This document shows positions 1 through 64,000 of a DNA stretch of 64,000 nt, piece after piece. Every line of letters begins with the position of its first letter. The first letter of the stretch is position 1. A model generated the notes under the pieces. That model did no database searches. It was not told the origin of the DNA and saw only the letters and a program-made list of their open reading frames with translations. The DNA comes from Gracilimonas mengyeensis (GTDB lineage: Bacteria > Bacteroidota > Rhodothermia > Balneolales > Balneolaceae): assembly GCF_900182705.1 (NCBI RefSeq), contig NZ_FXTP01000011.1, positions 120,833 through 184,832 on the forward strand, given 5' to 3'. The translations under genes were made by a program, and so were the position numbers.

Positions 1-1258
1 TTTTGGCTGAGTTGGAACCGGAATATTGGGTAAGACGTGTCCCAGATTCAGAATCACCTAATTGTATGCTAAAGCTGGTAGTAGCTGCACCACCACCTGG
101 CTCATAGGTAAAATCCAATGTGTTGGCAGAAGTAAGCTGCCCTGTTTCATCAAAAGTCACACTTGGCGGGTTTGATCCAGCCGATGTGATACTTTCACCA
201 TCCAGGAAGCTGGCTTCATAGCTCCACTCATTTTCATTTGTTTGAGTAAATTCTACTAAAAGCGAGTGCGCTTTACCAAGGTCATCATACACGGTAGTAC
301 TCATGGTTTGAGTGGCAAACTGACCAGCTTGGGTTGTTTGGAAACCAGGCATTGAAAAAGTACCTGTTCCACCATAATTGATATTCTTAATATCGAAGTT
401 ATTATCGCCCAAGCTGTTATTATTTGCTACGATCACACCATCTAATAAAGAAAGATCAACTGCATCACCGGCTGCAGATCCATCTATTGCTGCTTCAATA
501 TTTGCAACCAATTCTCCTAAATCATTTCCAATTGGAACATTAGGTATATTTGTGGTCTGTAGATTTCCTGATCCATCAGTATAATCGATATCAAATGAAA
601 TTGTGTCTGTAGCTGCAACCCCAGAAATGCCAGTTATGTCATTTAGCAGAGTTGTACTTTCAGCAGGTGAGCCACTTGCTGTAAATCCATTTTGCATTTG
701 CAGTATTTGAGATTTACTTGTACTCGCGTTCAGGTTCCCTGCTACGTTTACCATATCCGTTTTCTTAGGAGGCAGTACGTTTTCAAAATCAACACGGATA
801 TCTTCAGCGGCACCGCCACCCAGGATGTTGCCGTTACGGTCGGCATTGTAACCCTGAACGGAACGTCCGCCCTGGTCTACCAAAAAACCGTCTTTATTGA
901 ACACGAAGTTACCGGCACGGGTCATCAGGTTTTCTCCACCATTTGAAACCATGAAGAATCCTTCACCTTCAATAGCAAGGTCGGTTGCACGGCCGGTGGA
1001 GTTCATAGAACCCTGGCTAAAATCACGGTCGATGGAAGCTACACGCACACCCAGACCTACCTGGTTGCTGAGCTGTGGAGCTGATCCACCGCCACCGGGA
1101 CGTCCCAGCCGCTCACTCATCATTTCTGCAAAGGAAACCCGTGAGGATTTAAACCCTGCTGTTTCTACGTTAGCAATATTGTGACCAATGGTGTCCATTT
1201 TGGTTTGAAAAGCTTTCAAACCGCTAACACCTGAATTAAGAGATTTAAGTAAAGACAT
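1..1258 (-). CDS. flgE: Flagellar hook protein FlgE (5' part; gene runs off the left edge)
   Basis: The reverse strand encodes a protein starting MSLLKSLNSGVSGLKAF, followed by IGHNIANVETAGFKSSR near residue 35, the classic N-terminal rod/hook family signature. A little later come GSMNSTGRATDLAIEGEGFF and a TRAGNF motif, typical of FlgE. The hook is the flexible joint between basal body and filament; its subunits leave through the flagellar export apparatus. The start is supported by an AGGAG ribosome binding site at 1265-1269, seven bases before the ATG. About 419 codons are visible and no stop is reached, so the C-terminal hook domain lies outside the window. It is the last visible gene of the flgB operon, about 100 bp after flgD. 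Confidence 0.95.
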   Translation of the reverse strand, partial: MSLLKSLNSGVSGLKAFQTKMDTIGHNIANVETAGFKSSRVSFAEMMSERLGRPGGGGSAPQLSNQVGLGVRVASIDRDFSQGSMNSTGRATDLAIEGEGFFMVSNGGENLMTRAGNFVFNKDGFLVDQGGRSVQGYNADRNGNILGGGAAEDIRVDFENVLPPKKTDMVNVAGNLNASTSKSQILQMQNGFTASGSPAESTTLLNDITGISGVAATDTISFDIDYTDGSGNLQTTNIPNVPIGNDLGELVANIEAAIDGSAAGDAVDLSLLDGVIVANNNSLGDNNFDIKNINYGGTGTFSMPGFQTTQAGQFATQTMSTTVYDDLGKAHSLLVEFTQTNENEWSYEASFLDGESITSAGSNPPSVTFDETGQLTSANTLDFTYEPGGGAATTSFSIQLGDSESGTRLTQYSGSNSAK

Positions 1259-1276
1259 AATTAACTCCTGTTTTGT

Positions 1277-1297
1277 TCTGCAGAGTTACTCTGCATG
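1277..1297. repeat. Short palindrome between flgD and flgE
   Basis: GCAGAGT-TACTCTGC is a near-perfect small inverted repeat in the 99-bp gap between flgD and flgE. On the minus strand it lies just upstream of the flgE ribosome binding site. It has no T-run, so it is not an intrinsic terminator. It could be an mRNA-stabilising or processing hairpin or an operator; nothing in the sequence decides between these. Confidence 0.35.
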
Positions 1298-1357
1298 GCA
1301 CGCTGTTACGGCAGTACCTGTATTTTTTTATTTGTTTGTTTTAAAATGTTTGGTTGA

Positions 1358-2038
1358 TTAAAAAATATCGGTGCCCACTTCTTCTACATCGCCAATGGGT
1401 ATTTCGATATCATTAACAGACAAGTACACACCCTCTGCGGTAAAGCGTACTTTGCTCGCTACCCCCTCTACAAAAAGAAGAGAGTTCACGGTGTCGTCAC
1501 CGTTTTTGGCTACTACTTCTACCTGGTAGGCGCCTTCGCCCATCCGTTCGCCGGAATCATTCTTGCCGTCCCAGGTCCAGTTATTATCTCCGGAGGAAAG
1601 TCCCCTCAGTGTTTCTCTGCGTACTTCATTGCCGCTTGCGTTGCGGATGATTACTTCCACTTCTTCAGCAGAGGATTTCAGCTTAAAGTTAATTTCGCTG
1701 TCACCTTCCGCACTCAGGTTTACCTGGTCGCTGATGGCACGGATTTGCTTGCCGGTAAGCGATGCCGCCATTGAATTCGACAAGCTTGCACTCATCATAT
1801 CCTGGCTTTGCTGCAGGGTTTGCAGCCCGCTGTTTACATCAATCAACTGCTCTACCGAGTTAAATTGTGCCAGCTGTGAGGCAAATTCAGCTCCGTCTTT
1901 CGGGTTGATAGGATCCTGATTTCTCATTTGAGCCACCAACAACTGCAAAAACTGGTTTTGCCCCATCTCGGTTTTACCCTTCTGGTTCTGCTGCTGGTAT
2001 GCGGATGTAGTCAGAGAATTTATTTGTGAGATATCCAT
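1358..2038 (-). CDS. flgD: Flagellar hook-capping (scaffolding) protein FlgD
   Basis: The 226-residue product has the FlgD N-terminal motif: QNQFLQLLVAQMRNQDPINP at about residues 27-46, then FASQLAQFNSVEQL. The C-terminal half has the FlgD Ig/tudor-like fold, with RRETLRGLSSGDNNWTWDG matching the conserved G-x-x-x-W-x-WDG stretch. FlgD sits at the tip of the growing hook and guides FlgE insertion, and it does not stay in the finished flagellum. It lies between fliK and flgE in the operon (12-bp gap to fliK), the usual position. The length is normal for the family. Confidence 0.95.
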   Translation of the reverse strand: MDISQINSLTTSAYQQQNQKGKTEMGQNQFLQLLVAQMRNQDPINPKDGAEFASQLAQFNSVEQLIDVNSGLQTLQQSQDMMSASLSNSMAASLTGKQIRAISDQVNLSAEGDSEINFKLKSSAEEVEVIIRNASGNEVRRETLRGLSSGDNNWTWDGKNDSGERMGEGAYQVEVVAKNGDDTVNSLLFVEGVASKVRFTAEGVYLSVNDIEIPIGDVEEVGTDIF

Positions 2039-2050
2039 AGTGTTATATTG

Positions 2051-4231
2051 TTATGCCGTCCATTCCATTCGGTTGTAACCGAACTTGCGAACACTTTGCT
2101 GCAGATTATGATCTGCCTGTTGATTAGAAATTCTGTTACTTCCGCCGTTGCCATTGTTCAATCCACGGCCCTGGCCCGCGCCATTTGAGGAAGAATCACC
2201 GGCAAAGCCTGATGTTTGCTGGTCGTCCTTCCCTTCAAACTGAAGATCAATATTCAATTCACATTCTTTCTCGAGATGCTCTTTGATCTCCTCACCATAC
2301 TGCTGCAGCAAACGGGTCAACTCAATGCTTGAAGAAGCCAGTTTCACCTGCATCACGCCATCTACATTTCGGGTAGAGAGGTCAATTTTGCTGCCGTCAT
2401 CCATATCAAAACTGTGTTTCTGCCAGCCTGCGCCGGTACCTCCCTCATTTTGAGCCGCTTTTTGAACCGCAGCCGTAAGTCCCGGCAGCACGCTTCGGCG
2501 TAGCATATTATTTGGGATCGCCAAATCAGCCAGACGGTTATGCCCGAAGTTGGCTTGTACCTGTTCTTTTTGGGTTGAATCTTTTTGCTCAATCGCATCC
2601 GTCATTTGCTCTTTAAAAAACATTTCCTGGTTACTCGCAGAAGTGGACGAATACTGTCCGCTATTCTGCAGCCTTAACCATTCGGTTGCTGAAGTATACA
2701 TGGGCGACTGACGCTGACCCGATGAAGAAGAACTTCCTCCTTCACTGGTATTGGTAATCGCTGCCAGGCGCTCATTCGTAAGCGGGTGACGTACTTCCGA
2801 TTCCTGGTTTCCACCTTTTCTCTTTTCCTGCAAGTCACGGAATTTTGACATCTCAAAACCGGCGGCAAGCTCGCTATTCTTCTGTCCTGCTTTCTGGGTA
2901 GCCATCTGCTGGATGTTGATTCCGGCATCTCCCTCACGGGCAGCCCTTGCATTGGCCACCGCCTGCTTTCTTGTATTGGCCTCTTCCGTATTTCCTGTTT
3001 GATCTGTTCCCTTCAATACCGGGGAATCAGATTGCTGCGGGATCCCAGCTCTTCGTACAAATGGAGAAGCATTCCGCTCTTGCTGAGTGCGTTCTGAGCG
3101 GCCTTGGCCTGTACTTTCTTCGATATTCTCTGTTTTTTCCGGTGCGTCTGCAGGCACTGTTTGTTTTTGATCAGTTCCGGTAGGCTGGCTTTCTGAGGCC
3201 GGCACCGTAGTACCCGTTGTTGCTGTAGTTGCTGTTTGGGCAGCGGCATTCTGGGTTCCGGTTTTGTTTTCTTCATTACTAAGCGGCGTACTCGTGCCAC
3301 TCTCAACCATAGTGCTTGCAGCGGGAGCTGAAGCCTGCTTTGGAGAAGCCACATTACCAACCTCTTGTTTTGCTTTATCTTGCTGGGCTCCTAAACCGGC
3401 TGAGCTATTGCTAGTTTCAGTGGTTTGTGTTTGATTTATTTTAACGGGGTCCAAAGCAGGTTTTTCAGACGCCTGCAATCCGGCAACCTCTTTTCCTTCA
3501 GCATTAACCTTTATTTGCTGAGAATCTTCTGCACCAGAAGATGTGGTTTTAGCCACCGAATTTTTTGTCGTGCTTTCCTCTGTAATCTCTTGCACGCCCA
3601 GTTCATTATTCAAGCCTGCAAGCTTGCCATTCTCTGTTGCCAGAGGAGTTGCATTTGCGGGTTTGATATCATTTTCCCGGGTTTCAATATTCTCTCCACT
3701 TGCTTTTTCCGCAGTGTTGTCAGAGGGAGTTGTTACGGTACCTTTTTCGCTCTCTGTAGTTTTCAGTACCGTTAGCTTAATAGGGGATTCTGTTAATTCA
3801 CCCTGTTCACCTTCTCCTTTAGTTTCTTCTTTATTAGTGGCAGACTTAACCAATGATAAAGTAGCCTTATCTTCCGCGAGAGCAGATTCTCCTTCTGCAG
3901 TTGCAATAGCCGCTTCAGGTGATACACTTTCTTCCTCATTACCATCAGCCTGTAAAGCCGGGGTTTCAGCCGTTTTATTCTCATTGTTTACCAAGGCATG
4001 CTTGGCTTCACCATCAGCAGTGGTATTGGTGTTTGCATTGTTCAGCAAACTTCCTTCAGATTGCTTTCCATTATTACCTTCACCTTCCTCAGCCTGAAGG
4101 GCCTGGAGCATTTTTCCAAAAAAGCTGGTTTTGGGATCTTCATTAGTAACGCCTTTGGCTTTACCCGTCAGAGAAGATTCACCCGCATTTTTACTGTTCG
4201 CTATGGAATTAAGTACGTCTTTAATCATCAC
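2051..4231 (-). CDS. fliK: Flagellar hook-length control protein FliK
   Basis: This is a 726-residue, strongly hydrophilic protein. Residues 1 to about 580 are low-complexity (Glu, Thr, Ala, Gln and Asn rich, with stretches such as TAAQTATTATTGTTVPAS) and look disordered, as in FliK molecular rulers. The last 130 residues hold the folded Flg_hook-type domain, with ELTRLLQQYGEEIKEHL and a Gly/Asn-rich tail. FliK measures hook length and switches export from hook to filament substrates. At 726 residues it is long for the family (often 400-500), which may mean a long hook or just an expanded linker. The start codon overlaps the stop of the upstream motE-like gene (ATGA), indicating translational coupling. 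The assignment rests on operon position and the C-terminal domain, since the middle region is not conserved. Confidence 0.85.
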   Translation of the reverse strand: MMIKDVLNSIANSKNAGESSLTGKAKGVTNEDPKTSFFGKMLQALQAEEGEGNNGKQSEGSLLNNANTNTTADGEAKHALVNNENKTAETPALQADGNEEESVSPEAAIATAEGESALAEDKATLSLVKSATNKEETKGEGEQGELTESPIKLTVLKTTESEKGTVTTPSDNTAEKASGENIETRENDIKPANATPLATENGKLAGLNNELGVQEITEESTTKNSVAKTTSSGAEDSQQIKVNAEGKEVAGLQASEKPALDPVKINQTQTTETSNSSAGLGAQQDKAKQEVGNVASPKQASAPAASTMVESGTSTPLSNEENKTGTQNAAAQTATTATTGTTVPASESQPTGTDQKQTVPADAPEKTENIEESTGQGRSERTQQERNASPFVRRAGIPQQSDSPVLKGTDQTGNTEEANTRKQAVANARAAREGDAGINIQQMATQKAGQKNSELAAGFEMSKFRDLQEKRKGGNQESEVRHPLTNERLAAITNTSEGGSSSSSGQRQSPMYTSATEWLRLQNSGQYSSTSASNQEMFFKEQMTDAIEQKDSTQKEQVQANFGHNRLADLAIPNNMLRRSVLPGLTAAVQKAAQNEGGTGAGWQKHSFDMDDGSKIDLSTRNVDGVMQVKLASSSIELTRLLQQYGEEIKEHLEKECELNIDLQFEGKDDQQTSGFAGDSSSNGAGQGRGLNNGNGGSNRISNQQADHNLQQSVRKFGYNRMEWTA

Positions 4232-4908
4232 ATAATCTCCGTCATTAGTTTGGCCGCCTTATCAGATTTCAGCGATCGAAGGATTTTTTCACGTTGAATA
4301 GTACCTCCGCCGAAATACAGGCGTACCAATTGTTCCTGGCTCATTTTCTCAAGTATGGGCGCCAATTCATCTTCATCCAGATTGAGTAAACTCTTCACCC
4401 GGTCAGAGAATTCTGCCGGATCCATTTCTTCTTCCATTTCAGCCAGCTCTGCTTGTACAGCAAGGAATTCTTCTTCTTTTGAGCTTAGCTCTGTTTCCAA
4501 ACCGGCAATTACCTGTTGTAATGAATCTACCAAACCGGTCAAACGCTGCTCTTCCGCTCCCATCACTCCGGGAACCGGTATTAGGCGTACCTCAGGGCGG
4601 GTATTCACCATTCTTAAAGAATCCATGCCTGCTGAGGCAGAATCATAACCAGCTGCAAATTCATCTTGTGGATATCCCGGATAACAAGGTCCTGCATATG
4701 AACTGTCTTCAACCTGATTTAACTTTGGGCGTGGAGGGCGATAAAAGGACTGATATTCTTCTTGCTGCTTCTGCTTTTCAAAATCTGACACCACCTTCTC
4801 GTATTTGTCCTCATTGATTTTTGGATAGAGGAAATACACGGTAATAAGACTTACCAGGAAGAGGCCTACCAGAACACCAAGAATTTTAAGTAATGTTAGC
4901 TTATCCAT
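4228..4908 (-). CDS. MotE-like flagellar membrane protein
   Basis: The 226-residue product begins with one transmembrane helix (about residues 7-28, LLKILGVLVGLFLVSLITVYF). A Pro/Tyr-rich linker follows, then a coiled coil (about 120-165, Glu-rich), then a helical C-terminal domain resembling the MgtE N-terminal/FliG-like fold (EDELAPILEKMSQEQLVRLY near 180-200). This layout matches MotE, which chaperones the stator protein MotC in some bacteria, or related FliJ-adjacent proteins. It lies between fliJ and fliK, the usual place of such genes, and overlaps the fliK start by 4 bp. The linker has a Cys-Tyr-Pro-rich patch (GPCYPGYPQDEF) that I cannot explain. The function is inferred from architecture and context. 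Confidence 0.65.
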   Translation of the reverse strand: MDKLTLLKILGVLVGLFLVSLITVYFLYPKINEDKYEKVVSDFEKQKQQEEYQSFYRPPRPKLNQVEDSSYAGPCYPGYPQDEFAAGYDSASAGMDSLRMVNTRPEVRLIPVPGVMGAEEQRLTGLVDSLQQVIAGLETELSSKEEEFLAVQAELAEMEEEMDPAEFSDRVKSLLNLDEDELAPILEKMSQEQLVRLYFGGGTIQREKILRSLKSDKAAKLMTEIM

Positions 4909-4917
4909 CGTTAATTG

Positions 4918-5346
4918 TTATCTGCTGAATGACTGCGTTGCTATTTCGTCTAAAAATTTATTTTCCTCTTTCGACACTTTGTCTTTGTGGAGGTCCAATT
5001 CGAATTCTTTTACTTTTTCAATCATATGCAAGCTCTTATGGGCTTCTGCAAGATCCTGTCGCGCGGCATCTACTTTTTTATCCGCTTTGCTCAATTCCTT
5101 GCTTAGCTCTTTCATCTTGCGATGAACTTCTTCCATATGGGCCGCATGCCTGCGAACCATTTGTACATTTTGAATTTCTTTGCTTTCTGTGTTTTCAAGA
5201 TAATTCTCGAGTTTGTGCTGAATCTCTTGCTGCAGTTGAGCAATCTTTTGCTTTTCAGCTACTTCTTCAGCCAGCTTCTGCTTCTTAATTTTCTTTTGAT
5301 GCTTTCGCACTTTTAAAACGGGATCAAGAGAAAACTTAAACTTCAT
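4918..5346 (-). CDS. fliJ: Flagellar export protein FliJ
   Basis: This small, 142-residue, highly charged protein is predicted to be almost entirely coiled coil, with Lys/Glu/Gln-rich heptads throughout. It starts MKFKFSLDPVLKVRKHQKK, close to the canonical FliJ N-terminus (F-x-F-x-L-x-x-L-L-x-x-R). FliJ sits in the centre of the FliI ATPase ring and couples it to the export gate FlhA, and it also recycles export chaperones. It lies directly downstream of fliI (13-bp gap), its standard position. FliJ sequences diverge quickly, so the call depends on the N-terminal motif, size and location. Confidence 0.9.
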   Translation of the reverse strand: MKFKFSLDPVLKVRKHQKKIKKQKLAEEVAEKQKIAQLQQEIQHKLENYLENTESKEIQNVQMVRRHAAHMEEVHRKMKELSKELSKADKKVDAARQDLAEAHKSLHMIEKVKEFELDLHKDKVSKEENKFLDEIATQSFSR

Positions 5347-5359
5347 ATCAGAACCTTAT

Positions 5360-6694
5360 TTATTCGATAACTTTTTTGAGCGATTCCCAGAGATTGTCAC
5401 TGAAATCGGTCTCGTTCATATCCTGTATCAAAAATGATTCCAAATCGGGATGTTTTTTTATGGCTTCGTCAATTTTTGGGTTCGAACCTTTCACATATGC
5501 CCCGATATTTACCAGGTCTTCCGCCTCGCGATAGGTCGCCAAAAGTTCCCGGGCTTTCATCGCAATAGCGCGTTGTTCGTTGCTTACAATCTTGGGCATC
5601 ACGCGCGAAATACTTTCAAGCACGTCAATGGCCGGATAGTGATTTTTATGCGCTAAACGCCGCGAGAGCACGATATGGCCGTCTAAAATGGACCGCACGG
5701 CATCGGCAATAGGCTCATTCATATCATCATTATCCACCAGTACAGTGTACAATCCGGTGATGCTTCCGGTCTTGGTTTTACCAGGTCTTTCAAGCAATTT
5801 TGGGAGGATTGTGAACACACTTGGAGTGTATCCTTTGGTGGTTGGAGGCTCCCCTGAAGCCAGCCCAATTTCTCTTTGTGCCATCGCAACACGGGTCACA
5901 GAATCCATCATCAAGAGGACATTTTTTCCTTGGTCGCGGAAAAATTCTGCAATGGCCGTTGCCGTAAAGGCACCTTTTACCCGGCTCATAGCGGCCGTAT
6001 CCGAAGTGGCAGCCACTACTACCGAGCGGGCCAGGCCTTCTTCGCCCAGGGTGTCGTCAATAAATTCCTGTACCTCACGGCCACGCTCACCAATAAGGGC
6101 AATCACATTGATATCTGCGGATGAATGCTTGGCTATCATTCCCATAAGCACACTCTTACCAACCCCGGAGCCGGCAAAAAGTCCCATTCGCTGTCCGCTG
6201 CCCAGGGTATTGAGCGCATCCAGAGAACGCACGCCTGTTTTCATTACTTCATCAATAGGAGCACGATCTAAAGGCGAAGGAGGCTTTGCATGCACCATCT
6301 GCTCATGCTCGGTATAAATGGATCCTTTACCATCGATAGGTTCGCCGTTGGTATCAAGTACGCGGCCTAACAGGTTGAAGCCCACCGGAACGGTCAACGA
6401 CTGTCCCATTCTTTCAACCAGGCAGCCGGCTTTCATCCCTACAACACGGTCGTAAGGCATTAGCAGGGTGCGGCCTTCCTTCAGGCCTACCACTTCGGCG
6501 GGTACCACTTTATCAACAGTAGTGTGGATGCCAAACATCTCGCCTACCGAACCTTGCAGGCCCGTGCATTCAATAATAGTTCCTACAATAGAGGAAACCT
6601 TTCCAAAACGCTTGGCAGAACTAACTCCCGGCGACAGCTTGCCACGGATTTGTTCGATATGCCGGTCGAGTGCCGCAGTATCTATTACTTCCAT
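5360..6694 (-). CDS. fliI: Flagellum-specific ATPase FliI
   Basis: The 444-residue product is a type III export ATPase related to F1-ATPase beta subunits. The Walker A loop GSGVGKS lies near residue 175, and VLLMMDSVTRVAMAQREIGL near 265 is the Walker B/catalytic region with the FliI-typical signature. The family-specific GEPPTTKGYTPSVF follows. A hexamer of FliI with FliH and FliJ energises export of axial proteins at the base of the flagellum. The start overlaps the end of fliH by 10 bp, indicating tight translational coupling. Length and motif order are normal. Confidence 0.97.
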   Translation of the reverse strand: MEVIDTAALDRHIEQIRGKLSPGVSSAKRFGKVSSIVGTIIECTGLQGSVGEMFGIHTTVDKVVPAEVVGLKEGRTLLMPYDRVVGMKAGCLVERMGQSLTVPVGFNLLGRVLDTNGEPIDGKGSIYTEHEQMVHAKPPSPLDRAPIDEVMKTGVRSLDALNTLGSGQRMGLFAGSGVGKSVLMGMIAKHSSADINVIALIGERGREVQEFIDDTLGEEGLARSVVVAATSDTAAMSRVKGAFTATAIAEFFRDQGKNVLLMMDSVTRVAMAQREIGLASGEPPTTKGYTPSVFTILPKLLERPGKTKTGSITGLYTVLVDNDDMNEPIADAVRSILDGHIVLSRRLAHKNHYPAIDVLESISRVMPKIVSNEQRAIAMKARELLATYREAEDLVNIGAYVKGSNPKIDEAIKKHPDLESFLIQDMNETDFSDNLWESLKKVIE

Positions 6695-7365
6695 GTGGGC
6701 AGGCTTAGGTTTTTCTTAAATTCGTTAAACATTTCCCGGAATTTGTGGACAATAGTCTCATGTTGAGTATCCACTTCAAATTCTCCGGGATTGCAGTCTG
6801 GATCACTTTTGAGGTGTACCGTCAGGTTTGGATTGTTCTCTTTGATCCAGCGTTTCACGATATCCAGATCCTGTTCACTCACCGTCACAAATGGTTTGGA
6901 TGTTTCGTCCAGCTTCTGAAGCACCGGAACCAGCTGTTCTTCCAGCTTAGCCCGCATGTCTTCCTTCTCAACCGGGATACCCAGGATCTTCTCTGTGATT
7001 TCGAACACAAGTTCAATCAAAACCGGATCCATCATTTTTTGGCGTTTTTGCCATTCCTGATGCCCTTTTTCAACCGCTGTACAAACGGTATTTATTTTGG
7101 CATCAATTTCTTCGCGTGCCTGCTTTAGTCCCTCTTCCCGGCCAGCTTCCAATCCTTCCTGATAAGCTTTATCACGGGCGATATTGAGTTTATTTCTCCA
7201 TTTTCGGTCACGTTCATTCAGTTTTTCTTCCAGCTCTTTCGGGTCGTAGCTTAACGCTTCAACGACTTCCTCTTCTTCCTCAAATAGCATTTGGTAACTA
7301 AGCCGGGTTTTTCCGTCGTCGTACCAGTTAATTTGGTTGTTATTGATAACCTTCATGTTGCCCAT
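6685..7365 (-). CDS. fliH: Flagellar assembly protein FliH
   Basis: This is a 226-residue charged protein with a long coiled-coil middle (about 45-125) that includes AYQEGLEAGREEGLKQAREE, the A/G-x-x-x-G repeats diagnostic of FliH. A C-terminal domain related to the V/F-ATPase E/delta subunits follows (ELVFEITEKILGIPVEKED onward). FliH dimers bind and regulate FliI and tether it to the C-ring protein FliN. It lies between fliG (2-bp gap) and fliI (10-bp overlap). Met4 is an alternative start; the difference has no functional weight. Confidence 0.93.
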   Translation of the reverse strand: MGNMKVINNNQINWYDDGKTRLSYQMLFEEEEEVVEALSYDPKELEEKLNERDRKWRNKLNIARDKAYQEGLEAGREEGLKQAREEIDAKINTVCTAVEKGHQEWQKRQKMMDPVLIELVFEITEKILGIPVEKEDMRAKLEEQLVPVLQKLDETSKPFVTVSEQDLDIVKRWIKENNPNLTVHLKSDPDCNPGEFEVDTQHETIVHKFREMFNEFKKNLSLPTWK

Positions 7366-7367
7366 GG

Positions 7368-8414
7368 TTATTCTACAACCTCCTCTTCGTCCATCTTACG
7401 GGTGGTAATTTGGCCTTCCTCTTCCAGCTCTTTGATCTTCTTGATGATACGCTGCTGGGCTTCCTTCACATCTTTCAGCGGTACAGGACCAAGAGCCTCC
7501 ATGTCTTCACGCAGCATATCGGCTGCACGGTTCGACATGTTTCGGAGGAACTTGTTGGAAAGATCGTCGTTGACCCCTTTCAAGCCCATAACCAGATCGG
7601 CTTTCTCCATCTCGTTGATGATAAGCTGTACCGTACGATCGTCGAAGTGCAGAATATCTTCGAACAAGAACATTTGTTCCTTGATATCGCTGGCCATTTG
7701 GTAATCGCGATTGGTAATCTCTTCCAGTACGTGGCGTTCAACCGTGATCTCAGCACCGTTAAGGATTTGTGCCACAATATTGGTTCCGCTCTTAACACGG
7801 TCGCCCATGGTATCCATGCCGCCCATGTGCTCTTTGATTACTTCTTCAATCTCCTCAATTACCTCCGAAGAGATCTTGTCCATAGAAGCCAGCCGGTAGA
7901 TAATTTCCGTTTGCATCTTCGGCTCCAGAAGTCCCAAAATCTCTGCAGAACGTTCAATGTTAAGCTGCGAGAAGATAAGAGCCGCCACCTGTGGGTGTTC
8001 GTTCTGAATAAAATTTGCGATGTGGCTGATTTTAGATTCCTGGAACTCTTCGAAAACGGTACTTCCGGAATGGGATTTCAACCTTTTAAGAATATTGTCT
8101 TTATCTGCTGTATCGCCCATTTGCTCAAGCAGTTCCTGGGCATATTCTACACCTCCATTTACCATCTGGCTTTTAACCTGCATCAGGTTATAGAATTCTT
8201 CGAGTACTGCGTCTACAATTTCACCTCTTACACCCTTTAAGCGGGCAATTTCGAGGGTAATATCTTCGACTTCCTTCTTACTCATGGTCTTCATCATAGT
8301 AGCTGAAGACTTCAAGCCTACACTCATTACCAGCACGGCAATCTTTTGCATACCGGTTAGCTCGCTGTAGTCACCAATAACTTTATTCTTCTTGTTTCTA
8401 TTATCTACTGGCAT
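7368..8414 (-). CDS. fliG: Flagellar motor switch protein FliG
   Basis: The 348-residue product has three recognisable FliG domains. The N-terminal domain contains LTGMQKIAVLVMSVG and the middle domain contains the NEHPQVAALIFSQLN motif (the EHPQ signature). The C-terminal domain ends in LGPVPLKDVKEAQQRIIKKI, including the conserved charged helix that touches the MotA stator. FliG forms the torque ring on FliF and sets the rotation direction. The gene sits between fliF (4-bp gap) and fliH (2-bp gap). The length is about average for the family. Nothing is missing. Confidence 0.97.
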   Translation of the reverse strand: MPVDNRNKKNKVIGDYSELTGMQKIAVLVMSVGLKSSATMMKTMSKKEVEDITLEIARLKGVRGEIVDAVLEEFYNLMQVKSQMVNGGVEYAQELLEQMGDTADKDNILKRLKSHSGSTVFEEFQESKISHIANFIQNEHPQVAALIFSQLNIERSAEILGLLEPKMQTEIIYRLASMDKISSEVIEEIEEVIKEHMGGMDTMGDRVKSGTNIVAQILNGAEITVERHVLEEITNRDYQMASDIKEQMFLFEDILHFDDRTVQLIINEMEKADLVMGLKGVNDDLSNKFLRNMSNRAADMLREDMEALGPVPLKDVKEAQQRIIKKIKELEEEGQITTRKMDEEEVVE

Positions 8415-8418
8415 GGTC

Positions 8419-10068
8419 TTAGTCTTCCTCGTTATCTGTGAGCATTAAAGTGCGTGCAACCTGAGCAGCCTCTGCAGGTTTCAGTTCAATGAAATTCACG
8501 ATCTCTTCTTTTTCGTATTTCTTCTCAGTTAACTGTTTAGGTGCGTTCTCACTAAGCTCCTCTGGTTTCTTCTCTTCATTCTCAGTCATTTCTTCTTCTT
8601 TTTGTCCTGGCAAGCTGTCGGGTACTTCAGATTCATTCAGCTGGTCATCAGCCTCAAAGTCGGAAACTACACGGATGTCATCGTTGCTCATTCGTTTACG
8701 GATGCTGTTCAACAAGAACAGTACGGCAAAGAAAGTGAGTGCGATCAGGGCCCAGCGTATCACATTGTTATACATGTTTGGAGAGGTATTGGTGTATTCG
8801 TCTGTGAGCAGGTACTTGCTGTCAAAGAATTCTACCTGTTCAATCGTGAGCAAATCGCCACGATCTTCCTGAATACCCAGAGCCAACGCCACCACTTCTC
8901 TGAATTTCTCAACTTCTTCGGCGCTGTAAGGCTCAAATACTACCTGGCTTTCACCTTCCGGAGTAGTTTGCGTAACCCGTTTATGATTTAACAGCACCGA
9001 GGCCGTTACTTTATGGATGCCTCCCTGGGTTTTCTCATACACTTCACGGGTTCGGTTAACCTCATAATTCCTTGTTTCAGTAGCGGTGCCATTGTCGTTT
9101 CTTGATACAACCACTGCTCCCCCACGGTCTTCTACCGGCAAGCGCTGATCGATAGGCAGAGGTTCCAAAATCTCATCGTTATTGGTTTGCTCCCGGGTTT
9201 CTTCCGAAATAACTGTACGGCTATCCGGGTCAATAAGGTTTGATTCGCGGGTAAGCTGGTCAAAATCATGCTCAACTGATACACGCAGCACACTGTTGCC
9301 GGCTCCAAGTACGCGATCCAGCATCGACTGGCCCCGGTCAGTTAAGTATGCTTCTGTTTTTTGGCGCAACTGCATTTGGGTTGATCCCATCCCAAATTCA
9401 GAATCATAATCTACCTCATCAGACAATCGGTTACCGGCCTGATCCAAAATGGTTACGTTGGCAGGATCGAGGGTTTCCACACTACCCGCAATCAACGAGC
9501 TGATGCCCTCAATCTGGTTTTGTTCCAGTTTTTTGCCCCTTTTCAGGTTCAAAATAACGGAAGCGGAGGCCTGTACCGCTGTTTCTTCAAAAGGAGAACG
9601 CTCTGGCATTACCAAGTGAATTCTTGAAGATTCTACCTGTTCCAAGCTATTAATAGAACGTGCCAATTCACCTTCAAGGGCTCGTTTCTTATTTACCTGT
9701 TGCATAAAGTCGGTCATACCCAGGGCATTGGTATCAAATAACTCATAGCCCTTAAGGTCAGCCACTCCGCCACTTAATGGCGCAAGCTGCAGGCGGAGCT
9801 CATGTACACGGTCGGCCGGTACATATATAGAGCTCCCTCCCTCTGCCAACTCATATTCAACTCCCTGGCTGTTAAGTTCGGCTACAATTTCCTGGGCATC
9901 TTCTGATTGCAGCGAACCAAAGAGTAAAGCTTTGTTTTCCATCTGCGACCAGTATACCAACCCGGCAACCGCGCCAACTACAACCAGCATCAACCCAATA
10001 AACATGGCCCGCTGGGCATTGCTTAGTGGGCCAAAAAATTGTTGAAATGCTTCTAAATACTTATCCAT
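8419..10068 (-). CDS. fliF: Flagellar MS-ring protein FliF
   Basis: The 549-residue membrane protein has a first transmembrane helix at about residues 22-41 and a second near 440-460 (NVIRWALIALTFFAVLFLL). Between them lies the large periplasmic ring-building region, including the YscJ/FliF motif YVPADRVHELRLQLA and the RIHLVMPERSPFEE stretch. The acidic C-terminal tail ends LKPAEAAQVARTLML, the segment expected to dock with FliG. FliF builds the MS ring, the first structure of the basal body. The order fliE-fliF-fliG is standard. The length is typical. Confidence 0.97.
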   Translation of the reverse strand: MDKYLEAFQQFFGPLSNAQRAMFIGLMLVVVGAVAGLVYWSQMENKALLFGSLQSEDAQEIVAELNSQGVEYELAEGGSSIYVPADRVHELRLQLAPLSGGVADLKGYELFDTNALGMTDFMQQVNKKRALEGELARSINSLEQVESSRIHLVMPERSPFEETAVQASASVILNLKRGKKLEQNQIEGISSLIAGSVETLDPANVTILDQAGNRLSDEVDYDSEFGMGSTQMQLRQKTEAYLTDRGQSMLDRVLGAGNSVLRVSVEHDFDQLTRESNLIDPDSRTVISEETREQTNNDEILEPLPIDQRLPVEDRGGAVVVSRNDNGTATETRNYEVNRTREVYEKTQGGIHKVTASVLLNHKRVTQTTPEGESQVVFEPYSAEEVEKFREVVALALGIQEDRGDLLTIEQVEFFDSKYLLTDEYTNTSPNMYNNVIRWALIALTFFAVLFLLNSIRKRMSNDDIRVVSDFEADDQLNESEVPDSLPGQKEEEMTENEEKKPEELSENAPKQLTEKKYEKEEIVNFIELKPAEAAQVARTLMLTDNEED

Positions 10069-10086
10069 TTTTACTCAGTACCCCTA

Positions 10087-10407
10087 TTATATTTGCATTC
10101 GGCTAAGCTCACCGTAAGCTTCGATCGCCTTGTTGCGGATTTCTACCATCATTTGGAAACTCATTTGAGCTCTCTGCATCGAAATCATTACATCATGCAC
10201 GTTGTCGGTTTTACCGGATATATAATCCTGCATGCTTTTTTCAGACCCCTTCATGGTTTCATCAACCCGATTGATAGCTTTGGTAAGCATTTCCGTAAAG
10301 GAATCGGCTCCCTCTTCAATTTCAATATTAAAGTGCTTCGGGTTTAACTCTGATGAGTTGGGGAGTTTTAAAGGTATACCCTGCTGTAATTGTACTGGAT
10401 CAGTCAT
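10087..10407 (-). CDS. fliE: Flagellar hook-basal body protein FliE
   Basis: The 106-residue product has the FliE signature in its C-terminal half: SMQDYISGKTDNVHDVMISM followed by QRAQMSFQMMVEIRNKAIEAY, which ends in the conserved E-x-R-N-K-x-x-E-A-Y. FliE links the MS ring to the proximal rod and is an early export substrate. It lies between fliF and the small 74-codon gene. The length is normal. Confidence 0.95.
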   Translation of the reverse strand: MTDPVQLQQGIPLKLPNSSELNPKHFNIEIEEGADSFTEMLTKAINRVDETMKGSEKSMQDYISGKTDNVHDVMISMQRAQMSFQMMVEIRNKAIEAYGELSRMQI

Positions 10408-10447
10408 CTCTTTATGTCAGCTTAAATATGGTGATTGGTGAATGGTG

Positions 10448-10672
10448 TTAAATCCTGGTGTCGATGTTCATCCCACGGGCAAATTGCTCTTCGCCTTTCT
10501 GGCCGTCCATGGAATAGAACTTCAGCGTGTTTTCGGAAGTGAATTTTTCCTCAATAAGGGAAGATTCGTCCCGGGTGAGATCGGGAAGTTCCGGTGATTC
10601 TGCGGCTTTACGCAGTGAACTTATGCTGTTAACCTTGGTAAACTGTTGTGGAATAGGTTGTATAGAATTCAT
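10448..10672 (-). CDS. Small uncharacterised protein between flgC and fliE
   Basis: This is a 74-residue hydrophilic protein with no membrane segment, signal peptide or cysteine. It has a basic N-terminal third, an acidic middle with DLTRDESSLIEEKF, and a Gly/Asp-rich end. I do not recognise a family. It is likely real because it begins 4 bp after the flgC stop, reads in the operon direction, and fills a gap that would otherwise interrupt a tightly packed operon. Its place between two rod genes suggests a role in rod assembly or export, for example as a chaperone, but this is inference only. Confidence 0.6.
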   Translation of the reverse strand: MNSIQPIPQQFTKVNSISSLRKAAESPELPDLTRDESSLIEEKFTSENTLKFYSMDGQKGEEQFARGMNIDTRI

Positions 10673-10676
10673 GGGA

Positions 10677-11189
10677 TTATATCTCGAACGATCGTTTAAT
10701 GATTTCTTTTTCTGCCTGGATGCTGCTTAAGTTGGCCTCATAAAGACGGTTGGCGCTTACCAGCTCAGCCATCTCACGTACCATGTCTACGTCGGGGTAG
10801 CGCACCATGCCGTTTTCGTCAGCATCAGGGTGATCGGGATCAAATTCATAGCGAAAACTTTCTGTTTCCTGTACTGTAAATTGAGGGCCAAGACCTTTGG
10901 CTGGCACCTCATTATCACCAATTGAGCCCAATGGACCTTTAAAAGGATCCATATGGCGGGCGTTGGTACGCTGTACGGAAGACATACTGTCGCCCAGTAC
11001 ATCTATAAACTTTTGCTGACCGGGGCCTCTTGTTACCACGGTTTGCGGGCGGTACACTTTATCAGAGCCAACCGGTGCCGATGTTTGGGCGTTGGCAATA
11101 TTTCTTGAGGCCACAGCTATGCGCTCGCGCTGCAAATCAAGGCCTTGAGAAGCGGTTTGGAATGTAGAAGCTATTCTATCAGGTAACAT
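10677..11189 (-). CDS. flgC: Flagellar proximal rod protein FlgC
   Basis: The 170-residue product contains the rod-family N-terminal motif near residues 18-38 (LQRERIAVASRNIANAQTSA). It ends with the canonical C-terminal helix MVREMAELVSANRLYEANLS, as in all FlgC/FlgG-type axial proteins. FlgC is one of the four proximal rod subunits that connect the MS ring to the distal rod. It follows flgB by 13 bp, the standard order. At 170 residues it is slightly longer than enteric FlgC (about 134), because of an insert in the middle region. Confidence 0.95.
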   Translation of the reverse strand: MLPDRIASTFQTASQGLDLQRERIAVASRNIANAQTSAPVGSDKVYRPQTVVTRGPGQQKFIDVLGDSMSSVQRTNARHMDPFKGPLGSIGDNEVPAKGLGPQFTVQETESFRYEFDPDHPDADENGMVRYPDVDMVREMAELVSANRLYEANLSSIQAEKEIIKRSFEI

Positions 11190-11202
11190 ATCGGTAAATT
11201 AT

Positions 11203-11547
11203 TTATCGGTTAACGCCTGTGATTCCGAATCGGAGCATCTGGAAATGATGGCGCAGAGAACGGGTAACCAGTTGTACCCTGATCTGTGTATCTGTCATCT
11301 CGATCATTTCGTCCTCAAGCAATACATTTTCATTTGTTTCCTCTATAGCGCCGGTTACATTTTTCATACCGGCTACGCCGTTGGTCTCTTGAGCTTTTTG
11401 CAGTTCACTTTCAAACTGAACTTGATGCCTTTTATAGCCGGGCGTATCGGCGTTGGCAATGTTGGTTGCCGTTATTCGTTGTCTCAGAGCGTATGCATTC
11501 ATCGCCTGGCCCAACATTTGGCTGTGATTACTATCAATAAACTTCAT
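11203..11547 (-). CDS. flgB: Flagellar proximal rod protein FlgB
   Basis: The product from this ATG is 114 residues: MKFIDSNHSQMLGQAMNAYA, then RQRITATNIANADTPGYKRH, the FlgB signature. It ends in a C-terminal helix with RSLRHHFQMLRFGITG. FlgB is a proximal rod subunit and heads the operon. The open frame extends upstream to 11625, but that longer start is rejected. A perfect sigma-54 promoter lies at 11587-11601, so transcription should begin near 11575 and the longer start would not be on the mRNA. The shorter start also gives the normal FlgB length. Confidence 0.93.
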   Translation of the reverse strand: MKFIDSNHSQMLGQAMNAYALRQRITATNIANADTPGYKRHQVQFESELQKAQETNGVAGMKNVTGAIEETNENVLLEDEMIEMTDTQIRVQLVTRSLRHHFQMLRFGITGVNR

Positions 11548-11585
11548 TGATCTGTTTAAGTCTGGTTTAAGTTCACACATCCAAA

Positions 11586-11602
11586 TGCAATTGGTGTGCC
11601 AC
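11586..11602 (-). promoter_or_regulatory. Sigma-54 (RpoN) promoter of the flgB operon
   Basis: The reverse strand reads TGGCAC-ACCAA-TTGCA, an exact match to the -24/-12 consensus TGGCAC-N5-TTGC. It lies about 40 bp upstream of the chosen flgB ATG, giving a predicted leader of about 28 nt. It implies that an NtrC-type activator (FlrC/FleR-like, not in this window) switches on the basal-body/hook operon. Confidence 0.85.
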
Positions 11603-11843
11603 AGCCACAGAAAAGCCTTATTCACCTAAAAAACTATTTATTTAAGGAAACACCCCACCCCTCAAAGAGTATAAATGACCGCCATGAGGCAAAATTTTCC
11701 GTCTACCCGGCTTTTGATGTTTTACTTAAGAATAGACCCCATCTGCTGATAACCTTTTCAGCGGTGCCTGACCAATAAATTATTTTTAATATGTAATTGA
11801 GCACCCTGATACTTACTATAAAGAACTGTTAGGACTATGATTG

Positions 11844-12791
11844 ATGGATGAGCTAAAAACTTTTATTGCGGATTACCCCTACCCTATCTTCATAATTGAT
11901 GGAAATACCCATCGCATACATTATGCCAATAACTTTGTGGAATCCCGTTCTAAAGCCTCACCGGTAGGAAAGAGAGTAGAAAAGTACCTGCAATTAATTA
12001 CCAGCCCACTGGAAAAGGCTACCTATACGCAATTTGATCAGGCCTGGTATACGCTTAGCGAAAAGGAAATTGATACCACGAACCGGCAATATTATCTGCT
12101 TGAGTTAGAAAAACCCACTAACCTTCCTGATACAGCAACCCTGGATAGCTGGAAAAAAATGATAGCTGTTATGTTGCATCGTCTGCGTTCTCCGCTCACT
12201 GGCATCAATGGGTACCTGGACATGCTGGAGGATGAAAACGAGAATCAAAATCTCAACAAGCGCTTTAAGTCTATTAATAAAGGCTTAACCCACATTTATG
12301 ATTTAATGGACGAGCTGGAGGTCCTTTATAATATCCAACCCGTTCAAAAGAAAGAAGAATTCACCACTACTAATATAAAAGAAGTAGTGGATGAGGCTCT
12401 CCTGTTAGTTGATGAAGAGAACCGTAAACGCATTAGCGTGCAGGGATCATTACCTGATTTCACGCTCGACAGTCTCCCTGTCGTCACACGTCGGATTTTG
12501 AGCTTGCTGCTCACCAATGCTCTCGAGCATTCTTCAGACCAGAATATTGAGCTAACCGTTTCTGAAGATCTTGGGGGAAGAATCACCATTAAGAATACTT
12601 TAAAGAATGGTATAGATCAAGATATTCGTGATCATGTGTTCTACCCTTTTGTAACCACCAAAGCCAATAATTTGGGTATTGGGTTAACCATGGCCTTGCT
12701 ATATGCCCGGCAACTGGGGGGTACTATTTTCTTTGAAGAGAGTACAGAGGAAAAAACGGTCGTCGCACAGCTAAAATTTCCAGTGGCCTGA
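11844..12791 (+). CDS. PAS-containing sensor histidine kinase next to the flagellar operon
   Basis: The 315-residue cytoplasmic kinase lacks transmembrane helices. Residues 5-90 look like a PAS domain (YPYPIFIIDGNTHRIHYAN). The HisKA helix carries the phospho-acceptor His near residue 112 in MLHRLRSPLTGINGYLDML. The HATPase domain has the N-box (SLLLTNALEHS) and a G-box with GIGLTMALLYARQLGG. The layout resembles the soluble FlrB/FleS kinases that activate sigma-54-dependent flagellar genes. It is divergent from the flgB operon with its sigma-54 promoter, which supports that idea, but no response regulator is adjacent. A TTG three bases upstream is an alternative start; an AGGA at 11831-11834 fits the ATG. 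Confidence 0.8.
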   Translation: MDELKTFIADYPYPIFIIDGNTHRIHYANNFVESRSKASPVGKRVEKYLQLITSPLEKATYTQFDQAWYTLSEKEIDTTNRQYYLLELEKPTNLPDTATLDSWKKMIAVMLHRLRSPLTGINGYLDMLEDENENQNLNKRFKSINKGLTHIYDLMDELEVLYNIQPVQKKEEFTTTNIKEVVDEALLLVDEENRKRISVQGSLPDFTLDSLPVVTRRILSLLLTNALEHSSDQNIELTVSEDLGGRITIKNTLKNGIDQDIRDHVFYPFVTTKANNLGIGLTMALLYARQLGGTIFFEESTEEKTVVAQLKFPVA

Positions 12792-12876
12792 AAGGAAAAA
12801 AGTGCCTCGCTAAAGAGTGTGGCTAAAATTTACGTTGGTTCGAGATAAGTTTGACATAAAATAGGTCGGTCATTGC

Positions 12877-12967
12877 TGTATATGTTACGTAATTCGAGGA
12901 TAATTTTTCCCGTCCCCGAACGGGACCAACTTATTATATTTTATCGACGAATTATCTGACATCTACA
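12877..12967. repeat. Short copy of the TGTAGATGTTAGATAA terminal-repeat element (R1)
   Basis: A 91-bp segment starts TGTATATGTTACGTAATTCG and ends AATTATCTGACATCTACA, imperfect terminal inverted repeats. Inside is a small hairpin CCCGTCCCCGAACGGGA. The ends match those of the roughly 400-bp elements at 27974-28375 and 58782-59177. Flanking TCATTGC/CAATGA extends the inverted repeat. It looks like an internally deleted, non-coding mobile repeat. The rest of the gap 12792-13173 shows nothing else recognisable. Confidence 0.7.
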
Positions 12968-13173
12968 ACAATGACGAGTTCTACATCGAACTGACGTTAA
13001 AATTAAAAAAGTAAATTTTTGGTTACTGAGAAAAGCCTGAATGTGTTTGATAAGTTTACCGGTAGTATGTGCAGGCCTGGCAGGATCTTTTCACATTGTG
13101 AATAGAATAATCGACAGTGTTATTTAACGCCCACGCATTGTTATGGTCATTAACCTTTAGTTAAAAGTATAGA

Positions 13174-14469
13174 CTACCACCAATCCTTCAGGTTCGCATT
13201 TTGCGCACCGTTGGTGTCTTCCTTTTCAAATTGCAGCATAAAGCGTGTCTTACCGTCTTTTGAGCAATAGGAGTAACTCCCTCCTAACTGGTTGACCAAT
13301 GAATTCAGCAATTCATAACCGGTTGTATGTTTTTGTGAAGCCATATTCTTGTAATTATCCGCAAAGCCTTTGCCATCGTCAGTGATACTTATATGCACTG
13401 TGTTATCTCTTTCAAAAACGCGGATTTCAATTAAGCCCTCCTTTTGTTGCTCAAAAGCATGTTTGAAGGCATTGCTAATAATTTCATTCAAAATTAATGA
13501 ACAAGGATGGGCTTGGTTCACATTAAGTTCAACAGGCTCGATTCGGGGCACAATTTCAATATTTAGCTGATCACCCTTATAGTACTCACGTACTGTATGA
13601 ATAATTTTATTCATAATAGGAGCGATTTCTATTTTTTGAAGGCTCTCCGATTCATAAAGTACCTCATGCATAGAGGCAAGAGATTTAATTCTTCCCGCGC
13701 TTGCAAACAACCTGCCCTGCACGTATTCATTTTCTTCATTGAAAGCCTGCAGTTGCATTAAACCGGATACAATAGCCAGGTTATTTTTAACCCGGTGATG
13801 AAGCTCAGCCAGCACTATATTTTTTTCTTTGATGGCTTTTTCAAGCTTTTCCTCGGTATCCCGGAAAGAGGTTACATCTTGCCCCGTCAAAATAAATCCG
13901 GTGATGAAACCATAATCATTTTCCAACGGATCCAGCTTTCCTGAAAAGAAATAGGGATCCCCGCACTTTTTAACCTGGTGAAGTTCTCCTTTCCAGCGCA
14001 GCCCTTTCTCTATGGCATTTTTCAATTCCCGTATCTGGGGCGTTAGTGACATACCTGAAGTCAGAAAGACCGCTTCTTTTCCTTTTATTTCATACTGGTT
14101 GTATCCTGTAACTTCCAGAAAGCTCGGATTTCCGTATTCAATGTTTCCCCAGCGGTCAAGTATAAGCACCATAGACGGGCTAAACTCTAAGGCTTTCTCT
14201 AATTTTTCGTGATTTCGTAGTCCCTTTTGGTCCTCTTCGGTAGCGGGAAGTGAAGAGGCATTGAACATACTGTTTGGGAAACCTTCCTTTTTTGGGGGCT
14301 TACCTGAATGGGCGCTGGCCCAACGTATCAGCTTGTCGGTAGCAATGCCCTCAGACAGTATTTCTTTAAGCTTGTTGGATGAGGAGCCGGCATTCTTAAC
14401 CTCTTTAGAATCGTTTCCGGTATTCTTTTCGTTGTCGAAAGATTTTTTTTGAGGCTTTGGTTTTTCCAC
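13174..14469 (-). CDS. PAS sensor histidine kinase of the HisKA_2 type
   Basis: The 431-residue soluble protein has a basic, disordered N-terminal region (1-85), a PAS domain at about 90-205 (LILDRWGNIEYGNPSFLEVT then FILTGQDVTSFRDTEEKL) and a HisKA_2 dimerisation helix. The acceptor His is at 224/225 in LAELHHRVKNNLAIVSGLMQ. The C-terminal HATPase domain has ILNEIISNAFKHAF and ITDDGKGF. Such kinases often sense through PAS ligands and signal to stand-alone receivers. No response regulator is adjacent; the neighbours are a chemoreceptor and the flagellar-side kinase, so a motility-related role is possible but unproven. The gene appears monocistronic, converging with the kinase at 11844. Confidence 0.85.
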   Translation of the reverse strand: MEKPKPQKKSFDNEKNTGNDSKEVKNAGSSSNKLKEILSEGIATDKLIRWASAHSGKPPKKEGFPNSMFNASSLPATEEDQKGLRNHEKLEKALEFSPSMVLILDRWGNIEYGNPSFLEVTGYNQYEIKGKEAVFLTSGMSLTPQIRELKNAIEKGLRWKGELHQVKKCGDPYFFSGKLDPLENDYGFITGFILTGQDVTSFRDTEEKLEKAIKEKNIVLAELHHRVKNNLAIVSGLMQLQAFNEENEYVQGRLFASAGRIKSLASMHEVLYESESLQKIEIAPIMNKIIHTVREYYKGDQLNIEIVPRIEPVELNVNQAHPCSLILNEIISNAFKHAFEQQKEGLIEIRVFERDNTVHISITDDGKGFADNYKNMASQKHTTGYELLNSLVNQLGGSYSYCSKDGKTRFMLQFEKEDTNGAQNANLKDWW

Positions 14470-14610
14470 TTATACAACTCCGAGCAATGGCTCCCATTTA
14501 AAGTTTCTCGAGTGAATCTATTTCTTTCTCAGCACATGCCTTTTTAAGACTTTTGCTGAACTGCAGGTTATCGTCATTAAGTGCAGGTTATATCTACGCT
14601 TTCACAAAAT

Positions 14611-14716
14611 AGAATGGGTGAAACACCAGCCGAAGCTCAGAGTGTTTCACCTATTCAATATCTTTGATACCGAAGGAGATGTGCAGGACCTGAGGCCAAG
14701 CCATCTCCCGGTATTC
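14611..14716 (-). terminator. Pair of hairpins downstream of the chemoreceptor gene
   Basis: Two inverted repeats follow the stop at 14731: GGAGATG...CATCTCC (about 14678-14715) and GGTGAAACAC...GTGTTTCACC (about 14617-14658, a 10-bp stem). Neither has a strong T-run, so the second may end transcription weakly or protect the mRNA 3' end. The call as a terminator is tentative. Confidence 0.4.
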
Positions 14717-14730
14717 TTATTTCTTAAAAA

Positions 14731-16422
14731 TTAATTGAAGAAGAACTCTTCGGGGTGACCATTACTATGGCCATTGACACCATTCTTACTGTGGCCGTTT
14801 TTTCCGTTCCCATTTCCATTTCCGTTTCCAGAATAATAATTATCAGGAGACGACAGATGGCCGTTACTTTGAGGCCGGCTAACCGGTCTGCTTAGTTGAA
14901 CGTTGTTTTGTTGATTTTTCTCGATCAATGCAATTAATCGTCCCACAATATTCTTCATTTCAGATGCCTGAGATGATAACTCTTCAGCAGCACTGGCTGA
15001 TTCTTCGGCAGACGAAGCATTAGCTTGAACCACATCATCAATTTCATTCATCACAGAATTCAGTTGCTCAATTCCGGTAGCTTGCTCTTTAGAAGCAGCT
15101 GAAATCTCAACCACCAGGGTGCTAACGTTTCCGATACTCTGCTCAATTTTCTGCAGGTTTTCAGATACTTCTTCTGCAACGCTGGCTCCCCGCTCGGAAC
15201 TTTCTTGCGAACGTTGAATCAATTCAGAAGTATTAGCAGCGGCTTCGGCACTACGCTGAGCCAGGTTTCTAACTTCCTCGGCTACTACTGCAAATCCTTT
15301 CCCTGCTTCACCGGCACGTGCGGCCTCAACGGCAGCATTCAATGCCAACAGATTGGTCTGGAACGCGATATCATCAATGGTTTTAATAATCTTGGAAGTC
15401 TCCAGAGAGGAATCCTTGATTTCTTCCATAGCGGTAGTCATACGTCTCATGGCTTCCACTCCATTCTCAACCAATGGCTTAGACTCTTTCATGGCCACTT
15501 CAGCCTGGCTTGAGTTATCCGCAGAGTGCTTGATCTGAGATGACATTTCTTCAAGCGAAGAAGTAGTTTCCTGCAGGTTTGCCGCTTGCTGGCTGGTTGT
15601 TTCTGCCAGCGACTGGCTGGAAGAAGAGACTTCTGTGGAAGCAGCATGTACCTGATCGCTTGCATTGTTCAGCATTTCAATAACCGATCTCAGGCTGTCG
15701 CCAATTTTCTTTCTGGTAACAAGACCAAATACAAGAGCCAGAGAAATCGCAATAAGTGAAGCTATACTAATCAACCATACATTGAAACTTGCTGTTTCTT
15801 TTGTCTCTTCCGCCAAATCACGTGCTCCGTTCTCAGCCGCTTCATTTACCAGAATGGTATTGGCCAATAAGTTATCATACTCTTCATCAGCAATAACTTT
15901 GGCTTCCTGCATTTTTCTACTCACAACATTTAGCTGCTCTGAATCTGTAAGATTTCCGAGCTCTTCAGCTGCTTTGTAATAAGTATTCAAATTTTCTTTA
16001 TAGGAGGTAATACTCGCTTTCAAGTCTCCTATTACAGCCTCTAATTCAGGTAATTCGTGTTGTTCGGTATATTCCACTAATTCTTGGTACTCACCCTCAA
16101 TCTTTTCAAAACGGGATAATGCCGTCTGCATGTATTCTTCATTACCTGAAGCGGTGTACTGAAGGTGTTCATAACCCGCTTTACGTACTGCTTGCTCAAG
16201 AGCTGCTGCCGACCCCCATTCTGAGAGATAAATATCAGCAATGAGTGTTGCATTCTTATCAACTTTGGTGAAGGAAAATATTGCTATCACTCCTACCAAA
16301 AGTGTTATCGCAGAGGCTATCACAGTTAATGTGAGTATGCGCTGTCCTATGGTCTGCTTATCATTGCCAACCGACGCACTGCCCGCACTAATCTTACTTA
16401 GTATTTGATCTTTAATAGACAT
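14731..16422 (-). CDS. Methyl-accepting chemotaxis protein (first copy)
   Basis: The 563-residue chemoreceptor has a transmembrane helix at about 28-50 and a helical periplasmic sensor of the four-helix-bundle MCP type (about 50-210). A second helix lies near 215-235 and a long cytoplasmic coiled coil follows. The signalling tip is canonical: [20 protein letters not shown] followed by [20 protein letters not shown]. The C-terminus is an unusual low-complexity tail rich in Gly, Asn and His ([16 protein letters not shown]) ending EEFFFN, perhaps a flexible tether ending in an adaptor-docking peptide. A sigma-28-like promoter lies at 16577-16603. The signalling core is nearly identical to that of the next receptor, implying an ancestral duplication. 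Confidence 0.95.
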
Positions 16423-16576
16423 TTTTTTGATGTTTTCGATGTTTGTATTCCACTTTACCTAACTTTTTTTACGGGATGTAGCTTATATATCATCTTATCC
16501 TGTAAACACGTACACATCGTTTTGAAATCTTCCTCTACGGACTTATTTCAATCAAATGGTTTTGTACTTTCCTTCT

Positions 16577-16603
16577 TTATCGGTAATCGTGCCCATTACT
16601 TAA
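16577..16603 (-). promoter_or_regulatory. Sigma-28 (FliA)-like promoter of the first chemoreceptor
   Basis: The reverse strand reads TTAA-N15-ACCGATAA, against the consensus TAAA-N15-GCCGATAA: 7 of 8 in the -10 box, 3 of 4 in the -35 box and the exact spacing. It lies about 155 bp upstream of the start codon. The same arrangement is found before the second chemoreceptor, which strengthens the call. Confidence 0.7.
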
Positions 16604-16627
16604 ATCTTTTATCCAGGGTACCCTAAA

Positions 16628-16668
16628 ACCAAGCCCCGCAACATATTACATACTGCGAGGCTTGGTAC
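16628..16668 (-). terminator. Terminator-like hairpin after the second chemoreceptor
   Basis: On the minus strand ACCAAGCC...GGCTTGGT forms a stem extended by GC pairs, followed by TTTT. It starts 20 bp after the stop of the receptor gene at 16688 and lies before the promoter region of the next receptor. The T-run is short, so its efficiency is uncertain. Confidence 0.6.
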
Positions 16669-16687
16669 AATTCGTTTTGAATTTTAT

Positions 16688-18775
16688 TTAAAAGTCGCTG
16701 AAGTCTTCATCTTCATCGAATGGAATCAGGTCGCGGGCACTTTCCTTTTTCTTTCCATTTGTATTATGCCCGTTGGATGATTCTTTAGCTACGGAAAAAG
16801 ACTCCTCTTCCGGCTCTTCATAGGCTGGTCCAGATGGTGCTGCCGGTGACTCATCCTGGAAATATTCACCGTAATACTCATCTTCTTCATAGAAAGCGCC
16901 TGATGAGTCATACTCTTGAACATCAATGTTACCTACTAAGCCCATCAGTTCTTCCACAATAGTATTCATCTCTGCAGCTTGCGACGAGAGTTCTTCAGCG
17001 GCACTGGCCGACTCCTCAGAGCTGGATGCATTTTCCTGCACCACACGATCCATTTCATGCATCACCGAGTTCATTTCTTCAATACCGGTTTCCTGCTCTT
17101 TAGCCGCGGCTGAAATTTCGACCACCAGGGTACTTACGTTGTTCACGCTTGTTTCAATCTGATGCAGATTCTCAGCTACCTCGCTGGCAACGGCTGCTCC
17201 GCGTTCAGAACTACCCTGCGAGCTTTCGATAAGTTCTGAGGTATTCTTGGCAGCTTCCGCACTCCGCTGTGCAAGATTTCGTACTTCCTCTGCCACTACA
17301 GCAAATCCTTTACCTGCTTCTCCAGCCCGGGCTGCCTCAACAGCCGCATTCAATGCCAGCAGGTTGGTCTGGAATGCGATGTCATCAATAGTCTTAATAA
17401 TCTTAGAGGTTTCAAGAGAAGAATTCTTAATCTCCTCCATCGCCTTATTCATACGCTCCATGGCTTCTACACCCTTTTTGATCATAGGCTCTGCTTCTTT
17501 CATGGCCAGTTCTGCTTCAGAAGCATTGTTTGCTGTTTGCTTGGTTTGCGAAGAGATTTCTTCAAGCGATGAAGTAGTCTGCTGCAAACTTGCGGCCTGT
17601 TCGCTGGAACTTTCTGCCAATTCCTGGCTGGCCCCCGAAAGCTGACGTGAGGAAGCGTTCACCTGATCGGCACCGCTTGTAAGTCGGGCTATCAGGTTTT
17701 TGAGGGCACCGCTGATATTACGTCCAACCAATAAGCCCAACAGCAGAGCGCCACCTACAGCTACCAATATACCTATACCGATAATCCATGAATACTGGCT
17801 TACCGTTGCAAGCGTATTATCGCCTTGCTCAAAAGAGAGGTTGGTAGCTACTTCAGAAAGAGCTACAGCATTACCAATGATTTCATCATAAGTAGCAATA
17901 CGAATTTCTTCCTGTTCAGACACTACTTTACGGGCATCTACCATTTCATTAATAGAAGCAATATTGTCATTTAAAATTCCCAGAGCCATGCTCAGGTACA
18001 TTTGCTGTTCCGGATCGGTTACTTCCTGGGTAATGTCCCCAAAATCAGAGCGCACGGCTTTCAGCTGTTCATCTAATTCGGCGAAAGTACCTGCATCGTT
18101 TGTTGCCTCCGCCTTCCAGAGGGTTTTGATAGAACTGTTAAAAGTTCGGGTAAGATCATCTATTTTGGCAATCTGACTGTTTATAAGCGCTACCTGTTGC
18201 TGGTTGTTACCACCAGCCAAAGAGTTCAAACTATTTCTTGCAGCTGCATGGTATTCATCCACAATAGAAAGAAATTCACCGGCATTACCATCTACTTGCG
18301 AACGGTACCGTAGTAGAGAGTTCGTTGCTTCATAATAAATTTCTACTGACTCCCGGTATCCCTTAAATGCTTCTTCCAGCCCTCCAATTCGACTATTCAG
18401 TTCAGCTAAATTTTGAGCTTCAGATAATTCCCGGGCTTCCTGAATGGCAGAATCGGCATTTGCAAAGTTAACCTGGGCCTGGTTATAAAATTTATCCTCA
18501 TTGGTGAGACTGTACATTGCCATATTATAGCCCACCTCCCAGGTTTCCGTTTCTACTGTAGAAGCCACATCCCATTCCGGCAAGTAAGCTTCTACCAACC
18601 GGTTGGTATATCCTTCAATAGAAAAAAGTGCGAAATAGGCTACCACGCCAAGCAACAGGGTAACGAAACCGCCCCCAAGAGCAATAGCCGCAATTTGCTT
18701 ATTAATGGTCCATTTCCCCTTGCCTGTCCGAAATGATTGTTGAACTCCAGATAATTTATTTTTTAAGTCTGCCAT
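16688..18775 (-). CDS. Methyl-accepting chemotaxis protein (second copy)
   Basis: The 695-residue chemoreceptor has a first transmembrane helix at about 28-52 ([21 protein letters not shown]) and a long periplasmic helical sensor region (about 55-320). A second membrane helix follows ([20 protein letters not shown] near 335-355), then the signalling domain with [20 protein letters not shown] at the tip. The C-terminal 70 residues are acidic (Glu/Asp/Tyr-rich) and end DEDEDFSDF. The sensor is about 130 residues longer than in the first receptor, so the ligands probably differ. It has its own sigma-28-like promoter at 18885-18911, and a hairpin at 16628-16668 separates it from its neighbour. 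Confidence 0.95.
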
Positions 18776-18884
18776 AACTTTTGACGTTATTTCTTTTCTC
18801 GTATTTATTGTGATGGGTACAGGAAAACCGCTTACACCTGCCGCATCATTATAGTTTTAGGGTATCATACACCTTGTCTGACTT

Positions 18885-18911
18885 TTATCGGATTAATTTC
18901 TGAAACCTTAA
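18885..18911 (-). promoter_or_regulatory. Sigma-28 (FliA)-like promoter of the second chemoreceptor
   Basis: The reverse strand reads TTAA-N15-TCCGATAA, matching the FliA consensus in 7 of 8 positions of the -10 box with exact spacing. It is about 110 bp upstream of the ATG at 18775. Sigma-28 control would place the receptors in the late, filament-stage class of motility genes. Confidence 0.7.
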
Positions 18912-19106
18912 GGCACTTTTTTTCTAAAAATATCCCGCCTTTGTCGCAGATTCATAGATAGCTACCTACATACCTGGTCTTAATTCTGGGACATTTCTCT
19001 ACCTGAACAACTGAAATCTGGCAACCAGATAGTTGACCGGTTTTTTACTGATATTATTTGTCTTACTGATTTAGGATATGTTTACTTCTTTAAGAACTAT
19101 TAAAAT

Positions 19107-19137
19107 TCTGTAACATTTTACTTACTCTTTACTCTTG
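19107..19137 (+). promoter_or_regulatory. Promoter of the pseudopilin-like operon
   Basis: TCTG-N19-TACTCTTG fits the Bacteroidetes-type sigma-A pattern TTTG-N19-TANNTTTG in spacing and in most positions. It lies 33 bp before the ATG at 19170. The wider sequence TGTAACA-N13-TTACTCTTGTATAC is repeated exactly upstream of the third small-RNA unit (minus strand, around 40225-40260) and nearly so at the other two. TGTAACA also resembles -35 elements of some ECF sigma factors, an alternative reading. Confidence 0.6.
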
Positions 19138-19169
19138 TATACTACAGCGTTCCACACTAGAAGAAGCTT

Positions 19170-19592
19170 ATGAATGATTATTCAGACATTATTTACCTTA
19201 TGGGAGCGATGATAATTTTTTCAATGCTCTCATTGAATGTCTCTCATTTTTTCAGAATCAACGAACAATTTCAGTATCAAAATGAAATTGAATACAATGG
19301 CGTAGCGCTGGCCCAGGATATTATTGAAGAAGTTCGCTGGATCTCAGATCCGGACAGAATAACGAATGGCAACCAGGATTGTATCTGCAATGATTATCCC
19401 CAAACCATCACTCGTGAATTTGGCCCCGGTCAGAATAATTCTTTGGATTTTACCGTTGACTTGACCATTACCGATGTAAGCGTTCCGGGCTCAAATGCTG
19501 TTAATAAACGAATTGAAGTCATGGTGACCAACGAATACCTTCCTGATAATCAGGTTATTGAAATGGAATACATTAAAAGCTATATCGAATAG
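19170..19592 (+). CDS. Pseudopilin-like protein A (PilV-like position)
   Basis: The 140-residue product has only six or seven residues before a hydrophobic helix (IIYLMGAMIIFSMLSLNV), followed by an amphipathic helix (about 27-55, with NGVALAQDIIEEVRWI) and a beta-rich C-terminal domain. This is the shape of minor pilins/pseudopilins such as PilV. It lacks the prepilin peptidase site (G-F-T-L-x-E), so processing, if any, must differ. The paralogue at 22184 shares the start pattern (YS-[DE]-[IV]-[IL]-Y-x-M) and the end pattern (I-[KR]-S-Y). It heads a plus-strand operon; the stop overlaps the strong ribosome binding site of the next gene. I do not recognise a named family. Confidence 0.7.
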   Translation: MNDYSDIIYLMGAMIIFSMLSLNVSHFFRINEQFQYQNEIEYNGVALAQDIIEEVRWISDPDRITNGNQDCICNDYPQTITREFGPGQNNSLDFTVDLTITDVSVPGSNAVNKRIEVMVTNEYLPDNQVIEMEYIKSYIE

Positions 19593-19601
19593 GGAGGCCT
19601 T

Positions 19602-20201
19602 ATGAATATGAATATTGCGACAAGTTTTATAGTGGGTGGCCTTTTACTTATTTCCATTATTACCCTGAATATCCAGGTTTCACAATTCGGAAATTCTTCT
19701 ACACTGGATATCACCACCAAGCAGCGTTTTGAGACCCTTACCGATTTACTTGAAAATGATATTAGAAAAATTGGACAGGACCTGCCCGGTGGTACCCAGC
19801 CATTCATTACTCTTCAGGAAAAGACCATACGCTTTAGATCAGATACCTTTTTCGGTGACGACCGTCCATTTAGTGTCGTAACCTGGGATTTTAATGATAC
19901 TAAGGAATACAGTGCATCAAGCAATCCCAATGATTTCGAACTTACCCGGCAGGATAATGTGCCCCCTGCCTCCGGTGCCAATAAAGAAGTGTTTGCCGTT
20001 ACGCATTTCAAGGTTTCTTATCTAAACCATTCTGGAACAGAGGTAGCTAACCTGCCGGCAGATCAAAATCTTGTACGGCAAATCAAGATCGAGTTTATCA
20101 TGGAATCCGAAGTTCCTGTTATGCAAAATGCGAGTGGGGAAAATGTTTATGAGCAGCTGGTGTATTCCAAATCTTTTTATCCCCCAAATCTTCAATTTTA
20201 A
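19602..20201 (+). CDS. Pseudopilin-like protein B (PilW-like position)
   Basis: This is a 199-residue protein with an N-terminal hydrophobic helix beginning almost at the start (about 8-26), then a helix and a mostly beta-stranded domain. The C-terminus reads YSKSFYPPNLQF; the paralogue at 22723, also 199 residues, ends WSKRFSPVNLRPN. An AGGGAGG ribosome binding site at 19591-19597 overlaps the stop codon of gene A. In type IV pilus minor-pilin clusters the second protein (PilW) has similar size, topology and helix-then-beta layout, so a pilus-tip or pseudopilus role is a reasonable inference. There is no prepilin cleavage motif. Confidence 0.7.
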   Translation: MNMNIATSFIVGGLLLISIITLNIQVSQFGNSSTLDITTKQRFETLTDLLENDIRKIGQDLPGGTQPFITLQEKTIRFRSDTFFGDDRPFSVVTWDFNDTKEYSASSNPNDFELTRQDNVPPASGANKEVFAVTHFKVSYLNHSGTEVANLPADQNLVRQIKIEFIMESEVPVMQNASGENVYEQLVYSKSFYPPNLQF

Positions 20202-20225
20202 TTAGGCTAGTACGGAGAATCACTT

Positions 20226-21566
20226 ATGGGACGAGCACTTTTATTTCTGTCCGGCGGTATGATGATTCTGTTTGGAATTGTTCAGCTTTCCATCACGGAA
20301 AGACAAAAGATCATTCCTGAGCGGACGGCAGAATACTATACCGATCAGCAAGCAAAAAATATTGCAGCCAGCATCATTGACCTGACCATTGAACAGATTC
20401 GGGAAAACCAGGATTGGGTTGGAGGCTTTGATTTTGATAACTATATGGATGCCGAGGTATCGGTAGAAGTGTATGATGAAAACTCCAACAGTTATCCAGA
20501 TAGTATAAACGCCGGTACCTGGGATGAATATAAGGTGCTTTTGTTTAGCGAGGTAAATTATGAAGGAACTACTTTAGAAACAGAGGTTCTGCTTCAAAGA
20601 GATTCTTTCTCCAAATATTCCTACTTCACCGATGCCGAAAGCATGCCAAACGGTCAAACAATCTGGTTTGGCGGCAACGATGCCATTACCGGTCCGGTGC
20701 ACACCAATGGAACATTCAGTATTCGGGATTCCCCAATTTTTAATGGTCCCGTTACCAGTCCCAATATGTGGAACCGGCTTAATAGTTCTACTAACCCACA
20801 GTTTAATGACCAGACCGACTTTAACGCCCCTACCAAAGAACTTCCGGATGCTTCCCAAATAGATGTGCTTGAAAGTGCAGCACACTCATCTGGTTTGACA
20901 TTTGATGATGATGTTGAACTGGAATTTTTTGTTAATGAAAATGAAGGAACTAATGGCGTTGGTTACGTGAAAGCAGAGCAAACAGGATGGGTTAGATGTA
21001 GTCATTCCTGGCATAACTATTGGGAACAGAGAACTACAGAAGAAGATTATAAGATTTCAGATTATAATGGTTTGATAAGTGTTGACGGTAATGTAGACGT
21101 TAAGGGTACTGTTAAAGGAGAAGTAACTCTGCATTCATCCGGTGATGTAAACATCACAGGCGACCTCATGTATTATGTCAATCCGGACGCCGACCCTAGT
21201 GCCGATCCGCATGACCCCGAATCTAATTATTACCTTGGCTTATTAGGATTAGTGAGTGAAGAAGATGTAACAGTAGATAGCGAAGCTCATCGCGATAACG
21301 GAAGCTATGATATTCATATTCATGCGGCCATAATGGCTTTAGGTGATTCTTTTACGGTGGAAAACTACAACGACAACCGCTCCCGAGGCACCCTGAATGT
21401 TTTAGGGGGTATCATACAAAAAGTGCGTGGCCCTGTGGGATTAACCAACGGCAGCGGATACACTAAAAACTATGTGTATGACAGACGCCTTCTAAGTATG
21501 ATTCCCCCAAGTTATCCCCGCGAAAAATGGTTTTCCGTTGTTTATTGGCGTGACCGAACGAATTAA
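20226..21566 (+). CDS. Pseudopilin-like protein C (PilX-like, beta-helix)
   Basis: The 446-residue product starts MGRALLFLSGGMMILFGIVQ: a membrane helix almost at the N-terminus, then a helix with YYTDQQAKNIAASIIDLTIE. The passenger contains FGGNDAITGPVHTNGTFSI followed by a GPVTS turn, a motif typical of the DUF4900/PilX-type beta-helix, and further on a repetitive stretch (DGNVDVKGTVKGEVTLHSSG). Such domains occur on large minor pilins. The paralogue at 23332 shares the N-terminus MGRA[LM]L-x-LS-x-G and the beta-helix style. A GGAG ribosome binding site precedes the start. Family names are given from motif memory and need a profile search. Confidence 0.65.
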   Translation: MGRALLFLSGGMMILFGIVQLSITERQKIIPERTAEYYTDQQAKNIAASIIDLTIEQIRENQDWVGGFDFDNYMDAEVSVEVYDENSNSYPDSINAGTWDEYKVLLFSEVNYEGTTLETEVLLQRDSFSKYSYFTDAESMPNGQTIWFGGNDAITGPVHTNGTFSIRDSPIFNGPVTSPNMWNRLNSSTNPQFNDQTDFNAPTKELPDASQIDVLESAAHSSGLTFDDDVELEFFVNENEGTNGVGYVKAEQTGWVRCSHSWHNYWEQRTTEEDYKISDYNGLISVDGNVDVKGTVKGEVTLHSSGDVNITGDLMYYVNPDADPSADPHDPESNYYLGLLGLVSEEDVTVDSEAHRDNGSYDIHIHAAIMALGDSFTVENYNDNRSRGTLNVLGGIIQKVRGPVGLTNGSGYTKNYVYDRRLLSMIPPSYPREKWFSVVYWRDRTN

Positions 21567-21604
21567 TCACCTAACAAAATAATTTCCACTAATTATTAGT
21601 CTAA

Positions 21605-22000
21605 ATGCCAATCCCTAAAATTTTTCTGTCTTTTTTATTCTTTTTTGTACTGTTTAACTGTTCTGTTCTGGCACAGTCAAACATCACTTTTAACGTAAAT
21701 TTGAAGCCACAACTGGAAGATAGTGTGTTTATTCCCGGACAGGACAAAATTGAAATATATGGTAACCTCTACCCTCTTGGAATGAATAAAACCCTTCAAC
21801 TTGTTGATAAAGCTCCGATTGATAGTATTTATACGGTTGAGATACGCTTTTCTCGCAATTATAATGGCAAAAACCTACGATATAATTATGTATTGCGAAC
21901 CGACGAAGGGGAACTCCGGGAAAGTAATCCGAGATCTATCAATCTCCAGAAGGGAGAAACAGAATTAGACGCAATTTACTTCAATAGTTTTGCCTGGTAG
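21605..22000 (+). CDS. Secreted CBM20-like small beta-sandwich protein
   Basis: The 131-residue protein has a clear signal peptide (MPIPKIFLSFLFFFVLFNCS, cleavage after VLAQ near residue 24). A single beta-sandwich domain of about 105 residues follows: FNVNLKPQLEDSVFIPGQDK, then IEIYGNLYPLG, and later YTVEIRFSRNYNGKNLRYNY. The pattern of a promiscuous substrate/carbohydrate-type starch-binding (CBM20-like) fold is visible, but the usual tryptophans for sugar binding are not obvious. It sits between the two pseudopilin-like cassettes on the same strand, so it may be secreted with, or decorate, the same structure. The exact function is unknown. Confidence 0.6.
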   Translation: MPIPKIFLSFLFFFVLFNCSVLAQSNITFNVNLKPQLEDSVFIPGQDKIEIYGNLYPLGMNKTLQLVDKAPIDSIYTVEIRFSRNYNGKNLRYNYVLRTDEGELRESNPRSINLQKGETELDAIYFNSFAW

Positions 22001-22183
22001 TTTCTTTAAACTCTTCTTTTCAACCTTAAAACGTAGCCAAAACTCTTTTTTAAGCCCAATTAAATCAGTATAAAGGAAACTACATTTTTCGCAGTCTTAA
22101 TCTCTGCCAGGGGTATTTATCCAAATAAAGATTTTATTAAGATTTTTTAATATTTTAGATAGTCAATAAGAACCAGAGGTGCT

Positions 22184-22720
22184 ATGTCAGGCTATTCGGA
22201 AGTTTTATATGTGATGTTTGCCATGATCATCGTCTCCACTATGGCCTTAAATGCCAACCGTGTAATACAGGTAAATAATGTAAGCATGGTTGAAGGACAG
22301 CTGGAGTCGCAAGTGGTGGCCTATGCCCAAAATATAATTGAGGAAGCCCGGGCCCATGCATTTGACGAAAAAACCCGGTATGACACCGGCGGCAACAGTA
22401 TTGTCCCGGTTAACATCCCTGATGGTTTTTCCGACATAGGTACGGATGGAGAAACCGGCCGCAATAGTTTTAATGATTTTGATGACTTTGACAATCATAC
22501 GGAGACACTAACTCTTGGCGGTGTTGACTATGAGCTTTCTGTTAATGTAGAGTATGTTACTACCCTGGATTATGCCACCTACAGTACTGCTGTTGGCAAA
22601 TCAACGTTAAAACGCATTACAGTTAACATAAAATCCGGTTTTCTAAAAAAGAACAACAGCGCGGATACTGAACCTACCAATTATAACTTTAGCTTCATCC
22701 GAAGCTATTACGCAGATTAA
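22184..22720 (+). CDS. Pseudopilin-like protein A' (second cassette)
   Basis: The 178-residue paralogue of the protein at 19170 begins MSGYSEVLYVMFAMIIVSTM, with the membrane helix starting by residue 7. An amphipathic helix with VVAYAQNIIEEARAHAFDEK follows, then a beta-rich domain with an Asp/Asn-rich loop (FNDFDDFDNH). It ends SFIRSYYAD, comparable to EYIKSYIE in the first copy. A potential AGAGGTG ribosome binding site precedes the ATG. It is about 40 residues longer than A, and divergence is high, so the duplication is old. The cassette order A'-B'-C' repeats A-B-C. Confidence 0.7.
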   Translation: MSGYSEVLYVMFAMIIVSTMALNANRVIQVNNVSMVEGQLESQVVAYAQNIIEEARAHAFDEKTRYDTGGNSIVPVNIPDGFSDIGTDGETGRNSFNDFDDFDNHTETLTLGGVDYELSVNVEYVTTLDYATYSTAVGKSTLKRITVNIKSGFLKKNNSADTEPTNYNFSFIRSYYAD

Positions 22721-22722
22721 CC

Positions 22723-23322
22723 ATGAATGTAGGCCTTACCATAAGTTACATCATTGCCGGTTTTCTGACTCTTACCATCCTTACGGTAAGTTATAACGTA
22801 GGCTTTAGCAATCAGGAAGTAACCACCACCAATATTAAACAAACACATTCACAGGCCATCACGCAAATGGTCATCAGTGATATTCCTAAAATTGGCTTTT
22901 CCCAGAAGAAGATTTTAGAGGACCCAATCTTAACTGCGAAAAAGCACGAATTGTCTTTTATTAGCGATCTGGAAAATGACGGCACTGTCCGCACCATAAC
23001 CTGGGAGTATCACCCTGACATAACCCCGGAACATGCACAGAATCCAAATAAGCGACTATTAACCCGCACGGTAGATGGCACCACTTCTACCTTAGAAATT
23101 GGGGTGACCACTTTTAGCTTTCGGTATTACAGCTCGTATGGCGATACAGCTTCTATGCCCATGCCGGTTGCTTCATCCGATTTAGAAGATATTGTACAAA
23201 TTGAGGTGCTCATTGAACTACAAAGTGAGTACGAATTGAATTATAAACCCTCAGACAGCGGAAATTATGTGGCTACCTTGTGGAGTAAGCGATTTTCGCC
23301 TGTGAACCTGAGGCCTAATTAG
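22723..23322 (+). CDS. Pseudopilin-like protein B' (second cassette)
   Basis: The 199-residue protein begins two bases after the A' stop, implying translational coupling. It has an N-terminal membrane helix (about 8-27, ISYIIAGFLTLTILTVSYNV), a helical connector (TTTNIKQTHSQAITQMVISD) and a beta-rich domain. It is the same length as B at 19602 and ends with the shared pattern SKRFSPVNL. The conserved tail in otherwise divergent proteins suggests a subunit contact, perhaps with the A or C partner. No prepilin peptidase motif is present. Confidence 0.7.
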   Translation: MNVGLTISYIIAGFLTLTILTVSYNVGFSNQEVTTTNIKQTHSQAITQMVISDIPKIGFSQKKILEDPILTAKKHELSFISDLENDGTVRTITWEYHPDITPEHAQNPNKRLLTRTVDGTTSTLEIGVTTFSFRYYSSYGDTASMPMPVASSDLEDIVQIEVLIELQSEYELNYKPSDSGNYVATLWSKRFSPVNLRPN

Positions 23323-23331
23323 GAGGAAGAA

Positions 23332-24462
23332 ATGGGACGAGCAATGCTGATATTAAGTGCCGGGGCCATCATAACCCTGGGCATTATGCAAGTGGGAGTT
23401 CAGAGCCAGCGTAAAGCCATCGTACAAAATTCTGTTACCTCTGCAAACGAAGTTCAGATTCGTAACAAGGCCTATACCGCAGCCCAATTGGCTATGGAAC
23501 GTATCAATGAAAGCTCCGGTACCTGGCGCCCTACGGCTGCAAATCCCTGGGTGGAAGAAATAGACGGCGATTCCATTTCTCTGTATTATAATCTCTATAG
23601 TACCAGTTCTCCCCAGCCTTATCCATTTTCCTTCTTAAATGCCGATACCATTCAGATTCATGCAAAATCCTGGTATCGAAATCCGGCTAATGACAAGAAG
23701 GAAGAGATGACACTGATCTCAAGCTACATAAAATCCGCCATGCATTTCGTTCCTGAATTCAGGTCGGCCCTCTCTTTTGCCACCGATGACTTTGATATCT
23801 CTGCCAACGGTAGTGCGTCCATTTCCGGAAATAACCCTCATAATCCCGGTGATTGCGAAGATCGCCCGGCCATTGCCACAATAAGTCAGAATTCGGCAGA
23901 TGAGGTAGATTTTAAAGTAGATGACAAATACCTGGAAAGTGATAGTGCTAATGTGATGTATGACCCTGAACTTTCTTACGCCCCTGTTGATGAACTCATA
24001 GCCCGCCTGCGTAACTCCCCCGGAACGGTTGTTATTAGTGAAAGCGGCACAAACTACAAAGGCGAAATGGGTACACAGGATGACCCGGGTGTATTTTTCA
24101 TTGAAGACGATACCAAACTTTCCGGCGGTATTTCCGAGGGATATGGCATCTTAGTGGTGCGAAGCTATGGCTCATTAAGCTACGACTCAGCTGGGGTAGA
24201 ACTGGATATTGCAGGAAACTTTACGTTTAACGGTTTAGTGGTATTTGAAGATGCTTACGCGCTGGATGGAAAAGGAACTCCTACCATTAACGGTTCCGTC
24301 TTAATTGGTAAACAAGATGAGGAGACCAGTAATGACATTTCAGTAGATATTACCGGTAACCTGCATATCCAATACGACTGTACCGCCGAGAAATACGCGC
24401 AAGTGGCTTCCGCTAAGGAGCTAAAGCAAAACCGTTACAAACGCTTGAGTACGTACGAATAA
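23332..24462 (+). CDS. Pseudopilin-like protein C' (PilX-like, beta-helix)
   Basis: The 376-residue paralogue of the protein at 20226 has a strong AGGAGG ribosome binding site just before the start. The N-terminus MGRAMLILSAGAIITLGIMQ is a membrane helix, followed by a helix with NKAYTAAQLAMERINESSG. The C-terminal half has PilX-type beta-helix features: GGISEGYGILVVRSYGSLSY, then FTFNGLVVFEDAYALDGKG and TINGSVLIG, ending in GNLHIQYDC. It closes the second cassette. The most likely role is a large, surface-exposed accessory pilin-like subunit. Confidence 0.68.
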   Translation: MGRAMLILSAGAIITLGIMQVGVQSQRKAIVQNSVTSANEVQIRNKAYTAAQLAMERINESSGTWRPTAANPWVEEIDGDSISLYYNLYSTSSPQPYPFSFLNADTIQIHAKSWYRNPANDKKEEMTLISSYIKSAMHFVPEFRSALSFATDDFDISANGSASISGNNPHNPGDCEDRPAIATISQNSADEVDFKVDDKYLESDSANVMYDPELSYAPVDELIARLRNSPGTVVISESGTNYKGEMGTQDDPGVFFIEDDTKLSGGISEGYGILVVRSYGSLSYDSAGVELDIAGNFTFNGLVVFEDAYALDGKGTPTINGSVLIGKQDEETSNDISVDITGNLHIQYDCTAEKYAQVASAKELKQNRYKRLSTYE

Positions 24463-24638
24463 ATTCATCCGAATTTCATATCTTCGTGCTACCATCATTT
24501 TGATTGCACCCCATTATTAGTATATCGTTAGGTTTCAGAAGGTGTAACGGATGGTACCCTACTAAAACTAATTTAAATTAATCGGGATTCGGTGCCTAAA
24601 GGCTGAACTTTAAGGACCTAAAATTACTTTTCATCTAT
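24463..24638 (+). promoter_or_regulatory. Leader region of the DUF4402-like gene trio
   Basis: The 176-bp gap before the gene at 24639 contains GTTAGGTTTCAG at about 24529, a 12-mer also found in the three small-RNA units near 39424, 39795 and 40150. A potential small hairpin GGTGTAACGGATGGTACC follows it. No known riboswitch consensus is recognised. It may be an independent promoter/leader for the last three genes, or a target for the small RNAs. Confidence 0.3.
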
Positions 24639-25139
24639 ATGAGATTAACCAGCCTAATTACCTTACTACTTCTACTGTCGCAGGTTCCTGTGTTGGGACA
24701 GCAGCAAAATCAAATTTCAGCAGAAGTATCGGTCTCGGCAGATATCATTCAATCCATAGAGTTAATCACCGTTAATTCTATGCAGTTTCAAAATGTACAA
24801 CCCGGACAGCAAGAGCTCTATATCAACCCGGTTAACGATTTAAATGCCGGTTACATGATTGCTGTTGGTACCCCGGAAGCGGAATTCAGATTAAGCTATC
24901 TCCCGGAAAGAGAAATCACTCAAATTGACGGGGATAATACCCTCACTTTTATGTATGAGATTTCCGGGAATACGGAAGAGGATCAATCGACTTCCGAATT
25001 GCTGGAAAATGAAAATCAGAATGTTCAATTTAACAGCGAAGGTCGGTATTATTTCTGGATTGGAGGACGAATCAACCTGGAAAATGCAGCACCCGGCAAC
25101 TATGAGGGAGACTTCACCATAGAAATTGATTATATATAG
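24639..25139 (+). CDS. Secreted DUF4402-like protein D
   Basis: The 166-residue protein has a signal peptide (about 1-21, cleaved near LGQQ) and one all-beta domain. It starts VSVSADIIQSIELITVNSMQ and ends AAPGNYEGDFTIEIDYI. The opening, and the closing G-x-Y-x-G/A-x-x-x-x-x-x-[DS]-Y strand, fit the DUF4402 style of small secreted pilin-like or surface-layer-like domains. The two following genes encode proteins with the same closing motif. The trio follows the pseudopilin-like cassettes on the same strand, so they may be subunits or adhesive tips of the same assembly; this is inference. Confidence 0.6.
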   Translation: MRLTSLITLLLLLSQVPVLGQQQNQISAEVSVSADIIQSIELITVNSMQFQNVQPGQQELYINPVNDLNAGYMIAVGTPEAEFRLSYLPEREITQIDGDNTLTFMYEISGNTEEDQSTSELLENENQNVQFNSEGRYYFWIGGRINLENAAPGNYEGDFTIEIDYI

Positions 25140-25142
25140 TTT

Positions 25143-25802
25143 ATGATGCCATCCTGCCTTCACCGGTTTTTATTACTCTTTGGGTTTCGTAAAACTACGG
25201 AACCTTGTGGGATGGCTTCGTATTGTTTACTTCTATTCTTCTATTTTGTGTTTGCAGCTGTACAGAGCCACGCCCAGGAAATTGATTTTGGTGATTACAG
25301 CTACAAATATGCGGTCTCTATCACCGAACTTAATCCCGCTGAAGACCTGAATTTTGGAACCCTGGTGCAAAATGAGGGCACTGTAAATGTGGAACTTAGC
25401 AGTGCAAAAGTGCTCGAAATTGAAGGAGTGAAATACCTGGATGTGCTGGTAGATATCACCGCCGATGAGTACCTGGTGATTGACAGTAATCCAACCTGTA
25501 GCAGCAGTAACTGCCGTATCCCTTTTGATCTGGAAAGCGCCTATGCCAATCGCGGTCAAAATAATATAGGCCATGCGGTGATCATGAGCGATGCCGGCGT
25601 AAACATGACCACGGCCCTCTTCCCGATTTTAGCAAGGGGAAACCGACCGCCCGGCCCTCCCCCAACCCCCGATTACGAAGGCTACAACCCGGCAGCCTTC
25701 AATGAATCCGCCTATTTATATCTCTACGGATCTGTAACCGTTGGAAATGTAGATGCAGGTACCTATTCTGCCAATATCACCATAACGGTAAGCTATGATT
25801 AA
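25143..25802 (+). CDS. Secreted DUF4402-like protein E
   Basis: Read from 25143 the product is 219 residues; ATG at 25212 gives a better signal peptide (MASYCLLLFFYFVFAAVQSH) and is a serious alternative start. The mature part has AEDLNFGTLVQNEGTVNVEL, a Cys pair in CSSSNC, and a Pro-rich loop (PPGPPPTPDYEGYNP). It ends GTYSANITITVSYD, the same final strand as its neighbours D and F. It begins 4 bp after the D stop and overlaps F by 8 bp, so the three are co-translated. The cysteine pair could form a disulfide in the periplasm. The function is unknown beyond the family resemblance. Confidence 0.6.
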   Translation: MMPSCLHRFLLLFGFRKTTEPCGMASYCLLLFFYFVFAAVQSHAQEIDFGDYSYKYAVSITELNPAEDLNFGTLVQNEGTVNVELSSAKVLEIEGVKYLDVLVDITADEYLVIDSNPTCSSSNCRIPFDLESAYANRGQNNIGHAVIMSDAGVNMTTALFPILARGNRPPGPPPTPDYEGYNPAAFNESAYLYLYGSVTVGNVDAGTYSANITITVSYD

Positions 25803-26325
25803 ATATGCCGTACATATTTTATTCTTGATACTGGTTGGGATATGCTGGACTCCTGCCGAAGCTCAATTTGTCAACTTACAAATTCGGGTTGAACCTGAGT
25901 TAAGTGCTGAAGTACAGCAAGAACTCGATTTTGGTACGCAAATAACCAATTCGGGGCGCTCACAAATTGGGCTGGGCGATGTAAACATGGGCATCTTTAG
26001 TATTCGGGCTTATTACACGCAAAACGTCTACCTGAATCTTACTTTTCCCGATGCATTGATACACTCGAATCCCGCAATTGATCAGGAGATTCCCATGGAA
26101 TTAAGCATCTCCTACAACAATAGTGGTTTAAACCGCCCTTCCGAATCTACTCCCCTTCCATCCGAAGGCGGACTGGTTGCCATTCATGAGAACACTACAA
26201 ATCTTACTTCTACCAGCGATATCTGGAAGGAAATGTACATTTATGTGTATGGCTACATCGATATCGGCAATATCCCCAATGGGGAATATACGGGCGATAT
26301 TGTGTTGACTGTGGATTACGACTGA
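25795..26325 (+). CDS. Secreted DUF4402-like protein F
   Basis: The 176-residue protein has a signal peptide (AVHILFLILVGICWTPAEAQ at about 5-24, cleaved after AEAQ). The beta-domain begins with QQELDFGTQITNSGRSQIGL, parallel to the LNFGT segment in protein E, and ends NGEYTGDIVLTVDYD. The start overlaps the end of E by 8 bp. It is the last gene of the block that starts at 19170. D, E and F look like tandem paralogues that have diverged strongly. Confidence 0.6.
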   Translation: MIKYAVHILFLILVGICWTPAEAQFVNLQIRVEPELSAEVQQELDFGTQITNSGRSQIGLGDVNMGIFSIRAYYTQNVYLNLTFPDALIHSNPAIDQEIPMELSISYNNSGLNRPSESTPLPSEGGLVAIHENTTNLTSTSDIWKEMYIYVYGYIDIGNIPNGEYTGDIVLTVDYD

Positions 26326-26378
26326 TCTTGCTTAGTTTGTGACTCAAGTATTTCCGTCATACAACAACCTATCATTTC

Positions 26379-26465
26379 GTCATCCAGAGCCTACCGGCGA
26401 AGGATCTTGATTTTTGCAGAGCATCCGCACATAATTCCTAAGCTAACGTCAGTTCGAGATGAGAA
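26379..26465. repeat. R2 dispersed repeat (fragment)
   Basis: GTCATCCAGAGCCTAC followed by GCGAAGGATCTTG is the left end of a dispersed repeat also seen at 28376-28560, 43535-43740 and, inverted, at 54559-54753. A piece resembling its right end (GGCTAAGGTTCTTC) lies near 26782. The repeat belongs to the widespread GTCATTC-x-GAGC...GAAGGATCT type of bacterial intergenic palindrome. Confidence 0.6.
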
Positions 26466-26474
26466 ATAAATAGC

Positions 26475-26679
26475 TCCGGCCTTCAGGCCGGTGAAAGCGA
26501 ACCTCTTGTATAAAGAACCCGAATTTTGATAGCATAAAAGTCCATACGTTTGTAGAGGGTTGGCAGCACGAATGGTAAAAGGCCGTACAGCCCAAGCTTT
26601 GAAGAATATATCATGTCATTCATCCATTGGGGCAAAGCTTTATTTTTTCTTGTCTTTGTTCACCGGCCTGAAGGCCGGA
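26475..26679. repeat. Inverted repeat pair flanking a 160-bp spacer
   Basis: TCCGGCCTTCAGGCCGGTGAA at 26475-26495 is repeated in inverse orientation at 26659-26679, and each arm is itself palindromic (CCGGCCTTCAGGCCGG). The spacer has no convincing gene. This looks like a pair of REP-type palindromes or a small non-autonomous mobile element. The gap 26326-26955 otherwise holds only repeat fragments and the nuoK terminator. Confidence 0.6.
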
Positions 26680-26891
26680 ACAATTACTATAAAAGTTGAA
26701 ATATTATCTCGAACTCAGGTTAAGCTACTATTTCTAGTGACTCTTATTGCATTAACTTTGGCCAGTTGATAATCTCATTTAAGGCTAAGGTTCTTCAATG
26801 GTAGTTTCAAAATGACCCCATGACATCAGCAGTTAAGAAGTGCTCAGGGTTTTACTGCCCCCCTATGCCATGAGTAAAAAACCAATCAACA

Positions 26892-26925
26892 TAAAAAAGC
26901 CCTTTACGCAAAAGCATAAAGGGCT
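26892..26925 (-). terminator. Intrinsic terminator after nuoK
   Basis: On the minus strand AAGCCCTTTATGCTTTTGCG, then TAAAGGGCTT and a run of six T. The 9-bp stem with T-run is a standard Rho-independent terminator, about 30 bp after the nuoK stop. Confidence 0.85.
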
Positions 26926-26955
26926 TGTCTGTAATTCGTTAAAAGCTGTGAAGTA

Positions 26956-27258
26956 TTACCAGCGCAGCAGATTAATCTTACCTACATCCACCGAGAGGTT
27001 ATTCCGGAAAATGGCAATGATAATAGCCAATCCCACAACCGCTTCAGCGGCAGCTACCGCCAGGGCAAAAAACACCAGGATTTGTCCGTCGATATTGCCA
27101 TGATGGCTTGCAAAAGAAATCAGCGACAGGTTCACCGCGTTCAGCATTAACTCTACGCACATAAAAATCACGATAGCGTTGCGGCGAATCAACACCCCAA
27201 CAATACCGATTGCAAACAAAATAGCACTCAGTGCCAGATACCAGTCAATTCCTACCAT
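26956..27258 (-). CDS. nuoK: NADH-quinone oxidoreductase subunit K
   Basis: The 100-residue membrane protein has three transmembrane helices and the normal NuoK length. The two conserved membrane glutamates of the proton path are visible in [17 protein letters not shown] and in [20 protein letters not shown]. It is part of the membrane arm of respiratory complex I, which couples NADH oxidation to ion translocation. It follows nuoJ by 2 bp. No other nuo gene lies on either side. Confidence 0.95.
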
Positions 27259-27260
27259 AA

Positions 27261-27779
27261 TTAAATTTCGTCGGTTCTTTTGATTTTATGTTGCGCTATC
27301 ATCAGGGCGCCTACAACAGCGGCTGTAAGCAGAATGGCTGTCATTTCAAAGGCGAGCAGGTAATCCGTAAACAAAACATCACCAACCGCTTCAACAGTAC
27401 CAATAGCTACCATTTGGTCGGAGATAGCAGGTAGCATATCGGCAACACCTGCCAGGCTGTAAAAAACCTGTCCTACCACGGCTATGGCCAAAACAAACGC
27501 CAGGAAATACTTAAAACGGAATTTATCGAATAACTTTTCTTCGTCATCCACATTCAAGAGCATGATCACGAAAAGAAACAGTACCATGATGGCCCCGGCA
27601 TACACCAAAATTTGTATGATGGCCAAAAACTGCGCATTTAACAGCAGAAAAATGCCGGCAAGTGATACCATATTAAGTACCAGGAAAAGCGCACTGTTTA
27701 CCGTGTTCTTATTGATAACCATGGCAAGGGCCGAACCCAAAGCCAATACCGCTAACATGATGAATAAATATACTGTCAT
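27261..27779 (-). CDS. nuoJ: NADH-quinone oxidoreductase subunit J
   Basis: This is a 172-residue polytopic membrane protein with five predicted helices. It contains the NuoJ-typical first helices ([20 protein letters not shown]) and the motif [20 protein letters not shown], with the Tyr-Ala-Gly segment of the third helix. It is a complex I membrane-arm subunit, in the usual order nuoJ-nuoK. The absence of nuoH/I upstream and nuoL downstream is unusual; the DNA on both sides consists of dispersed repeats. The gene itself looks intact. Confidence 0.93.
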
Positions 27780-27973
27780 ATCATTCTTTTTGATGAGCGC
27801 TTAAGGTAGCCATATTTGCCACCCTCATCAAGAACCGGACGGGCTATTTTTATGATTTATTAAATTTTCTACCTCTGTTGCATAGGTATTGCTCCATAGA
27901 GGGGCTTTCGTCCTTTCGATTTTTAAAATTCTTATAGATGTTAGAATGAATTAAAAACTAAGCAAATCATCGC

Positions 27974-28375
27974 TGTAGATGTTAGATAACCTGCAGACAC
28001 TTTTAGTCATTATGAAGACCCTGAAAGGGTCAAACATCAATAGCCCCGGGTAAGCTTGTTCAGGGGACCCGCTTGCGGGGAGCAAACAGGCGCAACCCGG
28101 GGTTTCGGAGATAGGAAGAACAAGCTTCGCCCCGGAATGTGAACAGGTTGATGGCGGTGAACGAAGCTTTGGCAACCAATCCCCAATAGGCCAAATATTT
28201 GCCCAACCCTCGACAAACATTCATAACTTAATATCCTAAAAGCCTCGGGTTCTTTATTGCTGACAAGCTACCCAGGGTTGCACCCGCTTAGGCGGTTTTA
28301 CCCTGGGCTATTCATATTTAACCCTTTCAGGGTCTTTCTAGCCAATTTTTGTTACCGAATTATCTAACCTCTACA
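27974..28375. repeat. R1 element, full-length copy
   Basis: This 402-bp element is bounded by TGTAGATGTTAGATAA and TTATCTAACCTCTACA (one mismatch). The interior has paired palindromes: AGCCCCGGGTAAGC/AACCCGGGG, AAGCTTCGCC/CGAAGCTTTGGC and ACCCAGGG/CCCTGGG. It aligns with the copy at 58782-59177 over its whole length. It has no transposase, so it is a MITE-like or structured intergenic repeat. A minus-strand open frame across it is spurious. A copy of repeat R2 begins directly at its right end. Confidence 0.8.
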
Positions 28376-28560
28376 ATTCTGAGGCTACCCGCGAAGGATC
28401 TTGCACTTGCAGCGGTTCAACACTCCACTCCTTAACGAGTTTTTCCAGTGAATCTTAGAGTACAAACTTTGGTCTCTTGGTAATCATTTTCTGGCTAAGG
28501 TTCTTCGGGAGTACCCTCAGAATGACTGCCTCCATTAGTTTTTTCGAAATACTAAAGTTT
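28376..28560. repeat. R2 dispersed repeat
   Basis: It starts ATTCTGAGGCTACCCGCGAA and ends near CCCTCAGAATGACTGCCTCC and TTTTTTCGAAATACTAAAG. The two ends are imperfectly inverted (TCTGAGG...CCTCAGA), giving a large, weak palindrome. It has no coding content. Together with R1 it fills most of the 27780-28825 gap. Confidence 0.65.
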
Positions 28561-28825
28561 AGGTTTTACCCCTCCACAAGGTTCGATTAATAGCCATAAA
28601 CTAGTAGATGTTAATAAAAGAAGCAGTTTGGAGTAAAGAAGAAAGACATTGCCTGTCTCGATTGGTGGTTTAGCTAAATATCGATTATCGTAATTTAGGC
28701 AAACGTCGTTTTACCTCCTTTACCCCGATTCTGCTTACACTCAGTATGTTCTTTTACTTTAAAAAAATGTACCCCAAAAAACCCATTGCTACTTTTTATC
28801 TCTCACTGTCACTCATGAAATCCTA

Positions 28826-29155
28826 CTATCTAATACCACATCGTTGGGTTACCAATTGTTTTTTGTTATGAAACTCTCTCAGGGTGATACTTTCTCCCGC
28901 ACATTTGTACTCCAGCATATCTTTCATTTGCTCCGGATTTTTCCGGCACCACACTTCCACCATTAAATCAGAAACAAGATCTAAGCCTTGAGGACGGTTG
29001 GGCGTGGAATACTCCAGCTCTTCGGCATCCACCCACAGTGGCATATTTACAATCAATACCGTGGAAGTTAATTCAGTAACAACCTCCCCGCGCACCAAAT
29101 TGATTTCTTTTTGGGCCGCTTCAGCATTTCCGGTAAACAGCATGTAGGTATTCAT
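28826..29155 (-). CDS. Hypothetical protein of 109 residues
   Basis: This small cytoplasmic protein has no signal peptide or membrane helix. It has a mixed alpha/beta pattern (NTYMLFTGNAEAAQKEINLV, then VSDLMVEVWCRKNPEQMKDM) and two cysteines. I do not recognise a family. The regular amphipathic pattern and normal codon usage suggest a real gene. It is transcribed away from the gene at 29467 and towards the repeat-rich region. Confidence 0.5.
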   Translation of the reverse strand: MNTYMLFTGNAEAAQKEINLVRGEVVTELTSTVLIVNMPLWVDAEELEYSTPNRPQGLDLVSDLMVEVWCRKNPEQMKDMLEYKCAGESITLREFHNKKQLVTQRCGIR

Positions 29156-29386
29156 CTTTATTTACAATAAACTTACAGGGTGATTTTTGTTACTGGGATA
29201 TCACCTTAATCCCGAGGAACCGCCCATGAGTTCAACATGGGCGATACAGAAGGACTTTATGGAACCTGTTTTAAGGCCCCATACTTTTTATTTCTCCAAT
29301 CATCGTACTCGTTATTACAACACACCTGAATATAGACCACGGCATTTGCATTCACATCACTATAAAGTATATTTGCCACTACCACT

Positions 29387-29417
29387 TTTGTGGTATATTG
29401 TACTCCCCTTATCTTTG
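29387..29417 (+). promoter_or_regulatory. Bacteroidetes-type sigma-A promoter
   Basis: TTTG-N19-TATCTTTG is an exact match to the Bacteroides consensus TTTG-N19-TANNTTTG. The predicted transcription start is near 29424, about 43 nt before the ATG at 29467. This is the clearest housekeeping promoter in the window and supports the taxonomic placement. The rest of the gap 29156-29466 shows nothing else. Confidence 0.75.
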
Positions 29418-29466
29418 ATTACGTTGGCTAAGGGATTAATATCCTTAACTTTAAACTATCTATCTT

Positions 29467-29841
29467 ATGTCAAGTAACAGTATAGACTACTCCGTTACCC
29501 CGCTAAAACCATACATTCGATTAACCAATAGCGGCAATGATTATACCCTTTGGGTGATGGTACCCCTGCCCCTTGGATACTATTTGAAAAGCGATGACAA
29601 CCCGCAAATTATAGACGATCCGCAAAACGATACGGTAAACGTCAATATTTACGTGGAAGGCCCCCAGGAAGCCCCGACTGATGAATGGTATGCGGCCCCT
29701 CTGAAAATAGCCTTGCCCAGCCCGGATGAAGCGCCTATTAAAATTTCTGGAGAGACCCCCATTATTGTGAAGGTTTATTTGGATGATCCTGAGTTCGAGG
29801 GCGAATCAAAGACCAAGTACAACGAGTCGGACGGTGGCTAA
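29467..29841 (+). CDS. Hypothetical beta-rich protein of 124 residues
   Basis: The 124-residue acidic protein has no signal peptide or membrane helix. It has alternating hydrophobic strands (YIRLTNSGNDYTLWVMVPLP), a Pro/Asp-rich middle and the segment TPIIVKVYLDDPEFEG. No family is recognised. It sits behind a consensus promoter (29387-29417) and ends 29 bp before the start chosen for the histidine kinase, so it is probably the first cistron of that operon. A ligand or accessory role for the kinase is possible but not shown. Confidence 0.55.
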   Translation: MSSNSIDYSVTPLKPYIRLTNSGNDYTLWVMVPLPLGYYLKSDDNPQIIDDPQNDTVNVNIYVEGPQEAPTDEWYAAPLKIALPSPDEAPIKISGETPIIVKVYLDDPEFEGESKTKYNESDGG

Positions 29842-29869
29842 AAATTTTGTTTACTTAAGTTTTACAGAA

Positions 29870-32236
29870 ATGAAAGCTTCTACCCTCTGTTTTTTCCTTT
29901 GCTTAGCCATTGCTTTAACATGTCATGCAAAATCATATCAACAAGCAGACAGCCTGAGCTATATCTATGCGGATAAAGCAGAGGAATTTTATCCGCTTGA
30001 ACTCGACTCCAGTCGCTATTACGCTGAAAGGGTGTTGGAGCGCCTACATCTTCAGGAAAAACCTTCTTCCTTAGAAGAAGAAATGCTAATCTTACTCGGA
30101 AGAATACATAACCAACTTGGAGAGCTCGATAAATCAGAGACCTATTACACTGAAGGGCAAGATTTAAGCCGCAACAAAGGCAACTTCAATGTGATAGCAT
30201 CTGCAAATTACCAATTGGGTTTACTATCTAGGAAAAGAAACCATTATGATCAAGCCTTAAAATATTTCCAGAATAGCCTAAAAACCTGGAAGGATTTAAA
30301 CAATATAAGTGAGCAGGCCAAAGTCTATAATAGCATGGGCATTTTATTCCGCCATTGGGGTAAAACGGATTCATCGCTTAAATATCTAAATTTAAGTATA
30401 GAGAAAAGTAAAGAATCGGGTAACCAAAATACCTTGGCTAATGCATTCCTAAGTCTGGGTAATCTCAAAGCAGAACAGTCTCAATTTGATGAGGCCAAAA
30501 GATATTATGAGCAATATCAGGAAATTCAGAAAGCCCGTAATGATTCGATGGCCCTGGTTTTAGCCACTACAAACTTGGGTAACCTATATTTGGAACAAGG
30601 TATTTACGATCAGGCCCTAAATAAATACTTGGAGAATCTTCGCTTCTTAGAAGCCAACGAAATCACTAATGAATCTTTAGGTCATGTATATAACAATATT
30701 GGCAATGTGTATCGCAGACAGAACAACTTCGAAAGAGCCTTAGAGTATTATGACCAAGCACTTTCCGTATATAATGGTATAAATTCTATCATTGGAAAGG
30801 CCGATGTAATGCGTAATATCGGTGAAGTCTATAATGATTGGGGTAAAAGAGACTCTGCTCTAACCTACCTCGAATTAGCTACCAATGAATATGGTCAACA
30901 AAATCAACTTCAAAAAGCCGGAACCTTATATTTATCCGGTAGAATTTTTTATAGCTCCCGGGATTTTGAAAAAGCGATAAACTACTATTCCGAAGCAGCC
31001 GAAATTTATGAAGACTACAATGATGACCGAAATTTAGCCCTTATCTACAATGGCATTGGCGTGTGCCATTTCTTCCTGGAAAACTACGACACCGCTTACG
31101 AGTACTATCAACGTGCCTACGAGAAAAGCCTGGCTTCTAACTACCTGCAGCTCAAGAAGAACACCCTTTTCAACATGTACGAAATTTACGAGATGCGCGG
31201 GGAGTACGAACAGGCTTTGGAGACTTATCTTCTTTATACCGAGAAAAAAGACAGCCTGATGAATGAGCAACAAACGCGCGACATCATGGAGCTGACCACC
31301 AAGTATGAAACGGAGAAAAAGGATGCAGAAATCAGCTTACTGCAGGCCGAACAGGAACGTAACGAAGCCCTCATTGAAACGCGCACGGCCCAGCGCAGCT
31401 CGCTCTTTTTTGGAGTGATTGCACTCTTGATTTTGCTCATCGCCATTGCCTGGTGGTTCATCTACAAGATCCGCAAAGAGAAAATCATTGCCGCTCAAAA
31501 CCAACAAATCTTCCAACAGGAAATCGATTCGCTCATGGAGCAGCAACAGCTGGAGTCGGTGCAGGCTATGCTGGAAGGACAGGATAAAGAGCGCAAACGC
31601 CTGGCCGCCGAACTGCACGACCGCCTCGGCAGTCTGCTCTCGCTGGTGAAACTGTATTTTAGCTCTATGGATAAGAACATCAAGGAAAGTAAACCGGAGC
31701 TGTACAGGTCTTTCCAGGACGGCAAAGATATCCTGGACGACACCTTCCGCGAAGTCCGTGAGATCATCAAAGAAATGAACGACAGCAAAGTATCCGGCCA
31801 GGGACTGGAAAACGACATCCACGGGCTGCTGCAAAAAATTGACAAGTTTGGCATCAACATCCAAAGCAACATCCAGCTTTCCGGCTCTTACCCCGATTCG
31901 GTGGAACTGAACTTGTACCGTATCATTCAGGAAGCCCTGAGCAACGCCCTCAAATACTCCCGTGCCGACACCATCCACCTCATGGTCAGCGATGTTGGGA
32001 ATGAACTCCACGTAGAAATTAAAGATAACGGTCAGGGCTTTGAGCCTTCATCCGTTAACAGTGGCAACCAAACCGATAAAAGCTACGGCTTGGAAAACAT
32101 GAAGAACCGCGCCAAACTTATCAACGGAAGTTTTAGTTTACAGACCAAGCCGGAACAGGGTGTTAAGATCGCCATCACCGTTCCCAAACAAGAAGCCGAA
32201 GAACCTATTTTGACTACAGAACAGTCCCATGATTAA
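29870..32236 (+). CDS. TPR-domain sensor histidine kinase (NarL-family type)
   Basis: The product from ATG 29870 is 788 residues. The open frame reaches 29 codons further up, but this start gives a proper signal peptide (MKASTLCFFLCLAIALTCHA). Residues 60 to about 455 hold repeated tetratricopeptide units (for example SANYQLGLLSRKRNHYDQAL). A coiled coil and a transmembrane helix follow near 510-530 (FFGVIALLILLIAIAWWFIY). The cytoplasmic HisKA_3 domain has the acceptor His near 582 in RLAAELHDRLGSLLSLVKLY, followed by a HATPase. It overlaps the response regulator gene by 8 bp. By eye, base composition shifts near 31030 from AT-rich to GC-richer. The periplasmic TPR array presumably senses an envelope or protein signal. 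Confidence 0.9.
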   Translation: MKASTLCFFLCLAIALTCHAKSYQQADSLSYIYADKAEEFYPLELDSSRYYAERVLERLHLQEKPSSLEEEMLILLGRIHNQLGELDKSETYYTEGQDLSRNKGNFNVIASANYQLGLLSRKRNHYDQALKYFQNSLKTWKDLNNISEQAKVYNSMGILFRHWGKTDSSLKYLNLSIEKSKESGNQNTLANAFLSLGNLKAEQSQFDEAKRYYEQYQEIQKARNDSMALVLATTNLGNLYLEQGIYDQALNKYLENLRFLEANEITNESLGHVYNNIGNVYRRQNNFERALEYYDQALSVYNGINSIIGKADVMRNIGEVYNDWGKRDSALTYLELATNEYGQQNQLQKAGTLYLSGRIFYSSRDFEKAINYYSEAAEIYEDYNDDRNLALIYNGIGVCHFFLENYDTAYEYYQRAYEKSLASNYLQLKKNTLFNMYEIYEMRGEYEQALETYLLYTEKKDSLMNEQQTRDIMELTTKYETEKKDAEISLLQAEQERNEALIETRTAQRSSLFFGVIALLILLIAIAWWFIYKIRKEKIIAAQNQQIFQQEIDSLMEQQQLESVQAMLEGQDKERKRLAAELHDRLGSLLSLVKLYFSSMDKNIKESKPELYRSFQDGKDILDDTFREVREIIKEMNDSKVSGQGLENDIHGLLQKIDKFGINIQSNIQLSGSYPDSVELNLYRIIQEALSNALKYSRADTIHLMVSDVGNELHVEIKDNGQGFEPSSVNSGNQTDKSYGLENMKNRAKLINGSFSLQTKPEQGVKIAITVPKQEAEEPILTTEQSHD

Positions 32237-32882
32237 CGTTGTACTGGTTGACGATCACAAAGTATTTCTGCAGGGCGTGGAATCGCTGCTTTCTTCCGAC
32301 CCGGAGCTAAATGTACTCAAGAAATTCACCGACGGCACCGACTTTTTCCGGTATATGAAGGAAGGCGAACATCCCGATGTGCTGCTGCTGGATATTGAGA
32401 TGAAAGGCATCAGCGGCGTGGAAGTTGCGGAGAATGTAATTCAGCTATACCCTGAAGTTCACGTGATCATGCTCAGTACCTACTTCAGTGAAGAATTCGT
32501 AGACAAGCTAGTGAATACGGGTATCTCAGGCTACCTGTTGAAAAGCACAGATTTTGAAGACCTTATCAAGGCCATCAAAAACGTGGCAAATGGGAAATTC
32601 AGCTGCAGTCCGGAGATCATGGACATTTTGGTGAAGGGATACAAGTCGGCCGGCAGTGCAGATAAAGGTGACTCGGAGGAAGATGACGGTCCGCTTACCG
32701 AACGGGAGCTGGAAATGCTGCAGCTTATCGCCGATGAATACACCACCAAAGAGATTGCCGAAAAAATCTACATCAGCGAACATACCGTAAAAACCCATCG
32801 CAAAAACCTGATGCAAAAGCTGGATGTAAAAAACACCGCCGGATTGGTTAAAAAGGGATATATCCTCGGGTTGATTGAGTGA
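32229..32882 (+). CDS. LuxR/NarL-family response regulator
   Basis: The 217-residue protein has an N-terminal receiver domain with Asp55 as the phosphorylation site (DVLLLDIEM), acidic residues at positions 8-9 and the conserved Lys in YLLKSTD. A C-terminal helix-turn-helix domain follows: LTERELEMLQLIADEYTTKE, then ISEHTVKTHRKNLMQKL, the canonical LuxR/NarL signature. It is translationally coupled to the upstream kinase (8-bp overlap), its obvious partner. No matching operator is recognised in the window. Confidence 0.95.
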   Translation: MINVVLVDDHKVFLQGVESLLSSDPELNVLKKFTDGTDFFRYMKEGEHPDVLLLDIEMKGISGVEVAENVIQLYPEVHVIMLSTYFSEEFVDKLVNTGISGYLLKSTDFEDLIKAIKNVANGKFSCSPEIMDILVKGYKSAGSADKGDSEEDDGPLTERELEMLQLIADEYTTKEIAEKIYISEHTVKTHRKNLMQKLDVKNTAGLVKKGYILGLIE

Positions 32883-33735
32883 TTGGTGTGCGGTGTGCGG
32901 TGTGCGGTGACATGTAAAGTCTATTCGAACCAATCAAACAGCTTTTCTTTTTTGAACAGTGATTTAGGGGGTTAATGAGAACTTTGAGCTCTTAAAAAAC
33001 CACTCGCTCCAATCGCTCCGCGTTGGAGCGAAAACGTAGGTCGGGCAGTTTGCCCGACTAGTGGCTGCATCAAAACAGAACAAGGATTATGTGGATGATT
33101 ATGGATGTGTATGGGATTTCGTTTGTGAGTACGTGTCCAATTTTCGAAAAACACCTGTTCTCTCCATACATCGGGGCGAAAATTCCACTTTTTCCTGGGT
33201 GTTCTTTTTACCGATATGTAGTCCCTACGGGACAAGTTTTGATACTACCTTTTTGTTTTGAACCTGGATTAATGGGATTGATCAGATTGACACGGATTAT
33301 TCTTTCGGATCCTATTCAAAGCATATTCCCCAATTTTCGGTAACCATCTATTCCCTCCACCCATCGGGGCGAAAATTTACCCTCTAATTCCTTTTTTATC
33401 CACCCACCAATCGTTCCTATGGAACGTGTTTATGATCCGTAGGATCATTTGGTGGGTAGCCCCGGACAAGCCAAGCGAGGCGGGCTCATTCCGTGCGTAA
33501 CAGATAGAACAGAGGGAAACAAGTCCCGTTAGGGACGGCCGAATATAGCCACGGATTTTAATCCGGGAAAAGAAAGCAACCTCCGCCCCTTTGTTGTACA
33601 TGTGATGCTGGTTATTCAGAGGTTGGGTATTTTGCTAGCTAAAGAACTGTGATAGCTGTGATATTTATGATGTTCTGTGATAAGAAATAGCATCACAATG
33701 CTTCAAACCCTTCACATGATGTCAGTTCAAAATTA
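32883..33735. repeat. Repeat-rich intergenic region
   Basis: No gene is supported in this 850-bp gap. It holds a GTGTGCG triplication (about 32885-32910), the hairpin GTCGGGCAGTTTGCCCGAC near 33040, and two copies of CATCGGGGCGAAAATT (about 33170 and 33363). It also holds short palindromes such as CGTTCCTATGGAACG, GATCCGTAGGATC and GTCCCGTTAGGGAC, and one copy of the R7 repeat (33257-33297). These look like decayed fragments of several repeat families. Open frames here are not credible as genes. Confidence 0.6.
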
Positions 33736-34542
33736 TCACACCAAAAAATACACCAGGCCGGCACCGCCGACGATCCAGCAATAATAGGCAAAGTAGTGAA
33801 ATCCTTTTTTCTTGAGGATTATGATGAGGTATTTAAGCGCATAGTAACCGGATATAAAAGCAGCCAGGAAACCTACCACGAGATTTATTAACTCGGCATC
33901 GGATACACCGAGTTCAATCAAATCTTTAACCTCCAGCAGCATAGCACCGGCAATGACTGGAATCAGCATAAGGAAAGAAAAGTTAGCCGCCTCTTCCCTT
34001 TTCACATTCAGCCAAAGAGCCGCTGAGATGGTAGAACCAGAACGACTTATACCGGGAATCATCGCAAAAGACTGGGCTATACCAATCAGGAAACTTTTAG
34101 GGAGATTGACATCCTTAAAGGTATCACCTACAAAACGGGTAGAAAAGAGCAGCAATCCCGTTACCAAAAGCATCACGCATACCAGCATGGGATCGCCAAA
34201 AATAGACTCAACCTGTTCTTCCAGGGTAAAACCAACCAACATGGCAGGGATCATACTCACCAGGATAAAACCAATGGTTTTTACGTTCGGATCTTCTTTA
34301 CCGGCAGAAGGAGATTTCAAGAAATTCAGCCCGGAAACAATTAAATCCCAAATAATTTTACGGTAGTAAATGAGGATACTGCAGAGTGTTCCAAAGTGTA
34401 CTACCACCTCAAAAGTGATGCCTGTTTCTACCTCAACCCCCAGGATTTGCTTCCCTAACACCAGGTGGCCCGAACTGCTGATGGGCAAGAATTCTGTCAA
34501 CCCCTGAATGATCCCTAATAAAAAAGATTGTAAAACGTCCAT
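33736..34542 (-). CDS. uppP: Undecaprenyl-diphosphate phosphatase UppP/BacA
   Basis: The 268-residue polytopic membrane protein has the two family signatures: GLTEFLPISSSGHLVLG near residue 15 with the conserved Glu, and FAMIPGISRSGSTISAALWL near 165 with the catalytic Arg/Ser. It dephosphorylates undecaprenyl diphosphate at the membrane, recycling the lipid carrier for peptidoglycan and polysaccharide synthesis. It can confer bacitracin tolerance. The gene is divergent from the MoxR gene with an 85-bp shared promoter region. The length is normal. Confidence 0.96.
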   Translation of the reverse strand: MDVLQSFLLGIIQGLTEFLPISSSGHLVLGKQILGVEVETGITFEVVVHFGTLCSILIYYRKIIWDLIVSGLNFLKSPSAGKEDPNVKTIGFILVSMIPAMLVGFTLEEQVESIFGDPMLVCVMLLVTGLLLFSTRFVGDTFKDVNLPKSFLIGIAQSFAMIPGISRSGSTISAALWLNVKREEAANFSFLMLIPVIAGAMLLEVKDLIELGVSDAELINLVVGFLAAFISGYYALKYLIIILKKKGFHYFAYYCWIVGGAGLVYFLV

Positions 34543-34627
34543 TTTTCTTATTTTATCGCTTTTTTAAGGCGAGAAAATAATCATATCATCAACGAATACT
34601 AAATTAAAGAATCTAAAGACTTCAGAC

Positions 34628-35629
34628 ATGAGTGAATACGCAATGGACATGGAAGCATTGGGCGAGAAGATTGAGAAAACCAGTGCCTTTATTGATGACA
34701 TCCGCAATGAACTAGAGAAGGTAATTATTGGTCAACGGTATATGATTGACCGCCTGCTGTTGGGGCTGTTGACCAATGGACACGTACTGCTTGAAGGGGT
34801 GCCCGGGCTGGCGAAGACCCTGACGGTTTCCAGCCTTGCAACGGTGTTAAACACTGATTTTCAGCGTATTCAGTTCACCCCCGACCTGCTGCCGGCCGAT
34901 CTGATTGGTACGCTCATCTACAATCAAAAAGAAGCAGAGTTCCTGGTTAAGAAAGGTCCTATTTTTGCGAACATCATCCTGGCCGATGAGATCAACCGTT
35001 CGCCTGCCAAAGTACAAAGTGCCCTGCTCGAAGCCATGCAGGAGAAACAAGTGACCATTGGCGAAAACACCTACACACTGGAAGAGCCTTTCCTTGTGCT
35101 TGCCACCCAGAACCCGGTAGAACAAGAAGGAACCTACCCGCTGCCTGAAGCACAGGTTGACCGTTTTATGCTGAAGCTGAAAATTGATTATCCTACTGAA
35201 AAGGAAGAAATGGAAATCATGCGCCGGATGGCTAAAACGGGCAAGAAGGAAAAACTGGCTACGGTGGTAGATCCTGAGAAAATCCTTGAAGCCCGCAGCA
35301 CCATCAATGAAATTTATATGGATGAGAAGGTAGAGCAGTACATTGTTGACCTTGTGTTTGCCACCCGAAAGCCCAAAAATTACAATCTGAAGGAACTGGA
35401 AGATTTGATCAGTTTTGGGGCTTCCCCACGTGCTACTATCAACCTCAACCTGGCCTCAAGGGCACACGCTTTTATGGAACACCGTGCTTATGTAACGCCG
35501 GAAGATGTTCGCACCATCGCGATGGATGTCCTGCGGCACCGCATCATTCCTACTTTTGAGGCTGAAGCTGAAGAAGTTGGGCCTGAGGATATCGTTAAAA
35601 AGATTATGAACACCGTTCAGGTGCCATAG
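34628..35629 (+). CDS. MoxR-family AAA+ ATPase
   Basis: The 333-residue ATPase has Walker A GVPGLAKT near 58-65, Walker B with NIILADEINRSPAKVQSALL, sensor 1 at LATQNPVEQEGTYPLPEAQV, and an arginine finger in EAQVDRFMLKL. This matches the MoxR subfamily, which usually works with DUF58 and VWA-domain proteins as a chaperone for metalloenzymes or cell-envelope complexes. Those partners are not adjacent: the gene is followed by a terminator at 35673-35706. It therefore seems to be transcribed alone. Confidence 0.93.
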   Translation: MSEYAMDMEALGEKIEKTSAFIDDIRNELEKVIIGQRYMIDRLLLGLLTNGHVLLEGVPGLAKTLTVSSLATVLNTDFQRIQFTPDLLPADLIGTLIYNQKEAEFLVKKGPIFANIILADEINRSPAKVQSALLEAMQEKQVTIGENTYTLEEPFLVLATQNPVEQEGTYPLPEAQVDRFMLKLKIDYPTEKEEMEIMRRMAKTGKKEKLATVVDPEKILEARSTINEIYMDEKVEQYIVDLVFATRKPKNYNLKELEDLISFGASPRATINLNLASRAHAFMEHRAYVTPEDVRTIAMDVLRHRIIPTFEAEAEEVGPEDIVKKIMNTVQVP

Positions 35630-35672
35630 TTTTTTTCCACAGGCAAGTTGATGCCTAAGTTGCTAATTATAT

Positions 35673-35706
35673 AAGCCGGGAAGATGTTCTTTCCGGCTTT
35701 TTTCTT
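35673..35706 (+). terminator. Intrinsic terminator after the MoxR gene
   Basis: AAGCCGGGAAGATGTTCTTT followed by CCGGCTTTTTTCTT: a stem of AGCCGG paired with CCGGCT, extended by GA/TT pairs, and then a run of six T. It starts 43 bp after the stop codon. Confidence 0.85.
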
Positions 35707-35831
35707 GATTTCTCTCCTTCCATCAGTTTTAAAAATCTGTAACAAACATAAAAAGCACTTCTCATTTGAACCATTTATTGTCGATACTTGGTTTATATAA
35801 TGAGGTCATTTCCAACAAAGCTATTCAGTAG

Positions 35832-36134
35832 TTGAGCAGATTTAAGAATTACATATCTGTACTGTTTTTTGCGTTAGCGATTACAGGAACCATGCTTTCT
35901 ATGGTTCATTACCATAGTGCGGGTTTGGAATGTCTGGATCATGCCGATGAGCAACATTATATACACAACGAAGTGCTCTGCCCGGTTTCCGGGATTGTTG
36001 CGGTTTCCGGTCAGGAGTCTCAGCCTGTTTTTGCTGATCTGTTACCTTTTCCTGAAACAGTTTACATCCATTCCCCTCTTTATTTATCCGCTCAACCCTT
36101 TGTACAGCTACTGGGACGCGCCCCACCTGCATAG
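35832..36134 (+). CDS. Small His-rich membrane protein upstream of the TonB receptor
   Basis: The 100-residue product has one N-terminal hydrophobic helix (SVLFFALAITGTMLSMVHYH), followed by a His/Cys-rich stretch (HSAGLECLDHADEQHYIHNE then CPVSG). A second hydrophobic patch follows, with a GRAPPA end. The start is a TTG, because an in-frame TAG lies just upstream and the next ATG is inside the helix. Small proteins like this (DUF2946-like) often precede metal-related TonB receptors. It is the first gene of a presumed three-gene set with 36217 and 36692. Metal binding by the His/Cys cluster is inferred. Confidence 0.6.
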   Translation: MSRFKNYISVLFFALAITGTMLSMVHYHSAGLECLDHADEQHYIHNEVLCPVSGIVAVSGQESQPVFADLLPFPETVYIHSPLYLSAQPFVQLLGRAPPA

Positions 36135-36216
36135 ATTTAAGTATTAACTCTACCCAACTGCTTCTAAAAGCAGTTAGTTATTCTATTTCTCAACGTACTT
36201 AAATCTTATTATATCC

Positions 36217-36690
36217 ATGAAAAAAGCACATATTTTATCAGCGGTGAAGTCCGTCTTTACTTTCGTAATCCTTGTAGCCATTGCCACAGCTTGTTCCAAT
36301 TCCACTTCAAATGATGAAGAGCATGAGCATCCTGAACCAGAAGGAGCTTTACTTACCCTTAATGGAGAGGTTGTAGTTGCAAAATATCCTGACAACGACA
36401 ATTTAATCAACAACTTCCCTTCTGTCACTGCAGGAGATCAAACGGGACTGATTACGGTTCAATTTATTGATCATGATGGCGACCCGGTAGAAATTGAAGA
36501 GCCTGAGGCTTACCTGAGATTCAATATCTCAAATTCTTCCGTTATAGATGTAGAACAGCCAGAAGATTGGGCTTTTCTTGTCACGGCATTATCAGAAGGT
36601 TCTGCTGAGCTGACTATGGAACTGATGCATGAGGATCATCCCGATTTTACCCTTCCTGCTTTCACCATAGAAGTAATGGCTGCTGAATAA
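36217..36690 (+). CDS. Putative metal-related lipoprotein
   Basis: The 157-residue protein has a lipoprotein signal peptide (VFTFVILVAIATACS, lipobox at ATAC with Cys at about residue 26). A short acidic/His motif (NDEEHEHPEPEG) follows, then a beta-rich domain with DHDGDP and MELMHEDHPDF. The His-Glu-His cluster directly after the lipidated Cys suggests metal capture at the outer or inner membrane. It lies immediately before the TonB receptor gene (stop and next start separated by one base). The family is not recognised by name. Confidence 0.65.
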   Translation: MKKAHILSAVKSVFTFVILVAIATACSNSTSNDEEHEHPEPEGALLTLNGEVVVAKYPDNDNLINNFPSVTAGDQTGLITVQFIDHDGDPVEIEEPEAYLRFNISNSSVIDVEQPEDWAFLVTALSEGSAELTMELMHEDHPDFTLPAFTIEVMAAE

Positions 36691-36691
36691 A

Positions 36692-38932
36692 TTGAAAACA
36701 CTGTTTATTCATATTCTGTTTTTGGCAGGAGTATTCTCTTCGGGGAATGCTCTGGCCGAAGACAGTTACCTTTTATCCGGATTTATAACTGACGCAGAGA
36801 GCGGCGAACCTGTCTCTTTTGCCTATGTTCATATAGAAGAACTAAATCGAACCGCCGTTGCTGATGCCGACGGTTACTATGAAATTAAAAACGTACCTGC
36901 CGGCAATTTTACTTTGTCTATCCACCGAGTGGGTTATCGTACCCAAACGCGAGAAATTGCCATCAAAGAAAGCGACCAAACCATTCATATTAAATTAAAA
37001 CCAACGGTTTTAGGTTCTCAATCAGTAGATATTGTGGGCATGGCCGACAATATGGAAGGCTCGAATCTGCAGCATGCATCCAAAAAAGTGATGGGTTCGG
37101 ATTTACGCCGCAATCTGGGAAACACCTTATCTGAAACGCTCTCCAACTTACCCGGTTTTGATGAACGGAGTATGGGCAGTGCGCCAGGACGTCCCGTAAT
37201 TCGAGGCCTGGGGGATGAACGCGTACTTATTTTACAGGATGGTGTTCGTTCCGGGGATGTGTCGGCACAATCGGCCGATCATGCCGTAACCATCGATCCG
37301 ATCTCAGCCCAGGAAGTAGAAGTAGCCCGTGGTCCACAGGCGCTGGCTTATGGTGCCAATGCCATAGGCGGGGTGATCAACGTGGTGCGCAACCAGATTG
37401 AAACCAGTGTGCCATCCCGTACACATGGCAGCCTCACCCTGAATGGAGAGTCCGTCAATACTGGTTTTTCAGGTGCCGTGGATGCCACCATTCCTTATAA
37501 AGATTTTGCCTTAAGCCTAAATGTAAATGGCCGGCTGGCTAATAATGTATCCACTCCGCTGGGCGAAATTAAGAATACCTATTACGAATCCACTAACAAT
37601 GCAGCCGGACTTAGTTGGGTTCAAGACTGGGGGTATGTAGGCGGAGCTTTTAGCAGCTATTTCAATAACTACGGCATCCCGCCCGATCCGCAAGGTCATC
37701 CCAACGGCGTAGATATTGAAATGGAAAAATTTCAATATGATGGTAAAGCGGAATTCCTGGTTCGCAACAATTTCCTGAAAGTGATTGAAGCCGAGATTTC
37801 TCTTAAAAACTACACGCATAAAGAAATCGAATCGAACGGCAGCTTAGGCACTCAGTTTGGCCTGGTAACGACTAATGCTGAAATCAAAGCCACGCATAAT
37901 TCATTGGGTTTTCTCGATAGCGGAACTTTTGGTATTTGGAGTGAAGTGGAAGATTATGCAGTGATCGGTTCCAGCACGCCGGATGCCAACAGCTATAAAA
38001 TCGGCTCTTATCTGATTGAGGAAGCAAATATGGGCAAATTGCACCTCGAAAGTGGATTACGTTTTGACTGGGTACTTAACAAACCGGTTGATAACGAACC
38101 TAACTCCTCTATTGGAAACATCCGCGAACGTAGTTTCCCTGCTTTATCAAGCTCTTTTGCAGCAATCTACTCATTAGGCAATGGACTTTCAGTTGGAACC
38201 AGTCTATTGCATTCTTTCCGTGCTCCTTCACTTGAAGAACTCTATTCTGAAGGTCCGCATCTGGCGTCTTATTCATATGAAATTGGAAATCCTGAGCTGG
38301 AACCGGAACGAGGATTGGCTAAAGAAATATTCATCCGGTATCAATCACAGCGTGCAAACGCCGAAGCTGCTGTTTTCCATAATGGCTTTAGCAACTACTT
38401 GTATGCCCGGGATACCGGCAGGCCCAGCAACCGTTTTCCCGATTTAAACACTTACCAGTTTGTAGGAGCCAATGCGGAATTATACGGGGTTGAGTTTTCC
38501 GCGGAGGTTCAACTTCTACGGCACATTGTAGCTGACGGCAGTTTTAGCTACACCATTGCAGAACGCAAAGTACCAGATGAAGAGCAAGAGGCAACGGGCT
38601 ACGAAAATAATACACGCCCCCTGCCCCAGATCCCACCAATGAAAGCACAATTTGGGCTTAAGTACACTAAGAGTGGCTTTGAGCTTGGTTCCCACGTAAG
38701 ATTAGCCGCTGACCAAACACGGACCGGTGAATTCGAAACGCCAACTGAAGGCTACACGTTGGTAGACACTTTTGCCCAATATCGCCTGGAAGGTAAATCT
38801 TTGATGCACACCTTTTCCCTGAACATCAACAATCTGCTGAACCAGGAATATTACAATCACTTATCACGTATCAAAGATTTGCGTCCGGAGCCCGGTATTA
38901 ATGTGAGCTTGCTATACCGGCTTTATTTTTAG
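36692..38932 (+). CDS. TonB-dependent outer-membrane receptor (probable metal uptake)
   Basis: The 746-residue protein has a signal peptide, an N-terminal carboxypeptidase-like regulatory domain (about 25-110, SGFITDAESGEPVSFAYVHI), a plug (about 125-235, with VIRGLGDERVLILQDGV) and a 22-strand-type barrel. The last strand ends with aromatic residues (LLYRLYF). The start is a TTG one base after the lipoprotein stop, so it is translationally coupled. The upstream His-rich proteins, and an overall resemblance to ZnuD-type receptors, suggest zinc or copper uptake, but no Zur or Fur box is obvious. The substrate remains inferred. Confidence 0.88.
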   Translation: MKTLFIHILFLAGVFSSGNALAEDSYLLSGFITDAESGEPVSFAYVHIEELNRTAVADADGYYEIKNVPAGNFTLSIHRVGYRTQTREIAIKESDQTIHIKLKPTVLGSQSVDIVGMADNMEGSNLQHASKKVMGSDLRRNLGNTLSETLSNLPGFDERSMGSAPGRPVIRGLGDERVLILQDGVRSGDVSAQSADHAVTIDPISAQEVEVARGPQALAYGANAIGGVINVVRNQIETSVPSRTHGSLTLNGESVNTGFSGAVDATIPYKDFALSLNVNGRLANNVSTPLGEIKNTYYESTNNAAGLSWVQDWGYVGGAFSSYFNNYGIPPDPQGHPNGVDIEMEKFQYDGKAEFLVRNNFLKVIEAEISLKNYTHKEIESNGSLGTQFGLVTTNAEIKATHNSLGFLDSGTFGIWSEVEDYAVIGSSTPDANSYKIGSYLIEEANMGKLHLESGLRFDWVLNKPVDNEPNSSIGNIRERSFPALSSSFAAIYSLGNGLSVGTSLLHSFRAPSLEELYSEGPHLASYSYEIGNPELEPERGLAKEIFIRYQSQRANAEAAVFHNGFSNYLYARDTGRPSNRFPDLNTYQFVGANAELYGVEFSAEVQLLRHIVADGSFSYTIAERKVPDEEQEATGYENNTRPLPQIPPMKAQFGLKYTKSGFELGSHVRLAADQTRTGEFETPTEGYTLVDTFAQYRLEGKSLMHTFSLNINNLLNQEYYNHLSRIKDLRPEPGINVSLLYRLYF

Positions 38933-38961
38933 CAACTGGCAAGTTCAGAATCTTATTTTTT

Positions 38962-39090
38962 GACCTCACCTAAATCCTCTCCTTTATAAGGAAAGGATTT
39001 TTCGTAGTAACTAAAAGTTCTGTAGCCAATCATATTTTAGATGTACATCAAAGCGTCCTCCTCCTTACCAAGGAGGAGACAGAGGAGGTC
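38962..39090. repeat. R3 dispersed element, copy a
   Basis: This 129-bp unit starts GACCTCACCTAAATCCTCTC and ends AAGGAGGAGACAGAGGAGGTC, with imperfect terminal inverted repeats. Inside is a hairpin with TCCTCCTCCTT/AAGGAGGAGA. A second copy lies 110 bp downstream (39200-39323), and a third at 63316-63443. It is non-coding. It resembles the small palindromic repeats common in Bacteroidetes-like genomes. Confidence 0.75.
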
Positions 39091-39199
39091 AAAATGGGTG
39101 ATTCACAGACATCTGCTGTAGTTCAGCCTCATTACTTGATAAATTTCCAATACCATAGCTTTTTGCTTACAGCTCCCACACGCAAAGCCCCATTCCTCT

Positions 39200-39323
39200 A
39201 CCTCACCTAAATCCTCTCCTTCACAAGGAGAGGACTTTTCGTAGTAACTAAAAGTTCTGTAGCTAATCATATTTTAGATGTGCAGCAAAGCGTCCTCCTC
39301 CTTAAGGAGGAGACAGAGGAGGT
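39200..39323. repeat. R3 dispersed element, copy b
   Basis: This 124-bp copy is about 90% alike copy a over its whole length, sharing CGTAGTAACTAAAAGTTCTG and ATCATATTTTAGATGT. The hairpin arms differ by compensatory changes (TTTATAAGGAAAGG versus TTCACAAGGAGAGG), hinting that the folded form is conserved. Confidence 0.75.
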
Positions 39324-39384
39324 TGGTATGCTTGCTTTAAAACCGTAATTGATAAGTATATACCAGCTCAAAAAAATAAAGCGC

Positions 39385-39497
39385 ATAAAAAAACCCCGGA
39401 AGTATCCGTTCCGGGGTTATTGTTAGGTTTCAGCTCATTTAAGGAGTAAGATGAGACTAATTTGTTTTGGGTATAAACATTAATCTATCCTATAATC
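39385..39497 (-). ncRNA. Candidate small RNA, unit 1 of 3
   Basis: The predicted transcript is about 113 nt on the minus strand. A promoter-like TACTCTTG box (39504-39511) is followed by a variable 5' part. Next comes a 7-bp hairpin AG(U)CUCAU/AUGAGCU whose 12-nt loop reads CUUACUCCUUAA, then GCUGAAACCUAACA, and finally an intrinsic terminator AACCCCGGAA-7 nt-TTCCGGGGTT with seven T. The loop contains CUCCUU, the anti-Shine-Dalgarno core of 16S rRNA. Two further copies at regular spacing of about 360-370 bp conserve the hairpin and the terminator structure. Confidence 0.55.
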
Positions 39498-39755
39498 TGT
39501 TTACAAGAGTATCTCGCCCCCCTATTTGTTACACTTTTTTTTGAAAAAAATTTTCGAATTCTTCTGAGAATTATTTTTCGGCCTATAACCAATTTAAACA
39601 GTGTTTTAACCCAAAAAAAGAACTCCGTTATTTGAAACCACTATCCAGAAAGTTCACTTTTTTTAAAACACTGATTCATCAATTTGTGCTTAAATGTTCG
39701 AAGCGTACCAATTTTTTCTTTAAACACATTAAATAAGCCCGTAAAAAATCAGGAG

Positions 39756-39868
39756 CATAAAAAAACCCCGGAAGTATCCGTTCCGGGGTTATTGTTAGGT
39801 TTCAGCTCATTTAAGGAGTAAGATGAGACTAATTCGTTTGGGTATAAACATTAATCTATCCTATAAGC
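39756..39868 (-). ncRNA. Candidate small RNA, unit 2 of 3
   Basis: This copy is nearly identical to unit 1 from the promoter box (39875-39882) to the terminator (39757-39790), including the loop CUUACUCCUUAA and the same terminator stem. The DNA between units 1 and 2 is unrelated to the DNA between 2 and 3, so only the transcript and its promoter are conserved. A plus-strand open frame of 89 codons starting inside this unit (39823) is considered spurious. Confidence 0.55.
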
Positions 39869-40112
39869 TGTTTACAAGAGTATCTCGCTCCCCATTTGTT
39901 ACACTTTTTTTGAAAAAAAATTCTAAAAATCAGAAACCGCCCTTATATGCCCCTGAAGTGCGTTTTTTTTTAGAAAAAAATGGTAGCCTTTTTAGGCGAT
40001 CACTTTTAAAAAGAACGAATAGAAAAAACTCAGTGCTCACTATTTGTGCCGGAGTTGTTCTAATGCCCAAAGTTTTATCTCTGAAATATTAGATCCACCA
40101 AAAACTTCAAGC

Positions 40113-40224
40113 ATAAAAAAACCCGGAGGGTTCAAGTCCGGGTTTCTATGTTAGGTTTCAGCTCATTTAAGGAGTAAGATGAGACTAACTGTTAGGGTAT
40201 AAACATTAATCTTTCCCTATAAGC
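40113..40224 (-). ncRNA. Candidate small RNA, unit 3 of 3
   Basis: This is the most diverged copy. The hairpin and loop are fully conserved, but the terminator is AACCCGGA-9 nt-TCCGGGTT instead of AACCCCGGAA/TTCCGGGGTT. Both arms have changed together, which supports selection for the terminator on this strand. Its promoter TGTAACA-N13-TTACTCTTGTATAC is identical, in bases and spacing, to the promoter at 19107-19143 of the pseudopilin-like operon. Confidence 0.55.
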
Positions 40225-40452
40225 TGTATACAAGAGTAATCAGCACCCGATTTGTTACACTTTTTTTTTGAAAAAATTTTTTAAGATCGAAAAATGAGCC
40301 TAAATCCTTAAAAAGGATGACCTAAAAGGTCTTCAACAATCTATTTCATCATCTCTTAGCAATAAAACCTGCAAATCCCGCCATACCATTTCCCGGGCTT
40401 CATTTGAACCTCAAAAAGTATACCTTTGGATAAATCAAGTTACCAATTTACC

Positions 40453-41325
40453 ATGAAGCCAACATATTGCAAGCGTACCCCTTTTTATTTACTTCTCCTT
40501 TTGCTGCTTACTTTCACAGCCTGCAGCACCATCAACTCTCTTTCCAACAGTGTCAGCAAGCCGGAGCTATCCGTTTCTGATGCTTCTGTTACTCACCTGA
40601 GCCTTCAGGATATCGAACTAACTTTCGATATAGCCATCAACAACCCAAACCCGGTTGCCGTTAACCTGGCCGACTACAACTACGACTTCCAGCTTAACGG
40701 TCAGTCATTTATAACCGGTGATCAGATTGAGAAAACAGAAATTCAAGCTTCCAGCTCCAGCACTATACAGGTGCCAGTCCGCTTTGGTTATCGCGAATTG
40801 TATGATCTTTTTACCAGCCTCAGGGATAAAGATGAAACCAGCTATGATTTTCTTTTCGAGGCCGGTATCAATGCGCCGGTTATTGGCCGCCTGAATGTAC
40901 CAATAGAAAAAAGTGGAACGCTCCCGGTTATTAAACTGCCAAAGTTAAGCATCAAAAATGTTGCCCTTGAAAACCTTTCGCTTACCAAAGCCGATGTAGA
41001 GGTAAACCTCATTATTGACAACCCCAACGCTTTTGACCTTAGCTTTTCGAATTTCAATTACAACCTGAGCTTGAACGATACCTCCCCTATAAGCGGAACT
41101 ATGGATCAAGCCATACACATCAATCAAAAATCTGAATCTGAAGTGACCGTACCCATTAGTTTAAGCCTGCTTGAGATGGGAGCTGCCCTCCAAAGCGTGC
41201 TAAGAGGCGGCGATGATATTGAATACAGTCTGGAGGGCAGTTCCACGGTAGATGCCTCCCTTCCCCTGTTTTCCCCTTCAACCTTTAACTTTGACCGAAG
41301 CGGCCTGGTTAACATCCAACGCTAA
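40453..41325 (+). CDS. LEA type 2 (WHy-domain) lipoprotein
   Basis: The product from ATG 40453 is 290 residues. The open frame extends to a TTG at 40426, but this ATG gives a compact lipoprotein signal (FYLLLLLLLTFTACS with Cys near 24). Two WHy/LEA14-like beta domains follow: one with FDIAINNPNPVAVNLADYNY, the second with VNLIIDNPNAFDLSFSNFNY. The paired N-P-N-x signatures are diagnostic. Such proteins are desiccation- or stress-associated in plants; in bacteria they are lipid-anchored envelope proteins of unknown role. It appears to be followed by ogt, 27 bp downstream. Confidence 0.85.
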   Translation: MKPTYCKRTPFYLLLLLLLTFTACSTINSLSNSVSKPELSVSDASVTHLSLQDIELTFDIAINNPNPVAVNLADYNYDFQLNGQSFITGDQIEKTEIQASSSSTIQVPVRFGYRELYDLFTSLRDKDETSYDFLFEAGINAPVIGRLNVPIEKSGTLPVIKLPKLSIKNVALENLSLTKADVEVNLIIDNPNAFDLSFSNFNYNLSLNDTSPISGTMDQAIHINQKSESEVTVPISLSLLEMGAALQSVLRGGDDIEYSLEGSSTVDASLPLFSPSTFNFDRSGLVNIQR

Positions 41326-41352
41326 ATCAATCACTAAAAAGGAGCACTTATT

Positions 41353-41811
41353 TTGACCTACGTTAGCTTTTTTGAAAGTCCGATTGGGTACCTGCGGATT
41401 CTCTCTAACGGTTCCGGTATCACCGAAATAAAATTCATGGATTTTGACGGGCCGGAAGATCCCGATGCGCATACTGAGTCAGCCAAGACCCAGCTTCGCG
41501 AATACTTTGCCGGCAACCGCAACCAGTTTCAGCTCAACCTGCTTCCCCAGGGTTCTGACTTTGAGCAAAAAATTTGGAAGCAGCTCCTGGAAATTCCTCA
41601 GGGCTCAACTACCAGCTATGGCGCTATCGCCAAAAAAATCGGCGATCCCAAAGCATCGCAAGCGGTGGGTAAAGCAAACGGAAAGAACCCGATCGCCATT
41701 GTCATTCCCTGCCACCGGGTCATTGGTTCCGATAATAAATTAACCGGCTATGCCGGCGGACCAGAACGCAAGGAATGGCTGCTTAAACATGAAGGCGCCC
41801 TGCTCATCTAA
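41353..41811 (+). CDS. ogt: Methylated-DNA--[protein]-cysteine S-methyltransferase
   Basis: The 152-residue protein has the active-site motif IVIPCHRVIGSDNKLTGYAG near residues 116-135 (Cys as methyl acceptor) and the DNA-binding segment STTSYGAIAKKIGDPKASQA. It repairs O6-methylguanine by irreversible transfer of the alkyl group to its Cys. The start is a TTG at 41353, decided by a strong AAGGAG at 41339-41344, eight bases upstream. No ATG exists before the conserved N-terminal domain (FFESPIGYLRI). It is a single-domain Ogt-type enzyme without the Ada regulatory half. Confidence 0.95.
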   Translation: MTYVSFFESPIGYLRILSNGSGITEIKFMDFDGPEDPDAHTESAKTQLREYFAGNRNQFQLNLLPQGSDFEQKIWKQLLEIPQGSTTSYGAIAKKIGDPKASQAVGKANGKNPIAIVIPCHRVIGSDNKLTGYAGGPERKEWLLKHEGALLI

Positions 41812-41877
41812 CCAATTTTTACGGCTTGCTTGTCCGCTTTGTGGTACATTAGCCAAAAATCTGCTCATAACCCCTAC

Positions 41878-43470
41878 ATGATCATGAAATACCTGTACAC
41901 TCTTTTTCTTTTCCTCTTTTTCGGGATGATGTCTTTGCAGGCTCAAATGCCCGATGCCCCCGAACGCACCGAAGGCGACGGCCCCTATGAGCGGCTCATC
42001 ATCCGCGGTGTTAACCTGATTGACGGCACCGGGGCCCCAGCCACCGGACCGGTAGACATTGTTGTAAAGAATAATCGCATACAATCCATCCAAACCGTAG
42101 GCTATCCGGGTTTGCCCATACAAGAGCAACGCCGTCCCAAAGCCGGTGAAAACGACCAGGTTATCGAGGCAGAAGGAATGTATCTGTTGCCCGGCTTCTT
42201 TGATATGCACGCCCACACCGGTGGCAATGCCCAGGGTACCACGCCTGAATATGTGTACAAGCTGTGGCTGGCACATGGTATCACCAGCATCCGGGAACCC
42301 GGTTCCTTCAACGGCATGGACTGGACACTGCGCCACAAGGAACTCAGCAAAAACAACGAAATTACCGCGCCCCGCATCTCAGCCTGGATTGGCTTTGGCA
42401 TGGATTACGGCGAACCTATCGACAGCCCGGAAGACGCTCGGAAATGGGTGCAGATGATTCACAAAAAAGGGGCTGACGGCATCAAGTTTTTTGGGGCTTC
42501 TCCGGAGATTTATGCAGCTGCCATTGATGAATCCAACAAGCTGGGCCTTGGCACCATGACCCATCACGCTCAAACGCGTGTGGTATACAATCATGCACTC
42601 AAATCTGCCCAATTAGGGCTTACCTCCATGACCCACTGGTATGGCCTGCCTGAGTCAATGTTTGAGGATAAAATCATCCAGGATTACCCGCTGGACTACA
42701 ATTACAACAACGAGCAACACCGATTTGAAGAAGCAGGCAAGCTGTGGAAACAAGCAGCTGCTCCCGGCTCGGAAAAGTGGGAAGCGGTGATGGATGAAAT
42801 GATTGAGCTGGACTTCACACTCAATCCAACCTTTACCATTTATGAAGCCAACCGCAACCTGATGGCACAGCGCCGGGCGGAGTGGCACGAAAAATACACC
42901 CTTCCCTCCCTTTGGGAATTCTACAAACCCAGCAAAATTTCCCACGGCTCCTACTGGCTGAACTGGGGCACCGAGCAGGAAATTGCCTGGAAAGAAAACT
43001 ATCGTCTATGGATGCAGTTCGTGAACGAATACAAAAACAAAGGGGGGCGCGTAACGCTGGGTTCAGATGCCGGCTACATCTACAAGCTCTATGGATTCGG
43101 ATACATTCAGGAAATGGAGCTGATGCGTGAAGCCGGTTTCCATCCGCTGGAAATCTTCCAGTCGGCTTCTCTCAAGGCAGCCGAGGTATTGGGTGTGGAT
43201 GATGAACTTGGCACCATCGAACCCGGCAAACTCGCTGATATGGTAATCGTAGATGCCAACCCCATGGAAAACCTGAAGGTACTGTATGGCACCGGGGCTG
43301 TTTTTGTAAATGAGGATAATGAAGTCACCCGCAAAGGCGGCGTCCGATACACCATCAAAGATGGCATCGTCTATGATGCAAAAGAACTGCTCAAGGATGT
43401 TGAAGAAATGGTTCAGCAATCAAAAGAAGAAAAAGATTACACCATCACCCAGCCCGGTTTGGATTATTAA
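41878..43470 (+). CDS. Secreted amidohydrolase
   Basis: The product is about 530 residues from ATG 41878; ATG 41884 two codons later is equally possible. A signal peptide (YLYTLFLFLFFGMMSLQAQ) precedes the metal-dependent hydrolase fold. The H-x-H motif is in LPGFFDMHAHTGGN near residue 111, MTHHAQTRVVYNH provides further metal ligands, and the catalytic Asp is in LGSDAGYIYKLYGFGY. The family includes imidazolonepropionase/prolidase-like enzymes acting on cyclic amides or dipeptides. Export and the nearby S41 and M14 peptidases suggest a role in periplasmic peptide use. The substrate cannot be told. Confidence 0.88.
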   Translation: MIMKYLYTLFLFLFFGMMSLQAQMPDAPERTEGDGPYERLIIRGVNLIDGTGAPATGPVDIVVKNNRIQSIQTVGYPGLPIQEQRRPKAGENDQVIEAEGMYLLPGFFDMHAHTGGNAQGTTPEYVYKLWLAHGITSIREPGSFNGMDWTLRHKELSKNNEITAPRISAWIGFGMDYGEPIDSPEDARKWVQMIHKKGADGIKFFGASPEIYAAAIDESNKLGLGTMTHHAQTRVVYNHALKSAQLGLTSMTHWYGLPESMFEDKIIQDYPLDYNYNNEQHRFEEAGKLWKQAAAPGSEKWEAVMDEMIELDFTLNPTFTIYEANRNLMAQRRAEWHEKYTLPSLWEFYKPSKISHGSYWLNWGTEQEIAWKENYRLWMQFVNEYKNKGGRVTLGSDAGYIYKLYGFGYIQEMELMREAGFHPLEIFQSASLKAAEVLGVDDELGTIEPGKLADMVIVDANPMENLKVLYGTGAVFVNEDNEVTRKGGVRYTIKDGIVYDAKELLKDVEEMVQQSKEEKDYTITQPGLDY

Positions 43471-43534
43471 AGGCCTTCTATTATTCGGTTTGGTTTGACT
43501 GGTGACTGAAAGTCCGACTTTTTCTACCATGCCG

Positions 43535-43740
43535 GTCATCCAGAGCCTACCTGCGAAGGACCTTGCATTTTGCAAAGCTCCACATCTTCTATTCCTTGAA
43601 AACCATCCCCAGTGAATCACACTCCATCATCAATGACAAGTCGGTAAGCATGTTCTGGCTCAGGTTCTTCGCCTCGACTGATTCGGGGCCTCTGAATGAC
43701 TGCATGATTTTAGCCATTAGACTTTTTCGGAATATTAAAG
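43535..43740. repeat. R2 dispersed repeat, near-complete copy
   Basis: This 205-bp copy starts GTCATCCAGAGCCTACCTGC and ends TCTGAATGACTGCATGATTT, then ACTTTTTCGGAATATTAAAG. An inverted copy lies at 54559-54753, 11 kb away. The outer ends are imperfect inverted repeats (CATCCAGAGCC/GGCCTCTGAATG). No protein-coding content. Confidence 0.75.
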
Positions 43741-43805
43741 TCCTGCACTCAAAGTGCAGAACTTTTAACCCAGGGCCGGGACTAATCGATTTGTATGCCC
43801 CCAAG

Positions 43806-44281
43806 GTTCGAGCCGAGTGATGGAAAACCCGATACAACCAAACCAACATCCATCACCCCGTTCCTCACAACTACAACAAACGGCCCTTCCGAGGGAAACG
43901 GAATGATGGATTTATCAGATTGTTTGTTGGTTATAATTTATCATGAATTGCCCCCGATAGGGGGCTAACATCAATAGCCCCGGGTAAGCCGCAGGCGCAA
44001 CCCGGGGATAAAAAAGGAACAGACAAGCTTCGCCCGGTTGGTGTTCCGGGTATTTTGGTTCACGAAGCTTTGGCAAGAACTCACCAGTGATCATCTCCCC
44101 CAAGTCTTGGTAATATATTTATTATGATCCATCATTCGGCTCGGTTTGATTCGAACCGATTGTAATAAGTGTTTGAGCCGGGTGATGGAAATCCCGATCC
44201 AACCAAGCACCACCTATCACCCCGTTTCTCCCAACTACTACAAACGGCCTTTCCAGAGAAATGGAATGATGGATTTTTGAG
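43806..44281. repeat. Direct repeat pair (R6) around an R1 fragment
   Basis: About 115 bp at 43806-43924 (GAGCCGAGTGATGGAAAACC onward) is repeated at 44171-44281 with about 85% likeness, including CAAACGGCC and GGAATGATGGATTT. Between the copies (43955-44101) lies an internal fragment of element R1 with AGCCCCGGGTAAGCC and GAAGCTTTGGCAAG. The layout suggests R1-type insertion between, or recombination of, R6 copies. There is no gene in 43471-44334. Confidence 0.6.
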
Positions 44282-44284
44282 GCA

Positions 44285-44316
44285 TAAAAAAGGGCACCTT
44301 TCAGCGCCCTTTGCAG
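44285..44316 (-). terminator. Intrinsic terminator after the S41 peptidase gene
   Basis: On the minus strand AAAGGGCGCTGAAAGGTGCC then CTTTTTT: a stem of AAGGGC paired with GCCCTT and a T-run, about 20 bp past the stop codon at 44335. Confidence 0.8.
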
Positions 44317-44334
44317 TTTTAAGTTTCCTTTGTT

Positions 44335-47300
44335 TTATGAATCAATTTCTTCCAAAAGCACCTCAACGGCTTTTTTAAGCTGAGGATCTTCGCCCTTGGC
44401 TTTGCTATCCGGTTCGTTGTTAATCATTACATCCGGTACAGCCGGACCGTTTTCCATGTTCTCATCCGTTGCTTTCACATACCAGGCACGAAATGGCATC
44501 CGAACGAAAGAGCCATCCAGCAATCCCATCCCCCCGGTTGAAATCACCGCGCCAAATGTAGGCATTCCGACCAGGGTACCCACATCCAACGTTTTGAAGG
44601 CATGGGAGAAAATTTCGGCGTTGGAGTAGCTGCTTTCGTTGGCAATAGCTACCGAAGGCTTGGTCCACCAGGAAAGCGGCAAACGCTCGCTAAACGGATA
44701 GTATTCGCGATACTCTTCATGATCTTCATCGAGATCATCCGTAGCGCCTCTTGGAATAGTGTAGGCATGTTGCTTCACGTTAAGTACCGTCATCAGGTAA
44801 TCGGTGGTCCAGCCGCCGCCATTCCAGCGCACGTCAATCACTACGCCTTCTTTGTCGTAGCCCTGGGCCGTGAGTTCCCGCTCAAAGCGCTCAAAACTGG
44901 GCCAGTTCATGCCTTCTACATGGATGTATCCCAAACGGCCATTGGAGTATTCCTCAGTTAGCTTCTCACGGGAGTCAATCCATTCTTCATAGAGTTCATC
45001 CCCAAGTCTGTTGGTTGGACGAATCACGATTTCGCGTTCTGCTCCATTGGTTCCTTCAACCTGCAGCAAAATCTGCTCAGAAGCATCATTCACAAAATAA
45101 GAATAGAAATTGGTGCCTGGCTCAATCTCCTGTCCATCCACATGGGTGATGATATCGCCTTCGTTAAGCTTGCTCACTTCTCGGTCGGCCGGACTGTTTT
45201 TCACCACATCCGTAACCCGAACGCCATTAGAAACCGGCTCGACGCCGATACCCAGTAAGCCTGTTTGCTGGTCTTGCACTTCTTCAGGATTGGAACCATA
45301 AATGCCCATGTGACTTGCATTCATTTGCCCCAGCATCCAGTTGAACATATACCGGAAATCCTGACTGGTAGAAGCCGCAAGCGCCCAGGGACGGTATTTA
45401 TTTTTGAGGGCGTTCCAGTTATCACCATGGAAATCAGGATCATAGAAACCCTGATTTAAAGCACTCCATGCTTCGTCAAACACCTGTGTTTGTTCTTCAT
45501 GATGATTGATTACCATGTTTGCTCGGAACGGCAAGGTCGTAAAATCACCGGAAGTACTCACTTCGTTAAGCTGACCTCTGCGCAATGCAAACAGTTTCTC
45601 CCCATCAGGGCTCAAAGTTAGGCCCGAGGGATTTTGTCCGCCCTCTGTAAGCTGTTTCAGCTCCTGGCGATCATATTTCACACTATACAAGTCGTTCCCA
45701 TTGGCGGCAGGGTCGCTGGCCGTGAAGTAGAAGGTCTCGCCGTCTTTGGAGATCACCAGGCCAAACTCATTGCCTGGCATGGAAGTTACCTGCCACAAGC
45801 GCTCATGGATGTTTTCGAAATCAATTTCGATCGGCTCCACTTCTTTTTTCTCTTCTTCGTCGTCTTCGCTTTCTTCCTCGGATGCTTCCTCCTCGTCGTC
45901 AAAGTAGTAGCCTTCTTTACGATCTTCTTCGGTTTTCAGCCAGTCTTCTTCGGTCAGCCAGGCAAACCAAATGTCGTAGTCGCCGTTATTTCGGCTTGAT
46001 ACAAATCCAAGCTTGGAACCGTCCCGACTCCACACCGGCATAGCGTCTCCTTTGGGATGCATGCTCACATTCACCGGCTCCTTGCTGTTATCAGCAGCGT
46101 GAATAAAAATCTCGCTGTTGAAATAGAGATCGTCCAGTGAATAGGCCAGCCATTTGCTGTCCGGGCTCCAGGCCACATCATCCGGGCTAGCCCACCCATC
46201 CAGCAGCACTTCACGGTTTGACAGTTCGCCGGCACTGCTGATGTCAGCGGTAATGAGCATCCCTCTTCCCCGCTGAAATACAATTTTTTTGCCATCCGGA
46301 GATATTTGCGGATTCATGTCATCCTCGCTATTTCCGGTGATCTGAACCACTTCATGCTTCAGGCTTTTAAAAATGTCGGTCTTATTTTCATCCGAAGAAC
46401 GGGCCAGGAACAAGTCGTAATTTCCATTTCGGTCTGAGCTAAATACTACGGTGGAATCATTCAGCCAAGTCGGCGACATATCCCGATATGGGTGCTCGGA
46501 AACATTCACCGTGCGGCTTACTTCTTTATCGTTTTTCTTGATGAAGATTTCTCCACGGATCGTTAAGGCCGCATATTTCCCGTTGGGTGAAATCGCGTAG
46601 CCGTCAATATCATCGGTAAAAGTCTCATGTTCTTCCGGATAAAAGCGATAATCGGAGGAAAGCCTCACTGACAGATCCTGAGCAGTGGAATTGCTTTCTG
46701 TGAGGGTTTGTAAACCTACTCTTCGTTCTAACACGATATTCCCATTCAGGGCCACATCAAAGTGGCGCACCCCATCATTCTTAAAGCTCGTTACCGCTTT
46801 AGCACTTCCTCCTATTTCCATTTCATAGATGTTGTACCGACCGCTTCGGGCACTAATGAAGTAAAGCGTGTTTTCATCTTTCCAGCGGGGCAGAAAATCA
46901 TTGCGCGAGTTATTCGTAATCAATTCGAAAGAAGAATCGGCAGTATCATACAACCAGATATCCAGGTCGGCAGGACCGTCATACTCTTCACGGGAAATAC
47001 GGCAAGATCCACGTACGAATGCGATGTATCGACCATCCGGAGACATGGCCGGCATATCACCTAAAGCATCCATTAAGCGGATGGGTGTGCCGCCATCGGC
47101 CGACACCGTCTGTAATTCGGAATCCCACTCCACTTGTTGAAAAGTACGGTTACTACTGAATAGCAGATCGTTGGCGGTGGTCCAGTCCCACAATGCATCG
47201 CTTCCCGAATAATAAGTGATTCGTTCTGATTTGCCCCCTTTGGCCGGTATCACAAAAATGTCGTTGTTGCCAAAACGGCTGCCCTGAAATGCAATGGATT

Positions 47301-47529
47301 CGCCGTCCGGGCTCCAACGTGGAGCACTTTCGTAGGCTTCATGAACCGTAAGGCGATTGGCCTCGCCGCCTGTAAAGGGCACCTTCCAGATATCTCCCTG
47401 ATAAGAAAAACTAATGGCCGAACCGTCGGGACTTATAGCCGGGTTCCTGAGTAAAAGCATCTCATCCTGGGCCTGAACACTCCCAAGCAAAGAGCTCGTA
47501 ATGATCAACAAGCTGAATAAATATTTCAT
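44335..47529 (-). CDS. Secreted tricorn-like S41 peptidase
   Basis: The 1064-residue protein has a signal peptide (MKYLFSLLIITSSLLGSVQA). Two WD40/PD40-type beta-propeller halves follow (about 25-300 and 310-690), with repeated units such as AISPDGSAISFSYQGDIWKV. Between blades is an acidic low-complexity insert (EEEASEEESEDDEEEKKE, about 545-565). The C-terminal half has a tricorn core domain, a PDZ domain (GLLGIGVEPVSNGVRVTDVV near 760) and an S41 catalytic domain, with Ser near 969 in NESSYSNAEIFSHAF. Tricorn-type enzymes trim peptides to small fragments. It is paired with the M14 peptidase gene upstream (58-bp gap). The length is normal for the family. Confidence 0.93.
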   Translation of the reverse strand: MKYLFSLLIITSSLLGSVQAQDEMLLLRNPAISPDGSAISFSYQGDIWKVPFTGGEANRLTVHEAYESAPRWSPDGESIAFQGSRFGNNDIFVIPAKGGKSERITYYSGSDALWDWTTANDLLFSSNRTFQQVEWDSELQTVSADGGTPIRLMDALGDMPAMSPDGRYIAFVRGSCRISREEYDGPADLDIWLYDTADSSFELITNNSRNDFLPRWKDENTLYFISARSGRYNIYEMEIGGSAKAVTSFKNDGVRHFDVALNGNIVLERRVGLQTLTESNSTAQDLSVRLSSDYRFYPEEHETFTDDIDGYAISPNGKYAALTIRGEIFIKKNDKEVSRTVNVSEHPYRDMSPTWLNDSTVVFSSDRNGNYDLFLARSSDENKTDIFKSLKHEVVQITGNSEDDMNPQISPDGKKIVFQRGRGMLITADISSAGELSNREVLLDGWASPDDVAWSPDSKWLAYSLDDLYFNSEIFIHAADNSKEPVNVSMHPKGDAMPVWSRDGSKLGFVSSRNNGDYDIWFAWLTEEDWLKTEEDRKEGYYFDDEEEASEEESEDDEEEKKEVEPIEIDFENIHERLWQVTSMPGNEFGLVISKDGETFYFTASDPAANGNDLYSVKYDRQELKQLTEGGQNPSGLTLSPDGEKLFALRRGQLNEVSTSGDFTTLPFRANMVINHHEEQTQVFDEAWSALNQGFYDPDFHGDNWNALKNKYRPWALAASTSQDFRYMFNWMLGQMNASHMGIYGSNPEEVQDQQTGLLGIGVEPVSNGVRVTDVVKNSPADREVSKLNEGDIITHVDGQEIEPGTNFYSYFVNDASEQILLQVEGTNGAEREIVIRPTNRLGDELYEEWIDSREKLTEEYSNGRLGYIHVEGMNWPSFERFERELTAQGYDKEGVVIDVRWNGGGWTTDYLMTVLNVKQHAYTIPRGATDDLDEDHEEYREYYPFSERLPLSWWTKPSVAIANESSYSNAEIFSHAFKTLDVGTLVGMPTFGAVISTGGMGLLDGSFVRMPFRAWYVKATDENMENGPAVPDVMINNEPDSKAKGEDPQLKKAVEVLLEEIDS

Positions 47530-47587
47530 GATTTAATAGTGATTTAGTGGTTTTTACTATCTCTTAAACTGACAGTTTTTTAAAAGG

Positions 47588-50197
47588 TTACATTCCGGGA
47601 AGTAACATTACAGCATTTTGCACCATCCGGCTGGGACCTACCCAGAACATTCTGTACTGCGTGTTGTCCAGCAGAAAGACGACTTTTCCGCTTCCCATGC
47701 TTTCCACCCCGGCAAAGGCCATTCCGGCTGCCTTCTCTTTATTCTCCTGCGAGGCATACCCCGAAGCCAATACTTCATCTGAATCTTTCACATAGTACCC
47801 TACCGTTTGGTATGAAGTGGAAGGTACTAAACCATCATCATTAAATTTTAACGAATACATGCGCTCGGGCAATCCGAATGCAAGCGGGTTGGTGTTATCG
47901 ATGATGCCCTTAAAAGCAGAGCCGGGAATGCGCTCGAGACCAAATACATCCTCGCGGTCAGCATATTTGGTATAGGCTTTTGGATCGATGTCGGTGGTAT
48001 CCGCTTCATCTTCTTCAAAAAGCTCTACATCGGTAAATCCGGATTCGTTTTTGGTGAGCCAAGCGCCGCTGGCTTCGGCACCAATCAATATGCCACCCTG
48101 ACGTACCCAGTCTTTTAAGGCTTCAATATCGTTCTCACTCCAAACACCCTGAACGCCTCGCCATGCGCCGGGCATCAGGATTACATCGTATTCATCCAAA
48201 TCTCCGGTCGAAAAACTCCCTGAGCGAATGCGATTAATGCCAAATTCAGTCCACTGATCAAACAAAAACCATAACTGTCCAGCCGTATAAGAACTAAAAG
48301 GTGAATCAATCATCAGGGCTACATTGGGTTTTTCTATAGGCTGACTGTCACTGGATGCCAGGTCCATGCCTTCATCCATGCGGCCGGTATCAAAACCTTC
48401 TACCACCACCTTAGCCGATTCGGCTATCTTCTGCATATCACCTTCCATCTGATTCTTTTTCTCGTAATTCCGTCCAACGAGCACAATCAACGAACCTTCC
48501 GAGTAGGTCTTCCCTTGGGAGGTAAACGCTCTCCGGGCACTTCGTACCTTGTATTCCATGTCCCAAAGTTTGGCTAGCGCTTTGGGTGCATGCCGCTGAT
48601 CCCAGTCAATTACATAAGCATACTGCGCACCAGCATCTTTAAGCTCAGATGCATACATCAGATCTTCAGTCACCGGCTCCGTATCAACCGAAACATCCCG
48701 GGTGGTCCATGCGGCATCCAGGTTGTACGCCATGGGCACCGACCAGGTAGACATATCATACATCACCGAATCCTCTATATTCATCTGCTTTCTGAAAAGC
48801 GTATTGATAAATAAATGTCTGGGTTGATCTGTTTTGATGATGAAATCCCCGGCTCCAAAATCCCGGTTAGAGGAACTGCCATCCCAATAGCTAAATGCAT
48901 TTCGCTGGCTGAAATCCTCGGTAGCCTGCTCCACTTCCACCCCGTGCTTCATCAGCATATTGATCACCTGGTAGGTATAATCATTTTCATTGTTTGGTAG
49001 GATGTAGGCGCGGGTATCTCCTTTCTGGGCCGATTGGGAAAGTGACTGCTTGAAATAGTTCAACAGCCCGGCTTTATTCTCAACCGATGTTTTCACGATA
49101 GAAACCCCATTAGTATAATGATCAAAAATCCGTTGGCGCAAAGTAAGCACGTACCCGTCTTCTGTTTCCACTGCACGTCCGCCCCGGCTGTGTCCGCCTT
49201 GCTCGGCCAGCATTCCAATGCCTCCCATCACGCTGGGATAAGAAGAACCGTAGCCCGGGTAGTAGAAATCAAAAGACTCACGCGTGGCGTAGTTCACACC
49301 AGCTTTATCAAATTCTTCAATCAATCCCCGGCCAAAAGTATCGGCCCATTCCTCGTATTCTGCCGGCAGTTCCAGGTTACGCGGTGTGGTTCCCGGCATG
49401 GCAAAATAGTTGTTGTTAAAGCCCTGCTCGTGAAAATCCATATGCACCTGCGGCATCCACTGCTGATAAACCTCAATCCTTCCCTGTGACTCGGGATGTA
49501 CCAGCCACACCCAGTCACGGTTCAAATCAAACCAGTAATGATTGGTACGACCGCCCGGCCAGATTTCATCATGCTCCAGGTCGTCAGCATTGGTATTTAA
49601 AATGTTTGCACGGGATGATTTATACCAGTACACATAGCGGTCGCGGCCATCGGGGTTAATCATCGGGTCGATGATGACCACCGCATTATCCAACCAGTTC
49701 TGAGTTTCGCTATCATTGGCAGCTACCAGACGGTACGCCGTCTGCATGGCGGCCTCACTGCTTGAAGGCTCGTTACCATGTACATTGTAACTCAGCCAAA
49801 CCACCACCGGGTTATCTTCCATTTCGGATGATTCGGGATTGTTAGCCAGCTCCAGGTTAGCCTCTCTGATAGATTCAATATTGCCCTGATTTTCTTCCGA
49901 GCTGATGACCGCATAATACAAATCACGGCCTTCGTAGGTAGTGGCGTATTTATGAAAACTCAGCTTATCTGACTCTTCATCCAATTGCTTGAAGTAATCC
50001 ATCACCTGGTGGTGAAAGGTATATTCCTCACCCAGCTCATAGCCAAGATAATCGGCAGGGGAAGTGATCTGTGCGTCATAATTCAGTTCCGGATGGAACT
50101 GAAATCGGTCAAAAGCAAATTCATATTGGGCAGATACGTAGTTTGCCGTTAGTACTAAAAGAATGAGAATGGTTAAAAAGGGTAGCTTTGTTTTCAT
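47588..50197 (-). CDS. Secreted M14-family zinc carboxypeptidase with C-terminal ThuA/GATase-like domain
   Basis: The 869-residue protein has a signal peptide (cleaved near VSAQ, residue 24) and an M14 metallocarboxypeptidase domain (about 50-390). The zinc ligands are His140 and Glu143 in SYNVHGNEPSSSEAAM and a later His in VHMDFHEQGFNNNYFAMPG. The C-terminal region (about 620-860) looks like a class-I glutamine amidotransferase/ThuA-like domain (DVILMPGAWRGVQGVW), as in other Bacteroidetes-type M14 proteins. It likely removes C-terminal residues from peptides in the periplasm or outside. It is upstream of the tricorn-like gene in the same direction. Confidence 0.92.
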   Translation of the reverse strand: MKTKLPFLTILILLVLTANYVSAQYEFAFDRFQFHPELNYDAQITSPADYLGYELGEEYTFHHQVMDYFKQLDEESDKLSFHKYATTYEGRDLYYAVISSEENQGNIESIREANLELANNPESSEMEDNPVVVWLSYNVHGNEPSSSEAAMQTAYRLVAANDSETQNWLDNAVVIIDPMINPDGRDRYVYWYKSSRANILNTNADDLEHDEIWPGGRTNHYWFDLNRDWVWLVHPESQGRIEVYQQWMPQVHMDFHEQGFNNNYFAMPGTTPRNLELPAEYEEWADTFGRGLIEEFDKAGVNYATRESFDFYYPGYGSSYPSVMGGIGMLAEQGGHSRGGRAVETEDGYVLTLRQRIFDHYTNGVSIVKTSVENKAGLLNYFKQSLSQSAQKGDTRAYILPNNENDYTYQVINMLMKHGVEVEQATEDFSQRNAFSYWDGSSSNRDFGAGDFIIKTDQPRHLFINTLFRKQMNIEDSVMYDMSTWSVPMAYNLDAAWTTRDVSVDTEPVTEDLMYASELKDAGAQYAYVIDWDQRHAPKALAKLWDMEYKVRSARRAFTSQGKTYSEGSLIVLVGRNYEKKNQMEGDMQKIAESAKVVVEGFDTGRMDEGMDLASSDSQPIEKPNVALMIDSPFSSYTAGQLWFLFDQWTEFGINRIRSGSFSTGDLDEYDVILMPGAWRGVQGVWSENDIEALKDWVRQGGILIGAEASGAWLTKNESGFTDVELFEEDEADTTDIDPKAYTKYADREDVFGLERIPGSAFKGIIDNTNPLAFGLPERMYSLKFNDDGLVPSTSYQTVGYYVKDSDEVLASGYASQENKEKAAGMAFAGVESMGSGKVVFLLDNTQYRMFWVGPSRMVQNAVMLLPGM

Positions 50198-50305
50198 GGT
50201 GAGGCGATTGAGGCTAATACTATATGTTAATATTTGTTTGCGGTATCGTTTTATTGAAAAGAATTAAGTTCTTTGCATTGATCTGATTTATATTAATTTT
50301 GAGAT

Positions 50306-51892
50306 ATGAAAAAAGCACTAAAGGTTTTTTTAATATTTGTTATATCTGTCATTATTCTGGCAGTGGCAGCCGCATTCATTGCTCCCTATTTTTTAAGTGA
50401 TCCTCTTGAAGAGACGCTCTCCGAAGAGTTCAGCAGGCAGACCGATCAGGATTACTCGCTCACCTTCTCTACTTTTGACATCGGGGTGTTTACCAGTTCC
50501 ATTTCTGTGGATTCCATTGTCGTCGAATCTAAAGATGACAACTTGCAAATCCGGTCTATTGAAGCCCGTTCTTTTTCCATAAATGGCATCAACTGGTTTA
50601 GTCTGATCAGCCAAAAAATTCCATCTTTTTCTGAGATTGAGATCCAGTCACCCCGCGTCAAACTCAATGAACGTACTATTCGGGCTTCCTCATTTGAACA
50701 GAAATCTTCGGCTGACTCTTCAAAAATTCCAGATCTCACCCAATTTGATATTATCATTCGTGACGGGGCGGGAAGCATCGTTCGTGCTGACAGCTCCGAG
50801 CTTTTTTCTGCCACCGGCATTGACCTCAGAGCCACCCAAGTAGATCTCAACCGGCTGATGGATGGCTCTGCCCTCCTTTTCTTGGAAGATTTGGATCTTA
50901 CTGGAGGAAGCCTGAAATGGTCGCTTAAAGAAACATATTATGAACTCAGTGCTGAAGGTTTTCACTTTGATAAATCCGGTCAAAGTCTGAATATTTCTCA
51001 GCTGGCCCTTACGCCCTTGCTTCCCAAATATGAATATGCCAAAGCAAGAGGTCGCCAAATTGATCGTATTCAACTGGATATCCCAGAAATACAGCTTTCC
51101 GGGGTAAACATCGATTCATTGGTAAGCAAACAGCTGAATATCGATTCTCTGATTATCAGCGAGCCATGGCTGGAAGTATTCCGGGATAAACACCGGGAAC
51201 GAGCTACCGGTCCCGGCAGAGCCAAACCAATGCTTCATCAGGCATCCAGTGCTATTCCAATTGCACTGCAGCTAAACGGTGTCCGTATCAACAAAGGCAC
51301 TATCATTTACTCCGAGCACAAACCGCCCAGCGACTCGGCCGGCCATATTTCCTTTAATAACCTGAATGCAACCCTTGGCCCCTTTCGCTCAGCTACTCAC
51401 CCTAATTTTAAAAATGACCCGCTGCTACTGCATGTTGACACGGACTTCATGAACGCGGGAGCCTTGCAAGTTGACATCCGTTATCCTTTTTATCGCACCG
51501 ACAATTATCATCACATCACCGCTAAACTGGGCCCTATCGATCCCAAACAAGTCAACAACATGTTAAAGCGGGTTGGCTTTGTGGAAGTAGAATCCGGCAT
51601 GGTACACTCACTGGATGCCGAGTACGAATTGACCAATGTGGCCTCATCCGGGGAAGTCACCGTTTTATACGACAGCCTGAAAGTTTCCTTCCTCAACAAA
51701 CGTGATCCCGGTGATGAAAATATCCTTCAAAAAGCCGGGAATTTTGTGGCCAATACCTTTCTTATCAAGTCAAATAACGGAGGGGAAAATCCAAGAGTGG
51801 GCGAAATTGATCATGAGCGTAATGAGCAAAAATCCATTTTTGCCTACTGGTGGCGGTCCCTGTTAAGCGGATTAAAAGATTCCATTCGATAA
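50306..51892 (+). CDS. AsmA/DUF748-like envelope protein
   Basis: This is a 528-residue protein with an N-terminal membrane helix (VFLIFVISVIILAVAAAFIA, about 7-27) and a long periplasmic part of repeating beta-strands, with several D-[IL]-x-x-x-x-V-x-L-N blocks. It is typical of the AsmA/TamB/DUF748 superfamily of bridge-like lipid transfer proteins. The C-terminus has an amphipathic segment (FAYWWRSLLSGLKDSIR). A role in lipid or outer-membrane homeostasis is the family expectation. It is followed by the dehydratase gene with 7 bp between, so the two are probably co-transcribed, though no functional link is obvious. Confidence 0.75.
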   Translation: MKKALKVFLIFVISVIILAVAAAFIAPYFLSDPLEETLSEEFSRQTDQDYSLTFSTFDIGVFTSSISVDSIVVESKDDNLQIRSIEARSFSINGINWFSLISQKIPSFSEIEIQSPRVKLNERTIRASSFEQKSSADSSKIPDLTQFDIIIRDGAGSIVRADSSELFSATGIDLRATQVDLNRLMDGSALLFLEDLDLTGGSLKWSLKETYYELSAEGFHFDKSGQSLNISQLALTPLLPKYEYAKARGRQIDRIQLDIPEIQLSGVNIDSLVSKQLNIDSLIISEPWLEVFRDKHRERATGPGRAKPMLHQASSAIPIALQLNGVRINKGTIIYSEHKPPSDSAGHISFNNLNATLGPFRSATHPNFKNDPLLLHVDTDFMNAGALQVDIRYPFYRTDNYHHITAKLGPIDPKQVNNMLKRVGFVEVESGMVHSLDAEYELTNVASSGEVTVLYDSLKVSFLNKRDPGDENILQKAGNFVANTFLIKSNNGGENPRVGEIDHERNEQKSIFAYWWRSLLSGLKDSIR

Positions 51893-51899
51893 ATATCCT

Positions 51900-52859
51900 A
51901 TGCAAAATTCTTCCTTACCAACTATTGACGACATTATAAAAGCACGCGAACGTATCGCCAAGTACGCGCATAAAACGCCGGTCCTCAGTAGTAAAAAGGT
52001 GAATGAAAAGGCAGGCGGGCAGCTTTTTTTTAAGTGTGAAAACTTTCAGAAAGTGGGAGCTTTTAAATTTCGCGGGGCCAGCAACTCTATTTTTTCTTTA
52101 AGTGATGAGGAAGCCCAGCACGGTGTAGCCACGCACTCTTCCGGCAACCACGCCCAGGCTGTGGCACTGGCTGCTAAACTACGTGACATCCCGGCCTTCG
52201 TGGTGATGCCTGAAAATGCCCCCAAAGTTAAAGTAGAGGCCGTTAAGAATTACGGTGCTGAAATCACGTTCTGCGAATCCACTCTGGATGCCCGGGAAAC
52301 GACTTTAGAAAAGGTGGTTGAAAAAACCGGGGCTACCTTCATCCATCCCTATAACGATGCCCGCATCATCGCCGGACAGGGAACAGCCGCCATGGAACTT
52401 CTGCAAGAACACCCCGACCTCGATATAATCATCGCCCCCGTAGGCGGCGGCGGACTACTAAGCGGTACCGCCCTGGCAGCCAAATCCATCAAGCCGGGCA
52501 TTACAGTAATTGGCGCCGAACCGGCCAATGCCGATGATGCCTATCGGTCTTTTCACTCCGGCAAGCTCATCCCCGTACAGAACCCGGATACCATTGCTGA
52601 CGGCTTGCGTACCTCTCTTGGTACCCTTCCATTCGAATTAATTAAAGAGCATGTGGATGATATCGTAACCGTATCCGAGGATTCTATTGTTTCATCCATG
52701 CGGTTCATCTGGGAGCGGATGAACATGATTATCGAAGCCTCCTGCGCCGTACCCGTTGCCGCTGTTTTTGAGGGAAAAGTGGATGTAAAAGATAAAAATG
52801 TGGGCATCATCATCACCGGCGGCAACGTAGATTTGGATCACCTGCCCTGGAATGATTAG
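51900..52859 (+). CDS. Threonine/serine dehydratase (fold-type II PLP enzyme)
   Basis: The 319-residue enzyme has the PLP-binding Lys56 in FQKVGAFKFRGASNS, the substrate loop THSSGNHAQAVALAA near 80, and the phosphate-binding glycine loop APVGGGGLLSGTALAA near 180. It is single-domain, without a C-terminal ACT regulatory region. This fits catabolic threonine dehydratase or serine racemase/dehydratase rather than biosynthetic IlvA. It makes 2-oxobutanoate or pyruvate plus ammonia. The exact substrate cannot be told from the sequence. Confidence 0.92.
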   Translation: MQNSSLPTIDDIIKARERIAKYAHKTPVLSSKKVNEKAGGQLFFKCENFQKVGAFKFRGASNSIFSLSDEEAQHGVATHSSGNHAQAVALAAKLRDIPAFVVMPENAPKVKVEAVKNYGAEITFCESTLDARETTLEKVVEKTGATFIHPYNDARIIAGQGTAAMELLQEHPDLDIIIAPVGGGGLLSGTALAAKSIKPGITVIGAEPANADDAYRSFHSGKLIPVQNPDTIADGLRTSLGTLPFELIKEHVDDIVTVSEDSIVSSMRFIWERMNMIIEASCAVPVAAVFEGKVDVKDKNVGIIITGGNVDLDHLPWND

Positions 52860-53179
52860 GGTTTTGAACCCGGATTTAAAGGATTGGCTGGATCTTCAGG
52901 ATTAAAAATATATTAGTTCTCTATATACTTTTAACATCCCTCTCGAGTCATTCCTGCGGAGGCAGGAATCTTATTGTCGCTACCGGGTATAAGTTACTTT
53001 ACAAGCCAAAAAGCAGGATGTGGAGATTTGAACCAGGATTTTTCAGGATGAACAGGATTTTCAGGATTTCTTCTTTCCTACATAAGCCTTTGGAACTAAT
53101 TTGGTCGTGTTATACGAGTTCATCCAAAGGCAGACCGCCTTAACGAAATTGAATATCAATGTTCGGTAAACTTCGATTT
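52860..53179. repeat. Intergenic region with two R7 repeats
   Basis: R7 is a short family of the form TTTGAACCxGGATT with repeated CAGGATT units. Copies lie at 52862-52905 and 53027-53070 here, and elsewhere at 33257-33297 and 53871-53915. The region also has CATTCCTGCGGAGGCAGGAA, a small palindrome. No gene is supported. Confidence 0.55.
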
Positions 53180-53761
53180 TTAATAAATCAACCAATTCGT
53201 CCAGATTACCAGCAGCATGGCACCGGTACTTAAGGCGGTAAAATAACCGCTGGCTTTCCAGCCCAGGTTCATGATTCGGCTGGCTCTCCAGGTGATTATA
53301 AACAGAACCCAAAGCACAATCCCCGCAAGCAGGTATTCATTTATATTTAGCATGGAGGCAATCCTTGCTTCATCCTGTAGGCTGAGCCCGCCAAGTATGA
53401 TTGAGAAAGAGCGACAGAAAAAAGCGAAGAAAACTACCGAAAAGGCATAGACTGATTTTGTTTTCTCCGTAACCACCAAAAAGATGAAAGCCTGTAGAAT
53501 AGTAAAAACCGGACCGCCTATTGCCGACCATAAGGCATCTGACTCTCTGATAAAATATCCGCTTTCTGGGGTGGAATTGTTCAGGCTGATAAGCATCTCA
53601 TTTCCTGTCAATTGTCCGAAAAGCCAGTGGCCGGATTCATGAAAGAGATAGGTAAAGAATGCGATCGGAATGAAGCTCAAAGCTACTCTCCAGTTGATGT
53701 GGCTGTCTTCCAGATCAGCTTTTATGCCTTCAACAAAGGGTGGTCGTTTTGCTGCTTCCAT
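53180..53761 (-). CDS. M50-like membrane protein with HExxH motif
   Basis: This 193-residue protein has four or five transmembrane helices. The first membrane segment runs into HESGHWLFGQLTG (His41, Glu42, His45), a zinc-metalloprotease HExxH motif placed as in site-2 proteases. A second segment, ALWSAIGGPVFTILQAF near 80, resembles the A-x-G-P-x-x-N motif of M50 enzymes, but with Thr in place of Asn. The usual third motif (NxxPxxxLDG) is absent, so it is either a minimal variant or a non-proteolytic membrane protein with a degenerate site. It is flanked by repeats and is probably monocistronic. Confidence 0.65.
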   Translation of the reverse strand: MEAAKRPPFVEGIKADLEDSHINWRVALSFIPIAFFTYLFHESGHWLFGQLTGNEMLISLNNSTPESGYFIRESDALWSAIGGPVFTILQAFIFLVVTEKTKSVYAFSVVFFAFFCRSFSIILGGLSLQDEARIASMLNINEYLLAGIVLWVLFIITWRASRIMNLGWKASGYFTALSTGAMLLVIWTNWLIY

Positions 53762-53985
53762 ACTCTTTTCCCCGGATTAAAATAATGCGTTACGATGGAA
53801 AATCTGCCAGGTTGCTACGGTGCTTATAATTTTTCCTGTTCTTTTTAGGATTTGTACTTTTTTTCAAACGTTTGAACCATGATTTTCAGAATGAGCAGGA
53901 TTTATAAGATTTCTGTTCCCTTGTTTCACCTCAGTGATCTTTTCAGTCTTTAGCGAAGCGGTGACTGGAAAGCGTAAGCCCCGGA

Positions 53986-54529
53986 AGTCTCTGACTTCCA
54001 TTAGGAGCAATATTAACTAATCAGTATGACACAAGTCAGAGACTTGCCACAATGGTGCTTTTAAGTCAGCGCTCGGCAGGTATCTATTTCTTTAATTCTG
54101 CATTTTTTGCTCGCTGAGGAGTATCGGGATTTTACCCAATTTCTCTTCCGTTATAACTCCAGTACAACTCCAGTATAAGTCCAGTACAACTCCAGTTAAC
54201 CAGGCTTCAGAAATAGCGCGGTACTGAAGGGGTATTGGACTTGTAATGTAGCGTGAGCTTAGACACATATCAGGCTTGCCCCGTCCCCTTCTCAACGTCT
54301 GTTTTTGTGGCTTTGATTTGATGGAAGGATAAAATCAACAGGAAGCTAAAATGCCAGTTGCCACTCTCTCGGACCGGGTGGTCCGGATTGGCATTCCCAA
54401 CGGGGTTGTTGGGAACGAGTACAAGTCTCTGACTTCCAGAAGGAGCAATATTAACTAATCAGTATGACGCAAGTCAGAGGCTTGCCCCACTGGTACTTTA
54501 AATAAGCGCTCGGCGGACATCTATTTATT
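53986..54529. repeat. R5 direct repeats with an 11-bp tandem repeat between them
   Basis: A unit of about 105 bp at 53986-54089 (AGTCTCTGACTTCC...AAGTCAGAGACTT, itself palindromic) recurs at 54423-54529, with AGGAGCAATATTAACTAATC unchanged in both. Between them, at 54154-54199, AACTCCAGTAC-type units repeat four times at 11-bp intervals. No gene is supported in 53762-54885. R7 lies at 53871-53915 and an inverted R2 at 54559-54753. Confidence 0.65.
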
Positions 54530-54558
54530 GGTCCCAGTTCCCGGTTAAAAACCCTGCA

Positions 54559-54753
54559 CTTTAGTATTCCGAAAAAGTCCAATGGCTAAAATCATGGAGT
54601 CATTCAGAGGCTACTGCTGAAGAACCTGAGCCAGAACATGCTTACCGACTTGCCATTGATGATCGCGTGTGATTCACTGGTGATGGTTTTCAAGAAGTAG
54701 GAGGTGTGGAGCTTTGCAAAATGCAAGGTCCTTCGCCATTAGGCTCTGGATGA
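54559..54753. repeat. R2 dispersed repeat, inverted copy
   Basis: This 195-bp copy of the 43535-43740 repeat is in the opposite orientation, sharing GCTTTGCAAAATGCAAGGTC and TAAAATCATGGAGTCATTCA. The internal indels are small. As an inverted pair 11 kb apart, the two could mediate inversion of the segment holding the peptidase genes. Confidence 0.7.
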
Positions 54754-54885
54754 CCGGGATGGTGGAGAAGAACGGGACTTTCAGGCCCCAGTCAATCCCC
54801 TGCACTTTCGGTGCAGGATGGTTTAGTTAGTTCTACATTTTACCCGCTGTAAGACTTGAAAGATCGCTGGTTCATCATAAACCCA

Positions 54886-56066
54886 CTAAAAACCCTCAAG
54901 CTCACCTACCCTTATCGCCCGATCCTCTTTATGATCAACAAAATAGAACCGGTCTTTTTCGTCCATCCATATAGCAGGATGATGTCCCTCAAAAAAGATA
55001 GGTTTATATGAATGTTGATTTCATCGAAAGGACCCGTCCCGATCAAATCGCCATCCGGGTTAAAAACCTCAATCATGGTTTGTATTGAATCCTGATCCAC
55101 CATTCTTTGACCACTGAAGTGAAGTACCTTTCCATCACTCATTTCTATCAACCCAATGCTATAGCTATTGATTATGCCACTCCCTCTCTGTTCTTCTCCC
55201 GTCCCATCAAAGTATTGAAAAAGCATACTCATACTTCCCTCTGCATCAGGTTCTACGGCTTCTTCCCAATGTATATGCCCCTCAAAAGTATCCACAATGA
55301 TCCATTTATTGTCTGAGTTTTCAAATTTATAAATTTTCCCATTATACATAGCAGGAGCATACAAAAAGCCACCCTCGCCTGTTTTTACAAAATGTCCGCT
55401 ACTCATCCTAGTGTTTATTAATTCAACAAACTCAGAATTGGCTTCTGGTGACAGCTCCTCAAACTTCCCAAAAGAATCAATATGATCTTCAAATGAGTTA
55501 CTGTACCTATGAAACACGTACTTCCGGTAATTCTCAGGGTCATCAAGGCCAATTCTCCTGGGCTTTTTTAGCATGATATTATCTCCGTTAGCCGCCTGGA
55601 AAAACTTTTCCGTCCATACTACCCCCGATACAGGGGGCGTGTATTCCGAGAGGATCTCACCTTCTTTAGAAAACCACGTAAGGCGTTGCAATTCCAAATC
55701 AAGTGCCACAATTTCTTCTTTATTCGTGAAATTAAACTTAGGTCCCGTGGGGAACTCGCCTGGCCCTCTGCCCACCCGACCAATGGACCGGATATATTTG
55801 CCCTGAGGACTGAATACCATGATTGTTCTTTGCAGGCCTTCCGCAATATAGATGTTTTGGTCCGCATCCGTACGTATCTGTTACGGGGAAGGCATGAAAT
55901 ACTCTGCATCGGGCCCCGGATCTCCCTCAATCCTGAAGGATTCCTTGAAGGTGATCGACAACTCTTTGGGCTCCGGATTCAATGTAAAGCCGGTTACAAT
56001 GATAAGCAGGACGCATAATGCCGTCCAAATTTTCCGGGGATGAGAAGAGTGGTGTGTTAGCTTCAT
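54886..56066 (-). pseudogene. Broken six-bladed beta-propeller protein gene
   Basis: Reading on the minus strand from ATG 56066, a signal peptide (ALCVLLIIVTGFTLNPEP) leads into EYFMPSP and then an in-frame TAA at 55881-55883. The same frame continues after the stop with QIRTDADQNIYIAEGLQRTI and a propeller (GRVGRGPGEFP and similar blades, typical of the NHL/6-bladed DUF4934 family). Near 55000 the frame changes: a run of six T (TATCTTTTTTGAGG) needs one more T to restore a sensible end (FFEGHHPAIWMDEKDRFYFV to a TAG at 54886-54888). Two independent lesions make a pseudogene likely. The intact protein would be about 393 residues. The piece 54912-55820 may still be translated. Confidence 0.75.
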
Positions 56067-56247
56067 AGTATGTGATCTTGACTGTTATTAAGTGTAGGTA
56101 CATGTAGAAAAACAGAAGGAAGCCAGGTCGACTGTTTTATTACTCTTTTGACCAAGTTGGTCGTGTACATTCCCGAGGGAATTTTCGTAGATGAGGCAGA
56201 GCCTCCAAATGGCATTACGGAGCAGAGCGCGTAACGAGGACAAAACC

Positions 56248-56619
56248 TTAGTTCACGGTTATTTCTATGTTGATGTGTTTGATGTTGGTGTTTGGGCTCT
56301 CCCCGTCCGATCCCGTGGCAAGTTTGAGTTCTACTTCATCGGTGCCTTTAAACCCGCTTTCCGGTTTATACCGGTACACTGCTTCCCAATCCGTGCTCGA
56401 ATCACGGAGCATCGTACTGATTTCATAATGCTCCGGCTGTTGTACGATGGTAGCCCCTTCTTCATCTCCCGAGATCCCCGTTTGATATTCAAACACTTCG
56501 GAAGGATTGATCGATACCCTTATTGTTTCTTCGTTAACATTTGAATCGGTTGCATTCTGACAGCCGACTAAAAGAAGAAGCAACACCACAGTGCTACAAA
56601 TGATATTTAATGTTTTCAT
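56248..56619 (-). CDS. Small lipoprotein of unknown function
   Basis: The 123-residue protein has a lipoprotein signal peptide (MKTLNIICSTVVLLLLLVGC, Cys20). A short Asn/Asp-rich linker and one beta-sandwich-like domain with SGISGDEEGATIV-type turns follow (VYRYKPESGFKGTDEVELKL resembles a cadherin/Big-type strand pair). No specific family is recognised. The 5' end and upstream sequence are duplicated at 57796-57880, upstream of the next gene. Confidence 0.65.
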   Translation of the reverse strand: MKTLNIICSTVVLLLLLVGCQNATDSNVNEETIRVSINPSEVFEYQTGISGDEEGATIVQQPEHYEISTMLRDSSTDWEAVYRYKPESGFKGTDEVELKLATGSDGESPNTNIKHINIEITVN

Positions 56620-56674
56620 GATTGAATCTCTATTTTTATATAACTAAAGGATCGTAGACAACCGTTTCAAGTAA

Positions 56675-57799
56675 TTAGCGTTTGTTTTCTAAACTATCTA
56701 CCAAATCAATTTTAGTGCCGCCCTCCAACAATATGTAATTTGAGGAAAGCTCACCCTCTGCTGACCATTGCCAGAATTTGAAGACTTTCGTTGTGTCTTT
56801 TGGGTAATACTTCCATTCCTTTTCCTTAGCTCCTGATTCAAAAAATTCTGTGGTTCGAATATCGTTATAGTTGTCTGCATTTGAAATTGCGATAGAGCGT
56901 ATAGCCCCAGATGGATAATAGTTGGTTTTTATGTATTCATTTGTGCTCCCGTTTATTTTTATAACGTACTCCAACTCACCATCAAAATCGTATTTCGTAT
57001 TTTGAAGCATGTTTCCTTTGTCATCAAAAATTCTTACATGCTGAACCAGTCCTGTAAATTCTGAGTAGTAATAACAGGTATCAATGGGATGACCATTTGC
57101 ATATTGATACTCTCTTTTAATACGGCCCCTTCGGTCATACCATATGGATGGCCCTTCCCTTTCACCCTGTTTATAACTTTCGGCAATCATAACTTGCCCA
57201 TTTGGGTAATAAATAGTTTTCTGCCCATCAGGTAGTCCATTCTCGAAGGATTGTTCTATTTCTATTTCACCATTAGGATAATACGTCCGTTTAATTCCAT
57301 CTTCTATTGTCTCGGTAGCGACTTCATGCTCATAGATTTCCCTCAATAAGGAAAGTTCTTTAATCCCTCTTTTATATTGCCAGTCTTTTTCACCAGAAGC
57401 CGTGGCATACTGTTTTGAAAAAGTACAGAAACCGGTTCTCAGGTTTTTATTTCGATCTAAATAGGCAAAAACCACCCACTTTTCATTCGTAGATATTCCA
57501 ATATCACAAGATGTTATTGTGGTCCCAATATCAGAATGACCGCCATTAACAAGAATCGTATTTCTCAGGCCTCCCTTAAACAATTCTAAAATGGTAAAAT
57601 CAGCCTGATAAAATAAATCGTGCTCATTTACTTTAGAAATACCGGATTTATAAATGGAGTCGACCTTAACGAAAGCTATAAATTGATACCTTTTCAGATC
57701 TTCTTTCGTCTTGAATTCGTAGGGGCCTCCACAGGTACACGCCCATGCTTGCAGTGGAAGTACTAATGCTAATATTATAAGTACGATTGATTGCTTCAT
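56675..57799 (-). CDS. Secreted NTR-like plus MORN-repeat protein
   Basis: The 374-residue protein has a signal peptide ending AWA and a mature start at CTCGG (Cys21, Cys23). This is the opening of netrin/TIMP-like domains, running to about residue 140, with further cysteines (TSCDIG, GFCTF). The C-terminal half has MORN_2/YwqK-type repeats (YYPNGEIEIEQSFENGLPDG, YYPNGQVMIAESYKQGEREG, WYDRRGRIKREYQYANGHP), which are beta-hairpins often found in toxin-neutralising or envelope proteins. The start overlaps the stop of a 23-codon leader ORF (ATGA). The function is unknown; periplasmic or surface location is likely. A lipobox reading of the signal (AWAC) is also possible. Confidence 0.75.
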   Translation of the reverse strand: MKQSIVLIILALVLPLQAWACTCGGPYEFKTKEDLKRYQFIAFVKVDSIYKSGISKVNEHDLFYQADFTILELFKGGLRNTILVNGGHSDIGTTITSCDIGISTNEKWVVFAYLDRNKNLRTGFCTFSKQYATASGEKDWQYKRGIKELSLLREIYEHEVATETIEDGIKRTYYPNGEIEIEQSFENGLPDGQKTIYYPNGQVMIAESYKQGEREGPSIWYDRRGRIKREYQYANGHPIDTCYYYSEFTGLVQHVRIFDDKGNMLQNTKYDFDGELEYVIKINGSTNEYIKTNYYPSGAIRSIAISNADNYNDIRTTEFFESGAKEKEWKYYPKDTTKVFKFWQWSAEGELSSNYILLEGGTKIDLVDSLENKR

Positions 57800-57867
57800 T
57801 CTTTCGCTGTTAGCTTAGGTTTAAGAAGCAACACTTTTGTGCTACAACCGATATTCAATATTTTCAT
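57796..57867 (-). pseudogene. Truncated duplicate of the lipoprotein 5' end, now a leader ORF
   Basis: The minus strand encodes 23 residues beginning MKILNIGCSTKVLLL, clearly a copy of the start of the lipoprotein at 56619 (MKTLNIICSTVVLLL). The 5' flank AGAGATTCAATCATGAAAA is also shared. The copy ends in TGA overlapping the ATG of the 374-residue gene (ATGA). So a duplication left a fragment that may act as a translationally coupled leader peptide. It is too short to be a functional lipoprotein. Confidence 0.6.
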
Positions 57868-57951
57868 GATTGAATCTCTCTTTTTTAAGCGTAATGGTTC
57901 AGAGCAAATATATTTATAAGGAGGCAGAGCACCGTAAAGAAAATAAGAAGT

Positions 57952-58491
57952 TTAATCCTTTGCTAACCATAGTCGTTTCTTTAATCTCACACCATAAAAA
58001 ACTATTACAATAGTAAGCAATATTGACAAACAAGAAATTATGGCTACTATTTTCGTTTCTAAGTCAAACCGATAAATGCTGTAATAAGCTATAAAAATGC
58101 AGATTAGTTGGGTACCTATAAATAAACCTCCCGATGATAATGTATCATAAATGAATAATTTATTATTAAGCTTTTCAAAAGATTGAGAAGCTAGAAAAGT
58201 CTCGTACCCCTTTTTATTCCTATATGGGCCTTCAATATGTAACCGTATATACTCGGATAACTTAAATATCTCTTTCAAATTGTATGTCCATCCAGATGCT
58301 AGAAAAAGAATAAAAACAGGATATATTAACAGTATAAATGAGAATCCACTTATACTGTGATCAAGTGTTATTATTGTAGCTGCTCCACTAATATTTAAAA
58401 TTGCAAAGAGATGCCGACGCCTTGACCTCATAAAAATTTCATCTTTCAAAGATGCATATTCTGCTACTATTAGTTCTTTTTCAATATCCAT
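57952..58491 (-). CDS. Hypothetical membrane protein with four helices
   Basis: This 179-residue protein has two pairs of transmembrane helices (about 27-70: LFAILNISGAATIITLDHSI, then FILLIYPVFILFLASGWTYN; and about 120-170: GLFIGTQLICIFIAYYSIY, then IISCLSILLTIVIVFYGVRL). Basic clusters lie at both ends. The region is visibly more AT-rich than neighbouring genes, with many ATA and TTA codons, which suggests recent acquisition. I do not recognise a family. The gene stands alone and is preceded by about 290 bp without a gene before the R1 repeat. Confidence 0.6.
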   Translation of the reverse strand: MDIEKELIVAEYASLKDEIFMRSRRRHLFAILNISGAATIITLDHSISGFSFILLIYPVFILFLASGWTYNLKEIFKLSEYIRLHIEGPYRNKKGYETFLASQSFEKLNNKLFIYDTLSSGGLFIGTQLICIFIAYYSIYRFDLETKIVAIISCLSILLTIVIVFYGVRLKKRLWLAKD

Positions 58492-58781
58492 TATAGGTCC
58501 GTAGATAATGATTCTTAACGCTATATAAGCGATAATTCAGAAAAGGCATTCTCCAACTTCCCGAAAACACTTTATCCTAAAATAGCATCTTAACCCATTA
58601 TTTCAACTCCGTTAAGCCACAAATGCGTTAGAAGGCTCTAACCTATCATCCAAAAAGTCGCGATCTTTTTTAAGAAAGAGACTACTCCTTCCGACGAAAC
58701 GATCTCCATAAACAGTGCTCAGAGGCATTACCCGGGAAATTGCCACAGGTTGTGCTCCTCTGTCACTGCAGCATTCGCAAT

Positions 58782-59177
58782 TGTAGATGTTAGATAATTC
58801 GCTCACAAAAGTTACTTAAGAAAACCCCGAATGGGGTCAAACAACAATAGCCCCGGGTAAGCCTGTTCAGGCTTACCCGCTTGCGGGGGAGCAAACAGGC
58901 GCAACCCGGGGTGCATAAAAAAAGAGCCCAAGCTTCGCCCCGTTGACAGGTGGGATATTCTTGCCTTGCGAAGCTTTGGCAATCAATCCCCATAGGATCT
59001 GGTTGCCCAACCCTCGGTAGATATTTCTATCTCAAAATCATACGCGCCTCGGGTTCCCCTATGTGAGTTAGACAACCCAGGGCTGCATCCACTTGCGTGG
59101 ATTTACCCTGGGCTATTCATGTTTGTCCCCATTCGGGGACAGCCAGAAAATTGGCCGCAAATTATCTAACATCTACA
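58782..59177. repeat. R1 element, full-length copy with perfect 18-bp terminal inverted repeats
   Basis: The 396-bp element begins TGTAGATGTTAGATAATT and ends AATTATCTAACATCTACA, exact inverse complements. The interior shares the nested palindromes of the copy at 27974: AGCCCCGGGTAAGCC/AACCCGGGG, AAGCTTCGCCCC/GCGAAGCTTTGGC, and AACCCAGGG/ACCCTGGGCT. No reading frame is conserved as a protein, and no target-site duplication is obvious. It probably folds into a large multi-stem RNA or cruciform. Confidence 0.85.
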
Positions 59178-59286
59178 GCAATGACGGGTTTTATATCAAA
59201 CTCGCGTCAAACTAATTCAGTGGCTAATGAAACTTATCCCCGTTATTTTTCGTCTTGCTTAGGTCAACCTTTTAGATTTTTTTGCT

Positions 59287-60198
59287 ATGGGACCCAAACA
59301 AAGCTACCACAACTACTCTTTCGAAGACGAGATTAATGGCGACATAGAATACGATCCAAACTTTGATTTGGACGAATATGTCCGCCACCAAAGCCAAGCC
59401 AAAGCCCAACAGGCTCCTACCAAACACAAGGGCGATTCCCAGTTCAAAAATGCCGCGCTGATATTGATGGTTATTGCCGCGGCCTTTCTTTGGGCCAATG
59501 ACTGGAGCGTAAGTCAAGCCTGGAACAGCGTGTTTGGGGGCGAGGAAGTGGCCACCGCTCCCTCATTTGATATCGAAGTCCCTCCTATCCCCGAAGTGGA
59601 GATACCGGATGTACCCGCCCCGCCCGTCCCTCCGGTATCCGGAGCTGAAGCAGGCATGGTGGATTACCTGAGAGCACTGAATGAAGCAGGCCTTGCCGAT
59701 GAATTCTCCAGCTCCGGCAGTGTGGCCTTATACCGAACCGGTGTTCCCATCGATTACCTGATACAAATGAATGATGCCGGTTACCTGGATGAATTCTCAT
59801 ACTCGGCCCTCATTGGTTTGTACAACGGCGGGGTTACCATAGAGTATCTCGATGACTTCCAAAGCAGTGGCTTACTGGATGAGTTTTCCTATTCTGCACT
59901 CATCGGACTCTATAATGGCGGCGTTACAACCAGCTATATTCAGGATCTGCAAGCCGCCGGTTATCTCGATGACTTTTCCTATTCCGCCATCATTGGCCTG
60001 TACAACGGTGGCGTAACCATCGATTACCTGGATACTTTAAGAGACAACGACTACCTGGGTGAGTTCTCTTACTCAGCTATCATCGGCCTCTACAATTCCG
60101 GGGTTCCCGTTGAATATATCAACCAGCTACGTGATAACGGCCTGCTCGAAAACATGAGTTACAGCGATATCATCATGACGCATAGTGCGGATAATTAG
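59287..60198 (+). CDS. Membrane protein with tandem 30-residue repeats
   Basis: The 303-residue protein has an acidic N-terminal region (1-55), one transmembrane helix at about 58-74 (AALILMVIAAAFLWAN) and a Pro/Val-rich stalk (VPPIPEVEIPDVPAPPVPPV). Five to six tandem repeats of exactly 30 residues then run from about 125 to the end. The repeat reads YL-x-x-L-x-x-x-G-[YL]-LDEFSYSAIIGLYNGGVT, and four copies are nearly identical. Similar but shorter helical repeats occur in proteins associated with BlaR-type regulators. The repeats probably form a helical solenoid for protein contacts. The single helix suggests that the repeats face the periplasm. No partner gene is adjacent; repeats flank it on both sides. 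Confidence 0.75.
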   Translation: MGPKQSYHNYSFEDEINGDIEYDPNFDLDEYVRHQSQAKAQQAPTKHKGDSQFKNAALILMVIAAAFLWANDWSVSQAWNSVFGGEEVATAPSFDIEVPPIPEVEIPDVPAPPVPPVSGAEAGMVDYLRALNEAGLADEFSSSGSVALYRTGVPIDYLIQMNDAGYLDEFSYSALIGLYNGGVTIEYLDDFQSSGLLDEFSYSALIGLYNGGVTTSYIQDLQAAGYLDDFSYSAIIGLYNGGVTIDYLDTLRDNDYLGEFSYSAIIGLYNSGVPVEYINQLRDNGLLENMSYSDIIMTHSADN

Positions 60199-60234
60199 TT
60201 TTTTTGGAGTCAGTGTAGCCTTACAGCCCTCCCT

Positions 60235-60267
60235 GGTTTTTCAGCAGCGCAAGGCTGCTGAAAAACC
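60235..60267 (+). terminator. Perfect 14-bp hairpin after the repeat protein
   Basis: GGTTTTTCAGCAGC-gcaag-GCTGCTGAAAAACC is a perfect 14-bp inverted repeat with a 5-nt loop, 36 bp after the stop. There is no T-run on either side, so it may be a 3'-stabilising hairpin or a repeat unit rather than a classic terminator. Confidence 0.45.
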
Positions 60268-60344
60268 GGTCCCTCCAAAGGGACACAGGTTCCTGGCCTT
60301 TTAATGGCTTTGTACTGCATGTGCCCTCAGAATATTTACAGGCG

Positions 60345-60640
60345 ACCTATCTCTCTTTAGCCTGCTCCGAGCCTTCGGAGGAGAGAGACCGGATTTGGCT
60401 TGCCATAATCCAGAGAGAGGGCCTGAGTGTATCAATACCCTTTTTCTCGAAGTCCCCAGATGGAAACAACAGAAAATAGCAGCGGGTTGAACAGCCATTG
60501 CTTTGGAGATAGATTGCCAAAGCTTCGTTTTATAATATGCCCCAATTCACCTCTCGGGCGAAGCTTGTTATTTTCGTTTTCAGAACCCCCGACTGAAGTC
60601 GGGGGCTGGATGTTAGACCCTTTCAGAGTTATTATCATTA
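60345..60640. repeat. Repeat fragments before the nfeD operon
   Basis: The gap 60199-60893 has no gene. It holds TCTCTCTTTAGCCTGCTCCG with an inverted partner GGAGAGAGACC, and an inverted internal fragment of element R1 (about 60505-60640, with TTGCCAAAGCTTCG and GGGCGAAGCTTGTT). A palindrome ACCCCCGACTGAAGTCGGGGG follows near 60585. These look like decayed mobile repeats. Confidence 0.5.
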
Positions 60641-60893
60641 TTAGAACTAAACTCCACACGAAGTGCAAAATATGCAGCTATCTGGCGCTGACCGTTTGAC
60701 AAACGCTCACTTGGTTACCCTTCACCCCCAACCCATTCCGTTACCCAAGTGAAGTCCTTCAGGGCTTCACGTAAAAAAGGGTTCCATAAAACATATTCTC
60801 TCTTATAAACCGTGAATAAAAAGCATATCCAAGCAGATTTTTTGTCCGTAATTCCCTATCTATACAAAAACATAAACTGTTGGTACAATTGTT

Positions 60894-61391
60894 ATGGACG
60901 GAGAACTTCTCACCTGGATTTTCTTAATCGGCGGTATTGTATTGATGCTTCTGGAAACAGTATTACCGGGAGGCGTCGCTTTACTCCTGGGGCTTACCGG
61001 TTTAGGCGTTGGAGCCCTTCGCTGGCTGGGCTTTTTGGAAGATCCTTTCACTGCAATTTTGGTTTGGCTGCTTACTTCCACCACGCTGACCATTGCCATA
61101 CGCCCCTTCATCAACAAGTATTTTAAGGGCGAAACTTCCTTCAAACTGGCGGATGAGGATTACGAAGCCATGGACAAAATTGTGGAAGTAACCGAGCCTA
61201 TCAACGACTTGAACAACGAAGGGCGCATCCGCTTCCAGGGCATCACCTGGCAGGCACGTTCCCTGGATGGAGAGATTCCCGCCGGCACGCAGGTTCGCAT
61301 CAAATACCGCGACAACACTACCTGGATTGTAGAACCGGTGGATTATATCGACTCCTCTAAAAATCAACTTAAAGAATCAAACAAGAACTGA
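60894..61391 (+). CDS. NfeD-like membrane protein
   Basis: The 165-residue protein has three to four transmembrane helices in the first half (LLTWIFLIGGIVLMLLETVL, then GVALLLGLTGLGVGALRWLG and a further helix). A C-terminal soluble OB-fold follows with GRIRFQGITWQARSLDGEIP, then AGTQVRIKYRD, the NfeD C-domain signature. NfeD-like proteins pair with SPFH/stomatin proteins and affect membrane microdomains and protein quality control. It is directly followed by two SPFH genes (gap 1 bp), the expected partners. It lacks the protease domain of long NfeD forms. Confidence 0.9.
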   Translation: MDGELLTWIFLIGGIVLMLLETVLPGGVALLLGLTGLGVGALRWLGFLEDPFTAILVWLLTSTTLTIAIRPFINKYFKGETSFKLADEDYEAMDKIVEVTEPINDLNNEGRIRFQGITWQARSLDGEIPAGTQVRIKYRDNTTWIVEPVDYIDSSKNQLKESNKN

Positions 61392-61392
61392 T

Positions 61393-62331
61393 ATGTGGAC
61401 CACTCTCTTAGTTATTATCGTCTTATCGTATTTTGTGCTTACCCGGCTGTTCCAGATTGTGGAATTCCGGGAGGAAGTTATCCAGGAGCGCCTGGGTAAA
61501 TACAAGAAAACCCTGCAACCCGGCTTTCACTTTTTGATCCCTTTTGTGGATCGTCCCGCCTACAGCCAGGAGATGCGCGAGCAGGTAATTGATGTGCCTT
61601 CCCAAACCTGTATCACCAAAGATAACATTGAAGTGGCGGTGGACGGACTGGTGTACCTAAAAGTAATGAATTCCCACAAAGCCAGTTATGGAACCAGCAA
61701 CTATCAGGCAGCGGCCGTAAACCTGGCCCAAACCACCATGCGTAGTGAAATTGGTAAAATGACGCTGGATGATACTTTCTCGGAACGGGAAAAAATGAAC
61801 GAAAACATCGTGCGGGAAATTGACAAAGCGGCCGATCCCTGGGGCATCAAAGTGCTGCGATATGAAATCAAAAACATCCGTCCTTCCAACGAAATTGTGG
61901 ATACCATGGAGCGGCAGATGGAAGCCGAACGTGAGAAACGGGCAGAAATCACCACCTCCGAAGGACACCGGCAGGCCCTGATCTATGAATCGGAAGGTGA
62001 ACAACAGAGCCAGGTGCTTATCTCTGAAGCCAACCGTCAAAAGCGCATTAACGAGGCCAAAGGTCGGGCCAAAGAAATTGAACTGATTGCAAATGCTACG
62101 GCCAAAGGCATACGACGTGTGGCAGAGGCTATCGAACGTCCCGGCGGCGAACTGGCGGTAAAAACCAAGCTGGTGGAACAATACATCAAACAGTTTGGGC
62201 AAATCATCAAGAAATCCAATGTTTCCGTGCTGCCTACCGAAACAGCTAACCTGAAGACCTTTTTTGAGGGAGTGAGCCAGATCAGCGATCATACCCAAGA
62301 GGCCTCACCAAAAAACAAAACGAATAGTTAA
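61393..62331 (+). CDS. SPFH/stomatin family protein (QmcA-like), first copy
   Basis: The 312-residue protein has an N-terminal membrane segment (LLVIIVLSYFVLTRLF), the SPFH/band-7 domain (about 28-180, with RLGKYKKTLQPGFHFLIPFV) and a coiled-coil C-terminal part. The coiled coil includes MERQMEAEREKRAEITTSEG, then a SEANRQKRINEAKGRAKEIE stretch. Such proteins form large ring-like oligomers in membrane microdomains and act with NfeD, FtsH or rhomboid-like proteases. It begins one base after the nfeD stop and precedes a second SPFH gene by 11 bp. The two paralogues have exactly equal length. Confidence 0.93.
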   Translation: MWTTLLVIIVLSYFVLTRLFQIVEFREEVIQERLGKYKKTLQPGFHFLIPFVDRPAYSQEMREQVIDVPSQTCITKDNIEVAVDGLVYLKVMNSHKASYGTSNYQAAAVNLAQTTMRSEIGKMTLDDTFSEREKMNENIVREIDKAADPWGIKVLRYEIKNIRPSNEIVDTMERQMEAEREKRAEITTSEGHRQALIYESEGEQQSQVLISEANRQKRINEAKGRAKEIELIANATAKGIRRVAEAIERPGGELAVKTKLVEQYIKQFGQIIKKSNVSVLPTETANLKTFFEGVSQISDHTQEASPKNKTNS

Positions 62332-62342
62332 GGAGACCCGTC

Positions 62343-63281
62343 ATGGAAATTATGGAACTCATCAGTCAGGTACTTTTAGGCCTCTTTTCAATTTATGTGA
62401 TGTACCAATTTGTACGTTCGTTGCGCCTGGTGCCCAACCAGTACGCCTTTATTGTGGAACGCCTTGGAAACTACCACAAAACACTGGGGCCCGGTTTTCA
62501 TGCCTTGGTGCCCTTCATTGACAAAGTGGAATACAAACAGGATTTGCGAGAAGAAACCATCGAGGTGGAACCACAGGAATGTTTCACCAGAGATAACGTG
62601 AAGGTAGAAGTGGATGGGGTGATCTACCTGAGTGTGGTTGATCCTGTAAATGCCAGTTATGGCATCACCAATTACCGCTATGCGGCTGTACAGCTGGCTC
62701 AAACCACTACCCGATCCGTTCTGGGTAATATGGACCTGGATCAAACTTTTGAAGAACGCGCTGCCATGAGCCGCGAAGTGGTGAAAGTACTCAGTGAAGT
62801 GGAACAGGTTTGGGGCATCAAAGTGCACCGGTATGAAATCAAGAATATTGTAACTCCTCGCACCGTGCAAAAGGCCATGGAACGGCAGATGACCGCCGAA
62901 CGCGATCGCCGGGCTACTATTGCAAAATCGGAAGGGGTGAAAGGCTCTAAAGTGAATGATGCCGAGGGAACCAAAGCCCAGATCATAAATATCTCAGAAG
63001 CGGAGATGCAGCGGCGCATTAACGAAGCGGAAGGATATGCGGAAGAAATTTTGTCTATTGCCGAAGCCACGGCTAAATCTATTGAAGAAGTAGCCGATGC
63101 CCTCGCCCAACCCAAAGGCACCGAAGCCATGAAACTTCAGCTTTCGGAAAAATACCTGGAAACCTTATCCGGACTGGGACGGGATGAAAATCGCGTGATC
63201 CTACCCAAGGATATCTCAAACTATGAAGCCTTAATGGAAGGATTATCACTGAAGGATTTGGAGAAACAGAAAAGCAGTTAA
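62343..63281 (+). CDS. SPFH/stomatin family protein (QmcA-like), second copy
   Basis: This is a 312-residue paralogue of the previous gene. It has an N-terminal helix (ISQVLLGLFSIYVMYQFV), an SPFH domain with RLGNYHKTLGPGFHALVPFI, and a coiled-coil tail with MERQMTAERDRRATIAKSEG. The two are similar through the SPFH domain and diverge at the C-terminus, suggesting a hetero-oligomeric cage like HflK/HflC. An AAGGAG ribosome binding site precedes the ATG. The operon ends here; R3 and the flagellin terminator follow. Confidence 0.93.
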   Translation: MEIMELISQVLLGLFSIYVMYQFVRSLRLVPNQYAFIVERLGNYHKTLGPGFHALVPFIDKVEYKQDLREETIEVEPQECFTRDNVKVEVDGVIYLSVVDPVNASYGITNYRYAAVQLAQTTTRSVLGNMDLDQTFEERAAMSREVVKVLSEVEQVWGIKVHRYEIKNIVTPRTVQKAMERQMTAERDRRATIAKSEGVKGSKVNDAEGTKAQIINISEAEMQRRINEAEGYAEEILSIAEATAKSIEEVADALAQPKGTEAMKLQLSEKYLETLSGLGRDENRVILPKDISNYEALMEGLSLKDLEKQKSS

Positions 63282-63315
63282 GGTTATTTTTGGCAAACTA
63301 CATGCTCTAATCTTC

Positions 63316-63443
63316 GACCTCACCAAACCTCTCCTTCACAAGGAGAGGCTTTTACGAGCCCTGCTTACGTTCAGAAACCTCTATTACACATATTATCAGT
63401 TAAAAGAGTCCTCCTCCTTGATAAGGAGGAGACAGAGGAGGTC
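63316..63443. repeat. R3 dispersed element, copy c
   Basis: The 128-bp copy is bounded by GACCTCACC and GAGGAGGTC. Both ends match copies a and b (CTCTCCTTCACAAGGAGAGG; TCCTCCTCCTTGATAAGGAG), but the centre is unrelated (TTACGTTCAGAAACCTCTAT). So the ends are the conserved, presumably mobile, part. Confidence 0.7.
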
Positions 63444-63504
63444 AGAATGAAGACTAGAAAAAGTTTAGGACAATATTGGCTTGAGCCTAACCATTCTTCC
63501 CACA

Positions 63505-63540
63505 TAAAAAAAGCCGCTGAAAAACTAATTTCAGCGGCTC
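63505..63540 (-). terminator. Intrinsic terminator of the flagellin gene
   Basis: On the minus strand GAGCCGCTGAAATTAGTTTT then TCAGCGGCTTTTTTT: a 9-bp stem (AGCCGCTGA/TCAGCGGCT) followed by seven T. It is about 120 bp past the flagellin stop, leaving a long 3' untranslated region. Confidence 0.85.
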
Positions 63541-63661
63541 ATCTATTCTTAAGGATTTTCAATTAAATCCCTTTATGTATTCGTTTCCAGATGAGGAAGC
63601 CATCTTCATGGACCATACGGTCTCGTCAGGCTTCACTTCATCCTTTAGCTGGATACTGGTA

Positions 63662-64000
63662 TTAGCCCAGAAACCCAAGTACTGACTGTGGTCCCATGTT
63701 GGCCTGAGCCAGCGCAGAAGTAGAAGTCTGCTGCAGAATCTGCAGTCGTACAGACTCAGATTGCTCCTTGGCAAAGTCAGCATCCATAATACGGCTGGCA
63801 GCAGAGCTGTTGGCCGAGATGGATTGTGACAAGGTCACCTCACGGGTACTCAGTGAAGACTGAGCCATACCGATCTGGTTTACACGATCATTCATAGAAC
63901 CGATAGCTGTGTCAACCGCATCGATAAAGTTACGATAGTCAGCAGCTTGTGCTCCGGTAAAGGTCAGGGTTCCCTGGCTACCAGCTGTTGCGGCTGTAGC
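63662..64000 (-). CDS. Flagellin, C-terminal part (gene runs off the right edge)
   Basis: The visible 112 codons end in the flagellin D0/D1 C-terminal helices: IGSMNDRVNQIGMAQSSLST, then a DADFAKEQSESVRLQILQQT segment and SALAQANMGPQSVLGFLG. The last is the canonical A-x-A-N-x-x-P-Q-x-x-L-x-L-[LF] ending of flagellins. Flagellin polymerises into the filament after export. The gene begins outside the window, so the promoter is not visible; it lies about 52 kb from the flgB operon. The C-terminus is complete. Confidence 0.95.
   Translation of the reverse strand, partial: ATAATAGSQGTLTFTGAQAADYRNFIDAVDTAIGSMNDRVNQIGMAQSSLSTREVTLSQSISANSSAASRIMDADFAKEQSESVRLQILQQTSTSALAQANMGPQSVLGFLG

Follow-up and report, generated by a model that had tools for sequence, protein, structure and literature searches.

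Three tandem units on the minus strand of the window, by which we mean the whole stretch of 64,000 nucleotides of Gracilimonas mengyeensis DNA that was analysed, are almost certainly genes for a small RNA (sRNA), and they belong to a family that is absent from Rfam and usually occurs as one copy at one conserved place. Comparison of related genomes inclines us, by a modest degree, to view them as members of a Balneolaceae sRNA family that is likely transcribed by an ECF-type sigma factor and predicted to pair through CUCCUUA, an anti-Shine-Dalgarno (anti-SD) sequence, with AAGGAGU in mRNAs, the mRNA of hpf (ribosome hibernation factor) being the leading candidate in this genus. The features of the locus are as follows.

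39385..39533, minus strand: unit 1, predicted promoter to terminator T-run (model R1 match, 127.4 bits)
39757..39903, minus strand: unit 2, predicted promoter to terminator (model R1 match, 133.6 bits)
40111..40259, minus strand: unit 3, predicted promoter to terminator (model R1 match, 136 bits)
39504..39533, minus strand: ECF-type promoter motif of unit 1, TGTAACA-N16-ACTCTTG (motif search)
39875..39903, minus strand: ECF-type promoter motif of unit 2, TGTAACA-N15-ACTCTTG (motif search)
40231..40259, minus strand: ECF-type promoter motif of unit 3, TGTAACA-N15-ACTCTTG (motif search)
39439..39450, minus strand: anti-SD stretch CUUACUCCUUAA of unit 1, predicted seed (CUCCU kept in 48/57 members)
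39811..39822, minus strand: anti-SD stretch CUUACUCCUUAA of unit 2
40167..40178, minus strand: anti-SD stretch CUUACUCCUUAA of unit 3
39392..39418, minus strand: terminator stem-loop of unit 1 (stem covaries across the family)
39764..39790, minus strand: terminator stem-loop of unit 2
40119..40145, minus strand: terminator stem-loop of unit 3, stem sequence changed (unit alignment)
36692..38932, plus strand: TonB-dependent receptor gene, convergent neighbour and synteny marker (Pfam PF00593; found by tblastn in 34/54 sRNA loci)
40453..41325, plus strand: LEA_2 domain gene, divergent neighbour and synteny marker (Pfam PF03168; in 22/54 sRNA loci)

The units are direct repeats (n = 3 in the window) with start-to-start spacings of 372 and 356 bp and a mean column identity of 91% in an alignment running from promoter to terminator. 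On the minus strand all three have in common an upstream box, the block TTAGTCTCATCTTACTCCTTAAATGAGCTGAAACCTAACA, which is identical in 3/3 units, and a terminator with a T-run, and no match between the spacers is longer than 16 bases. An earlier note on this DNA had described three minus-strand units with intrinsic terminators and unconserved DNA between them, all of which holds; its promoter box is likewise present in every unit, but the note had given it no type, and we recognise it as the ECF-type motif. The sole open reading frame of at least 60 aa that overlaps the units is an 89-aa plus-strand frame (39823-40092), and the genes that flank the units on both sides lie on the opposite strand. 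A scan of the window against Rfam 15 gave no matches at the gathering threshold; at E <= 10, sub-threshold matches over the units fell far below the cut-offs and none was credible. In the open-licence PMC literature we found no description of such an RNA in Balneolaceae.

The structural evidence centres on the terminator. Among 20 aligned members, which all contain TGTAAC, CTCTT, ACTCCT and CT.AA, the terminator stem has eight consensus pairs, seven of them with changes on both sides, and it is the only structure that RNAalifold found. Within the window itself the stem is re-sequenced in unit 3 (AAACCCGGA...TCCGGGTTT versus AACCCCGGAA...TTCCGGGGTT), and the argument for selection on RNA structure that had been drawn from these paired changes is borne out by the compensatory changes in the wider alignment. 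The 7-bp hairpin with CUUACUCCUUAA as its loop has to be given up: judged by eye, CUCAU/AUGAG makes a stem of 5 bp, the probability predicted for it in the whole transcript is 0.04 in unit 1 and 0 in the other two units, and AUGAG occurs at that place in 0/17 aligned relatives. What survives of that proposal is the sequence, as CUCCU is conserved outside the locus, but a conserved hairpin that presents it as a loop is not supported. Altogether, the observation made in the earlier note is partly confirmed and its interpretation partly supported; the note had missed the connection to a sigma factor, how rare SD sequences are in this genome, a second conserved block following the anti-SD, and the candidate target.

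Conservation outside the locus, which that note had itself proposed as a test, was followed with R1, a covariance model built from 20 sequences. At E <= 1.3e-6, 55/128 genomes of the order match, distributed as 55/92 in Balneolaceae (f1) and 0/36 in the sister families. Weaker matches, up to E 0.1, raise the tally to 81/128, sister families included; many of those inspected were promoter-only or terminator-led, and the weak matches were set aside. Among 296 genomes of the phylum there were 33 matches at E <= 0.001, 32 of them in Balneolaceae, and the only one outside the family (G356:C337:7268-7403) is weak, with an E-value of 1.3e-4. A blastn search of 57 genomes likewise returned strong matches in all nine further genomes of the genus, with weaker matches in Balneolaceae of other genera. 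The conservation of the units is far beyond chance. In the NCBI taxonomy Gracilimonas stands in Balneolaceae, phylum Balneolota, beside Bacteroidota.

Counts of conserved blocks were taken over 57 members from 55 genomes and 17 genera, with the matches of genus g4 (G108, G110, G012, G111) and weak second matches in G017 and G068 left out. Every member opens with TGTAAC (57/57). The anti-SD CUCCU lies in the core of 48/57, upstream of a CUGAA-like block that is present in 56/57; AACCUAA occurs in 49/57 and exact UGAAACCUAA in 34/57. The nine members that lack CUCCU come from six of the eight g17 genomes (L132, L136, L138-L141) and from G067, G070 and G010 (L134 and L135 in g6, L137 in g2), and UGAAACCUAA is kept in 6/9 of them. 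In five g17 genomes CCCUU stands in place of CUCCU and could, judged by eye, pair with AAGGGG near the RNA's own 5' end. This pattern of conservation argues that two blocks are under selection, namely the anti-SD and, following it, the CUGAA...CCUAA block.

The anti-SD stretch is probably the pairing seed. Its median predicted probability of being unpaired is 0.70 over the 48 members, versus 0.47 for all sequence segments. Units 1 and 2 reach 0.77 and 0.94, unit 3 has 0.27, and the remaining genomes of the genus lie at 0.33-0.56; in g5 and g13, where the stretch is mostly paired, the value drops to 0.10-0.12. In units 2 and 3 the predicted partner of AUGAGCUG is instead CAGCUUAU, near the 5' end, and unit 1 shows this pairing in part (0-0.55). 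That long-range stem (CAGC...GCUG) folds better with its own than with a swapped partner in g19 (-10.3 vs -6.6) and g1 (-7.8 vs -6.4), with hardly any gain in g9 and g20 and no such stem in g6, g11 and g14, so that it was rejected as a family-wide feature; inside the genus, the long-range and inner stems vary too little for a covariation test.

The promoter motif connects the units to a sigma factor. With a spacer of N{14,19}, the TGTAACA-N15-ACTCTTG-type motif occurs at 11 places in the window's own genome, three of which are the units, and nowhere in the reversed control. Over ten genomes of the genus there are 69 matches versus 0 reversed, over nine genomes of other Balneolaceae genera 7 versus 2, and over 12 sister-family genomes 0 versus 2. 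Two of the matches in the own genome flank a further locus.

L099 4425-10375: sigma locus with sigma gene, CHAT-TPR protein and TPR protein, promoter motifs at both ends

Its products are a 189-aa ECF-type sigma factor, a 247-aa protein with C-terminal TPRs, which from its position and N-terminus we take to be the anti-sigma partner, and a CHAT-TPR protein; the juxtaposition of a CHAT domain and an ECF sigma factor points to a signalling or protease module. With 42.8 vs 42.9 bits for TIGR02937 and 20.6 vs 21.1 for PF07638, the sigma protein falls narrowly short of both cut-offs. In 8/9 genus genomes with a sigma orthologue the motif is found on the opposite strand, at a distance of 263-267 bp from the first sigma residue of the alignment, and in G004 the nearest motif is 4.6 kb from the sigma gene. 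The matching motif precedes the neighbours of the sigma gene, not the sigma gene itself. Further matches precede a pilin-like protein (by eye), a histidine kinase and an operon-like run that includes a T9SS-sorted protein. Within the window, one more ECF-type motif (19109-19137, plus strand) lies 32 bp before a 140-aa open reading frame without a Pfam match, which heads a same-strand run of small membrane-protein-like frames.

Inheritance points in the same direction. Sigma orthologues were called at E <= 1e-47, a cut-off chosen post hoc, at which 1e-45 gives the same table and 1e-48 shifts one genome. By this measure 51 of 90 family genomes have both sRNA and sigma orthologue, 35 have neither, three have the RNA only and one the sigma gene only, so that presence agrees in 86/90. 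The RNA-only genomes are G009 (83% complete), G083 (57%) and G020 (partial hit), and the sigma-only genome is G103 (76% complete); G016 has the sRNA and lies outside the sigma search set. Among 66 good-quality genomes the corresponding numbers are 44 with both, 21 with neither and one with RNA only. The association has p = 2.5e-20, in a statistic that ignores phylogeny; the stronger argument is that presence and absence differ within genera (10 and 2 in g6; 7 and 20 in g19, one discordant). As the motif flanks the sigma gene and both are inherited together, the units are likely transcribed by that sigma factor, and it is probable, judging from these genome comparisons, that this linked ECF-type factor controls the sRNA. 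An sRNA tied in this manner to an alternative sigma factor, and co-inherited with its gene, would be of interest in a broad Bacteroidota group.

To our knowledge, anti-SD seeds have mostly been described where SD sequences are common, and where specificity must then come from elsewhere. In 464 kb of the own genome, with the first ATG of frames of at least 150 aa taken as the start, which may lower the numbers, AGGAG lies at -20..-4 in 8/294 genes and further upstream in 1/294, and AAGGAG at -20..-4 in 5/294. When up to four starts were tried per frame of at least 80 aa, AAGGAG or AGGAGG was found at 17/365, cases that include a spurious frame antisense to unit 2, and hpf. The 3' end of 16S still reads GGATCACCTCCTTTC. 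In these respects the genome resembles, by analogy, those of Bacteroidia, whose ribosomes are reported to hide the anti-SD, with strong SDs retained at a small number of genes, rpsU among them (PMC9976891, PMC8710568, as far as the parts of these papers used here extend). The rpsU gene carries the extended SD GAAAGGATGTGATAC in 10/10 genus genomes (L317-L326), with a pairing to the 16S tail of about -15 kcal/mol; as a target of the sRNA it was rejected, since this extended SD fits 16S (-14.9) and not the sRNA (-7.6). Because SD sequences are rare, the anti-SD seed could act selectively, and the proposal that the RNA binds AAGGAG sites is retained with its global activity recast as a selective one. 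In an SD-poor genome, the same anti-SD seed could serve as a precise address.

Among the possible addressees, hpf is the best candidate in the genus, although it is weakest in the window's own genome. Its product is identified as HPF/YfiA by TIGR00741 (49.3 vs cut-off 40.9) and PF02482 (61.7 vs 23.7). The pattern TTAAGGAGTN{2,9}ATG has 42 matches in ten genus genomes, three of them being the antisense of the units, versus 67 in the reversed control; it stands at the start of orthologous hpf in 8/10 of these genomes, and no other gene recurs in more than two genomes among the 30 pattern loci read. The remaining two hpf starts read ATTAGGAGT (G005) and ATAAGGAGT (G000, the window's own genome). 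Genome-wide, TTAAGGAGT before ATG is below the reversed control. With the sRNA of its own genome, the hpf start is predicted to pair at -12.1 to -19.7 kcal/mol in 10/10 genus genomes, as compared with -7.4 to -8.3 kcal/mol with the 16S tail, which makes rpsU its mirror image; the genus mean of the duplex is -15.0 kcal/mol with the own partner versus -10.4 with the hpf starts of other genera, and in G008 the complement is contiguous over 14 bases (UUAAGGAGUUAGAA). Ranked against the ortholog groups around it, hpf comes first (-14.1, next -10.1, z -4.5), in a comparison of 45 groups from five or six genomes and a small region round hpf, with hpf chosen before the ranking.

Other numbers are less favourable. 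Ranked by seed pairing, hpf comes 20th among the 349 genes sampled in the own genome, and the window's own units reach -12.1 with hpf versus -11.7 for swapped partners, with 16/33 swaps as good. The hpf 5' region was read for 70/83 genomes with an hpf match. Over 15 genera, the own pairing is clearly better than swapped in four (g1, g6, g10, g13), slightly better in four (g12, g14, g18, g19) and weaker in seven (g3, g5, g7, g9, g11, g17, g20), which led us to reject hpf as a family-wide target; in all genera together, the sRNA pairs with hpf better than the 16S tail does in 33/45. Relatives without the sRNA still have a strong hpf SD, so this SD is not there for the sRNA alone. We regard it as evenly balanced, on predicted pairing, whether hpf is a true target in the genus.

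A sigma-driven, trans-acting sRNA whose main target is something other than hpf, either other mRNAs (e.g., those of envelope proteins), an RNA or a protein, is accordingly the alternative that survives best, and we consider it possible though the less likely reading. Its seed might be CUCCU or else the block behind it, whose CUGAA-like and AACCUAA parts are just as well conserved (56/57 and 49/57 members respectively). In its favour, UGAAACCUAA persists in six of the nine members without CUCCU; the seven genera in which hpf pairs better with a swapped partner speak for it too, as do 12 nt fully complementary to the seed at the start of a gene for a 564-aa chemotaxis receptor with a Cache domain in the own genome (L116 7577, minus strand; G000:C7:172574-172591). 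Against it stand the prominence of hpf over its 45 control groups and the outcome of the two patterns searched genome-wide, of which one pointed to hpf and the other, TTAGGTTTCAG, showed no excess over the reversed control, so that the second conserved block was rejected as a seed in that search. Outside the units the seed 12-mer itself has two matches, as many as in the reversed control. In both G006 and G005, a 303-aa protein that looks universal-stress-like by eye has TTAAGGAGTCTTATTATG (L173, L184).

The arrangement of the locus bears on whether a free RNA is made at all. At least one of the four neighbours of the window locus is present, by tblastn, at 53/54 sRNA loci (TonB receptor 34, LEA_2 22, methylguanine-DNA methyltransferase 33, amidohydrolase 40), from which we conclude that the sRNA loci are orthologous. 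Most of the 55 genomes have one strong match, and the unit is usually single-copy. Tandem triplication is not supported as a feature of the family: adjacent strong copies are found only in the window's genome G000 (three) and in G068 (two). In G009 a second copy lies on another contig, and the own genome has no further whole-unit copy elsewhere. The position of the units between the TonB receptor gene and the divergent gene, together with their strong terminators, would suit cis elements that act as terminators or attenuators between neighbouring genes and release no trans-acting RNA; yet each unit has its own promoter motif, with TGTAAC in 57/57 members, 17 genera conserve a core that lies outside the terminator, and the unit stays while its neighbours vary, which together make this reading improbable. 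Even less probable is a tiny coding gene, for which an SD-like AGGUGAG before AUG UUU AUA CCC UAA (MFIP-stop) can be read by eye in most of the genus (G001 and G003-G007), but units 1 and 2 have a longer frame, G008 a shifted one and other genera none, and within the genus these bases belong to a predicted stem that does not vary. A mobile or repetitive element, as the three tandem copies and the other palindromic repeats next door might suggest, is the least tenable reading and largely refuted by synteny, given one copy at an orthologous place in nearly all relatives that have the unit and no other whole-unit copy in the own genome.

Returning to a sigma-driven sRNA that acts on hpf, we infer the following course of events. 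Once released, the sigma factor would read the ECF-type motif, and the sRNA would be made and accumulate, the extra unit copies in G. mengyeensis presumably raising its dosage. Its CUCCUUA would then pair in trans with an SD-like AAGGAGU in the ribosome-binding sites of those few mRNAs that have one, occluding these sites and blocking translation. Synthesis of HPF would fall, along with that of a few other AAGGAGU mRNA products, and lower HPF might keep ribosomes out of hibernation during the sigma response. This would create a possible link between an ECF response and ribosome hibernation. We speculate, in a broader and decidedly more tentative form, that in a nearly SD-less lineage an ECF-sigma sRNA could mimic the anti-SD tail and constitute a heritable module that controls ribosome hibernation through a few SD-like mRNAs.

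Of the known systems, the family would by analogy work most like LhrC, with its multiple copies, envelope-stress control and CU-rich sites that cover SDs. LhrC of Listeria monocytogenes is described as having five near-identical copies, being induced by cell-envelope stress and blocking the SD of its targets with CU-rich motifs (PMC4132741, in the portion of that report used here). Both systems combine several near-identical copies, three in the present case, with a C/U-rich motif complementary to SD that is mostly predicted to be unpaired. They differ in phylum, in control (the two-component LisRK for LhrC, a linked sigma factor for the units) and in motif, UCCC in LhrC and CUCCUUA here, and the units are without an Rfam match.

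Enterobacterial Sigma-E represses through the sRNAs RybB, MicA and MicL, and the general layout, an ECF sigma factor acting via an sRNA, is the one predicted here, with a different sequence, seed and phylum. The CcsR1-4 or 'cuckoo' RNAs of Rhodobacter carry anti-SD loops and thus constitute, like the present family, a group of homologous sRNAs with an anti-SD-like sequence, in their case tied to the stress response; Alphaproteobacteria use SD sequences more widely. CcsR RNAs originate by processing from the 3' UTR of ccaF1 mRNA (PMC8625941, as far as the part used here goes), whereas the units have their own promoter motif and terminator, and a ccaF1-like 3' UTR origin was not found for them, the flanking genes on both sides being on the other strand.

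Closer in lineage, the rpsU regulation by an extended SD resembles our proposal in its selective use of strong SDs where SDs are scarce; according to the sections of the report used here (PMC9976891), the ribosome reads the SD there, and in our case an SD would be covered by an RNA that copies the anti-SD. Rfp18 of Flavobacterium psychrophilum is another conserved sRNA of the broad Bacteroidota group with predicted mRNA pairing, but it belongs to another class, has metalloprotease mRNAs as predicted targets and is not described as ECF-driven or anti-SD in the passages of its report on which we draw (PMC9723704). For Bacteroides, ECF sigma factors and sRNAs are reported separately, at least in the part of the source used here (PMC7366714).

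Beside unit 1 the window also holds two copies of a palindromic repeat (38963-39075 and 39200-39312, both plus strand), whose sequences were found, among 326 loci, only in own-genome copies of the same place. The second copy carries CCTCCTTAAGGAGGAG and contains TTAAGGAG, which is complementary to the sRNA seed, so that a transcript running past the 3' end of the receptor gene could bind the sRNA.
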